Part shown: in pieces, positions 1 through 40,396 of the stretch | Layout of the letters: each line of letters begins with the position of its first letter | Numbering within the stretch: the stretch's first letter is position 1 | Origin: an uncultured Bacteroidia bacterium | GTDB taxonomy: Bacteria; Bacteroidota; Bacteroidia; Bacteroidales; UBA932 | Direction of reading: 5' to 3' | Assembly (NCBI GenBank): GCA_902785065.1 | Contig: CACZXH010000017.1 | Coordinates: 1 to 40,396 of the forward strand | DNA length: 40,396 nt | The notes under the pieces: generated by a model | What the model was told of the DNA's origin: nothing | Databases searched by the model: none | What the model saw: only the letters and a program-made list of their open reading frames with translations | Translations under genes and position numbers: made by a program

Positions 1-105
1 GATGCTCCGCAGCAGGAGATAGATCAGCAGCGCGACCATCCCGATGTCCAGGATGTCCGCCCAGCCGAACTGCAGGAATCCGAATATGCCCAGCACCTTC
101 GTCAT
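1..105 (-). CDS. cdaA: Diadenylate cyclase (CdaA/DacA family), N-terminal fragment cut by window edge
   Basis: Reading the minus strand from the ATG at 105 gives 35 residues beginning MTKVLGIFGFLQFGWADILD and running open through base 1. A short hydrophobic start, then 'FGWADILDIGMVALLIYLLLRSI', matches the first membrane helix of membrane-bound diadenylate cyclases, which make the second messenger c-di-AMP from two ATP. Only the first helix is visible; the DAC catalytic domain lies outside the window, so the family call rests on N-terminal resemblance recalled from Bacteroidota homologues. The gene is divergent from thrA and has its own TAACTTTG box just upstream. Confidence 0.6.
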   Translation of the reverse strand, partial: MTKVLGIFGFLQFGWADILDIGMVALLIYLLLRSI

Positions 106-111
106 ACGGGA

Positions 112-119
112 CAAAGTTA
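112..119 (-). promoter_or_regulatory. Bacteroidota -7 promoter box for cdaA
   Basis: On the minus strand this reads TAACTTTG, a match to the Bacteroidota TAnnTTTG element. It ends 7 bases before the cdaA ATG, so the leader would be very short. It lies back to back with the thrA promoter box. No clear -33 element was found. Confidence 0.5.
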
Positions 120-132
120 CGAAAAGATTTCG

Positions 133-140
133 TACCTTTG
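133..140 (+). promoter_or_regulatory. Bacteroidota -7 promoter box for thrA
   Basis: TACCTTTG on the plus strand, 25 bases upstream of the thrA ATG at 166. It fits the TAnnTTTG consensus of the primary sigma factor of this phylum. The region between it and the minus-strand box at 112-119 forms a compact divergent promoter. Confidence 0.6.
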
Positions 141-165
141 AAAACTTTAATGAATCGAGACAGCG

Positions 166-2253
166 ATGGGCTTCTGCGTTTTGAAATTCGGTGGTTCGTC
201 GGTTGCGGACGCGACCAACATGTCCCGCGTGCTGGACATTGTGGGCGACGCCCTCGACGGCGGTCGGGTGGTGCTCGTCAGTTCGGCCATCAGCGGCTGT
301 ACGGACGGGCTGCTTGCTTGCGCGGACGGCGACCTGGAGCGGGAGGCGGAGCTGATGGACCGGCACCTGGCCATCGTGCGGCGCCTGTTCACGGGCGCCG
401 AGCAGGCCGAAGCCTCCGCGGAAGTAATGCGCCTGTTCGCCGCGATGGAAGCCGCCCCGGCCGAGGAGAAAGTCACCTTTGGTGAGCTCCTTTCCACCCG
501 CATCCTCGCCAGGAAACTCGAATGCGAACGCATCCCTACCCAATGGGTCGATTCCCGGGAACTCGTCGTGAAGGACGACTTGCCGGAGACGTACCGGCGG
601 ATCCGGGCGGCCGTTGCCGCCACGGACGCCGCGGTCGTCGTGGCGCCGGGCTTCATCTGCTGTGACTCCTTCGGAAGGATCTGTACGCTCGGCCGCGGTG
701 GGTCGGACTACAGCGCTGCCTTGTACGCGGCCGCGCTGGGGGCAGACTCCCTCCAGATCTGGACCGACGTACCCGGCATTATGACGGCGAACCCCAAGCA
801 GGTTCCCGCCGCCCGCACCGTTCCCGGCATGTCCTACCGCGCCGCCCTGGAAATGGCGGAACACGGGGCCAAGGTGCTGTACGCACCCACCGTCGCCCCG
901 GCCATGGAAGCGGGCATTGACATAGAGATCCGAAACACTTTCGCGCCCGCCGGGCGGTTCACCCGCATTTCCGCACAAGCGGATGCGTCGCCGTGGATCG
1001 GCGTCGCCTCCCAGGGTGGCGAAATCTGCCTTGTGGGCACGGAGGAGGCCGATTTTAACAGCGCCTCCGATACGGTCCAGGAAACGCTCCGGACCGCGGG
1101 CATCGCCCCCCTCTCCGTCCACGTGGACGGCCTGAACCTTCTCGTGCGTGTCCGGGAAGCCATCGAGCTTCCGGCCCTGCAGGCCCTGCACCGGTCCTTC
1201 TTCGAGACGAGGCCGTTGCGGGAGGTGAACCTGTTCATTGCGGGGTTCGGCGCCGTCGGGAAGGCGCTGGTCGACATGGTCGGCCGGACGGCCGCGACGG
1301 TGGCGGAGCGCACCGGCAAGACGCTCCGCGTCGCCGGCCTGGGCGACAGCCGCCGCTGGCGTATCGACCTGGGAGGCGTCGCCTCCCTGGACGGCGCCGC
1401 CGCGGGTGACTTCGTGGATGCCGTCCTCGACCTGGCCCCCAAGGGCTCCGTCTTCGTGGACTGCACCGACAGCGAAACCCTGTACAAACGCTACCCGGAC
1501 CTGTTCCGGGCCGGCCTCCATATCGTCTCCTCCAACCGCCGCTCCTTTGCCGTCCCGTACGTCGAATACGCCGCCATGCAGGCCGCAGCCCGCGAGAACG
1601 GCTGCTTCTTCCGCTACGAAACTACGGTCGGCGCCGCCCTCCCGATGCTGGAATCCCTCGCCATCGGCGCGAACAGCTGCGACGAGATCCTGTCCATCGA
1701 GGCGGTCGTCTCCTGCACCCTCAACCAGATCCTCAGTGCCTACGGGGAAGGGCCCACGTTCGCGTCGCTCGTCCAGGCGGCGCAGGAAGCCGGGCTCACC
1801 GAGCCCGACCCGCGCCTGGACCTCGGCGGCCGCGACGCGCTCCGCAAGCTTCTCATCCTCGCCCGCGAGGCCGGCGTGCAGCTGGAGGAAAAGGACGTGG
1901 TCATCGAGCCAATGATCCCCGCCTCCCTCTTCGGCGTGCCCCTCGACGCCTTCTACAAGGGCCTCAAGGAACTGGAGCCCGTCTTTGCCAAGGCCCAGCG
2001 CGACGCCCTCGCCACCGGCCGGCGCCGCCGCTTCGTCGCTTTTTTGGAAAAAGATTCCGCCGCCCCGCTGGGGTACCGCGCCGGCATCCGCGTCGTGGAA
2101 GTGCCTGAAACACACCCGGCTTACTACCTCCGCGGCACGGAGAACGCCATCCTCATCCGCAGCGCGTTCCACCCGACGCCCATCGTCATCCAAGGCCCCG
2201 GCGAAGGCGCCCGCCAGGCTGCCGCGAGCCTGTTGAACGATATTTTACGCTGA
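166..2253 (+). CDS. thrA: Bifunctional aspartokinase / homoserine dehydrogenase, short regulatory region
   Basis: Phosphorylates aspartate (aspartokinase, N-terminal half) and reduces aspartate semialdehyde to homoserine (homoserine dehydrogenase, C-terminal half), so it opens and branches the aspartate family pathway. The kinase signature KFGGSSV is at residues 7-13 and LGRGGSDYSAA at about 175-185. One ACT-like segment follows (about 285-347), then the NAD(P)-binding GFGAVGKAL at 360-368 begins the dehydrogenase. At 695 residues it is well short of the roughly 810-820 of typical ThrA; by comparison with E. coli ThrA the missing part is mainly the first of the two ACT regulatory repeats. It sits 67 bases upstream of asd, which has its own promoter. 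The start at 166 is chosen because MGFCVLKFGGSS is the family N-terminus. Confidence 0.93.
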   Translation: MGFCVLKFGGSSVADATNMSRVLDIVGDALDGGRVVLVSSAISGCTDGLLACADGDLEREAELMDRHLAIVRRLFTGAEQAEASAEVMRLFAAMEAAPAEEKVTFGELLSTRILARKLECERIPTQWVDSRELVVKDDLPETYRRIRAAVAATDAAVVVAPGFICCDSFGRICTLGRGGSDYSAALYAAALGADSLQIWTDVPGIMTANPKQVPAARTVPGMSYRAALEMAEHGAKVLYAPTVAPAMEAGIDIEIRNTFAPAGRFTRISAQADASPWIGVASQGGEICLVGTEEADFNSASDTVQETLRTAGIAPLSVHVDGLNLLVRVREAIELPALQALHRSFFETRPLREVNLFIAGFGAVGKALVDMVGRTAATVAERTGKTLRVAGLGDSRRWRIDLGGVASLDGAAAGDFVDAVLDLAPKGSVFVDCTDSETLYKRYPDLFRAGLHIVSSNRRSFAVPYVEYAAMQAAARENGCFFRYETTVGAALPMLESLAIGANSCDEILSIEAVVSCTLNQILSAYGEGPTFASLVQAAQEAGLTEPDPRLDLGGRDALRKLLILAREAGVQLEEKDVVIEPMIPASLFGVPLDAFYKGLKELEPVFAKAQRDALATGRRRRFVAFLEKDSAAPLGYRAGIRVVEVPETHPAYYLRGTENAILIRSAFHPTPIVIQGPGEGARQAAASLLNDILR

Positions 2254-2270
2254 TTTTTAAAATATTTTTT

Positions 2271-2278
2271 TATCTTTG
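2271..2278 (+). promoter_or_regulatory. -7 promoter box for the asd-dap operon
   Basis: TATCTTTG at the end of an AT-rich run (about 2251-2272) in an otherwise GC-rich region, 42 bases before the asd start. It is the likely promoter for asd-dapE-DUF6440-dapB-dapA-dapD, since the later genes are separated by 43 bases or less. The leader shows no obvious attenuator or riboswitch. Confidence 0.65.
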
Positions 2279-2320
2279 CAACAGTTAGTATTGTAGAACG
2301 GATTTAACAACTCAGAACGT

Positions 2321-3253
2321 ATGAAAGTTGCTGTCGTGGGAGCGACCGGCCTGGTCGGCTCCAAAATGTTGCAAGTGCTGGAGGAGCGTCACTTCCCGGT
2401 GACCGAACTCCTGCCCGTCGCCTCTTCCCGCTCCTGGGGAAAGAAAGTTACCTTCCAAGGCCGTGAATGGACGGTCATCGGCGCCGACGAGGCCATCGCC
2501 AAGCGTCCGACCGTCGCCATTTTCAGCGCCGGCGGTTCCGCTTCCGGCGAACTGGCCCCGAAGTTCGCGGCCGTGGGCTGCCGCGTCGTGGACAATTCCT
2601 CCTACTGGCGCATGGACCCGACCAAGAAACTCGTGATTCCGGAAATCAACGGCGACGTCCTCGGTCCCGATGACTACATCATCGCGAACCCGAACTGTTC
2701 CACCATCCAGATGCTCATGGCCCTGGCTCCCCTCCATAAGGCCTACGGCATCAAGCGCATCGTCGTGAGCACCTACCAGAGCGTCTCCGGCAGCGGTGCG
2801 AAGGGCGTGAACCAGCTCAAGGCCGAGCGCGCCGGCGGCACCGGCGACTTCTATCCGCATCCCATCGACCTCAACACCCTGCCGCATATCGATGTCTTCC
2901 TGGACAACGGCTACACGAAGGAAGAGATGAAGATGGTCAACGAGACCCACAAGATCCTCCGCGATGACTCCATCGCCGTCACCGCCACCACCGTCCGCGT
3001 GCCGGTCTGGGGCGGCCACAGCGAGAGTGTCAATGTGGAATTCCGCAAGCCGTTCGACCTGGACGAGGCCCGCGCTCTGATGGCCGCGATGCCCGGCGTC
3101 GTCATCCAGGACGACCCCGAGAACAAGGTCTATCCGATGCCGCGCTTCGCCGAGGGCAAGGACGAGGTCTTCGTGGGCCGCATCCGCCGCGACTTCTCCG
3201 TCGCCGTCCAGATCGCCCAGCTCCTCCTGGAGAAGGGCCTCCTGGCCGAATAA
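2321..3253 (+). CDS. asd: Aspartate-semialdehyde dehydrogenase, with an apparent in-frame C-terminal deletion
   Basis: Reduces aspartyl phosphate to aspartate semialdehyde with NADPH, the step before the lysine and threonine branches. The NADP-binding GATGLVG is at residues 7-13, the catalytic Cys at about 126 in NPNCSTIQ, and the His at about 233 in GGHSESV. Length is 310, against about 330-336 usual for the family. The loss is localised: after RRDFS (residue 293) the sequence goes straight to VAVQIAQLL, skipping about 20 conserved residues that normally hold the 'N-W-ADNLRKGAATN' helix near the cofactor. The reading frame is kept, so a protein would be made, but activity is uncertain. First gene of the lysine operon; dapE follows after 10 bases. 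Confidence 0.92.
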   Translation: MKVAVVGATGLVGSKMLQVLEERHFPVTELLPVASSRSWGKKVTFQGREWTVIGADEAIAKRPTVAIFSAGGSASGELAPKFAAVGCRVVDNSSYWRMDPTKKLVIPEINGDVLGPDDYIIANPNCSTIQMLMALAPLHKAYGIKRIVVSTYQSVSGSGAKGVNQLKAERAGGTGDFYPHPIDLNTLPHIDVFLDNGYTKEEMKMVNETHKILRDDSIAVTATTVRVPVWGGHSESVNVEFRKPFDLDEARALMAAMPGVVIQDDPENKVYPMPRFAEGKDEVFVGRIRRDFSVAVQIAQLLLEKGLLAE

Positions 3254-3263
3254 CGGAAACCGT

Positions 3264-4268
3264 ATGGATTGGGGGTTCTTCCAGGAGCTTTTGCGCATCG
3301 ATTCCACTTCGGGAAAGGAGCGGAAGGTGGCCGAGTGGCTGGCCGAGCGCCTGCCAGGGATGTTCCCGGCGGCGAACCGACCCGTGCTGCGCGCCGAGGA
3401 AGTCGGCGACGGCACCCTCAACCTCCTCCTCACCTGGGGCTCCCCCCGCATCGTCTTCTGCTCGCATCTGGATACGGTTCCACCGTATATCCCTCCCACT
3501 TTAGCTGACGAAGTCATTAAAGGAAGGGGGGCCTGCGACGCGAAGGGGCAGGTGTTTGCCATTGTGGAGGCGAGCAAACGGCTTGCGGAAGCGGGGAAGA
3601 CCGATTTCGGGATGCTGCTGCTGGCCGGAGAGGAGACCGGATCTTGGGGCGCAAAGGCGTTCGCGAAGACGGACTTCAAGGCCGAGTACTTGGTTGTGGG
3701 CGAACCCACGGACAATTGCATGGTTTCGGCCTCCAAAGGAACGAAGTCATTCGACCTCAAGTTCACGGGCGAACCGTTCCATTCGGGGTATCCGCAGTAC
3801 GGCGTGAGCGCCGTGGACCTGTTCGTGGAATTCGTGAACGCATTGAAAGCGAAGGACTTCGGCATGGATCCAATCCTGGGCGAGACCACCTGGAACATCG
3901 GCCTGGTCCATAGCGACAACCCGCAGAACATCCTCTCTCCGGAACTGACCTGTCGCCTCTACTTCCGCACGACTTTCGTCTCCGACGAGGCGGTATGCAA
4001 GTGGATGACGGAGGCGCAGAGCGGCCGGCTCACCGTCACCCCCCGCGGGGGCGACACGCCGGCCCGGTATTGGACCGTCGAGGGCCTGCCGTCCAAGAGT
4101 GTCGCGTTCGGCAGCGACGCACCGCACCTGAAGAACTTCACGTACAAGGCCATCTGCGGCCCGGGCAGCATCACCGTCGCGCACCGCGACGACGAGCATG
4201 TCCTTGCTGCGGACCTCGCCACCGCCGTGGAACAATACATCGCCCTCTACAGTTCCGTAACGGAGTAA
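3264..4268 (+). CDS. dapE: M20 deacylase, probable succinyl-diaminopimelate desuccinylase
   Basis: Member of the dizinc M20 peptidase family (DapE/ArgE). In this operon its expected job is to remove succinate from N-succinyl-LL-DAP to give LL-DAP. Metal and catalytic motifs are visible in order: SHLDTVPP, GRGACDAKGQ, AGEETGSWG (the two Glu), VGEPTDN, and a C-terminal GPGSITVAHRDDEH supplying the last His. Length 334, a little shorter than E. coli DapE (375) with a compact dimerisation insert (about 165-260). Position between asd and dapB, with dapD downstream, argues for DapE over ArgE or a generic peptidase, but sequence alone does not fix the substrate. It starts 10 bases after asd. Confidence 0.82.
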   Translation: MDWGFFQELLRIDSTSGKERKVAEWLAERLPGMFPAANRPVLRAEEVGDGTLNLLLTWGSPRIVFCSHLDTVPPYIPPTLADEVIKGRGACDAKGQVFAIVEASKRLAEAGKTDFGMLLLAGEETGSWGAKAFAKTDFKAEYLVVGEPTDNCMVSASKGTKSFDLKFTGEPFHSGYPQYGVSAVDLFVEFVNALKAKDFGMDPILGETTWNIGLVHSDNPQNILSPELTCRLYFRTTFVSDEAVCKWMTEAQSGRLTVTPRGGDTPARYWTVEGLPSKSVAFGSDAPHLKNFTYKAICGPGSITVAHRDDEHVLAADLATAVEQYIALYSSVTE

Positions 4269-4289
4269 GGGCCGCAAAAACACGCACTT

Positions 4290-4478
4290 ATGGGAAAAGA
4301 CAGATTTGACATCAAAGACCGGGAGAACCTGGGCTTGATTACGGACGCTCGCGTCATCATCGACAAGGAAACCGGCGTGAACTACCTGTATGTCTGCTGC
4401 GGCTACGGCGGCGGCCTGACCCCGCTGCTCGACACCGATGGGAAACCTATCATCACGAAAGACGGATATCAAAAGTAA
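4290..4478 (+). CDS. Small DUF6440-like protein inside the lysine operon
   Basis: A 62-residue soluble protein beginning MGKDRFDIKD. The central stretch 'IIDKETGVNYLYV' followed by 'GYGGGLTPLLD' and 'GKPIITK' resembles the DUF6440 family, which is small and of unknown function; this assignment is from memory of the motif. It has no signal peptide or membrane segment. It lies between dapE (21 bases upstream) and dapB (13 bases downstream) in the same direction, so it is almost certainly co-transcribed with them. A role in lysine synthesis is not implied by its sequence. Confidence 0.7.
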   Translation: MGKDRFDIKDRENLGLITDARVIIDKETGVNYLYVCCGYGGGLTPLLDTDGKPIITKDGYQK

Positions 4479-4491
4479 GCCCCCGAACACT

Positions 4492-5151
4492 ATGAAGGTA
4501 ATCATCAGCGGATACGGCCGGATGGGCCATATGGTCGAAAAGGAACTGGCGCGCCGGGGGATCGAACTCGTCGCGGCCAGCGAGGACATTTGCAGTGTCG
4601 ACCCGGCCGTCGCGCGGGAGTGCGTGGTCATCGACTTCACCTGGCCGGATGCATTCCGGGCCAATTACCCCTTCATCGCCAAGCACTTCAAGGCCGCGGT
4701 GGTGGGGACGACGGGCTGGAACGACATCGAGGCCGATGTATTCAAGGCCTTCGAGGAGGCCGGCACGCCGCTCATTTATGCGTCGAACTTCTCCCTCGGC
4801 GTGAACGCCCTGTTCGCCGCTGTGGAGCGTGTGAGCAAGATGCTCAAGGGCAATGGCTACACGCCCGCCGTGGAGGAGACGCACCATATCCACAAGTTGG
4901 ACGCCCCCTCCGGCACGGCCAAGAGCCTCGGCAAGCTGCTCGAGGAAGGCCTCGGCGTGGAGCCCGAGATTACCGCCCATCGCATCGGCGAAGTCCCCGG
5001 CATCCACACGGTCACGTACACCTCAGAGGTCGATAAGCTCACGCTCACCCACGAAGCCTTCGGCCGCGAAGGCCTCGCCGCCGGCGCCGTCGCCGCCGCC
5101 CTCATGACCGAGGGCCTCACGGGCGTGCACGAATTCAAGGAGTTGCTGTAG
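4492..5151 (+). CDS. dapB: 4-hydroxy-tetrahydrodipicolinate reductase
   Basis: Reduces the DapA product to tetrahydrodipicolinate with NAD(P)H. The Rossmann motif GYGRMGHMVE is at the N-terminus, VVGTTGW and YASNFSLGVN in the middle, and the catalytic signature EETHHIHKLDAPSGTA at about residues 126-141. The start at 4492 (MKVIISGYGRMG) is chosen because it gives the family N-terminus; an upstream in-frame ATG at 4438 would lie inside the preceding gene. Length is 219, shorter than the 250 usual for the family, mainly because the loop after the first strand (residues 25-40) is reduced. All catalytic parts are present. dapA follows after 43 bases. Confidence 0.93.
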   Translation: MKVIISGYGRMGHMVEKELARRGIELVAASEDICSVDPAVARECVVIDFTWPDAFRANYPFIAKHFKAAVVGTTGWNDIEADVFKAFEEAGTPLIYASNFSLGVNALFAAVERVSKMLKGNGYTPAVEETHHIHKLDAPSGTAKSLGKLLEEGLGVEPEITAHRIGEVPGIHTVTYTSEVDKLTLTHEAFGREGLAAGAVAAALMTEGLTGVHEFKELL

Positions 5152-5194
5152 CCGCGATTTATTCGTAACTTGCGGAGTTAAAACGAACTTAGTC

Positions 5195-6070
5195 ATGAAA
5201 CCATTGACACTGAAAGGCTGCGGAACGGCGCTGTTCACGCCGTTCAAGGATGGGAAAGTGGACGAGGCCGCGTTTGCGGCGACGGTCCGCCGGCAGGTCG
5301 AGGCCGGGATCCATTTCCTGGTCCCGCTCGGAACCAGCGGCGAGACGCCGTGCCTGAGCGTGGCGGAGCGCCAGCGGGTGCTCGCCCTTACGCGCGAGAA
5401 CGCGCCGGGCAAGACGCTCGTCGTGGGCGGCGGCACGAACTCGCTCACGGCCACGCTGGAAAGCATGGCGCAACTCCCCGACGCCGACGCTTTCCTCATC
5501 GTCGTCCCCTATTACAACAAGCCCAACCAGACGGGCCTGTACGAGTACTACAAGGCCGTGGCCGGCAGTACCGACAAGCCCATCGTCATCTATAACGTGC
5601 CCGGGCGCACGGGCACGAACATCACGGCCGAAACCACGCTCCGCCTCGCGGAGGAAATTCCCAACATCGTCGCCGTGAAGGAAGCCTCGAGCAACTACAA
5701 GCAGATCAGCGAGATCATCCGCTGCAAACCCGCCGGGTTCAGCGTGCTGTCCGGCAATGACGACGAGACGCTGTCGCTGATGGCGACGGGCGCCGACGGC
5801 GTCGTCTCCGTCGCCTCCAACGTCGCCCCGCACGAGATGGTAGAACTCGTGGAGGCCCTGCAGGCGGACGACATGGTCAAGGCCCGCGCCTACCACCACC
5901 TCCTGTCGCCCCTCTTCAAGGCTTGCTTCGTGGAGCCCAACCCCATCCCCGGCAAGGCCGCCCTGGCGCAGCTGGGCTTGATCCGGAACGAACTCCGCCT
6001 CCCGCTCGTCCCGGCCTCCCCCAAGACCGAAGAATTGATTGCCAAGACACTCGAAGAATTATGGAAATAA
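5195..6070 (+). CDS. dapA: 4-hydroxy-tetrahydrodipicolinate synthase
   Basis: Class I aldolase-type TIM barrel that condenses pyruvate with aspartate semialdehyde, the committed step to lysine and meso-DAP. It is full length at 291 residues. Visible motifs are GTSGETPCLS near residues 48-57, YYNKPNQTG, the catalytic Tyr in VIYNVPGRTG at about 135, and the Schiff-base Lys in VAVKEASSNY at about 161. It starts 43 bases after dapB; its last ten bases overlap the dapD start, suggesting translational coupling. No defect was seen. Confidence 0.95.
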   Translation: MKPLTLKGCGTALFTPFKDGKVDEAAFAATVRRQVEAGIHFLVPLGTSGETPCLSVAERQRVLALTRENAPGKTLVVGGGTNSLTATLESMAQLPDADAFLIVVPYYNKPNQTGLYEYYKAVAGSTDKPIVIYNVPGRTGTNITAETTLRLAEEIPNIVAVKEASSNYKQISEIIRCKPAGFSVLSGNDDETLSLMATGADGVVSVASNVAPHEMVELVEALQADDMVKARAYHHLLSPLFKACFVEPNPIPGKAALAQLGLIRNELRLPLVPASPKTEELIAKTLEELWK

Positions 6071-6837
6071 CCCTCGAACGTTTCAACGAAGTCATCGAAG
6101 GCCTGGAAAAAGGCGAAATCCGCGTCGCGGAGAAGATCGACGGCCAGTGGGTCGTCAACAAGTGGGTGAAGGAAGTGATTCTCGCCGGTTTCAAGCTCGG
6201 CGCGATTACCGACATGTCGCAGGGCCAGTTCCCGTTCTTCGACAAGGCCACCTTCCCGGTGCGCCAGTTCAAGGCCGAGGACGGCGTGCGGATCGTCCCG
6301 GGCGGATCCAGCATCCGCCGCGGCGCCTACCTCGCCCCCGGTTCCATCGTGATGCCCCCGGCCTATGTCAATGTGGGCGCGTACGTGGGGGAAGGCACGA
6401 TGGTCGATTCCCACGTGACCATCGGCTCCTGCGCGCAGGTGGGGAAGCACATCCACATCAGCGCATCGACCCAGATCGGCGGCGTGCTCGAGCCCGCCGG
6501 CGCGATGCCCACGATCATCGAGGACGGTGCGTTCATCGGCGGCAACTGCGGCATCTATGAGGGCACCATCGTCCAGGAAGGCGCTGTCGTCGCCTCCGGT
6601 GTGATCATCACCTCTTCCACCGCCATCTTCGATGCCACGACCGGCGAATTCATCCGCCGCAACGCCGACGGCCGCGTGGTCGTCCCCCGCGGCGCCGTCG
6701 TCGTCTCCGGCTCCAAGCCCATTGTCCGGAACGGCAAGCCCCTCGAGAGCGGCGTGCACCTCTACTGCCCTGTCATCGTCAAATACCGCGACGAGAAGAC
6801 CTCCGGCAGCGTCCAGCTCGAAGACCTGCTCCGCTAG
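6061..6837 (+). CDS. dapD: Tetrahydrodipicolinate N-succinyltransferase
   Basis: Transfers succinate from succinyl-CoA to tetrahydrodipicolinate, opening the ring. Its presence shows that this organism encodes the succinylase route rather than relying only on the one-step DapL route common in Bacteroidota. The 258-residue protein starts at 6061 (MEITLERFNEV), overlapping the end of dapA by 10 bases; upstream in-frame Mets lie within dapA. Residues about 80-215 form imperfect hexapeptide repeats of the left-handed beta-helix type, for example 'GAYVGEGTMVDSHVTIGS' and 'GGNCGIYEGTIV'. It ends in TAG, followed after one base by a family A palindromic element. Confidence 0.93.
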   Translation: MEITLERFNEVIEGLEKGEIRVAEKIDGQWVVNKWVKEVILAGFKLGAITDMSQGQFPFFDKATFPVRQFKAEDGVRIVPGGSSIRRGAYLAPGSIVMPPAYVNVGAYVGEGTMVDSHVTIGSCAQVGKHIHISASTQIGGVLEPAGAMPTIIEDGAFIGGNCGIYEGTIVQEGAVVASGVIITSSTAIFDATTGEFIRRNADGRVVVPRGAVVVSGSKPIVRNGKPLESGVHLYCPVIVKYRDEKTSGSVQLEDLLR

Positions 6838-6838
6838 T

Positions 6839-6866
6839 GTCATTCTGAGCGAAACGAAAGAATCTC
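6839..6866 (+). repeat. Family A palindromic unit (GTCAT...ATCTC), intergenic
   Basis: A 28 bp unit opening GTCATTCTGAG and closing GAAAGAATCTC, with a weak internal inverted repeat. It lies one base after the dapD TAG stop. The same GTCAT-palindrome-ATCTC plan recurs at least 12 more times in the window. Confidence 0.75.
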
Positions 6867-6880
6867 GAAATTGTTTTTAA

Positions 6881-6920
6881 CAACCGGCGGCATTCTGCGT
6901 CCTATGAATGCAGCCGGTTG
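6881..6920 (+). terminator. Hairpin between dapD and the sigma-factor operon
   Basis: CAACCGGC-G-GCATTC pairs with GAATGC-A-GCCGGTTG: a stem of 14 pairs with one G/A mismatch and a 10-base loop, followed by ATTTTTG. It probably ends the lysine operon transcript. The T-run is short and the next gene starts only 10 bases later, so attenuation or a leader structure is also possible. Confidence 0.6.
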
Positions 6921-6929
6921 ATTTTTGAT

Positions 6930-7424
6930 ATGAAAAAGATACTCCTTACCCTTTGCATGGTCCTGTGCCTCGTCCCGACGGCCTGGGCCGGAACCCCCAC
7001 CGGAAAACTCCGGACGCTGGTGAATGAATTCCGGGACGAACCCGGTTTCGAAGTCGTGGACATGGGTCCGCTCGCCCTCGGCCTTATCCGGGCCGCCGCC
7101 CGCACCGAGGCGAAGAACGACGACGACCGGAAGGCGCTGCAGGTCTTCAAGGACATCAAGCGCCTGACCATCTTGGACTTCTCCGACGCGGAAGCCTCCC
7201 GCAAGGAAAAGTTCCTCCGCAAGGCCAAGCGGGTCCTCGCCGACGAGGAAATGCTCATGGAGGCGAAGGATGGTGGCGAAACCGTCCGCATCTACGGCCT
7301 GTCCAACGCGGCCGGCGACATCCTGGAGGACATTATCCTCCTGGCGGGCGACGCCCTCATCAGCGTCCGCGGGAAGATCCGGGCCGACCTCATCGGCGAA
7401 CTCGTGAATCAGGCCGAGAAATGA
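6930..7424 (+). CDS. DUF4252 secreted protein, first copy
   Basis: A 164-residue protein starting MKKILLTLCMVLCLVPTAWA, a signal peptide with cleavage near AWA-G, so it is exported. The rest resembles DUF4252, a Bacteroidota family of unknown function that pairs with ECF sigma factors: a region about 'KRLTILDFSDAE' and a late 'EEMLMEAKDGGETVRIYGLS' strand. The start at 6930 is chosen over an upstream ATG at 6918 because it gives the clean signal peptide. Its stop overlaps the sigma-factor start by four bases (ATGA). A second DUF4252 gene closes the operon. Confidence 0.82.
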   Translation: MKKILLTLCMVLCLVPTAWAGTPTGKLRTLVNEFRDEPGFEVVDMGPLALGLIRAAARTEAKNDDDRKALQVFKDIKRLTILDFSDAEASRKEKFLRKAKRVLADEEMLMEAKDGGETVRIYGLSNAAGDILEDIILLAGDALISVRGKIRADLIGELVNQAEK

Positions 7425-7900
7425 CCGAAGCCGGTTTCCATACCGTCTGGATTCCACTGCAGGAGCGCTTCTACCGGGTCGCCTACTACATGCTGGAGGA
7501 CCGGGCCGATGCCCTGGACGCCGTCCAGGACCTGTACATGAAGCTCTGGAAGATCCGCGATTCCCTGGACCTCGTCCGGAACCCGGGCGCCTACGGAGCC
7601 CTGCTGATGCGGAACCTCTGCATCGACCGGATCCGGAAACTGAGCCCTTCCGAGGATCTGTCCGACGACCTCCCGGGAAAGGAACCGCCCGACGAGGAAC
7701 TCATCCGGAAAGAAAGTCTCGACTCGCTCCTCCAGGCGATGGACACCCTCCCCGACAGCCAGCGGAAACTGATGCACCTCCACGTCCTGCAAGGACGGTC
7801 CTACGAAGAAATCGCGGCCGAAACCGGCCTCTCTCCCCTCAACATCCGCGTCCAGGTAAGCCTGGCCCGCAAAAAACTGAAGCAATATGAAGTCCATTGA
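7421..7900 (+). CDS. RNA polymerase ECF-type sigma factor
   Basis: A 159-residue sigma-70 family protein. Region 2 is seen as 'YMLEDRADALDAVQDLYMKL' (residues about 20-40), which binds core polymerase and the promoter -10 equivalent. Region 4 is the helix-turn-helix 'LPDSQRKLMHLHV...GRSYEEIAAETGLS...VQVSLARKKLKQ' (about 110-155). No extra domains are present. It overlaps the upstream DUF4252 gene (ATGA) and runs 14 bases into the next gene, so all four genes of this operon are probably translationally coupled. The likely regulator is the small membrane protein encoded next. Targets are unknown. Confidence 0.9.
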   Translation: MTEAGFHTVWIPLQERFYRVAYYMLEDRADALDAVQDLYMKLWKIRDSLDLVRNPGAYGALLMRNLCIDRIRKLSPSEDLSDDLPGKEPPDEELIRKESLDSLLQAMDTLPDSQRKLMHLHVLQGRSYEEIAAETGLSPLNIRVQVSLARKKLKQYEVH

Positions 7901-8255
7901 CGAAATATCCCGGCTGAGCGCCGAAGACCTCGAGCGGATCTCGCTCGACGAAAGCATCCCGGTTCCGGAGGAACTCTCCGCCCGGGTGCAAGCCGCGGTC
8001 CGGGCCGCCGACCGGCAGGCGCAACGCCGCCGCTGGGTCCTTCCCACCGGCATCGCCGCCGCCGTCGCCACCCTCGTCGCCGTGGGCCTCACCCTGACGC
8101 GGAATCCCGAACCCATGGACACGTTCGACGATCCCTACCTCGCCTATGCCGAGGTCGAGAAAGTCTTCGCCAAGATATCCGGCACCGTCGCGTACGGCGC
8201 GGAAAAAGTCTCCCAATCCGAACAAACCCTCGACAAACTCTCTTACTGGAAATGA
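7887..8255 (+). CDS. Small single-pass membrane protein, anti-sigma-like by position
   Basis: A 122-residue protein with a charged N-terminal half (residues 1-50), one membrane helix at about 51-71 ('WVLPTGIAAAVATLVAVGL'), and an outward C-terminal tail. Placement directly after an ECF sigma gene, with a 14-base overlap, and the cytosolic segment plus single helix are what one expects of an anti-sigma factor. No zinc-binding HxxxCxxC motif is visible, so it is not a ZAS-type anti-sigma. Function is inferred from context only. It overlaps the next gene by four bases. Confidence 0.75.
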   Translation: MKSIDEISRLSAEDLERISLDESIPVPEELSARVQAAVRAADRQAQRRRWVLPTGIAAAVATLVAVGLTLTRNPEPMDTFDDPYLAYAEVEKVFAKISGTVAYGAEKVSQSEQTLDKLSYWK

Positions 8256-8737
8256 AAAAGCTGTATATCCTTGTGGCGATGCTGCTCATGAGCATCACCG
8301 CCCTCGCCCAGGACGGGCGCTCCCTCTACAACAAGTACTCCGACTATGACAACGTCGAAGCCGTGTACATCTCCCCCGCCATGTTCCGCCTCATCGGCAA
8401 GATCCCCGATGTGGAGATGGAAGGTGAGAACGTGAACCTCGGGCCCATCATCAAGTCCCTCTCCGGCCTGTACATCCTGTCCATCAAGCAGGGCGCCGTC
8501 GCCGATGACCTGGCCGCCGACGTGAACCGCTTCATCAATAAAGGCCAATACGAGCTCCTGATGGAGGCCAAGGACAGCGGGGAAGTGACGCGGATGTACA
8601 CCGTGGGCGATGACTTCGTCGTGAACAGTTTCGTCATGCTCTCGCACGACGGCGACGAGACGAACTTCATCTGCATCGACGGCACCATCCCGCGCGATAA
8701 GCTCGAAAACCTCATCGCCGACGCTGCGAAGGACTAG
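8252..8737 (+). CDS. DUF4252 secreted protein, second copy
   Basis: A 161-residue protein with signal peptide MKKLYILVAMLLMSITALAQ, cleaved near ALA-Q. The mature part follows the DUF4252 pattern: 'FRLIGKIPDVE' early, 'YELLMEAKDSGEVTRMYTVG' in the middle, and a closing 'ICIDGTIPRDKLENL'. It starts within the stop of the preceding gene (ATGA overlap). It is the fourth gene of the DUF4252-sigma-membrane protein-DUF4252 operon, an arrangement common in Bacteroidales with unknown output. The TAG stop is followed without any gap by a family A palindromic unit. Confidence 0.85.
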   Translation: MKKLYILVAMLLMSITALAQDGRSLYNKYSDYDNVEAVYISPAMFRLIGKIPDVEMEGENVNLGPIIKSLSGLYILSIKQGAVADDLAADVNRFINKGQYELLMEAKDSGEVTRMYTVGDDFVVNSFVMLSHDGDETNFICIDGTIPRDKLENLIADAAKD

Positions 8738-8841
8738 GAGATTCCTTCGCTTCGCTCGGAATGACAAGACAAAGGGAGGTGCTTTTTATGAGACACCTCC
8801 CTTTGTCATTCTGAGGAGGCCGAAGGCCGACGAAAGAATCT
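8738..8841. repeat. Inverted pair of family A units around a hairpin
   Basis: Unit 1 (8738-8765) opens GAGATTCC and closes GGAATGAC. Unit 2 (8805-8841) opens GTCATTCTGAG and closes GAAAGAATCT, with an extra inner hairpin GGCCGAAGGCC. They face each other across the hairpin at 8768-8807, so the whole block can fold into one long stem. Unit 1 begins on the base after a TAG stop codon. Confidence 0.75.
8768..8807 (+). terminator. Hairpin terminator after the DUF4252 operon
   Basis: GACAAAGGGAGGTG (8768-8781) pairs perfectly with CACCTCCCTTTGTC (8794-8807) around a 12-base loop. The stem is 14 bp and strong. No long T-run follows, because the arms merge into flanking family A repeats, so its terminator role is likely but not certain. 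Confidence 0.65.
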
Positions 8842-8866
8842 ATTTTACAAAAAAGTCAAAAAAGTT

Positions 8867-8896
8867 TTGGAAGTTCGCAAAATATCTCTACCTTTG
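8867..8896 (+). promoter_or_regulatory. Promoter of the TonB-receptor-like gene (-33 TTG, N19, -7 TACCTTTG)
   Basis: TTG at 8867-8869 is followed by exactly 19 bases and TACCTTTG at 8889-8896, the textbook Bacteroidota layout. The leader to the ATG at 8927 holds a small inverted repeat, AGTGTA (8898-8903) with TACACT (8916-8921). Confidence 0.75.
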
Positions 8897-8926
8897 CAGT
8901 GTACTATTTGACTAATACACTATACA

Positions 8927-11287
8927 ATGAAACGGATTTATTCATTTTTGGTTTGCCTGATCGGCCTGACAATGAACGCTTTTGCGGCCCGGCAGGGTGA
9001 AACGGTGCTGCGCGGGAGCGCGATCGAAGAGAGCGGCGCGCCCGCCGGCTTCGCCACCGCCTTCCTGACCAACGCGGAGGGTACGCTGGTCTGCGGCACC
9101 ACGGCCGGCGAAGACGGCCGCTTCGAGCTCAAGGCCCCGCAAGGCACTTATACCCTCACCGTCTCCCTGGTCGGTTTCAAGGACGCCTCGCAGCAGGTCA
9201 CGCTGAACCAGGCCCAGCAGGAGCTCCCCCCTATCCGCCTGGAAGAGGACAAGCAGCTGCTCGGCGAGGCCGTCGTGCAGGCCGTGATGCCCAAGACCAA
9301 ACTCACCGGCGAAGGCCTCGCCACCTCCGTGCACGGTTCCGTGCTGGAGAACGCGGGCACCGCGCGCGACGTCCTGGGCAAGGTTCCGGGCCTCATCAAG
9401 GGCCGGGACGGATTCGAAGTCATCGGCAAGGGCGCGCCCCAGGTCTATATCAACGGTCGGAGAATGACCGACGCCACCGAGCTGGACCGCATCCTGAGCC
9501 ACGAGATCCAGAGCGTTGAGGTCATCAACAACCCCGGCGCCCAATATGACGCGACCGTGCGCGCCGTCGTGCGCATCCGCACCATCAAGCGGAAGGGCGA
9601 AGGCTTCGGCTTCAATGTGAACCTGGTCGACGAGCAATCACTCCGAGTCAAGAAGTTCAACGACCCGGACGCTGCGGTCAATGTCAATTACCGCACCGGC
9701 GGCGTGGACGTATTCGGCGGCGTGAACTACAGCCAGTTCAACCAGCGCCAGAACAGCGACCTCGTGCAGGAAACGATCCTGAATCCGGTCATCAAGCAGG
9801 TCGAAAACCTGACCGCCGACTTCAGCAACCAATCGCTGATTGCCAACGGGGGCGTCAACTGGCAGATTGCCAACAACCACTCCGCCGGCTTCAAGGTGGA
9901 ATGGGGACGGAACCTCGGTTACAATGACTATGAACTGATGGAAGGGGACATCTTCCGCGGAAACGAACTTATGGACCACCTGAAGACCGTCAACCGTGGA
10001 CAGAACGGGGCGAAAGCGCCCCAGTCGCTGGGCGCCAATGCCTACTACAACGGCCTTGCGGGGAAGATGGGCATCGACCTGAACCTGGACTATTACCAAG
10101 TCTCCGACAACAAGATCTCCAACATCCAGGAGGACAGCGACATCCAGGATGCGACGGTGTCCACGGAATCCGGCTCCGACAGCAAGCTGTACGCCGCCAA
10201 GCTGGTGCTTTCCTACCCCATTGGGCGGGGCCAGCTGCAGGTGGGCACGGAAGAGACCTTCTCCCGCACCCGCGACAATTACCGGCTGACCGGGGCCGAT
10301 ATCCCCTCGACCTCCACCCGCGTGAAGGAAGACAACATCGCAGCTTTTGCGAATTACGGTTTCGTCGTCGGCCAGATCGGCCAGCTGAGCGCCGGCCTCC
10401 GCTATGAGCACGTGAACTATGCCTATGAGGACCTGATGGGCGATGGCAGCTTCTCCCGGAAATACGACAACCTCTTCCCTTCGGTCTCTTTCGCCGGCGT
10501 CCTCGGCCCGGTGCAGACGATGCTCAGCTACAGCGCCCGCACGGCCCGTCCCGGCTTCAGCATGCTGTCCACGGCCATCCGCTATAACAACCGGTACACC
10601 CTGCAGGGCGGCAACGCGACCCTCCAGCCGCAGGCCATCCAGTCCCTGTCCGCCACGGCCCTCTGGAACTTCCTCACCCTGGCCGTCAGCTACGACCGCG
10701 TCAAGGATCCCATCATCACCTGGGCGGACCTGTACAACGAGGAAGGCGTCATCCTGCTTAAGCCGCTCAACGGGGAGAATCCGCTCCGGTCGCTGTCGGC
10801 CTTCCTGGTGGCCACCCCGACCATCGGCCCCTGGAACATCAGCGCCACCACCGGCTTCCAGAAGACCTGGCTCAAAATGGGAGATGTCTACTTCAACGAC
10901 GCGCCCATCTGGATTGCCCGGCTGAACAACACGTTCACTCTCCCGAAGGGCTGGCAGCTGGAACTGGGCGGCGAATACCACAGCCCGGGCCAGCAGCAGA
11001 ACATGACGCTGACCAACCACTACTTCGACCTGACGGCGGCGGTGCAGAAGACCCTGCTGAAGGACGGTTCCCTGGTGCTCCGCCTGGAAGGCCGCGACCT
11101 CACCTACACGGGCCACAACCACATCTTCGGCAACCAAGGGCACTACAACATCACGCAGAGCGTCCTGATGGACACGCAGCGCCTCGTGTTCTCCATCCGC
11201 TACCGCTTCAACACGACGGAGAGCAAGTACAAGGGAACAGGCGCCGGCAAGGACGCCCGCAGCAGAATGGGCAGCAGTTCCAATTAA
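8927..11287 (+). CDS. TonB-dependent receptor-like outer-membrane beta-barrel protein
   Basis: A 786-residue exported protein. The signal peptide covers residues 1 to about 21 (ending MNAFA). A CarboxypepD_reg-like domain spans about 25-110 ('GSAIEESGAPAGFATAFL', 'YTLTVSLVGFKD'). A plug-like segment covers about 115-225 ('GTARDVLGKVPGLIKG', 'QSVEVINNPGAQYDA'), then a barrel of the OMP_b-brl_3 type runs to the C-terminus, which ends with a barrel strand 'RLVFSIRYRFN' and a polar tail. No SusD partner is adjacent, so it is not an obvious polysaccharide utilisation system. Substrate is unknown. It has its own promoter. Its stop shares bases with the convergent dapF stop (TTAA). Confidence 0.85.
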   Translation: MKRIYSFLVCLIGLTMNAFAARQGETVLRGSAIEESGAPAGFATAFLTNAEGTLVCGTTAGEDGRFELKAPQGTYTLTVSLVGFKDASQQVTLNQAQQELPPIRLEEDKQLLGEAVVQAVMPKTKLTGEGLATSVHGSVLENAGTARDVLGKVPGLIKGRDGFEVIGKGAPQVYINGRRMTDATELDRILSHEIQSVEVINNPGAQYDATVRAVVRIRTIKRKGEGFGFNVNLVDEQSLRVKKFNDPDAAVNVNYRTGGVDVFGGVNYSQFNQRQNSDLVQETILNPVIKQVENLTADFSNQSLIANGGVNWQIANNHSAGFKVEWGRNLGYNDYELMEGDIFRGNELMDHLKTVNRGQNGAKAPQSLGANAYYNGLAGKMGIDLNLDYYQVSDNKISNIQEDSDIQDATVSTESGSDSKLYAAKLVLSYPIGRGQLQVGTEETFSRTRDNYRLTGADIPSTSTRVKEDNIAAFANYGFVVGQIGQLSAGLRYEHVNYAYEDLMGDGSFSRKYDNLFPSVSFAGVLGPVQTMLSYSARTARPGFSMLSTAIRYNNRYTLQGGNATLQPQAIQSLSATALWNFLTLAVSYDRVKDPIITWADLYNEEGVILLKPLNGENPLRSLSAFLVATPTIGPWNISATTGFQKTWLKMGDVYFNDAPIWIARLNNTFTLPKGWQLELGGEYHSPGQQQNMTLTNHYFDLTAAVQKTLLKDGSLVLRLEGRDLTYTGHNHIFGNQGHYNITQSVLMDTQRLVFSIRYRFNTTESKYKGTGAGKDARSRMGSSSN

Positions 11288-12153
11288 CGGATTTCCACCA
11301 GCCGGGCAGGCCCGGTCAGATATACGTCGGTGAACTTTTCGTCCGCTCCGGGCGTGAAGTTCACCGACAGCCAGTCTTGCCGGGCGCGGAGGCGGTACGC
11401 GCCGGGCGTGGCCGTAGGCACGCCGGCGTGATGCGCCACGAGGGCGGAGGCGGTGAGGCCCGTGCCGCAGGCGAGGGTCTCGCCCTCGACGCCCTTTTCG
11501 AAGGTACGGACGTGGAGTCCGTCCGGGGCGACATGGACAAAGTTCACGTTCGTGCCGATGGGCGCGAAGGCCTCGTTCCAGCGGAGCGCCTTGCCTTCCG
11601 CGTCGACATCGACCTGCTCCACATCGTCCACGAACTTCACGAAATGACGGGTACCCGTGTTCAGGAAATACCCGCCCAGCATGGGCGTAATCCCCTGTAC
11701 GTCAATCATTTTGATACGCACAGTCCAGAGTCCGTCCTCCGGTCGCTCCAGAATCTCGCCCGTATGCAGCCCGTCCGGGGCCATGAACAGATAAGATCCT
11801 TCGGCAAGCGCAGGATGACAGGAAGGCTTGATGCCCAGGTAATCGGCAAACGCCACGATGCAGCGCCCGCCGTTCCCGCACATCATCCCGCCGGACCCGT
11901 CGGGGTTGTAGAACTCCATGGTGAAATCGACAGATGGCCGATCGCGGTCGGCCATGAAGGTTGCTGAACCGGTCGAACCATCGTCATGCCCGACCTGATC
12001 GGGCATCCCCAGGATCATCAGTCCGTCGGTCTTGAACTCCTTGCAAAGCGCCTCGATGCGCGGCACCTCACGGAAAGCGGACACATCGCCCTCGCGACCG
12101 TCGATGACCACAAAGTCGTTGCCCGCTCCGGAAAAAAGATAGATAGTCTTCAT
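11284..12153 (-). CDS. dapF: Diaminopimelate epimerase with palindromic-element insertions
   Basis: Converts LL-DAP to meso-DAP, the form used for peptidoglycan and lysine. The 289-residue protein starts at 12153 (MKTIYLFSGAGNDFVVID). The two catalytic Cys are visible: about 92 in MCGNGGRC and about 229 in LACGTGLTASA. It carries two segments that I do not expect in DapF, each encoded by palindromic repeats: residues about 49-74 (11931-12009) and about 112-120 ('CHPALAEGS', 11794-11819). The frame is kept through both. Its ATG overlaps the TGA of the upstream aminotransferase gene (ATGA), so the two were translationally coupled. The apparent continuous fusion with the aminotransferase is due to a frameshift in that gene. 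Confidence 0.9.
   Translation of the reverse strand: MKTIYLFSGAGNDFVVIDGREGDVSAFREVPRIEALCKEFKTDGLMILGMPDQVGHDDGSTGSATFMADRDRPSVDFTMEFYNPDGSGGMMCGNGGRCIVAFADYLGIKPSCHPALAEGSYLFMAPDGLHTGEILERPEDGLWTVRIKMIDVQGITPMLGGYFLNTGTRHFVKFVDDVEQVDVDAEGKALRWNEAFAPIGTNVNFVHVAPDGLHVRTFEKGVEGETLACGTGLTASALVAHHAGVPTATPGAYRLRARQDWLSVNFTPGADEKFTDVYLTGPARLVEIR
11794..11819 (-). repeat. Family A unit inside dapF
   Basis: On the minus strand it opens GTCATCCT and closes AAGGATCT. It is read in the dapF frame as CHPALAEGS and placed just after the conserved CGNGGRC region, where homologues have only a short loop. Confidence 0.7.
11931..12009. repeat. Inverted pair of family A units inside dapF
   Basis: Left unit about 11931-11958: AGAT then GGCCGATC/GGTCGGCC arms, then ATGA. 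Right unit 11983-12009: GTCAT then GCCCGA/TCGGGC arms, then ATC. They are separated by about 24 bases. The pair encodes about 26 residues (including 'ADRDRPS') between LMIL and VDFTMEF of DapF. The same paired layout is seen at 13401-13460 and 21029-21089. Confidence 0.7.
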
Positions 12154-13386
12154 AACCGTCCCTTGATGATTTCGCCCAGCAGTTTCATGCCCGGCTCCAT
12201 CTTTTCCTCCGCGACGAAGGAGAAATTGAGCCGCATGGTGTTGCGGTGGCTGCCGTCCAGGAAGAAGAACGAGCCGGCCACATAGGCACAGGAACAACCC
12301 GCCCTCGGGATAGGTCCATTTCACGCCTTCCGGCATATACTTCTCCAACAGGCTCACCATCAAGTCCCTGCGGCGGCGGTACTCCGCCTTCGTCTTCACA
12401 AGGTTCGCATCCAGCGCGCCGCTCGTGAGGAATTCCGTGGCCATATACTGGTCGAATACCGGCGGACACAGGTCCAGCGCCTGCTTGCAGATGTAAATCT
12501 GCTCCAGCAATTCCTCCGGACCGATAATCCAGCCCAGCCGGAATCCCGGCGCAAAGATCTTCGAGAAACTCCCCAGATGCAGCGTCCGTTCCGGCGCCAG
12601 CGAATAGATCGTCGGCAACTCTTCCCCGCTGTATCTCAGCTCTCGGTATGGACTGTCCTCCACAATCACAATGTCCAGCTCCCGTGCCAACGCCACAATC
12701 TCCTCCCTCTCCTCCAGCGTCATCGTCTCCCCCGAAGGATTATTGAAGTCTGGGATGACATAGATGAATTTAACGCGAGGAGCGGAAGAAGGCACACCCT
12801 CTGAAATCTGTGGCCACCCTCGGCCACACCCCGAAGGGCAAATGTCCCCTGGGGGACCATAGGGGGTAAGACTTCCTCCCGGGAACCGGGAGGGGCCCGC
12901 CGCTTGCGGTGGGAGGGGCCGAAGCGAAGCGAAGGCGGTTTCAGAGGGTGAGCCTTCTTCCGCCCGTTTCCACGATCTCACATCTGCCCGATAGGCCTTG
13001 AACGACTGCAGGGCGCCCAGATAGGTGGGTTCGGTGGTGAGGATGATGTCGCCCGGGTCGCAGAGGATGCGGGTGCAGACGTCGATGCCCTGCTGGGACG
13101 AGGTCGTTATCTGCACCGTCGAGACCGGCACGCCATAGCGGGCGGCAATCGCCTCCCGAAGCTCCGGAACACCCTGGGTAGCCCCATATTGCAGCGACTT
13201 GGTCCCGTACTTGTCCAACACAAGGCCCGGCAGCCGCCGCAGGTCCTCCACCGGGAAGGTCACGGCCGCCGGATACCCGCCCGCGAACGAGCAGATGGCG
13301 CTCAGGTCCACCTTCCGGAAGATTTCCCGGACCGGGCTCCGCATGAAGGAGGGGACGTCGGAGGAGAACAATCTCTGATAGTTCAT
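12150..13386 (-). pseudogene. PLP aminotransferase (candidate N-succinyl-DAP aminotransferase), frameshifted and carrying a large repeat insertion
   Basis: Class I/II fold PLP enzyme resembling the LysN / 2-aminoadipate transaminase group: 'SLQYGATQGVPELREAIA' at about residue 64, 'IPDFNNPSGETM', and the PLP Lys at about 276 in GSFSKIFAPGFRLGW. Coupling to dapF (ATGA overlap at 12150-12153) and the presence of dapD and dapE suggest it makes N-succinyl-LL-DAP from the keto acid; this is inference. Two oddities are present. Residues about 141-202 come from a family C palindromic element (12782-12963) with the frame kept. Near 12287-12292 the frame breaks: 'PEGGLFL' jumps to 'AYVAGSFFFLDGSHRNTMRL' in another frame, with roughly 22 expected residues missing. 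The second frame ends at the TGA that overlaps dapF. Confidence 0.8.
12782..12963. repeat. Family C multi-hairpin element, long variant, inside the aminotransferase gene
   Basis: Arms of 25 bp at 12782-12806 and 12939-12963 are inverted repeats with one mismatch. Inside, on the minus strand, are family C landmarks: GGGCCCCTCCC (12888-12898) and GCCGAGGGTGGC (12813-12824), plus extra small hairpins such as CCCGGTTCCCGGG and CCCCTGGGGG. It replaces native sequence between 'ADVRS' and 'KFIYVIPDF' and is open through the aminotransferase frame. Confidence 0.75.
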
Positions 13387-13400
13387 AATGGTTTTCTGTT

Positions 13401-13460
13401 AGATTCCCGGTCAAGCCGGGAATGACGATCTCGTCATGGCCGACTCCGATCGGCCATCTC
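13401..13460. repeat. Inverted pair of family A units filling the gap between the aminotransferase and murA
   Basis: Left unit 13401-13426: AGAT, TCCCGG/CCGGGA arms, ATGAC. Right unit 13433-13460: GTCAT, GGCCGA/TCGGCC arms, ATCTC. The final base (13460) is also the last base, on the minus strand, of the murA TAG stop codon. The pair occupies almost all of the 73-base gap. Confidence 0.75.
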
Positions 13461-14767
13461 TATTCCCGCGTAATATGCGCCCCGAGGGCGTTCAGGCGGC
13501 CTTCGATGTCCTCGTAGCCGCGGTCGATCTGTTCGATATTGTCGATGGTGGATGTGCCCTTCGCGCTCATCGCTGCGAGGAGCATCGCGATGCCGGCGCG
13601 GATATCGGGCGAGACCAGGCGGGCGGCTTTCAGCTGCAGCCGGTGGTCGTGGCCGATGACGACGGCCCGGTGCGGGTCGCAGAGGATGATCTGCGCGCCC
13701 ATGTCGATGAGCTTATCGACAAAGAACAGCCTGGACTCGAACATCTTCTGGTGGATGAGGACGCTGCCCTTGCACTGGGTGGCGACCACGAGCATCACCG
13801 ACAGCAGGTCCGGGGTCAGGCCCGGCCAGGGGGCGTCGGCGAGGGTCATGATGGATCCGTCCAGGAAGGAGTCGATCTCGTAGCTCTCCTGCGCCGGCAC
13901 GTAGATATCATCGCCCCGTTGCTCCAGGTTCACACCCAGGCGGCGGAAGGCGTCCGGAATGATACCCAGGTCGTACCAGGACACGTCCTTGATGGTGATC
14001 TCGCTCTGGTTGATGGCGGCCATGCCGATGAACGAGCCCACCTCGATCATGTCCGGCAAGATCCGGTGGTTCGTGCCGTAGAGCTTCTCCACGCCGTGGA
14101 TCCGCAGGAGGTTGGAACCGACGCCGTCGATGAACGCGCCCATGCGGTTGAGCATCTTGCACAGCTGCTGCAGGTAAGGCTCGCAGGCGGCATTGTAGAT
14201 GGTAGTCGTGCCCCGCGCCAGGACCGCGGCCATCACGATGTTGGCCGTACCGGTCACGGAAGCTTCGTCCAGCAGCATGTAGCGGCCGGTCAAGCGGCCA
14301 TCGGAAGTCAGATGGAAAGCCCGGCGGGACGCGTCATAATCCATGTTCGCGCCGAGGGTGACCATGCCCGACAGGTGCGTGTCCACGCGCCGGCGGCCGA
14401 TCTTGTCGCCGCCCGGCTTCGCGAACCATGCGTGCCCGAAGCGCGAAAGCAGCGGTCCCACGACCATCACCGACCCGCGGAGCGCCGCGCACTTCTTCAC
14501 GAACTCCTCCGTCTCGATGTACGTCGTGTCCACCTCGTCCGCCTGGAAACGGTAGGTACCCTTCTCTAGGCGCTGGACTTTCACGCCCATCCCCTGCAGC
14601 AGGCCGATGAGGTTCTTCACGTCCAGAATCTCGGGGACGTTGGAGAGAACGACCGGATCGGCCGTCAGCAGCACCGCGCTGATGACTTCCAGGGCTTCGT
14701 TCTTCGCGCCCTGCGGGGTGATTTCGCCGGACAGCCTGTGCCCGCCTTCGATAATGAATTTTCCCAT
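13460..14767 (-). CDS. murA: UDP-N-acetylglucosamine 1-carboxyvinyltransferase, Asp variant of the active-site Cys
   Basis: Catalyses the first committed step of peptidoglycan synthesis by adding enolpyruvate from PEP to UDP-GlcNAc. Full length at 435 residues, starting MGKFIIEGGHRLSGEITPQGAKNEA, the EPSP synthase-like fold with the substrate-binding Lys in 'GAKNEA'. The active-site loop is 'AKPGGDKIGRRRVDTH': residue 121 is Asp where E. coli has Cys115. Cys-to-Asp at this position is known in mycobacteria and chlamydiae and makes MurA insensitive to fosfomycin, so intrinsic resistance is expected. murB lies 1 base upstream in the same direction. Confidence 0.95.
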   Translation of the reverse strand: MGKFIIEGGHRLSGEITPQGAKNEALEVISAVLLTADPVVLSNVPEILDVKNLIGLLQGMGVKVQRLEKGTYRFQADEVDTTYIETEEFVKKCAALRGSVMVVGPLLSRFGHAWFAKPGGDKIGRRRVDTHLSGMVTLGANMDYDASRRAFHLTSDGRLTGRYMLLDEASVTGTANIVMAAVLARGTTTIYNAACEPYLQQLCKMLNRMGAFIDGVGSNLLRIHGVEKLYGTNHRILPDMIEVGSFIGMAAINQSEITIKDVSWYDLGIIPDAFRRLGVNLEQRGDDIYVPAQESYEIDSFLDGSIMTLADAPWPGLTPDLLSVMLVVATQCKGSVLIHQKMFESRLFFVDKLIDMGAQIILCDPHRAVVIGHDHRLQLKAARLVSPDIRAGIAMLLAAMSAKGTSTIDNIEQIDRGYEDIEGRLNALGAHITRE

Positions 14768-14768
14768 A

Positions 14769-15923
14769 TTACACGTGCTCTACTTCGGGGTGGAGTTCTA
14801 TGCCATACTTTTCCCGGATCGTGCCGATGACCCGCCGTTCCAGGGCGACGATCTCCTCCGGAGTGGCGGCCCCGGTCGCATTGACGATTACGAGTGGCTG
14901 CTTCGGATAGACCTGTGCGCCGCCGAGACGCATGCCCTTGAACCCGCACTGGTCGATCATCCAGGCGGCCGGCACCTTCACTTTCTCGCCCACATCGTAG
15001 TGCGGCACCTCATAGTCCGGGCCGTTCTCCGCCTTTGCAATGGACACAATCCGCTCGAAATGCTCCCTGTCGATGACCGGATTGCAGAAGAAGCTCCCCG
15101 CGCTCCCGATCTCCTTCGGGTCCGGCAGCTTCTGCTCCCGGATGCCGATGATGGTATCTCGGATGAATTGAGGCGTTAAGTTTTCATCGGGGATAGAGGG
15201 TATGGGGTCTGAAACCCTCCGGTCGCTTTGCGACCTCCGTCCCTCCCATAAATGGGCCCCTCCCTCTAATAAGCCGAGGGTGGCATAGGTTTCAGACCCC
15301 ATACCCTCTATCCTCCTCTCAATTGCCTTGCGGACGCCGCCGTAGTCCAGCTTGGGCTGGGGGACGGTGGAGAGGCGGAAGGTGACGGCGATGATGATGT
15401 AGCGGCCCTTCCAGTCCGTCTTGAAAAGAGAGGTCCGATAGCCGTAGCCGCAGTCCGCGCTCGGAATGTCCACGAAGCGGCGCTCCTGCCGGTCGAAGGC
15501 ATGGACCGTGTCGATAATATCCTTCGCCTCCACGCCGTACGCGCCGATGTTCTGCACCGCGCTGGCGCCCACTTCGCCGGGGATCAGCGACAGGTTCTCC
15601 GGGCCCCAGAGGCCCTCTGCGGCCGCCCAGGCGCAGAAGTCGTCAAAGACGACGCCTGCGGCGACGCGGACGACGAGATGCCCGGTCGAGCCGGGCATGA
15701 CGGAACGTCCCTGGTTCGCCATGCGCAAGACGGTGCCGGGGAAGTCGCCGGTGAAGAGGAGGTTCGAGCCTCCGCCCATCACGAAGAGGGGCTGCGGAAG
15801 GGCGTTGAAGTCCAGCGTGAGCAGGTCCTCCGGGTCCGTCACCTCCACATACAAACGGCAGGACACCCTCATACCGAAGGTGTTCTGCCGGGAAAGGTCG
15901 TATGCTTCGTGCCTGATAATCAC
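14769..15923 (-). CDS. murB: UDP-N-acetylenolpyruvoylglucosamine reductase with two palindromic insertions
   Basis: Reduces the MurA product to UDP-MurNAc with FAD and NADPH. The start is a GTG at 15923 directly after the aspS TAA. FAD-binding elements are near residues 20-60 and 90-130 ('MGGGSNLLF', 'SLIPGEVGASAVQNIGAYG'), with the C-terminal 'KLPDPKEIGSAGSFFCNPV' containing the catalytic Ser. At 384 residues it is about 45-50 longer than homologues I recall. The excess matches two palindromes: residues about 75-83 ('VMPGSTGHL', family A) and about 204-244 (family C, exactly 123 bp, 41 codons) between 'VRKAIE' and 'LTPQFIRDTI'. The catalytic motifs remain intact, so it is probably functional. 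Confidence 0.92.
   Translation of the reverse strand: MIIRHEAYDLSRQNTFGMRVSCRLYVEVTDPEDLLTLDFNALPQPLFVMGGGSNLLFTGDFPGTVLRMANQGRSVMPGSTGHLVVRVAAGVVFDDFCAWAAAEGLWGPENLSLIPGEVGASAVQNIGAYGVEAKDIIDTVHAFDRQERRFVDIPSADCGYGYRTSLFKTDWKGRYIIIAVTFRLSTVPQPKLDYGGVRKAIERRIEGMGSETYATLGLLEGGAHLWEGRRSQSDRRVSDPIPSIPDENLTPQFIRDTIIGIREQKLPDPKEIGSAGSFFCNPVIDREHFERIVSIAKAENGPDYEVPHYDVGEKVKVPAAWMIDQCGFKGMRLGGAQVYPKQPLVIVNATGAATPEEIVALERRVIGTIREKYGIELHPEVEHV
15191..15313. repeat. Family C multi-hairpin element inside murB
   Basis: Perfect 26 bp inverted-repeat arms at 15191-15216 and 15288-15313 enclose a core with GGTCGC-TTT-GCGACC, CCC-ATAAAT-GGG, GGGCCCCTCCC (15254-15264) and GCCGAGGGTGGC (15273-15284). The core is nearly identical to the copy at 28058-28169, whereas the arms differ. 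Total 123 bp, in frame with murB. Confidence 0.85.
15675..15701. repeat. Family A unit inside murB
   Basis: GAGAT then GCCCGG-TCGAG-CCGGGC then ATGAC, 27 bp with a perfect 6 bp stem. In the murB frame (minus strand) it reads VMPGSTGHL. Confidence 0.75.
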
Positions 15924-17629
15924 TTATTCAGGCTTGACATTCAGGGCAATCTGGAGCTCATCCAGCTGGACCTGGTCGATCTCCGACGGGGAGTCGATCA
16001 TCACGTCGCGGCCCTGGTTGTTCTTCGGGAAAGCGATGTAGTCGCGGATGGAGTCGGAGCCGCCCATCAGGGCGCACACGCGGTCGAAGCCGAAGGCGAG
16101 GCCGCCGTGCGGCGGGGCGCCGAACTTGAAGGCGTTGATGATGAAGCCGAACTTGAGTTCCTGGAGCCGCCGCCGAGCTCGGAGCCGTTCAGGACGAAGT
16201 CATAGGCATTGGCACAGACGCGCTCGAGGTCTTCCTTCGCGTTGGAATAGAACCACTGCTCATGCTCCGGCTTGGGGGCCGTGAAGGGGTGGTGCATCGC
16301 GTAGAAGCGCTGGGTCTCGTCGTCCCACTCCAGGAGCGGGAAGTCCACGATCCACAGCGGGGCGAAGACCTTCGGATCGCGGAAGCCCAGGCGGTTGCCC
16401 ATCTCCAGGCGCAGGACGCCGAGCATGGTCTGGACCTTGCGCTTGTTGTCGCCGGACATCACGAGGAGGAGGTCACCGGGCTGCGCCTCGGCGGCCGCGG
16501 CGATCTTTGCGAGGTCCTCGGGGCCGTAGAACTTGTCGATGGAGGACTTGTAGGAGCCGTCCGCGTTGACCCGGATGTAGATGAGGCCCTTGGCGCCCAC
16601 CTGCGGGCGCTTGACCCACTCGGTGAGCTCGTCCACCTGCTTGCGGGTGTATTCGGCCGCGCCGGGCACGGCGATGGCGCCGATGTAGGCCGCGCCGTCC
16701 AGGACGCCGAAACCCTTACCCTTGGCGACGTCCGTCAGTTCGTGGATCTTCATCCCGAAACGAACGTCGGGTTTGTCGGAGCCGTAGTTGTCCATCGCGT
16801 CGTACCAGGTCATCCGCGGAAGCGGATTGGGGATGTCGACGCCCAGGACGTTCTTGAACAGGGTGCGCATCATCTCCTCGAAGTTGTTCAGAACGTCTTC
16901 CTGCTCGACGAAGGACATTTCGCAGTCGATCTGCGTGAATTCCGGCTGGCGGTCCGCACGGAGGTCCTCGTCGCGGAAGCAGCGGACGATCTGGAAGTAG
17001 CGGTCATAGCCGGCCACCATCAGCAGCTGCTTGAAGGTCTGGGGACTCTGCGGGAGGGCGTAGAACTGGCCCGGATTCATGCGGGACGGGACCACGAAAT
17101 CGCGGGCGCCTTCCGGCGTGGACTTGATCAGGTACGGGGTCTCGATCTCCATGAAGCCCTTGGCGTCCAGGAAGTTGCGAATCTCGTGGGCCACGCGGTG
17201 ACGCAGGGTCAAAGCCCGGCGGAGCGGACCGCGGCGGAGGTCCAGGTAGCGGTATTTCATCCGGATGTCGTCGCCGCCGTCGGATTCGTCCTCGATGGTG
17301 AAGGGCGGGGTGACAGACTTGTTCAGGATGTTGATGGCGGACACCTTGATCTCGATGTCGCCGGTGGGCATCTTGCTGTTCTTGGCCTGGCGCTCGACCA
17401 CTTCTCCGACCGCCTGGATCACGAATTCACGGCCGAGGGAGGTGGCGGTGTCCACCAGGTCGGCGGGCGCGTCGGCCTCCACGACCAGCTGGGTGATGCC
17501 GTAACGGTCCCGGAGGTCGATGAAGGTCATGCCGCCCAGTTTGCGGGCTTTCTGGACCCATCCGGCGAGCGTCACGCGCTCTCCCTTGTTGCCGATGCGG
17601 AGTTCTCCGCAAGTGTGTGTACGATACAT
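15924..17629 (-). pseudogene. aspS: Aspartyl-tRNA synthetase, frame broken by a short deletion
   Basis: Charges tRNA-Asp. The N-terminal OB-fold anticodon-binding domain (residues 1 to about 110, '[21 protein letters not shown]') and the class II catalytic core ('[20 protein letters not shown]', '[20 protein letters not shown]') are normal, and the GAD insert domain is present. Near 16160-16165 the frame breaks: after 'NGSELGGGS' about 24 conserved residues (the 'RIH...MF..LGF' segment) are missing. Reading resumes one frame over as '[15 protein letters not shown]', then '[15 protein letters not shown]' (motif 3), ending TAA at 15924. Both halves are clearly aspS. Because the enzyme is normally essential, an assembly error or a second copy elsewhere is likely. 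murB follows without a gap. Confidence 0.9.
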
Positions 17630-17663
17630 ATCTTTCTCTTCGGTTTAACTTCAGATTAACTTA

Positions 17664-17671
17664 CAAAATTA
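17664..17671 (-). promoter_or_regulatory. -7 promoter box for aspS
   Basis: TAATTTTG on the minus strand, 34 bases upstream of the aspS ATG, in an AT-rich divergent spacer. It would also serve murB and murA if no terminator intervenes. No clear -33 element was found at the expected distance. Confidence 0.45.
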
Positions 17672-17686
17672 GCAAAAAAATATGAG

Positions 17687-17694
17687 TATCTTTG
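17687..17694 (+). promoter_or_regulatory. -7 promoter box for ksgA
   Basis: TATCTTTG, 19 bases before the ksgA ATG at 17714, in the 84-base divergent region shared with aspS. Confidence 0.6.
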
Positions 17695-17713
17695 CAGGGA
17701 TAACCGATTTGAT

Positions 17714-18532
17714 ATGGAAGTACGCGCCAAGAAGGCCCTCGGCCAGCATTTTCTCACCGACCAGCGCATTGCGCAGGACATCGTCGCCGCCCTGAGATTT
17801 CTCGACTCCGCTCGAAATGACAAGAAAATGGATGTCCTGGAAGTGGGCCCCGGCATGGGGGTATTGACCCAGTATCTGCTGCAGCGGGAGGACATCGACC
17901 TGAAGCTCGTGGAGATCGATGGGGAGTCCGTGGACTACCTCCTCACGCACTTCGCCGGCATGCAGGGACGGCTCCTGCAGGCCGATTTCCTGCGCCTGAA
18001 ACTGGAGAAGATCTTCCCGGAGCGCTTCTCTGTCATCGGCAATTTCCCGTACAACATCTCCTCGCAGATCTTCTTCAAGGTCCTGGACTACCGCGAAAGC
18101 ATCCCGGAAGTCGTGTGCATGATCCAGAAGGAGGTCGCCGAGCGCATCGCCGAGGGGCCGGGGTCCAAGACCTACGGCATCCTGTCGGTGCTGCTGCAGG
18201 CGTGGTACGACATTGAGTACCTGTTCAGCGTGGGCTCGGGCTGCTTCGCCCCGCCGCCCAAGGTGGAATCGGCCGTCATCCGCCTCACGCGGAACGGCCG
18301 CACGGACCTGGGCTGCGACGAAAGCCTGTTCCGGGCCGTCGTGAAAACCGCCTTCGGCCAGCGCCGGAAGATGATGCGGAACCCGCTCAAGCCCCTCATC
18401 GCGGCCAAGGCCGCCCGCGAGGGATGGACCGACGAGGAAAAGGCGGCCTTCACCGCCAATCCGGTGTTCGAGCGCCGGCCGGAAACCTTATCCGTGGAAG
18501 ACTTCATCGACCTGACGAACCTGTTGACCTAG
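17714..18532 (+). CDS. ksgA: 16S rRNA dimethyladenosine methyltransferase with a palindrome insertion
   Basis: Dimethylates two adjacent adenines in the 3' hairpin of 16S rRNA during small-subunit maturation, using SAM. The 272-residue protein has the family N-terminus 'KKALGQHFLTDQRIAQDIV', SAM motif I 'VLEVGPGMGVLTQYLL' (41-56) and the catalytic 'NFPYNISSQIF' (110-120). Between the first helix and motif I, residues about 27-36 ('RFLDSARND') are encoded by a family A palindrome at 17794-17822; homologues normally have only a short linker here. The rest is of normal length, so function is probably kept. Convergent with the transglutaminase lipoprotein, 13 bases apart. Confidence 0.94.
   Translation: MEVRAKKALGQHFLTDQRIAQDIVAALRFLDSARNDKKMDVLEVGPGMGVLTQYLLQREDIDLKLVEIDGESVDYLLTHFAGMQGRLLQADFLRLKLEKIFPERFSVIGNFPYNISSQIFFKVLDYRESIPEVVCMIQKEVAERIAEGPGSKTYGILSVLLQAWYDIEYLFSVGSGCFAPPPKVESAVIRLTRNGRTDLGCDESLFRAVVKTAFGQRRKMMRNPLKPLIAAKAAREGWTDEEKAAFTANPVFERRPETLSVEDFIDLTNLLT
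17794..17822. repeat. Family A unit inside ksgA
   Basis: GAGAT then TTCTCGA..CTCGAA arms then ATGAC. It is read in frame in ksgA. Another unit, in the lipoprotein gene at 21063-21089, ends with the same residues (ARND) despite a different frame at its start. Confidence 0.7.
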
Positions 18533-18545
18533 TCCTTTCCTTAAT

Positions 18546-21257
18546 CTAGAGTTTCGCAACGGTGGCAGCAAGCTGCTCGCCGAGGCCGATGGTGTAGCCT
18601 TCGGACAGGAAGAACACGCGGTTGAAGGTGTCCGCGAGGATGACGAGCGGGAGGCGGGTTGGCGCGCCGGAGGCGCTCTCCGGGCCGACCTTCATGCCCT
18701 TTTCGATGCCCTTCTGAACGGCGCCATCCGTATCCAGGCCCAGGACGATGGTCGAGGGCAGAATGCCGTAGCGGCCTTCAGACATCTCCACCTGGAGGCG
18801 GTGCATGGCCTTTTCGTCGGAGCACAAGAGTACAATCGGACGGCCCCAGGCTTCGAGTTTCTCGCTGGCAACCGCCAGGTCGCGGAGGACGTGGTTCGTG
18901 GGCTCCTTGCCGGGCTCGAGAATGGCCAGGGCGTAGTGGCCGCGGCCGCAGGCGGAGAGGATCGATGTCTCTGGCTTCGCTTCTTCTGCAATCACATCAC
19001 CATACTCGCTTTTCGCCAGTTCGACCGGGCGGAACTTTGTTTCGGCGTCGAAGGAGCCGATGACCGGGACTTCATTCTCGCTGGCGCGGAGAACGAGGTC
19101 ACAGACGGTCTCCTGGCCGGCGACGACGTCCACGAACACCATTGACACCGGGACGGTGCCGCTGGAAAGGCGGTTGCCGGAGACGAGCAGATAGCGGCCC
19201 TCCTCGAGCGGATAACCCTTCTTGAACACATGGGCCCAGTCCATGCCGCCGCCCATGTCCACCTCGCCTTCGTCGAACTCCATCAGGCGCGGGCGCCCGT
19301 TCTCGATCCTGGAAAGAGAGAAATGGCTGTAGTACTTGGGGTTGTCGACGACCTTGTCCGGGGTGTAGGTGATGCGGAGCATGCCCTTCGGGGCGGCCAC
19401 GGCCGGGCCGGCGCCGTCAAAGTCCACGTCCAGCCAGTCGCCGTCGGTACGGTACTGGATCTTGCCGTTCACGGGGTTCTTCTGCGCCTCGATGCCGCGG
19501 GTGCGGGCCAGGGCGACGAAGAAGATGCCGCGGGAACGCGGATCCGCCACGCCGATTTCATAGACGCCGATCGGGGACATCGGGATGGACCAGGCCTTGG
19601 GGTCGTCCAGGACGGTGATGTTGCTCCGCACCCATGTCACGACATCCTGCGGATTATGCAGGTCCTCCAATTGCTCGATATTCCCGAAGAAGGTCTTGTA
19701 CGGGCTCAGGAACTCGTTCTCCACACGCGGGCCGATGACGGCCTCCTGATCGTTATAGCTGTCCAGCAGATTCTCCAGCGTGATGTCATGGAAGTCCTTC
19801 CGGCTCAAGGTCTGGAAGAGATACTCCACGCGGGCGTGGTCTTCGGCCTGGGCCATGAAGGCCTCAATGGTGCGCCAGTTACCGCGGGACCACTCGATAG
19901 GGAACACCATGTGGTGGCCGTAGCCGTGCTCCTGCGTGAAGGCCAAGGCCTGCTCGTGCGTCGGGAAGGTGGCTTCGTAGGCGTGGCGGAGGGAATCTTC
20001 ATAAGCAAAGCGGCGGTCATTCTCCGCCCGCTGCGCCGGCGTCACCTCCGGCAGCCGGACGTTCTCCGGCGGCGGGACGATGTCGAATGCATCCTTGTCA
20101 GGGACCCGTCCCAGCGAGACCGTCACTTCCTTATCCTTGCCGAAGGAGCACTTGGCGTAGCCATAGGCGCCGTCCTTCGAGGCCCAGACGAGCAGGTCGC
20201 CGAGGCCGGAGGAAAGGAAGGTGCGGCCGTCGGCATCCGTATACTTGGAAACAGCCGGATAGAACTCCGCGTAATTGTAGATACAGAAATCCACGCGGGC
20301 GCCCTCCACGGGCTTCCCGGCGGCATCGACCACCCGGAAATCAGCCCGGGCAGTGGTGGCGTAATTGTCGATGAGGTTGACTTCCGTGTAGTTCGGGCTT
20401 TCGAGCACGACCTCCTCCGGGCCGTCATAACGGCCGAAGACCTTGGTGTGCATCAGCATCGCGCGGGAGGCGGGGGCGTTGAACCAGCCGAGGTCCAGCA
20501 CCGGCTCCGGCTCGCAGGCGCCGATAAAATGCCACTCTCCGTCAGCCCAGGCTTCAACCCAGGCGTGGTTGTCGTCGGTATGGGCCCACCGAGGGGTATA
20601 CACCTGGCGGGCGGGAATACCCACGGACCGCAACGCGGCGACGCAGAAGGTCGATTCCTCGCCGCAGCGGCCCAGCGCGTTCATCACCGAGGCCAGCGGG
20701 GACGAAGTCCGCGCATCCGACGGCTGGTAAGTCATCTTTTCATGGCACCAGTGATTCACCTCGAGGATCGCATCCTTCATGGACATACCCTTTACCCGCG
20801 GAGCGATTTCGCGGTTGAAGGCTACGCGGGACGTGTCCAGGTTCTCGTTATTCACGCGGAGGGGCAGCACGAAGTGGCGGAACTCGCGCTCCGGCACCTT
20901 CCAGCCCATTTCTTCCCGGATGCGGAACGTCGCCCGCACCTGGTCCACGTAATACGACACCGGATAATCCGTCACGTCCGCCAGCGGCATGTAGGCATAG
21001 AGGAATTCCAGCGCCTCGCGCTCGGCGAGAGATGGCCGGTCGGGCCCGGCCGGGACGGCCTCGTCATTCCGGGCCTGACCCGGAATCTCCACGACGTGTG
21101 CCAGCGCGCTGTCGTTCGCCGCCATCCGGGCTTCGTAATCGGCGTGCACCGCTTCGCGGTACGCCTTGTCCGTCATGAAATGTGTTTCGCGGCCGCCGCA
21201 GGCAGCCACCAGGGCCATGGCAAGCCCCGCTACGATGAATTTCCCCTGTTTTGTCAT
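18546..21257 (-). CDS. Transglutaminase-domain lipoprotein
   Basis: A 903-residue predicted lipoprotein. The start at 21257 (MTKQGKFIVAGLAMALVAAC) gives a signal peptide with lipidated Cys at 20; the upstream extension is rejected. The transglutaminase-like triad is visible: Cys about 198 in 'GRCGEESTFCVAALRSVGIP', His about 231 in 'DDNHAWVEAW', and an acidic residue near 'FIGACEP'. A carboxypeptidase-regulatory-like domain follows ('VDAAGKPVEGARVDF'). The C-terminal part, about 420-903, I do not recognise; its end has a short thioredoxin-like flavour. A family A pair (21029-21089) encodes residues about 57-76, between the lipid anchor and the first domain. Substrate unknown; envelope location inferred. 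Confidence 0.82.
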   Translation of the reverse strand: MTKQGKFIVAGLAMALVAACGGRETHFMTDKAYREAVHADYEARMAANDSALAHVVEIPGQARNDEAVPAGPDRPSLAEREALEFLYAYMPLADVTDYPVSYYVDQVRATFRIREEMGWKVPEREFRHFVLPLRVNNENLDTSRVAFNREIAPRVKGMSMKDAILEVNHWCHEKMTYQPSDARTSSPLASVMNALGRCGEESTFCVAALRSVGIPARQVYTPRWAHTDDNHAWVEAWADGEWHFIGACEPEPVLDLGWFNAPASRAMLMHTKVFGRYDGPEEVVLESPNYTEVNLIDNYATTARADFRVVDAAGKPVEGARVDFCIYNYAEFYPAVSKYTDADGRTFLSSGLGDLLVWASKDGAYGYAKCSFGKDKEVTVSLGRVPDKDAFDIVPPPENVRLPEVTPAQRAENDRRFAYEDSLRHAYEATFPTHEQALAFTQEHGYGHHMVFPIEWSRGNWRTIEAFMAQAEDHARVEYLFQTLSRKDFHDITLENLLDSYNDQEAVIGPRVENEFLSPYKTFFGNIEQLEDLHNPQDVVTWVRSNITVLDDPKAWSIPMSPIGVYEIGVADPRSRGIFFVALARTRGIEAQKNPVNGKIQYRTDGDWLDVDFDGAGPAVAAPKGMLRITYTPDKVVDNPKYYSHFSLSRIENGRPRLMEFDEGEVDMGGGMDWAHVFKKGYPLEEGRYLLVSGNRLSSGTVPVSMVFVDVVAGQETVCDLVLRASENEVPVIGSFDAETKFRPVELAKSEYGDVIAEEAKPETSILSACGRGHYALAILEPGKEPTNHVLRDLAVASEKLEAWGRPIVLLCSDEKAMHRLQVEMSEGRYGILPSTIVLGLDTDGAVQKGIEKGMKVGPESASGAPTRLPLVILADTFNRVFFLSEGYTIGLGEQLAATVAKL
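21029..21089. repeat. Inverted pair of family A units inside the transglutaminase lipoprotein gene
   Basis: Left unit 21029-21056: GAGAT, GGCCGG/CCGGCC arms. Right unit 21063-21089: GTCAT, TCCGGG/CCCGGA arms, ATCTC. The spacer is 6 bases. On the minus strand it reads in frame as 'EIPGQARND' and 'AGPDRPS'. The layout is the same as at 13401-13460. Confidence 0.75.
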
Positions 21258-21302
21258 AGTTGACGAATTTACGAAACTTTTTGCAAAATCCGGCGGATGG
21301 TC

Positions 21303-21310
21303 TATCTTTG
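21303..21310 (+). promoter_or_regulatory. -7 promoter box almost touching the start codon
   Basis: TATCTTTG with only 5 bases between it and the ATG at 21316. If used as drawn, the transcript would begin at or beside the start codon (leaderless). Confidence 0.6.
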
Positions 21311-21315
21311 CGCTT

Positions 21316-21840
21316 ATGAAAAAGTGGATTCTCATCGCGGCCGCCCTCCTGACCGGCATCGCCGCCCAGGCGCAGCCCAACCGGTACTATGTTGGCGGAA
21401 ACATTTCTTTCGGCGCCAGCAACTACGGCACCAGCATTGTCTTCTATCCGGAAGTGGGTAAACGGGTGAACGACTGGCTGATGGTCGGTCTCGCCGCCGG
21501 ATTCGACTGGAACAACATCTCCAGCGAGTCGGATTTCACGATGGGCCTGATCCCGCATGTCCGCGGCTACCTCCCGGTCTATGGGCGTTTCGGCTTGACC
21601 GGCGACACTTATTTCGCCGCCCGGTGGACCCGCCGTCGGGGATATGAACCGCTCATCAACAACCAGACGCTGGGGTTCCGCCCGGGTATCTACTTCCCCA
21701 TCGGCAACGTCACCCTCTCCACGCAAATCGGCTTTTTCGGCTGGACCCGCACCGGCTATGGAAACGGAAACGCGAGCTCCCGGTGGCAAGCCCGCCTGGA
21801 AGCCCGCGATATCCTGATCGGGGTGCTGTTCAACCTATAG
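21316..21840 (+). CDS. Small outer-membrane beta-barrel protein
   Basis: A 174-residue protein with signal peptide MKKWILIAAALLTGIAAQAQ, cleaved after AQA. The mature part alternates hydrophobic and polar residues with many Gly and aromatic residues ('YYVGGNISFGASNYGTSIVF', 'LSTQIGFFGWTRTGYG') and ends 'ARDILIGVLFNL', a terminal barrel strand. It resembles the small 8-strand porin-family OMPs of Bacteroidota (OMP_b-brl). Function unknown. The start at 21316 is chosen for the signal peptide. Its TAG stop overlaps the convergent gene's stop, the two sharing the palindrome CTATAG. Confidence 0.8.
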   Translation: MKKWILIAAALLTGIAAQAQPNRYYVGGNISFGASNYGTSIVFYPEVGKRVNDWLMVGLAAGFDWNNISSESDFTMGLIPHVRGYLPVYGRFGLTGDTYFAARWTRRRGYEPLINNQTLGFRPGIYFPIGNVTLSTQIGFFGWTRTGYGNGNASSRWQARLEARDILIGVLFNL

Positions 21841-22920
21841 GACCAGCTTGTCCAGTTCCGCCCAGTGCTCCGGCGTCATCGACCCCGGCGTGAACAGGCA
21901 GATACCCGCAGCGCCGGCCTCCAGGGAGCCCTGGACGGCCGTGGCGATCTCTGAAGGGAGAAGCCCGTGGCCTTCCGGGTCCTTGATTTCTGCCTTGCGC
22001 TGCCACTCGCGGCAGATGAACAGGCCGGAGATGACGGGCACCTCGCCCGCCGCCTGAACCTCTTCCGCCGTAATCTCGGCGAGCCAGTCGGCCCCTTCCA
22101 GATAGAAATCATTGTAGTTCATCGGGAACACCATGTCGATGGGCCACTGGTCCCACTGCTGGCGCACCATCGGCACCGCCAGGGAGTTGGGGCCGGGGAA
22201 TACGTCGGCGCTGACCTTCTTGCCCATGGCGTGGACCGCGTCGCACACCTTCGACACCAGCGCGGTGATTTTCCCGCAACGGAACGCCGTCCACTCGGGC
22301 ACGGCCTGCGGATCCTCCGCCTGGAGAATGTCGATACCGGTCAGTTCCTTGAATTCATTCACGCAGCGGTCGCAGTAGCAATAGTCCGCCGGCGGATACG
22401 GGCCGTTGGAGAAGTCCAGGCCGTACTTGTCCCACAGGCCGCGGGCCAGGATGGCGTCGGCATAGCGGATGTAGTCCAGCTGGACATAGTCCACGTCGGG
22501 GACGGCGGCGATTTCCGTAATCATCGACACGATGAAGTCCTGGACTTCGGGGTTCGCAGGATCCAGGGCCTGATAGTACTGCACATAGGCCGGGAACTCG
22601 TCCGCGGACTGGCCGAGGCGGTTCACGCAGTACCAGTCGTGCGGTTTGCCGCTTTGCAGCATGCAGGGCTTCCAGGCGTGGTACTCGAGACCTTCCTCAT
22701 GGGCGATGGCGGAAACGGCCGGGATGTCGGCGAGGTCCGCCTGGACGCAAATGCCCGTGAAACCATGGGCCTTGTAATTCTGGAACTTGGCCCTTACCTC
22801 TTCCAGGTTCGGGTTCTTGCCGACGCTGTCCCATCCGTACAGGGGGATGGGGGCCTTCTTTTCGGAACAGGAGCAAAAGACGGCGACGGCCGCCAGCAAG
22901 CAAAGCAGGGTGTTTTTCAT
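21835..22920 (-). CDS. Glycosidase-like (TIM-barrel, GHL10-type) lipoprotein
   Basis: A 361-residue protein starting at 22920 (MKNTLLCLLAAVAVFCSCSE), with a lipoprotein signal and lipidated Cys at about 16 or 18. The rest looks like an (alpha/beta)8 barrel of the putative glycosyl hydrolase GHL10/DUF4015 type: 'KFQNYKAHGFTGICVQADL', 'EGLEYHAWKPCML', 'VQLDYIRYAD' with acidic residues at a strand end, 'KKVSADVFPG', 'DMVFPMNYNDFY', and a late 'GAAGICLFTPGSM'. The acidic residues in the DYIRYAD region are candidate catalytic residues by analogy; no substrate can be named. Monocistronic between the EF-G gene and the convergent barrel gene. Confidence 0.72.
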   Translation of the reverse strand: MKNTLLCLLAAVAVFCSCSEKKAPIPLYGWDSVGKNPNLEEVRAKFQNYKAHGFTGICVQADLADIPAVSAIAHEEGLEYHAWKPCMLQSGKPHDWYCVNRLGQSADEFPAYVQYYQALDPANPEVQDFIVSMITEIAAVPDVDYVQLDYIRYADAILARGLWDKYGLDFSNGPYPPADYCYCDRCVNEFKELTGIDILQAEDPQAVPEWTAFRCGKITALVSKVCDAVHAMGKKVSADVFPGPNSLAVPMVRQQWDQWPIDMVFPMNYNDFYLEGADWLAEITAEEVQAAGEVPVISGLFICREWQRKAEIKDPEGHGLLPSEIATAVQGSLEAGAAGICLFTPGSMTPEHWAELDKLVL

Positions 22921-22938
22921 ATTGTCATGCGGTTTGTG

Positions 22939-22946
22939 CAAAAATA
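22939..22946 (-). promoter_or_regulatory. -7 box for the glycosidase-like lipoprotein, inside a terminator T-run
   Basis: TATTTTTG on the minus strand, 18 bases before the ATG at 22920. It overlaps the T-rich tail of the terminator hairpin at 22954-22978, so one stretch may end one transcript and start the next. Confidence 0.5.
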
Positions 22947-22953
22947 ACAAAAA

Positions 22954-22978
22954 AGCCAGGCCCGTTCAAGGCCTGGCT
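22954..22978 (-). terminator. Rho-independent terminator after the EF-G paralogue gene
   Basis: AGCCAGGCC pairs with GGCCTGGCT around a 7-base loop. On the minus strand the stem is followed by TTTTTTGTTATTTTTG. It lies 21 bases after the end of the EF-G-like gene. Confidence 0.85.
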
Positions 22979-22998
22979 CGAAAATCTGCGAAAAAGGT

Positions 22999-25132
22999 TT
23001 AGTCCTCTTCCTGCTCCTGGGCGGCGTACTCGGCGATGAGCTTCGTCTGGACGTCGGCCGGGACCTGGACGTACTCGGCGAACTTCATCTGGAAGGTCAT
23101 CTGGAAGGTCGCGGAACCGCCGGTCAGGGAGCTCAGGATCGTGGAGTAACGGTAGAGCTCGGCGAGCGGAACGCGGGCGTGGAGCACGGTCATACCCTTG
23201 TCCATGTCCTGGTTCATGATCATGCCGCGGCGGGTGTTGAGGTCGCTCATGCAAGGACCCACATACTCGTTCGGGGTGATGATGTCCACGTTGTAGATGG
23301 GCTCGAGGATCTTCGGACCGGCGTTCTTGAAGGCCTCCTTGAAGGCGTTGCGGCCGGCGATGATGAAGGCGATCTCCTTGGAGTCCACCGGGTGCATCTT
23401 ACCGTCGTACACATACACGCGGATGTCGCGGGCGTAGGAACCGGTGAGCGGACCTTCCTCCATCTTGGACTTGGGGCATGAAGCCGAGGTCGATGGAACC
23501 GCCGACGACGCAGTTGTAGAATTCCAGCTTGCCGCCCCATTCGAGGTCGGTGATGTCCTGGCTCTTGAAGTTGAACACGGTGTCCTTGCCGTCGATCTTG
23601 AAGTTCTTCGGGGCTTCCTGACCTTCGATGTAGGGGCACACGAGGAGGTGCACCTCACCGAACTGGCCGGCGCCGCCGGACTGCTTCTTGTGGCGGTACT
23701 GCGCGGTCGCGATCTTGGTGATGGTCTCGCGGTACGGCACCTTCGGGGCATAGAGCTCGATATTCTGCTTGAACTCGTTGTTCACTCTCCACTTGACGTA
23801 GTTGATGTGCTGCTCGCCCATACCGGAAAGGATGGTCTGGCGGAGTTCCTTGGAGTACTCGACGGTGATGGTCGGATCCTGGGCCGCGATCTTGTTCAGG
23901 GCGTCGCCCACCTTGGCTTCGTCGTTCTTGTCGACGGCCTTGACGGCGCAGCGGTACTTCGCATCCGGGAACACCATGTGCTCGATGGCCTCCTGGCCGG
24001 GAGCGGCGAGGGTGACGTCGGTCTTGCCGGCCTTGAGTTTCATGACGCAGCCGATATCGCCGGCGCTGATGGAAGCGACCTTCTCCTTCTTGGAGCCCGC
24101 GACGGCGTAGATGGCGCTGAGGCGCTCGCCGTTGCCGGTCTCGGGGTTCACGAGGTCGGCGCCCTCGTTGAGGGTACCGCTCATCACCTTGAAGTAAGAG
24201 ACTTCACCGAGGTGCTGCTCGACGGAGGTCTTGTAGATGAAAATGCTGGTCGGAGCGGCCGGGTTGCAGCGGACTTCGCCGCCGTCGACGGTCTTCTGGA
24301 CGGTGCCGAGCGGGCTCGGGCACACGTTCACGATGAACTCCATGAGGCGGCGGACACCGATGTTGGCCTTCGCGGCCACGCAGAACACCGGAATGGTCTC
24401 GCACTTGACGAGGCCGGCGCGGAGACCCTCACGGATCTCGTCGGTGGTGAGCTCCATCGTCTCGAAGAACTTCTCCATCAGTTCGTCGGAACCTTCGGCG
24501 GCCTTCTCCATGAGTTCGGCGCGGAGTTCCTCAGCCTCGTCGGCATAGGCGGCGGGGATGTCGAGTTCCTCGTTCTTGGCGTTGTAGAACTTCATCGTGA
24601 TGACGTCCACGAAGCCTTCCAGGCCGGGACCCGGGTTCACGGGGAACTGGCAGATGATGGCCTTCTTGCCGAACTCCTCGGCGATGGCGTGACGCACGCC
24701 TTCCCAGTTGGCCTTGTCGTGGTCCATCTGGTTCACGGCGATGACCATGGGCTTGCCGTACTGGTCCGCATAGCGGGAGAAGATGGTGGTGCCGACCTCG
24801 ACGCCCGTCGTGCCGTTCATCACCATGACCGCACTCTCGACAACCTTGAAAGCGGAAAGGGCACCGCCGCTGAAGTCATCAGAACCCGGCGCGTCGATGA
24901 AGTTGATCTTGCAGCCGTTGAACTCGCCGTAAAGGGGAGTCGCGTTGATGGACTTCTGGTTGGTCTGTTCGAACTCGGTGTTGTCGGAGACCGTGTTCTT
25001 TTCTTCGACACTGCCACGGCGGTCGATTACTTTGCCCTCGAAGAGCATCGCCTCGGAGAGCATGGTCTTACCGGAGTGGGAGGCGCCGATGAGGACCACG
25101 TTGCGGATTTTGTCAGTAGTGTAGCTTTTCAT
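22999..25132 (-). pseudogene. Elongation factor G paralogue (EF-G2-like), frame broken by a short deletion
   Basis: Translational GTPase of about 710 residues. G1 is 'GASHSGKT' (about 17-24), unlike the 'AHIDAGKT' of the main EF-G. G3 is 'DAPGSDDF' and G4 'NQMD'. This matches the second EF-G-like protein kept by many Bacteroidales beside the canonical one. Domains II-V follow, with 'GKMHPVDSKEIAFIIAGRNAF' and 'PIYNVDIITPNEYVG' near the C-terminus. At about 23470-23478 the frame shifts: 'IDLGFMPQVQ' ends one frame and 'KMEEGPLTGSYARDIRVYV' resumes in the next, with roughly 4-6 residues (about 14-17 bases) missing against relatives. Ends TAA at 22999, before a strong terminator. Confidence 0.88.
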
Positions 25133-25192
25133 TGCAATGATATTGGATTACTATTTTAAGCGTTTTGGGTCGCGCAAATTGCGCGTAGTCCG

Positions 25193-25222
25193 CAAAGATA
25201 GCCATTTTTCGTACAATTACAA
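25193..25222 (-). promoter_or_regulatory. Promoter of the EF-G paralogue gene
   Basis: On the minus strand TTG (25222-25220), 19 bases, then TATCTTTG (25200-25193), the standard Bacteroidota spacing. The 60-base leader contains the near-perfect palindrome CGCGCAAATTGCGCG at 25171-25185. Confidence 0.7.
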
Positions 25223-25233
25223 TAAAAAATCCG

Positions 25234-25241
25234 TACCTTTG
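25234..25241 (+). promoter_or_regulatory. -7 promoter box of rnhB, five bases from its ATG
   Basis: TACCTTTG with the ATG at 25247, leaving 5 bases. As with the barrel gene at 21316, this predicts a leaderless or near-leaderless transcript. It faces the divergent EF-G promoter. Confidence 0.6.
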
Positions 25242-25246
25242 GTTAC

Positions 25247-25864
25247 ATGAAGGAAATCCGACTGCAAGGGTGCCTGGAGCCGGGACGGCTGGAGGCCGGT
25301 TGCGACGAGGCGGGCCGCGGGCCCCTCGCCGGGCCGGTGTACGCCGCCGCGGTCATCCTGCCGGCCGGTTTTTACCACCCGCTCCTGAACGATTCCAAGC
25401 AGATGACCGAGAAGGCGCGGGAAGCGCTCCGGCCGATCATCGAGGCGGAAGCCGTCGCCTGGGCCGTGGAGGCCGTCCAGGCCGATGAGATCGACAAACT
25501 GAATATCCTATGGGCCTCCGTCACGGGCATGCAGCGGGCCGTCCTGCGACTGGATCCGGCGCCGGATTTCCTGCTGGTGGACGGCAACAAGTTCCGGCCT
25601 TTCGGCCGTTACAGCTTCAAGGATTTCCGCACGGTGGTCCATGGCGACGCCACTTTCGCGTCCATCGCCGCGGCCTCCGTCCTCGCGAAAACATACCGGG
25701 ACGAATTCATGCGGAAGCTTGCCGCCGAGTACCCGGACTACGGCTGGGACCGCAACATGGGCTATCCCACCCCCGAGCATATCGAAGCCATCCGGCGGTA
25801 CGGCTACACCCCCTGGCACCGCAAATCCTTCCACGTCAAGGAACTGGAGCCGTCTTTGTTCTAA
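25247..25864 (+). CDS. rnhB: Ribonuclease HII
   Basis: Cuts RNA in RNA-DNA hybrids and removes single ribonucleotides from DNA. The 205-residue protein has the signature 'GCDEAGRGPLAGPVYAAAV' with Asp and Glu of the metal site at about 19-20, a further Asp in 'LLVDGNKF', and the C-terminal 'ASIAAASVLAKTYRDEFM' with the last acidic residue. It ends with the usual 'YGYTPWHRKSFHVKEL'. Complete and normal in length. It is divergent from the EF-G paralogue; the peptidase gene downstream has its own promoter. Confidence 0.95.
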   Translation: MKEIRLQGCLEPGRLEAGCDEAGRGPLAGPVYAAAVILPAGFYHPLLNDSKQMTEKAREALRPIIEAEAVAWAVEAVQADEIDKLNILWASVTGMQRAVLRLDPAPDFLLVDGNKFRPFGRYSFKDFRTVVHGDATFASIAAASVLAKTYRDEFMRKLAAEYPDYGWDRNMGYPTPEHIEAIRRYGYTPWHRKSFHVKELEPSLF

Positions 25865-25878
25865 TGCGGAATATTTGC

Positions 25879-25886
25879 TACATTTG
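25879..25886 (+). promoter_or_regulatory. -7 promoter box for the S46 peptidase
   Basis: TACATTTG, 18 bases before the ATG at 25905, in the 40-base gap after rnhB. Confidence 0.5.
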
Positions 25887-25904
25887 CATAAATATCGACT
25901 GTTT

Positions 25905-28037
25905 ATGAAACGAATCTTAGCTATTGTGGCGGCCCTGGGCCTCTCGCTCACCGCCTTTGCCGACGAAGGAATGTGGCTCCTGCCCCTCCTTCAGAAAATG
26001 AACGGAAAAGCGCTGAAGGAAGCCGGCTGCAAACTCACGCCCGAAGAAATCTACAGCATCAACCATGGCTCGCTGAAGGATGCCATCATCCACTTCGGCG
26101 GCGGCTGCACCGGTGAGATCATCTCCGCCGACGGCCTCATCGTCACGAACCATCACTGCGGTTACAGCAGCATCCAGGCGCTCTCCACCGACGAGCACAA
26201 CTACCTGATGGACGGCTACTGGGCCATGACCCGCGACCAGGAACTCCCGGCCCGCGGCCTCAGCATCACCTTCCTCCAGTCGATGACGGACGTCACCGCC
26301 GTCCTGGAGAAGGCCGAGAAGAAGATCCGCAAGAACGAGAAGGACGAGCAGAAGGTCGCCGAACTCATGGAGGCCGAGCGCAAGGCCCTCGTGGACAAGG
26401 CCCTGAAGGACAACAAGAACTGCCGCGCCCAGCTGACGAACTTCTACAACAACAACGTCACCTACCTGATCGTCTCCAAGACTTACAACGACGTGCGCTT
26501 CGTAGGTGCTCCGCCGGCATCGGTGGGCAAGTTCGGCGGGGAGACCGACAACTGGATGTGGCCCCGCCACACCGGCGACTTCTCCATGTTCCGCGTATAC
26601 GCCGGTCCCGACAACGAGCCGGCCGCCTACAGCCCGGAGAACCGTCCCTACAAGGCCAAGGGTCATCTGAAAATCTCCCTCAAGGGCGTCCAGGAAGGCG
26701 ACTACGCGATGATCATGGGTTATCCGGGCCGCACCCAGCGGTTCCAGACGGCCGCCCAGCTCAAGCAGATGATCGCGGAGAACCGCGTCGCCATCGACGC
26801 CCGCACCGTCCGTCAGGACCTGATGTGGGAGGCGATGTGCGCGGATCCTTCCGTGCAGCTTAAGTACGCCAACAAGTACGCCTCCTCCGCCAATGGCTGG
26901 AAGAAGTGGCAGGGTGAGGAGCTCGCCTTCGAGAAGCTGAACATCATCGGCCGCGAAGAGCAGAAGGAGAAGGACTTCATGGCCTGGGTGAACCAGAATC
27001 CCAAGCGGGTCCAGGCCTACGGGAATGCCCTGAAGCAGATCGAGGATGCCGTGAACGCCTCCGCGGAGGCCGATCTGGCCGTCTCCCTGCTCACCGAGGC
27101 CCCGTACCGCATCGAACTGCTCGGCCACGCCGGCCGTCTGACACAGGCCGTCGCCCGGCAGGGTGAGGATGTCAAGGCCGTGGAGGCGCTCAAGGCCGGC
27201 TACCGCGACTACGTCGTGGACCTGGACCGCAAGGAAGCGGTCGCCCTGCTCGAGTTCTTCCGCCAGCGGGCCGACAAGCAGGACTATCCGAAGGGCCTCG
27301 GCGTGGACTTCGAGGACTTCGCTACCATGGATATCCCGGCTTACGTGAACTACCTGTTCGACGAGTCCGCCTTCACTTCCTATGAGAAGGCCGCCGCGCT
27401 TGTAGGTGCCGGTGACTGGGAGAAAGTCTGGGCCGATCCCGCTTTGCGCCTGTACAACGCCGTCATCACCGAAATCATGGAGCGCTATCCGGTCGCGCTG
27501 GGCTCCCAGGACGCCCTGGCGGCGGGCAGCAAGGCCTTCACCGCCGGCCTGATGGAATGGGAGAAGGGCAAGCCGTCCTACCCGGATGCGAACTCCACCA
27601 TGCGTCTGACCTATGGCCACGTGCTTCCGTATTCCCCGAAGGACGCCGTCCTGTACAAGCACTACTCCACCACCAAGGGCGTCCTGGAGAAGGAAGACCC
27701 GACCAACCCGGAATTCATCGTCCCTGCCAAGCTCAAGAGCCTCATCGAAGCCAAGGACTTCGGCCCCTATGCCGATCCTTCCGACGGCCAGGTGCACGTG
27801 TGCTTCCTGACGAACAACGACATCACCGGCGGCAACTCCGGCTCCCCGGTCCTCAACGCGAAGGGTGAACTCATCGGCCTTGCCTTCGACGGCAACTGGG
27901 AGTCCATGTCCTCCGACGTGATGTTCGAACCCGACCTGCAGCGCTGCATCTGCGTGGATATCCGCTACGTCCTCTTCCTCGTGGAGAAGCTCGGCGGCGC
28001 GTCCAACATCATCGCGGAGCTGGACATTGCGAAGTAA
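25905..28037 (+). CDS. S46 family dipeptidyl-peptidase (DPP7/DPP11 type)
   Basis: Periplasmic serine peptidase that releases dipeptides from the N-terminus of peptides, part of amino-acid feeding in Bacteroidota. 710 residues. The signal peptide MKRILAIVAALGLSLTAFAD is cleaved near AFA-D, then 'EGMWLLPLLQKMN', which opens the mature S46 fold. The catalytic His is in 'TNHHCGYSSIQ' (about 83-84) and the Ser in 'GGNSGSPVLNAKGEL' (about 645). 'FDGNWESMSSDVMFEPDLQR' follows the Ser, in the S1 specificity region, but I cannot separate hydrophobic (DPP7) from acidic (DPP11) preference by eye. The start at 25905 is chosen for the signal peptide; a longer frame begins inside rnhB. Confidence 0.92.
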   Translation: MKRILAIVAALGLSLTAFADEGMWLLPLLQKMNGKALKEAGCKLTPEEIYSINHGSLKDAIIHFGGGCTGEIISADGLIVTNHHCGYSSIQALSTDEHNYLMDGYWAMTRDQELPARGLSITFLQSMTDVTAVLEKAEKKIRKNEKDEQKVAELMEAERKALVDKALKDNKNCRAQLTNFYNNNVTYLIVSKTYNDVRFVGAPPASVGKFGGETDNWMWPRHTGDFSMFRVYAGPDNEPAAYSPENRPYKAKGHLKISLKGVQEGDYAMIMGYPGRTQRFQTAAQLKQMIAENRVAIDARTVRQDLMWEAMCADPSVQLKYANKYASSANGWKKWQGEELAFEKLNIIGREEQKEKDFMAWVNQNPKRVQAYGNALKQIEDAVNASAEADLAVSLLTEAPYRIELLGHAGRLTQAVARQGEDVKAVEALKAGYRDYVVDLDRKEAVALLEFFRQRADKQDYPKGLGVDFEDFATMDIPAYVNYLFDESAFTSYEKAAALVGAGDWEKVWADPALRLYNAVITEIMERYPVALGSQDALAAGSKAFTAGLMEWEKGKPSYPDANSTMRLTYGHVLPYSPKDAVLYKHYSTTKGVLEKEDPTNPEFIVPAKLKSLIEAKDFGPYADPSDGQVHVCFLTNNDITGGNSGSPVLNAKGELIGLAFDGNWESMSSDVMFEPDLQRCICVDIRYVLFLVEKLGGASNIIAELDIAK

Positions 28038-28057
28038 CCTATAAGGACCTTACGTCC

Positions 28058-28169
28058 GGAAGATACCCTCTCAAACCCTCCGGTCGCTGAAGCGACCTCC
28101 GTCCCTCCCATAAATGGGCCCCTCCCTCTGATAAGCCGAGGGTGGCATAGGTTTGAGAGGGTATCTTCC
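28058..28169. repeat. Family C multi-hairpin element, intergenic copy
   Basis: Perfect 20 bp arms at 28058-28077 and 28150-28169, with a looser outer extension (GGACCTTA at 28045-28052 against TAAGGTCC at 28176-28183). The core has GGTCGCT-GA-AGCGACC, CCC-ATAAAT-GGG, GGGCCCCTCCC (28116-28126) and GCCGAGGGTGGC (28135-28146). It fills most of the 162-base gap between the peptidase and mrp. It could also end the peptidase transcript, though no T-run follows. Confidence 0.85.
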
Positions 28170-28199
28170 TACCGATAAGGTCCCGGAATCATTTAAACT

Positions 28200-29273
28200 A
28201 TGACAGAAAAAGAAGTATTTGACTGGCTCGCCCAGGTGCAGCATCCGGGGAAGGACGATAAGGATATCGTGTCTCTCGGGATGGTGGAGGAAGTTGTTGT
28301 TGACGGGGGGAAAGTGACCGTCACGCTGGGCTTCGGCAAGCGGCCGGATCCGCTGAAGAACTACCTCGTCGGGGCTGTCCGGGCTGCAGTTTACCGCAAC
28401 GCGCCCGGAGGCACCGAGGTCGAGGTGAAGACCGTCACGAAGGAGGCGCCGGCAGCGAAGAAATCGACGCTGGACCTGGGCCTGGACCAGGTGAACGAGG
28501 TTGCGCACATCATCGCCATCGCCTCCGGCAAGGGCGGCGTGGGCAAGTCCACCGTCGCGGTGAACCTGGCCATCGCCCTGTCGCGCCTGGGTTACCGCGT
28601 GGGTCTCGCCGACGCCGACGTCTATGGCCCGTCCGTGCCCATCATGACCGGCACGGAAGACCTCCAGCCCGAGGCCGAGCCCGGCGAGGAAGAGGGCAAG
28701 GAACTCTTCATCCCCATCGAGAAGTACGGCGTCAAGTGGATGTCCATCGGCTATTTCGCCCAGCCGGGCCAGGCCCTGATCTGGCGTGGGCCGATGGCCT
28801 GCAGTGCCCTCAAGCAGATGATCCTGCAGGTGAAGTGGGGTCCGCTGGACTACCTCCTGATCGACCTACCCCCGGGCACCGGCGATATCCACATCTCCCT
28901 GGTGAACGACATTCCGGTGGAAGGCGCCGTCATCGTCACGACGCCCCAGCCCGTGGCCCTTGCCGACGTGGAGAAAGGCGTGAACATGTTCCAGAACCCG
29001 TCCATCAACCGGCCTATCTTCGGTCTGGTGGAGAACATGGCCTGGTTCACGCCGGAGGAGCACCCGGACGAGAAGTACTACATTTTCGGCCACGACGGCG
29101 GCGCCGCGATGGCGGAGCGCCTGGGCATCGGCCTGCTCGGCCAGATTCCGCTCGTGCAGTCCATCCGCGAAGCCGGCGACAACGGCGAGCCCGTCGCCTT
29201 GGGCACCCGCCCTGACTCCCTCGCGTTCCTGGAACTCGGAAGGAAGCTGGTCGAGGCGGTGAACAAGGATTAG
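28200..29273 (+). CDS. mrp: Mrp/ApbC-type iron-sulfur carrier ATPase
   Basis: P-loop NTPase that carries and delivers Fe-S clusters in the cytosol. The 357-residue protein has an N-terminal MIP18/DUF59 domain (about 1-90, 'VFDWLAQVQHPGKDDKDIVS'), then the deviant Walker A 'ASGKGGVGKSTVAVNLA' (about 108-124), 'DADVYGPSVPIM', and 'LIDLPPGTGDIHISL'. The usual C-terminal CxxC is not seen; the corresponding region is 'ENMAWFTPEEHPDEKYYIFG', as I recall from other Bacteroidota Mrp. It starts 30 bases after the family C repeat with no obvious promoter box. The TAG stop shares its last base with a family A unit. Confidence 0.93.
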   Translation: MTEKEVFDWLAQVQHPGKDDKDIVSLGMVEEVVVDGGKVTVTLGFGKRPDPLKNYLVGAVRAAVYRNAPGGTEVEVKTVTKEAPAAKKSTLDLGLDQVNEVAHIIAIASGKGGVGKSTVAVNLAIALSRLGYRVGLADADVYGPSVPIMTGTEDLQPEAEPGEEEGKELFIPIEKYGVKWMSIGYFAQPGQALIWRGPMACSALKQMILQVKWGPLDYLLIDLPPGTGDIHISLVNDIPVEGAVIVTTPQPVALADVEKGVNMFQNPSINRPIFGLVENMAWFTPEEHPDEKYYIFGHDGGAAMAERLGIGLLGQIPLVQSIREAGDNGEPVALGTRPDSLAFLELGRKLVEAVNKD

Positions 29274-29299
29274 AGATTCCGGGGCAATCCCGGAATGAC
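29273..29299. repeat. Family A unit on the mrp stop codon
   Basis: GAGAT, TCCGGG/CCCGGA arms, ATGAC. The first G is the last base of the mrp TAG. A partial second copy, CCCGGAATGAC, follows at 29311-29321, just before the terminator. Confidence 0.75.
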
Positions 29300-29326
29300 A
29301 AGTTAACGCGCCCGGAATGACAAAGA

Positions 29327-29350
29327 ACCGGCCCCCGAAAGGAGGCCGGT
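29327..29350. terminator. Bidirectional terminator between mrp and pruA
   Basis: ACCGGCC pairs with GGCCGGT around a 10-base loop. CTTTTT follows on the plus strand and TTCTTTG on the minus strand. It separates two convergent genes. Confidence 0.8.
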
Positions 29351-29358
29351 CTTTTTGG

Positions 29359-30934
29359 CTATTTCATGTAAGTGTAGCGGTAGTCCGTCGGGGAAACGAG
29401 GGTTTCCTTGATGACTCTGGGGATGATCCAGCGGATGAGGTTGAACTCGCCGCCGGCCTTGTCGTTGGTACCCGAGGCACGGGCGCCACCGAAAGGCTGA
29501 TTGCCGACGACCGCTCCCGTGGGCTTGTCGTTGATGTAGAAGTTGCCGGCCGCATAGCGGAGGGCGTCCGTGATCTTCTCCACGGCGAGCCGGTCCTTGC
29601 CGAACACGGCACCGGTGAGGCCGTAGGGGGAGGTGGTGTCGCAGAGCTTCACGGTCTCGTCGACCTTGTCGTCGTCGTACGGGAAGACGGTGAGGACCGG
29701 GCCGAAGATCTCCTCTTCCATCGACTTGAAGTGCGGGTCCGTGGTCTCGATGACCGTCGGCTCCACGAAGTAGCCGACGCTCTTGTCACGGCCGCCGCCC
29801 ATCACGATCTTCGCATCGGCGGATTTCTCGGCGTAGGCGATGTAGCTGTCGATGTTGTCCCAGGACTTCTCGTCGATGACCGCGTTGATGTAGTTTGTAT
29901 GGTCGCGGACGTCGCCCATCTTGACCTCGGAGGCGTACTGCTTCATGATGCCCAGGACCTCCGGCCACAGGCTCTTCGGGATGTACATGCGGGAGGCCGC
30001 GGAGCATTTCTGGCCCTGGAACTCATACGCGCCGCAGAAAGCGGCGGTGGCGACGGCCTTCGCATCGGCGCTCGGGTGCACGAAGATGAAGTCCTTGCCG
30101 CCGGTCTCGCCCACGAGGCGCGGGTAGCTCACGTACTTGCCCAGGTTCTCGCCCGCCTGGCGCCAGAGGCTGTTGAACGTGCTGGTGGAACCGGTGAAAT
30201 GGATGCCGGAGAACCACTTGGAAGCGGTCGCGACCTTGCCGATGAGGGCGCCGCTGCCCGGGAGGAAGTTGATGACGCCGTCCGGAAGACCCGCTTCCTT
30301 GTACAGCTGCATCAGGTAGTAGTTCGAGAGGGTGGCGGTGGTGGACGGCTTCCAGAGGGCGACATTGCCCATCAGGACCGGCGTCATGCACAGGTTGGAG
30401 GCGATGGAGGTGAAGTTGAACGGGGTCACCGCCAGGATGAAGCCTTCGAGCGGACGGTACTCGGTGTGGTTGATGTTCATGGAACCGTCCTTGGGCTGCA
30501 TCGCATAGATCTTCGACGCATAGTGCACGTTGTAGCGGAAGAAGTCGATGGTCTCGCAGGCGCTGTCGATTTCCGCCTGGTAGATGTTCTTGCTCTGGCC
30601 CAGCATGCAGGCCGCGTTCATGATGGGACGGTACTTCGTGGCCAGGAGTTCGGCCATCTTCAGAACGATGGCGGCGCGGGTGGTCCAAGGGGTCTCGGAC
30701 CAGACCTTATGGGCCTTCATCGCGGCCTCCACGGCCATTTCCACTTCCTTTTCACCTACCTTGTGGAAGGTCGCGAGGACATGCTTGTGATCGTGCGGGC
30801 AGACGACCGTGCCGGTGTTGCCGGTGCGGATGCTCGAGTTCCGCATCAAGGGCGATGCGCTCCGGAGAGCCTTCGAGATAAGCTTTCACCGGTTCGTTGG
30901 CTGGAACCGGGAAGTTCAGGATTGCGTTGTTCAT
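29359..30934 (-). pseudogene. pruA: 1-pyrroline-5-carboxylate dehydrogenase, frame broken near the N-terminus
   Basis: Oxidises glutamate-semialdehyde (from proline) to glutamate with NAD. The aldehyde dehydrogenase core is complete: 'AVTPFNFTSIASNL', the catalytic Glu in 'RLVGETGGKDF', the catalytic Cys in 'EFQGQKCSAASRMY', and 'EIFGPVLTVFPYDDD'. The true N-terminus, MNNAILNFPVPANEPVKAYL, begins at 30934. Near 30831-30836 'ERIALDAELE' stops matching, and the family sequence resumes in another frame at 'IRTGNTGTVVCPHD'. Roughly 16-20 residues between them are missing. An in-frame ATG at 30849 could start a shorter protein lacking about 50 residues. Own promoter; terminator just past the stop. 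Confidence 0.9.
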
Positions 30935-30977
30935 AGATGTGTATAGTGTTATTATGGGTGGTTGTCTTTCCGGTCTT

Positions 30978-30985
30978 CAAAGATA
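30978..30985 (-). promoter_or_regulatory. -7 promoter box for pruA
   Basis: TATCTTTG on the minus strand, 43 bases before the start at 30934. This supports 30934 as the genuine gene start rather than the later ATG at 30849. Confidence 0.6.
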
Positions 30986-31013
30986 CGGATTTCCGCAGAC
31001 AAAAGAAAGACCG

Positions 31014-33014
31014 CTACCTTCCGTTCGGGACGGTGGTCGCCTGCACCGTCTGGGGCAGCCAGACCGTCATCTCGCCGCTGCCACGGTGGCACCAGGCGTA
31101 GTACGGAATGAGGGTCAAATCCACGTCCCGGACCGCCACGCGGCCGTCCGCGCCGTAGGAGAAGGTCTGCGCAGGCGTGACAATCTTGTCCAGGCCGTAG
31201 AGGTCGTCGGAGTGCTGCACGCGGAAAGTGGGCTTCTGGTTCACGATGGTACCCCGGACGGAGAAGCCCGGATTGTCGGGCCATTCGGCGCAGTACACGA
31301 CGGGACCGCGTTCCACGGCGATGCGGCCTTCGTCGGCCTTCACCTCAGCGTGGGCCTTCACTACGCGCGGCTCCATGTCGAAATGGACGACGACCTTGTC
31401 GCCCTTCTTCCACTTGCGGGTGATGGTGAAGTAACCCTGCTCAAGGGCGCTCTCCACCGGAACACCGTTCACAGTCACCTTGTAACCGGTCTTGACATCA
31501 TCCGCGAAGGTGTACAGGTCCGAAGGGACGACCTCGCCGCGCACCCAGCCCGGAATGCGGACCTTGAGCGCCATCTCCTTCTTGAGGGCGGTCTTGTCGA
31601 TGGTGATTTCGATGTTCTCGTCATACGGATAGCCCGTCTTCTGCGTGAGGGTGACCTCCTTCCCGGCAACCTTCTGCGTCATGGTATTGGGCATGAACAG
31701 ATTGACATAGAGCGCATTGTCCTTCACGGCATAGACATAACCCGGGACCGACGGGATGAAGCGGCAGATGTTGGACGGGCAGCAGGCGCAGCCGAACCAG
31801 GCCTTGCGCTCGTGCTGGCCGGCGGACTCCAGCGGGTTGGGATAGAAGAAGCCGTTGCCTTCCAGGGACACGCCGCTGATAAGGCCGTTGTACAGCGTGC
31901 GCTCCAGCACGTCGTAGTACTTGGCGTCGCCGTGCAGGAGGAACATCCGGTAATTGACATACACATTGCCGATGGCGGCGCAGGTCTCGCAGTAGGCCGT
32001 CATGTTCGGAAGCTGGTAGTTCCGGCCGAAGGCCTCGCCCTGGTTCGTCGCGCCGATGCCGCCGGTGATATAGAGCTTCTTGGAAACGATATTCTCCCAA
32101 ATCCGGTCGATGGCGTCGATGTAGCCCTGGTCCCCCGTGAGTGCAGCCACATCGGCCATGCCGGCGTACATATAGGCGGCGCGGACGGCGTGGCCCACGG
32201 CCTCGTCCTGCTCCAGCACCGGCACGTGCGACTGGTTGTACGGGTCGTTGTGGCCCGTCTTGCCGCGCTCGTCCAGGAAGAACTTGGCCTCATCCAGGTA
32301 CTTCTTCTCTCCGGTGGCGAGGTACAGCTTTGCGAGGGCCATTTCCGCAATCTGGTGGCCCGGAATCACGCGGGCCTGGCCCGGGCGGGAGCCCACTTCG
32401 CGGACGACGCAGTCCGCGTAGCGGATGGCAATGTCCAGGAAGTTGCGCTTGCCGGTGGCCTGCCAGTGCGCGACAGCGCCTTCCACCATGTGGCCGAGGT
32501 TGTAAAGCTCGTGGCTCAGTTCCTCGTCGTTCACCCAGCGCTTGTCGCCCGCCCATGCGTGCGGATGCTCCGGGTTCATCGTCCGGGCCGTGTACAGGTA
32601 GCCGTCCGGCTCCTGGGCGGCGGCGACAATGACGAGTACACTGTCGATATACGCCTCCAGCTTCTTGTCCGGATAGGTCTGGAGCACGTAGGAGGCGCCT
32701 TCGATGGTCTTGTAGACGTCGGTGTCGTCGAAGGAGAAACCCTTCACCTCATACCCGAGATTCACCGGCGAATGCATCTGCTTCTCCGCCTTCACGAAGT
32801 TCTCGTATCTGCCCTCGCTCTCGCACTTGGAGAAAGCAAGCGGAATCGTGACCTCGCGGGACGCTTTCAGGCGCTGCCCCCAGAAGGAATCGGGGGCCAC
32901 CTTCACGCTCGTGAAGGGGACGGGGTCGATGGGATAGCCGCCCGAAGCGGGCTGGGCGGAAAGGGTGACGGCGGCCAGGAGGCCGATGAAAGGGATAATC
33001 AGTTTTCCGGTCAT
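31014..33014 (-). CDS. GH127 family glycosidase (beta-L-arabinofuranosidase type)
   Basis: A 666-residue secreted enzyme with signal peptide MTGKLIIPFIGLLAAVTLSAQ. The (alpha/alpha)6 barrel of the DUF1680/GH127 family is seen from 'PIDPVPFTSVKVAPDSFWGQ' through 'GGIGATNQGEAFG'. The catalytic zinc site is present: Glu with Cys in 'MTAYCETCAAIG' and the Cys cluster 'WFGCACCPSNICRF', corresponding to the Glu and three Cys of Bifidobacterium HypBA1. Beta domains follow ('VRIPGWVRGEVVP', 'ERGPVVYCAEW'). Expected to release L-arabinofuranose from plant glycans, but GH127 members vary. No SusC/D or other glycosidase is adjacent. It has a promoter box at 33036-33043. Confidence 0.9.
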   Translation of the reverse strand: MTGKLIIPFIGLLAAVTLSAQPASGGYPIDPVPFTSVKVAPDSFWGQRLKASREVTIPLAFSKCESEGRYENFVKAEKQMHSPVNLGYEVKGFSFDDTDVYKTIEGASYVLQTYPDKKLEAYIDSVLVIVAAAQEPDGYLYTARTMNPEHPHAWAGDKRWVNDEELSHELYNLGHMVEGAVAHWQATGKRNFLDIAIRYADCVVREVGSRPGQARVIPGHQIAEMALAKLYLATGEKKYLDEAKFFLDERGKTGHNDPYNQSHVPVLEQDEAVGHAVRAAYMYAGMADVAALTGDQGYIDAIDRIWENIVSKKLYITGGIGATNQGEAFGRNYQLPNMTAYCETCAAIGNVYVNYRMFLLHGDAKYYDVLERTLYNGLISGVSLEGNGFFYPNPLESAGQHERKAWFGCACCPSNICRFIPSVPGYVYAVKDNALYVNLFMPNTMTQKVAGKEVTLTQKTGYPYDENIEITIDKTALKKEMALKVRIPGWVRGEVVPSDLYTFADDVKTGYKVTVNGVPVESALEQGYFTITRKWKKGDKVVVHFDMEPRVVKAHAEVKADEGRIAVERGPVVYCAEWPDNPGFSVRGTIVNQKPTFRVQHSDDLYGLDKIVTPAQTFSYGADGRVAVRDVDLTLIPYYAWCHRGSGEMTVWLPQTVQATTVPNGR

Positions 33015-33035
33015 GGGATGTGGTTTCTAGCATCC

Positions 33036-33043
33036 CAAAGATA
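33036..33043 (-). promoter_or_regulatory. -7 promoter box for the GH127 gene
   Basis: TATCTTTG on the minus strand, 21 bases upstream of the start at 33014. Confidence 0.6.
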
Positions 33044-33064
33044 CGAAAAAAAACGGATGCCGCG

Positions 33065-33481
33065 TCAAGGGACGAATATGAGCAGCAACAAGGGAAGGTA
33101 ATACAGGATATCCACCCAGATGTTATCCCGGCCGTCATACAAAGGGCCTTGGTTGGGATTGAGCAGCTTCCGGTCCGTTTCCACCCAGTAACACTCGCCC
33201 TCGCGGTCCACATAGAAATAGGCGTATCCGCTTTCGCGGGGCTTTGCGTCCGGATCCAGGATATCGTAGGAAGGATCCTCGTAGTCGGGCTTCATCTCAT
33301 AGCGGAGGATGCTGCCGTCCTTTCCATCGGTGTCGATGCTGTCCGGATCGCCCATCAACTGCATGATCTCCACGGCGGAACGGCCGATCCAATGGTTTTG
33401 CGTCTCGCGCGCCACCCGGCGGGAAATGCTGCAGGACGTGGCCAGAACCACGACGGACAAGAGGAGGAGAAACTTCTTCAT
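33065..33481 (-). CDS. Small lipoprotein, SmpA/OmlA-like
   Basis: A 138-residue protein starting at 33481 (MKKFLLLLSVVVLATSCSIS), with a lipobox and lipidated Cys at 17. The following 'NHWIGRSAVEIMQLMGDPDSIDTDGKDGSILRY' resembles the helix-turn-strand of BamE/SmpA-like small lipoproteins, which have a conserved 'G...v...lG.P' pattern. An unusual hydrophobic C-terminus 'ILYYLPLLLLIFVP' ends the protein and could be a membrane tail. A longer upstream frame exists but would run through a terminator hairpin, so 33481 is preferred. Function unknown. Confidence 0.75.
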   Translation of the reverse strand: MKKFLLLLSVVVLATSCSISRRVARETQNHWIGRSAVEIMQLMGDPDSIDTDGKDGSILRYEMKPDYEDPSYDILDPDAKPRESGYAYFYVDREGECYWVETDRKLLNPNQGPLYDGRDNIWVDILYYLPLLLLIFVP

Positions 33482-33487
33482 AACTTC

Positions 33488-33528
33488 CCTAAAAACAAAA
33501 AATGTGCAAAACAGGACGTTTTGCACAT
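33488..33528 (-). terminator. Rho-independent terminator after pheS
   Basis: Perfect 11 bp stem, ATGTGCAAAAC (33502-33512) with GTTTTGCACAT (33518-33528), and a 5-base loop. On the minus strand it is followed by a T-rich tract (complement of 33488-33501). It lies 21 bases after the pheS stop and just before the lipoprotein start. Confidence 0.8.
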
Positions 33529-33549
33529 GAATTTGCAGGGAACGGGGGC

Positions 33550-34584
33550 TTACACCTCCGTTGCCGTCGCGAACTCCTTCAGGAAGCGCATGTCGTTCTC
33601 GAAGTAGTGACGGAGGTCGTTGACCTGCCACTTGAGCATCGCGATGCGTTCCACGCCCATGCCGAAGGCGAAGCCGCTATAGACCTTGGAGTCGATGCCG
33701 CTGGCCTCGAGGACGTTCGGGTCCACCATGCCGCAGCCCATGATCTCGAGCCAGCCGGTGCCCTTGCAGATGTTGCAGCCCTTGCCGTGGCAGATGTTGC
33801 AGCTCACATCGACCTCCGCGGAGGGCTCGGTGAACGGGAAGTAGGAAGGACGCATCCGGATCTGCGTGTCCGGGCCGAACATTTCACGGGCGAACAGGAG
33901 GATGGCCTGCTTGAGGTCCGCGAAAGTGACGTTCTTGTCGATATAAAGACCCTCCACCTGGTGGAAGATGCAGTGCGCGCGGGCGCTGATGGCTTCGTTG
34001 CGGAACACGCGGCCCGGGCAGATCACGCGGATCGGGAGGGGCTGCGATTCCATCGTGCGCACCTGCACGGAAGAAGTGTGGGTGCGAAGAAGGAGCGGAT
34101 TCAGGTGGCCGTTGGACACGAAGAAGGTGTCCTGCATCTCGCGGGCGGGGTGGTTCGGCGGGAAATTGAGCGCCTCGAACACGTGCCAGTCGTCCTCGAT
34201 CTCCGGGCCTTCGGCCACATCGTAGCCGAACTTGCGGAAAATGTCCACGATTTCCTGGCGGACGATGGAGACGGGATGGCGGGAACCCAGTTCGAAGGGG
34301 TCGCCCGGCATGGAAAGGTCCTGCTTCGGAGCCAGTTCCACGGCGGCGGCCGCGGCCTGGTCCTTGAGTTCCTCGATCTTGGCCATGGCGGCTTTCTTGA
34401 GCTCGTTAAGCTTCTGACCGTATTCGCGCTTGAGTTCCGGGGCGATGGTGCGGAACTCCTCCATCAGCGCGGTGATGGATCCTTTCTTTCCCAGCAGGCG
34501 GACACGGGCGTCCTCCACTTCTTTCTGTGAGGCGGCCTTGAGCTCGGCCAGTTGCTTCTGGATCTGTTCGATCGCTTCTTTCAT
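33550..34584 (-). CDS. pheS: Phenylalanyl-tRNA synthetase alpha subunit
   Basis: Catalytic alpha chain of the (alpha-beta)2 class II enzyme that charges tRNA-Phe. 344 residues from 34584 (MKEAIEQIQKQLAELKAASQ), an N-terminal coiled coil, then class II motifs: 'HPVSIVRQEIVDIFRKFGYD', 'DTFFVSNG', 'LLLRTHTSSVQVRTM', 'RVFRNEAISARAHCIFHQVEG' (motif 2), and 'GFAFGMGVERIAML' (motif 3). A Cys-rich insert 'SCNICHGKGCNICKGTGW' could bind a metal; similar inserts are known in other bacterial PheS. pheT is not adjacent, as is usual in Bacteroidota. A TATCTTTG box lies 25 bases upstream, and a terminator follows. Confidence 0.96.
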   Translation of the reverse strand: MKEAIEQIQKQLAELKAASQKEVEDARVRLLGKKGSITALMEEFRTIAPELKREYGQKLNELKKAAMAKIEELKDQAAAAAVELAPKQDLSMPGDPFELGSRHPVSIVRQEIVDIFRKFGYDVAEGPEIEDDWHVFEALNFPPNHPAREMQDTFFVSNGHLNPLLLRTHTSSVQVRTMESQPLPIRVICPGRVFRNEAISARAHCIFHQVEGLYIDKNVTFADLKQAILLFAREMFGPDTQIRMRPSYFPFTEPSAEVDVSCNICHGKGCNICKGTGWLEIMGCGMVDPNVLEASGIDSKVYSGFAFGMGVERIAMLKWQVNDLRHYFENDMRFLKEFATATEV

Positions 34585-34608
34585 ACCTTGTTTTCGTCTA
34601 AAATCCCG

Positions 34609-34616
34609 CAAAGATA
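34609..34616 (-). promoter_or_regulatory. -7 promoter box for pheS
   Basis: TATCTTTG on the minus strand, 24 bases upstream of the pheS ATG and directly after the stop of the upstream gene (34618). pheS therefore probably has its own transcript. Confidence 0.65.
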
Positions 34617-34617
34617 A

Positions 34618-35061
34618 CTATTTTCCGGCGTTTTTGAGCTCGGCCGAGGCTTTTTCCGCCTTGGCCTTCCGCTTGTCGCGGGCTTTCTGGTTGCGCTGGC
34701 CGGTGGACTTCCAGTACTTCTTCCACTGCTCTTCATTAAAGAAACGGTGGTAGGAGTCGTCGATCTGCTGCATCCACTTGTCCTGGACGCTCTGGTAGAT
34801 GTCTGCATTCCCCACCTTCGTCTTCTGGAGCTCTTCCAGTTCCTCCTGGAGGGCGTGGTAGTCGTGGGTGAGGGTGGAGTCCACGTAGAACTCCTGCCAG
34901 TATTCGAGCGTAAGCTGGTCCGACAGGCGTTTGACTTCCTTGTCGATGAATTCCAGCAGCTGCTTCTCCCGCTGTTCCGGCGTCTGGGGCCCCTGGTCCT
35001 GGGCGCGCAGGGCGACGGAGCCCAGGAGGAGGGCCGCCGCCAGCATCCATAAGTGTTTCAT
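34618..35061 (-). CDS. Small secreted helical protein of unknown function
   Basis: A 147-residue protein starting at 35061 (MKHLWMLAAALLLGSVALRA), with a signal peptide cleaved near LRA-Q. The mature part is highly charged and helical: 'EQREKQLLEFIDKEVKRLSD', 'YWQEFYVDSTLTHDYHALQE', 'WMQQIDDSYHRFFNEEQWKK', and a Lys/Ala-rich tail. No known domain was recognised. The pattern recalls small periplasmic helical proteins of Bacteroidota that are annotated as hypothetical. The start at 35061 is chosen over an ATG 18 bases earlier for the better signal peptide. Confidence 0.75.
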   Translation of the reverse strand: MKHLWMLAAALLLGSVALRAQDQGPQTPEQREKQLLEFIDKEVKRLSDQLTLEYWQEFYVDSTLTHDYHALQEELEELQKTKVGNADIYQSVQDKWMQQIDDSYHRFFNEEQWKKYWKSTGQRNQKARDKRKAKAEKASAELKNAGK

Positions 35062-35078
35062 CGCTTGATAAAATTTCA

Positions 35079-35086
35079 TAAATTTG
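35079..35086 (+). promoter_or_regulatory. -7 promoter box for the C69 peptidase
   Basis: TAAATTTG on the plus strand, 54 bases upstream of the ATG at 35141, in the AT-rich divergent spacer. Confidence 0.4.
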
Positions 35087-35140
35087 CAAAGGCTTGCAAG
35101 CAGGCAAAATTAACAATAATTGCACAAACCCCCAAATACG

Positions 35141-36928
35141 ATGCATAAACCGCACCTGACTCTCCTCCTTTCCGCGCTTGTTTTCCTGATTCCCGCGCTG
35201 GAAGGAAATACATGCACAAACGTCATCATCACCAAGGGCGCCAGCAAGGACGGCTCCACCCTGGTCACCTATGCGGCGGACTCCCACTACCTGTTCGGAG
35301 AACTGTACTACCACCCCGCCGCGGACTGGAAGGCCGGCTCGATGCTCCAAGTGTATGACTGGGACAGCGGGAAGTACCTCGGCGACATCGACCAGGTCCC
35401 CCATACCTTCCAGACCGTGGGCAACATGAACGAGAAACAAGTCATCATCACCGAGACCACCTGGGGCGGGCGCGAGGAGCTGATGGACCGCCGGGGCCGC
35501 ATTGACTACGGCTCCCTCATCTACATCGCCCTGCAGCGGGCTTCGACGGCCCGGGAAGCGATCTCCGTCATCGTGGACCTGGCGAACGAATACGGCTACG
35601 CCTCCGAGGGCGAGACCTTCTCCATCGCCGACAAGAACGAGGCCTGGATCATGGAACTCATCGGCAAGGGGACGAACATCCGCAACGGGGTCAATACCGA
35701 CAAGGGCATCGTGTGGGTGGCCCTCCGCGTGCCGGACGGCGCCATTTGCGCCCACGCCAACCAGGCCCGCATCGGCGCCTTTCCCCTGAACGACCCCGAC
35801 AACTGCCTGTACGCGAAGGATGTCATTTCCCTCGCCCGCCGCAAGGGTTATTTCGACGGCGCCGACGAGGAGTTCAGCTTCAAGAAGGCCTACGGTCCGG
35901 CGGATTTCGGCACCGTCCGCGGCTGCGACGCCCGCGTCTGGAGCGCCTTCAACATCCTTTCCGGCGGCTGGTTCTCCTACTATGACGCCGAAGGCAAGGC
36001 CGTCACCAAGGACGCTTCCGATTTCCTGGACTACGCCATGGGCTATGACCTGGACGGCGACCTGCCCCTGTTCATCTATCCGCGGGAGAAAGTCTCCGTG
36101 AAGGCGGTGGCCGACGTGATGCGCGACCACTACGAAGGGACGCCCATGGACATGACGCAGGACATCGGCGCGGGCGGCAACGCCCTGCCGTACCGCTGGC
36201 GCCCGATGGAGTACAAGGCCGAGGGCGGCACTTACCTGAACGAGCGCGCCATCGCCACCCAGCAGACCGGCTTCTGGATGGTGGGCCAGGCCCGCGACTA
36301 CGTCCCCGATGAGGTGGGCGGTATCCTGTGGTTCGGCACGGACGATGCGGCAACTTCCTATGTAACACCGATTTATACATCCATTACCAAGGTCCCCGAA
36401 TGCTTCCGTGTGGGCAACGGCGACCTCCTTCATTACTCGCCCACCGCCTCCTTCTGGATCAACAACCGCATTTCGAACGCCTGCTACAAGATGTACAACA
36501 TCATGGCCCCGCACGTGCGGAAAAAGATCGACGCCTTCGAGACGGACCAGATGGAGCGCAAGACGCACAGCGTGGACAGCGCCGCCGTGGCGCTGTACAA
36601 CCAGGTCGCCGTGAAACTGCAGGACAAGCTTGCTTCCGGACGCAATGTCATGGTGTCCCGCAAGCCGTTCGCCAAAGTGACGCGCTATGTCACGGACTAC
36701 TCCGTCCGGACGGCGCAGGACCAATTCGACAACTGGGTTTCCCTGGAAGAGGAACTGCTCGTCAAGTTCATCGACGGCAACGTGAAGCCGCAGAACGAGG
36801 ACGGCACTTTCCAGCACTCCGAGCACGCCAAAGGCCAGCCCGCCAAGGTCGAGCAGCCGGGGTACACCGAGCTTTGGAAAGAAACCGTCGCCCGTGAGGC
36901 CGGCGAAGTCCTGAAAGTCAAGGAATAA
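35141..36928 (+). CDS. C69 family cysteine dipeptidase
   Basis: Ntn-hydrolase of the PepD/C69 family, which cleaves dipeptides using an N-terminal Cys exposed by processing. 595 residues from 35141. The signal peptide is MHKPHLTLLLSALVFLIPAL, and the expected nucleophile is Cys25 in 'NTCTNVIITKGASKDGSTLV', matching the family pattern C-T-x-x-x-x-x-K-x-A-S-x-D-G-S. Further family features: 'VTYAADSH', 'YGSLIYIALQRASTAREAIS', 'SIADKNEAWIMELIGKG', 'WVALRVPDGAICAHANQARI'. Export and context suggest periplasmic peptide use together with the S46 enzyme. It overlaps nagA by one base (TAATG). A TTG start 21 bases upstream is possible but less likely. Confidence 0.9.
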   Translation: MHKPHLTLLLSALVFLIPALEGNTCTNVIITKGASKDGSTLVTYAADSHYLFGELYYHPAADWKAGSMLQVYDWDSGKYLGDIDQVPHTFQTVGNMNEKQVIITETTWGGREELMDRRGRIDYGSLIYIALQRASTAREAISVIVDLANEYGYASEGETFSIADKNEAWIMELIGKGTNIRNGVNTDKGIVWVALRVPDGAICAHANQARIGAFPLNDPDNCLYAKDVISLARRKGYFDGADEEFSFKKAYGPADFGTVRGCDARVWSAFNILSGGWFSYYDAEGKAVTKDASDFLDYAMGYDLDGDLPLFIYPREKVSVKAVADVMRDHYEGTPMDMTQDIGAGGNALPYRWRPMEYKAEGGTYLNERAIATQQTGFWMVGQARDYVPDEVGGILWFGTDDAATSYVTPIYTSITKVPECFRVGNGDLLHYSPTASFWINNRISNACYKMYNIMAPHVRKKIDAFETDQMERKTHSVDSAAVALYNQVAVKLQDKLASGRNVMVSRKPFAKVTRYVTDYSVRTAQDQFDNWVSLEEELLVKFIDGNVKPQNEDGTFQHSEHAKGQPAKVEQPGYTELWKETVAREAGEVLKVKE

Positions 36929-38106
36929 TGACACTCGTTTTCACAGGCGGGCGGTTCCTGCTGCCCGAAGGTGTCCGGACCGGGCTTGCGCTGGTGGTCC
37001 GGGACGGCCGGATCGATGCCCTCATCCCCGAGGCCGACGCGCCGGAAGGGCTCCGGGTCGATGCCGGGGGCCAGTTCGTCTCCCCGGGATTCATCGACAT
37101 GCATGTCCATGGCGGCTGGGGGCACGATTTCCTGGACGGGACCGTAGAGGCTTATCTGGAACCTGCCCGGCAGCATGCCCTGCACGGGACGACGACCATG
37201 GCACCTTCCCTGGCGACAGCCTCCTACCCCGACTACGAGCGGGCGGTCCGCGCCTACCGGGAAGCCCTGCCGCTGAACGTCTCCGGAGCCTGGTTTGCGG
37301 GCATCCATTTCGAAGGGCCGTTCTTCTCTGCGGCCAAAGCGGGGGCGCAGGACGCAGCGCTGCTGAAGCTCCCCCTGCCGGAGAACTATCTTCCGCTGCT
37401 GGAGGCCTATCCCGAAATCGTCCGCATCAGCGCCGCGCCCGAAGTGGAAGGCGCGATGGGGCTGGGCGAGGAACTGCAGCGCCGTGGAATCATCGCCGCC
37501 GTCGCCCATACCGACGCCTCCTGCGCCGTTTGTGAAGAGGCCTTCCGCCACGGCTATTCCCTGATGACGCACTTCTATTGCGCCATGTCCACGGTGTCCA
37601 AGCGCGGCTACAGCCGCTACGCCGGCGCCGTGGAGGCCGGCTATCTGCAAGACTTCGACATCGAGGTGATCGCCGACGGCGTCCACCTGCCGGATGACCT
37701 CCTCCGGATGGTGTACCGCCTCAAAGGCCCGGACCGCGTGGTCCTCTGCACGGACTCCATCCGCGCAACCGGCCTGCCCGACGGCGAGTACATCCAGGGC
37801 AGTCTGGAGAACGGCCTGAAGTTCATCGTGGAAAACGGCGTGGCGCTGCGGCCGGACCGCGGCGGCCTCGCGGGCTCCGTCGCGACGACGGACCGCCTCG
37901 TCCGCACGATGGCGCGCGCCATTGCGGGCTCCGCGGGCCTCGCCGCCGGCATCCCGGACGCCGTCCGGATGATGACCGCCACCCCCGCCCGCATCCTCGG
38001 CCTCCCCGCCAAGGGCCGCCTCGCCCCCGGCTGCGACGCCGACATCATCCTCTTCGATGACACCGTCGCCGTCTCCCGCGTCTTCATTGGCGGGAAAGAG
38101 ATCTGA
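36928..38106 (+). CDS. nagA: N-acetylglucosamine-6-phosphate deacetylase
   Basis: Removes acetate from GlcNAc-6-P, feeding amino-sugar recycling or catabolism. An amidohydrolase-fold protein of 392 residues. Metal and substrate motifs in order: 'GFIDMHVHGGWGHDF' (His 59 and 61), 'GIHFEGPFFS' with the metal Glu, 'VAHTDASC', 'MTHFYCAMS' (usually THLFNAM, so slightly atypical), 'IADGVHLPDDLL', and the catalytic Asp in 'LCTDSIRATGLPDGEY'. It ends with the beta-sandwich return 'LAPGCDADIILFDD'. It starts inside the stop codon of the C69 peptidase gene, so it is likely translationally coupled to it. No nagB is adjacent. Confidence 0.93.
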   Translation: MTLVFTGGRFLLPEGVRTGLALVVRDGRIDALIPEADAPEGLRVDAGGQFVSPGFIDMHVHGGWGHDFLDGTVEAYLEPARQHALHGTTTMAPSLATASYPDYERAVRAYREALPLNVSGAWFAGIHFEGPFFSAAKAGAQDAALLKLPLPENYLPLLEAYPEIVRISAAPEVEGAMGLGEELQRRGIIAAVAHTDASCAVCEEAFRHGYSLMTHFYCAMSTVSKRGYSRYAGAVEAGYLQDFDIEVIADGVHLPDDLLRMVYRLKGPDRVVLCTDSIRATGLPDGEYIQGSLENGLKFIVENGVALRPDRGGLAGSVATTDRLVRTMARAIAGSAGLAAGIPDAVRMMTATPARILGLPAKGRLAPGCDADIILFDDTVAVSRVFIGGKEI

Positions 38107-38124
38107 CCTTGGCAGAATTTTTGC

Positions 38125-38132
38125 TATCTTTG
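38125..38132 (+). promoter_or_regulatory. -7 promoter box for the small lipoprotein at 38153
   Basis: TATCTTTG, 20 bases before the ATG at 38153, in the 46-base gap after nagA. Confidence 0.6.
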
Positions 38133-38152
38133 GCTGAAAACACTGAACGACT

Positions 38153-38590
38153 ATGCGTAAATATCTCCTTATCCTCCTGGTGGCCCTGACCGCCGCCAGC
38201 TGCGCCACCCTCCGGGCGCCCGCCAAGCTCGAGCGCTTCGTGGACCGTGTCGAACGCAACGCCGACCGCTACCGCCCCTATCAGTGGGACCGCGTGAACC
38301 GGCAGTATGAAGCCCTGCTCCGGGAGTATTCGGCCAATTACCGCATGTACTCTATCGCCGAGAAGCAGCAGGCGATGGCCGCCATCGGCCGCTATCACGG
38401 CATCCTGGTGGACCATGGTATCAAGAAGGGCATCGGCTTCCTCGGGGGCCTGGGCGCCTACGCCGGCGGCCTGCTCGATCTGCTCAAGCAGGATGCGGGG
38501 GCGGTGTCCGACTTCCTCCAGAGCGTGCTGGGACTGAAGGGCACCGAAATCAACAAGTGGATGGACCAGCTTAAGAAGTACGCAGAGTAA
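38153..38590 (+). CDS. Small lipoprotein, possibly DUF6565-like
   Basis: A 145-residue protein starting MRKYLLILLVALTAASCATL, a lipoprotein signal with Cys at 17. The N-terminal half is helical and charged, 'KLERFVDRVERNADRYRPYQ' followed by 'WDRVNRQYEALLREYS', similar in style to the Bacteroidota DUF6565 lipoproteins (pattern 'F...ve...y...dW......y'), but I hold that only weakly. A Gly-rich segment 'GIGFLGGLGAYAGGLLDLL' may be amphipathic. The last 20 bases overlap the convergent FNT-like gene. Function unknown. Confidence 0.78.
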   Translation: MRKYLLILLVALTAASCATLRAPAKLERFVDRVERNADRYRPYQWDRVNRQYEALLREYSANYRMYSIAEKQQAMAAIGRYHGILVDHGIKKGIGFLGGLGAYAGGLLDLLKQDAGAVSDFLQSVLGLKGTEINKWMDQLKKYAE

Positions 38591-39134
38591 CGCGCCGGAC
38601 ATTGCATCCGACGTAGTTGCCCAGCACGATCAGCGGGTAATACCACAACAGCGCGGGACTCCATTTCCAGGCGGCGACGATGTATGTCACGTCGGCGATG
38701 GAATGGTAGAAGCCGCACACGATGAACAAGGGGACGCCGAACAGGATCGGGAGGATGGACCCCTTGTTTTTATAGAGCCAGACGGCGATGTCGATGATGA
38801 GGCCGCAGCCGACGGCCCGCAGGAAACTGCGCCAGGGGCCCTGGGCGATGCGCCCGGCGACCATGTCCTGCGCACGCTCCACGGGGGCGCCGCCGAGGGA
38901 GAACACCAGCAGGCCCAGCAGGGCGCAGCCGATGATGTTGAACAGCCAGATTCTCACCAGGGCCGGGATGTCGTTCGTGACACCGGCCTTTCCCGTATAG
39001 AGCGGGACGCCGAACAGCACCACGCACACGAGCCCGAACGCGAAAATCACGGCCCCCGGAATCCCTCCGAGCGCCAGGTAGCCGGTGGCCCCCAGGCCGA
39101 TCAGGAAGCCTGAGAAAAGGGACTCGCGGTTCAT
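38571..39134 (-). CDS. Short formate/nitrite transporter (FNT) family-like membrane protein
   Basis: A 187-residue protein with about five to six hydrophobic segments. It opens 'ESLFSGFLIGLGATGYLALG', with 'FGVPLYTGKAGVTN' as the first re-entrant motif. Near the C-terminus it has 'CGFYHSIADVTYI', which corresponds to the 'GFEHSVANM' signature holding the central His of FNT channels. FNT proteins usually have about 260-280 residues; this one is shorter mainly in the middle. It likely passes formate, nitrite or another small anion across the inner membrane. Its ATG overlaps the aminopeptidase P stop (ATGA), so it is the downstream gene of a two-gene unit. Confidence 0.75.
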   Translation of the reverse strand: MNRESLFSGFLIGLGATGYLALGGIPGAVIFAFGLVCVVLFGVPLYTGKAGVTNDIPALVRIWLFNIIGCALLGLLVFSLGGAPVERAQDMVAGRIAQGPWRSFLRAVGCGLIIDIAVWLYKNKGSILPILFGVPLFIVCGFYHSIADVTYIVAAWKWSPALLWYYPLIVLGNYVGCNVRRVTLRTS

Positions 39135-40396
39135 CGGGCCATGGCGTTTTCGACATCGTCGGGGAAGATGGGCAGGCGCTGGGCGCCGAGCCGGCGGGCG
39201 CCGTCCTCCGTCACGAGGACGTCGTCTTCCAGGCGGATGCCGCCGAAGTCATAGTAGGATTCCAGTTTGTCGAAGTTCACGAAGCCCTTGCCGGTGCCTT
39301 CGCGCTTCCACTGCCCGATGAGGGCGGGAATGAAGTAGATGCCGGGTTCATCGGTGATGACGTGGCCGGGCTGCAGGCGGCGGGCCATCCGGAGGCTGCC
39401 GAGGCCCAGCTGCTTCGCGCGGGTCTGGTCCGGGTCATAGCCCACCCAGTTTTCGTTCAGGTCCTCCATGTCGTGGACGTCCAGGCCCATGTTGTGGCCC
39501 AGACCGTGCGGCTGGAAGAGGCCGGCGATACCGAGGGCGACCATCTCGTCCAGGTCGCCGTGCACGAGGCCGAGGGCGGAGAGGCCTTCCAGCATCTTGC
39601 GGGCGGTCGCGAGATGCACCTCCCGGTAGGTGATGCCGGGCTTCGTGAGGTTGAAAGCCAGCTCGTTGCAGTCGCAGACAATCTGATAGACCTCGCGCTG
39701 CTTCGGCGTGAACTTGCCGGAGGTGGGATAGGTGCGGGTGAAGTCGGAAGCGTAGTGTTCGTTGCTTTCCACGCCCGCGTCGATAACCATGAGCTTGCCC
39801 GGCTCGATGACCTTGTCATGGATATGGTTGTGCAGGGTTTCACCGTGCTGCGTAAGGATCGTGGGGAAAGAGACGCCCCAGCCCTCGGCGAGGGCCACGC
39901 CTTCCATCTTGCCGACGATGTCCTGCTCAATGAGGCCGAGGCGGATGCTGTCGCGGGCCACGGAATGCATCTTGAAGCCCAGGTCGCACGCGGCGTCGAT
40001 GGCGGCGATCTCCACGGGTTCCTTGATGAGACGCATCGAGATGATGGCCTTCGTCAGGGGCTCGGAGACGCCCAGGTCGATGCGGGCGCGGCCGATCATT
40101 TCCATCAGCCGGAGCTTGTTGAAGTAACGGGAAGGCGCGATGTAATGGACCTTCCGGCCGGCCTTGATGGCGGCCTTCACGGCCTTGTCCACCTGCGCGT
40201 ACGGGGCGGAGTTGGCGACGCCCACGAGGGCCGCCTTGGACGCGACCGTGGGCTGCGGGCCCATCCAGATGATGTCACCGATCTCGACGTCGTCGGCATA
40301 GATGGTCTCCTCGCCGCTGTCGATGTCCAGGATGGCGGCGTACATCGGGTCGTCCAGGCCCATATAGTAGAGCCAGGTGCTGTCCTGGCGCCATTT
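39131..40396 (-). CDS. pepP: Aminopeptidase P (M24, Xaa-Pro), 5' end beyond the window
   Basis: Cleaves the first residue from peptides with proline in position two. The frame is open to the window edge; the first visible residues are KWRQDSTWLYYMGLDDPMYA, typical of the N-terminal creatinase-like domain, so the true start lies outside. The pita-bread metal site is complete: Asp in 'MVIDAGVESNEHY', Asp in 'ASDFTRTYP', His in 'QPHGLGHNMGLDVHD', Glu in 'ITDEPGIYFIP', and Glu in 'GIRLEDDVLVTEDG'. 422 codons are visible. It overlaps the FNT-like gene by four bases. Together with the C69 and S46 enzymes it points to peptide and amino-acid use. Confidence 0.93.
   Translation of the reverse strand, partial: KWRQDSTWLYYMGLDDPMYAAILDIDSGEETIYADDVEIGDIIWMGPQPTVASKAALVGVANSAPYAQVDKAVKAAIKAGRKVHYIAPSRYFNKLRLMEMIGRARIDLGVSEPLTKAIISMRLIKEPVEIAAIDAACDLGFKMHSVARDSIRLGLIEQDIVGKMEGVALAEGWGVSFPTILTQHGETLHNHIHDKVIEPGKLMVIDAGVESNEHYASDFTRTYPTSGKFTPKQREVYQIVCDCNELAFNLTKPGITYREVHLATARKMLEGLSALGLVHGDLDEMVALGIAGLFQPHGLGHNMGLDVHDMEDLNENWVGYDPDQTRAKQLGLGSLRMARRLQPGHVITDEPGIYFIPALIGQWKREGTGKGFVNFDKLESYYDFGGIRLEDDVLVTEDGARRLGAQRLPIFPDDVENAMAR

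What the first reader, a model, noticed from the sequence alone, without database searches (positions are those of the whole stretch)
15191..15313. Family C: a multi-hairpin DNA element with a conserved core and co-varying closing arms, inserted in frame in murB
Perfect 26 bp arms enclose an approximately 80 bp core with nested small hairpins. The core is nearly identical to 28073-28154 (a loop change and about one substitution), whereas the arms of the two copies differ and yet each is perfectly self-complementary. Arms that change but stay paired suggest that structure, not sequence, is kept, or that the element moves through a folded intermediate. This copy is exactly 41 codons and leaves murB open, adding a segment that I do not recall in any MurB. 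In-frame palindromes in genes are established for Rickettsia (RPE); I know of no described family of this form in Bacteroidales.
Basis: partly seen in the sequence, partly recalled or inferred. Interest (0 to 1): 0.85.

Follow-up and report, generated by a model that had tools for sequence, protein, structure and literature searches.

The report
Self-mending palindromes inside bacterial genes
A small folded DNA element is scattered through gut Bacteroidales genomes and often sits in frame inside important genes; its two arms change from copy to copy yet stay matched, and its centre can flip over between them.

Summary
The 123-bp murB insert belongs to a dispersed family: 19 model matches in this genome, three in this window; I examined 150 armed copies from related Bacteroidales. 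The core is conserved and covaries as an H-type pseudoknot plus two hairpins. The arms (median 27 bp) are nearly private to each copy yet paired 88-100% at positions 6-24 (40-76% with shuffled partners). Of 208 arm mismatches, 111 are G.T and 43 A.C on one strand, so that strand's fold seems to matter. Of 34 copies called intragenic, 29 are in frame and open; the other five lie at gene ends by my reading. At shared sites arms diverge by paired changes, contain inverted copies of native flank, and the core is sometimes inverted: footprints of fold-back template switching. Best explanation: a small selfish structured element whose arms are rewritten and re-matched in place, tolerated in protein loops. 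Its mobiliser is unknown; element-bearing genomes without detected RAYT/Y1 transposase exist, and this genome has no detected reverse transcriptase. It works like Rickettsia palindromic elements; membership untested. Correction: against the nearest relative murB gains 108 nt net, and that loop is a hotspot for several repeats.

The parts
15191..15216 (.). left arm of copy 1; outer 7-8 nt also present in the relative G003
15288..15313 (.). right arm of copy 1, perfect complement of the left arm
15217..15287 (-). conserved core of copy 1; the F strand is window minus, the murB sense strand
15221..15235 (.). core hairpin 1 (GGTCGC TTT GCGACC)
15245..15256 (.). core hairpin 2 (CCCA TAAA TGGG); stem and loop vary in other copies
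15262..15266 (.). pseudoknot stem 2, one side (CCCTC on +, GAGGG on F)
15276..15280 (.). pseudoknot stem 2, other side (GAGGG on +, CCCTC on F)
15270..15287 (-). pseudoknot stem 1 (TAAGCC / GGCATA on +; TATGCC / GGCTTA on F, one T.T mismatch) closing the loop that holds one side of stem 2
14769..15923 (-). murB, 384 aa, carrying copy 1 in frame
28058..28169 (-). copy 2, between genes; arms 20 bp perfect
   Evidence: absent at this site in G003 and G181
12782..12963 (+). copy 3; arms 25 nt with one mismatch, enlarged core; inside an open frame (11284-13386, minus) with aminotransferase and diaminopimelate epimerase domains

Best explanation
A dispersed, probably selfish, structured DNA element of gut Bacteroidales. 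SHOWN by sequence: a conserved core that covaries as a pseudoknot plus two hairpins lies between two arms that are nearly private to each copy yet almost perfectly complementary; 29 of the 34 copies called intragenic are in frame and open, so they should be translated as a loop insert of about 40 residues; the same protein loops are hit again and again. INFERRED: after insertion the arms are rewritten and re-matched by fold-back template switching (a nascent strand hops to the other arm of the hairpin), which copies changes from one arm to the other, lengthens the palindrome by copying native host flank as an inverted copy, and sometimes flips the core. INFERRED: the fold of one strand (F) is under constraint, as RNA or single-stranded DNA. 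NOT KNOWN: what moves the element, and whether it benefits the host.
For: Dispersal: 19 model matches in G000; 17 of 41 genomes by BLAST, all 17 among 25 of the same genus, 0 of 16 of other genera; 4 of 198 genomes of the order by model, in four genera, with strict filters. Covariation: 105 distinct arms, positions 6-24 paired 88-100% against 40-76% shuffled, mean pairwise arm identity 0.37. Same sites, same orientation, both flanks matched, arms at least 60% alike: 20 pairs; of the changed pair-columns 60 changed on both sides and stayed Watson-Crick, 20 went through wobble, 22 broke. Core inverted, both flanks matched, arms at least 60% alike: 9 pairs; L085/L268 has identical 5' arms (22 of 22), core identity 0.99 and an unpaired arm base that sits on the other side together with the core; L009/L147 has core identity 0.97. 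Inverted copies of native flank at the YggS, C6:40848, TrmB, C28 and murB sites, judged by eye. F strand: G.T 111 against A.C 43 of 208 mismatches, p 4e-8. Pseudoknot: stem-1 position 4 paired 0.94 against 0.49 shuffled, n 140; stem 2, searched without fixing its two variable pairs, complementary in 175 of 177 distinct stretches with six pair combinations. In frame: 29 of 34. Arm homogenisation together with spacer inversion is reported for template switching in yeast genes (passages of PMC8604942).
Against: Separate insertions at one hotspot can mimic arm change: 31 same-orientation and 20 inverted site pairs have arms under 60% alike. Three of the 9 inverted pairs have core identity 0.52-0.56, so only some are clean inversions. 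Copies are related, and some records are the same assembly under two names, so the p value is optimistic. The G.T excess is weak within intragenic copies alone (15:7 antisense, 8:5 sense). Flank polarity was judged by eye, and L050 runs opposite to the other cases. In G576 the arms are nearly constant among copies, so rewriting is not universal. No mobiliser and no filled/empty polymorphism within one species was seen. 147 of the 175 stem-2 matches have the bases fixed by the pattern that collected most loci.
Confidence: 0.62

Rival explanations
1. Selection alone keeps the arms paired: the element is a structured RNA or ssDNA site, and compensatory point mutations accumulate one by one.
For: G.T excess on the F strand, in the same direction where F is antisense to the host gene (15 against 7); strongly conserved core with covarying stems.
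Against: Core inversion with arms kept and inverted copies of host flank in the outer arm are not expected from point mutation; at one site arms become very different while staying matched (C23:12048).
Confidence: 0.2
2. Arms are made at insertion: a folded single strand (RNA or ssDNA) is joined to the host and its end snaps back, copying native flank, so each insertion gets its own matched arms.
For: In five sites judged by eye the native flank is the F 3' arm and the 5' arm is the copy (YggS, C6:40848, TrmB, C28, murB in L155).
Against: murB in L050 shows the opposite polarity; arm divergence and core inversion at shared sites need a later process anyway; no RVT_1 match in G000 at E 1e-8.
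Confidence: 0.12
3. An ordinary REP or MITE moved in trans by the RAYT-like Y1 transposases of this genus.
For: Relatives of the G000 RAYT in 14 of 25 genomes, all 14 among the 16 of this genus; the 12 of these 16 with element hits all have one, and the two without a RAYT (G002, G013) have no element hit.
Against: No element core in the held flanks (up to 1.5 kb a side) of the 24 RAYT loci scanned, a part of the matches listed. G576, G524 and G426 have 17, 5 and 3 element matches but no match to this RAYT at E 0.001 and no Y1_Tnp at E 0.01; each is listed as 99% complete. G001, G010 and G245 have a RAYT and no detected element. Caution: the Pfam model is weak on this RAYT family.
Confidence: 0.1
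4. Bypassed or spliced insert: the folded RNA is skipped by ribosomes or removed, so the protein lacks the segment.
For: Long stem and pseudoknot inside conserved genes.
Against: 29 of 34 copies called intragenic keep frame and are stop-free, which skipping would not require; both orientations occur, 10 F-sense and 19 antisense.
Confidence: 0.03

Closest known systems
Rickettsia palindromic elements (RPE)
   Same: Small palindromic elements inserted in frame in open reading frames (stated in passages of PMC3733652 and PMC6649704; a primary paper was not held)
   Different: PMC6649704 says RPEs lose repeat identity over time; here arms diverge but stay matched, and the core covaries as a pseudoknot and can flip
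GTAG- and CGTC-tagged REPs
   Same: Dispersed palindromes, sometimes within genes; G-T pairs in stems; CGTC type reported in Bacteroidetes (PMC3733652, Results part 1 of 4 and passages)
   Different: Those are 20-40 bp stem-loops with a terminal tetranucleotide; this is about 100-180 bp with a conserved core and private arms
Template-switch-maintained hairpins
   Same: Arm homogenisation and spacer inversion in coding DNA (PMC8604942 passages); creation and upkeep of perfect stems (PMC8794818 abstract)
   Different: Described as a mutational process on existing repeats, not as the life of one dispersed family
Coding palindromes of Nematomorpha mitochondria
   Same: Perfect inverted repeats kept within translated genes; template switching named as a possible cause (PMC6649704 abstract and passages)
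   Different: Those arms encode conserved native protein; not a dispersed element with a common core
Enterobacterial RU small mobile sequences
   Same: About 100-170 bp repeats found intragenically (PMC2759123, search listing only)
   Different: No comparison of sequence or structure was made here
Magnusiomyces mitochondrial bypassing elements
   Same: Palindromic inserts in protein genes (mentioned in a passage of PMC6649704)
   Different: Those remain untranslated; here frame is kept

Membership tests
Rickettsia palindromic elements | in-frame insertion in unrelated protein genes | tested here: met
   29 of 34 copies called intragenic are in frame and open; hosts include MurB, RibF, TrmB, a YggS-family protein and an ABC ATPase
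Rickettsia palindromic elements | sequence homology to RPE families | not tested
   no RPE sequence was fetched
GTAG/CGTC REP | 20-40 bp stem-loop with GTAG or CGTC at one end | tested here: not met
   arms of 14-36 bp around a core of 46-158 nt; outer ends variable
RAYT-dependent REP | cognate RAYT flanked by the repeat | tested here: not met
   no core in the held flanks of 24 RAYT loci; element-bearing genomes without a RAYT match
MITE | terminal inverted repeats shared among copies, autonomous partner, target duplication | tested here: inconclusive
   arms private in this genus but nearly constant in G576; no autonomous copy was noticed; a clean target duplication was not established
Translational bypass element | not translated, so frame need not be kept | tested here: not met
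Rfam families | match at gathering score | tested here: not met
   0 matches in the window

The most novel reading that the evidence does not exclude
A class of element, with no recognisable transposase, that moves as one folded strand: its pseudoknot core is the replicating unit, each copy builds its own private, perfectly matched arms from the host sequence in which it lands by snap-back synthesis, and the same fold-back reaction later keeps the arms matched and flips the core.
Probability: 0.15. Interest if true: 0.92.

Novelty: new variant of a known kind. Interest (0 to 1): 0.74.

Why it matters
Template switching is mostly inferred from single events. Here one family offers many natural replicates, in a genus from which 400 genomes could be searched, of arm rewriting, palindrome growth and core inversion inside protein genes, so that the rate and direction of the process and the tolerance of protein loops become measurable. 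It also warns annotators that compensatory change in such arms is not by itself proof of RNA function.

Tried and rejected
RAYT as mobiliser: attractive, set back. Reverse transcriptase: PF00078 (E 1e-8) found in 7 of 25 genomes but not in G000, G004, G005, G014 or G015, each with 9 or more element hits. A strict insertion polarity (native flank always on the F 3' side) was my working model until L050. The reading that G003 murB is a plain empty site was dropped after G381. Rfam gave nothing. RNAalifold pairs CCCTC with GAGGG as a plain hairpin and cannot write pseudoknots; stem-2 covariation fits that hairpin as well as the pseudoknot, and it is the covarying stem 1 that favours the pseudoknot. 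Its positions 5 and 7 pair poorly (0.67 and 0.56 against 0.49 and 0.48 shuffled).

Rows left out before counts: 8 of 158 distinct copies with weak arms; 41 of 150 in the arm profile (109 used); 45 of 150 in the pairing test, for other inner ends, short ends or repeated arms (105 used), 8 of 150 too close to a locus end and 108 not called coding on both sides, with a conservative threshold; 10 of 150. One search scored only two candidates per genome and its listing was cut, and searches were capped or strictly filtered, so absence in them is weak. Some named records and G genomes are the same assembly (contig lengths agree); exact duplicate copies were removed, related copies were not. No structure prediction was run.

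Full report
OBSERVATION. The arms and the shared core are as described. The arms are 26 bp perfect at 15191-15313 and 20 bp perfect at 28058-28169; the cores are 97% identical over 67 nt. A third copy lies at 12782-12963 on the other strand with a longer core. A covariance model (built) scored 19 places in this genome, the three window copies among them.

FAMILY. A BLAST of the 136-nt element region gave 22 matches in the own genome at E 10 or better, some partial, self-complementary or chance (flanks read). The core was found in 17 of 41 genomes, all 17 among 25 of the same genus, and in 0 of 16 of other genera. The covariance model, run with strict filters on 198 genomes of the order, matched 4: the own genome and one each in three other genera (G524, G576, G426); G245 of the same genus had none.

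ANATOMY. I call F the strand that reads arm-AAACC-TGTGGCC-A-CCCTC-GGCCACA-TAA-GAGGG-AGGGGCCC-hairpin-GGGAGGGG-hairpin-GGTTT-arm. In murB F is the sense strand. The loop CCCTC can pair with the downstream GAGGG, giving an H-type pseudoknot. Stem 1 covaries: position 4 is paired in 0.94 of 140 copies against 0.49 shuffled, with G-C, T-A and A-T; position 6 is 0.70 against 0.42; positions 5 and 7 are poor. Stem 2, searched without fixing its two variable pairs, is complementary in 175 of 177 distinct stretches: TC/GA 147, CC/GG 16, GT/AC 7, AT/AT 2, AC/GT 2, GC/GC 1; two do not match. The 147 are partly a product of the collecting pattern; of the 30 others 28 are complementary. A plain hairpin also uses stem 2, so the pseudoknot is likely, not proven.

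ARMS. Among 150 armed copies (of 158 distinct; 8 weak) arm lengths run from 14 to 36, median 27; 48 are perfect, and there are 208 mismatches in 3,983 pairs. In 105 distinct arms, positions 6-24 are paired in 88-100% against 40-76% with shuffled partners, while two arms share on average 37% of bases at positions 6-22. The arms are not random (109 copies): AAACC at the inner end, pyrimidines at 8-10, a weak TRT near 14-16, purine-rich at 17-25, no signal beyond about 28. Mismatches were scored alike for both wobble kinds, yet G.T on F outnumbers A.C on F 111 to 43 (p 4e-8). The excess is 81:28 in copies not called intragenic, 15:7 where F is antisense to the gene and 8:5 where it is sense; the last two are small.

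GENES. A codon-usage test on 142 of 150 copies (8 too near a locus end) called 34 intragenic; 29 are in frame and stop-free (19 antisense, 10 sense). By my reading the other five lie at the end of a gene. Hosts recognised in this genome include MurB, a bifunctional RibF, TrmB, a YggS-family protein and an ABC ATPase. The murB loop is a hotspot: by my reading related members sit there in L048, L049, L050, L052, L054, L063, L146 and L155, other repeats in L055, L145, L151 and L153, and many species have a short loop. Copies with flanks like those of the RibF site occur in L010, L166, L168, L192, L251 and L277.

SAME SITE, DIFFERENT ARMS. G003, about 90% identical in many flanks, shares several sites. 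At C23:12048 the cores are nearly identical while the arms differ along their length and stay matched; C23:10771 and C5:169645 behave alike; at the RibF site G003 has an internal deletion; other sites lack the element in G003. Over all held loci, 20 same-orientation site pairs with both flanks matched and arms at least 60% alike show 60 arm columns changed on both sides and still Watson-Crick, 20 through wobble and 22 broken (5 of these from one indel pair). In 31 further pairs the arms are less alike and may be separate insertions.

INVERSION. Nine site pairs with both flanks matched and arms at least 60% alike have the core reversed relative to the flanks; 20 more have less similar arms. The clearest is L085 (G003) against L268 (CAMNGM010000026.1): identical 5' arms over 22 nt, core 0.99 identical, and an unpaired arm base that lies on the opposite side in the two. 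L009 against L147 has core 0.97. Three of the nine have cores only 0.52-0.56 alike and could be independent insertions.

HOST FLANK IN THE ARMS. At the sites that I could read against a relative without the element, the outer arm on one side is native sequence and the other side is its inverted copy: YggS against G164, C6:40848 against G003 and G410, TrmB against G003, C28 against G003, and murB in L155, where the native Leu-Thr-Pro codons lie in the arm. At C2:23359 the native site is already a palindrome (G247, G232). The remaining sites were not decisive. Native sequence lies on the F 3' side in these five cases and on the 5' side in L050. All of this was judged by eye.

MECHANISM. Arm-to-arm conversion, palindrome growth into flank and spacer inversion are together the pattern reported for template switching (PMC8604942 passages; PMC8794818 abstract). 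I infer that fold-back template switching rewrites these arms, with constraint on the F-strand fold. What spreads the element is unknown. RAYT-like proteins occur in 14 of 25 genomes, all of this genus, but no core lies near the 24 loci scanned, and G576, G524 and G426 have elements without a match. G000 has no RVT_1 match at E 1e-8. In G576 the arms are nearly constant and some copies lie in composites of two families, perhaps a younger expansion.

LITERATURE. The searches brought REPs, RPEs, other small mobile sequences and template-switch work, but I saw no description of this family in their listings. The library holds open-licence PMC papers only, so this is weak evidence of absence. Seen: PMC3733652 Results part 1 of 4 and passages; PMC6649704 abstract and passages; PMC8794818 abstract and start of the introduction; PMC8604942 passages; PMC2759123 and PMC10969869 listing only.

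VERDICT. A real, dispersed, structured element, often in frame within genes, with arms that are rewritten in place; a new variant of the in-frame palindrome kind.

Noticed in passing
L107:1006-2106 (G000:C15) and loci L286-L309: A RAYT-like Y1 transposase family with several diverged paralogs per genome, in 14 of 16 same-genus genomes searched and none of 9 others; the G000:C15 gene seems flanked by its own hairpin repeat (GGTGACGTCCC..GGGACGTCACC), seen only in the translations.
   Followed up: partly
murB loop in L055, L145, L151, L153: Other repeat families (CATTCCGAGC-type, CATGCCCGACCTGATCGGGCATC-type and GGACCTGGTCC-type) occupy the same murB loop in other species.
   Followed up: no
window 11284-13386 (-): One open frame joins an aminotransferase domain and a diaminopimelate epimerase domain; fusion, frameshift or assembly effect not resolved.
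   Followed up: no
window 11932-11957 and 13434-13459: 26-nt inverted pair, 92% complementary, 1.5 kb apart: perhaps another small dispersed palindrome inside genes.
   Followed up: no
G576 loci L319-L327, L338: Nearly constant arms, and composites of two different families; a few matches lie at or near contig ends.
   Followed up: partly
L163, L020 and L144: At the C12 site G254 carries the core in the opposite orientation to G000, and G356 looks like a deletion remnant.
   Followed up: partly
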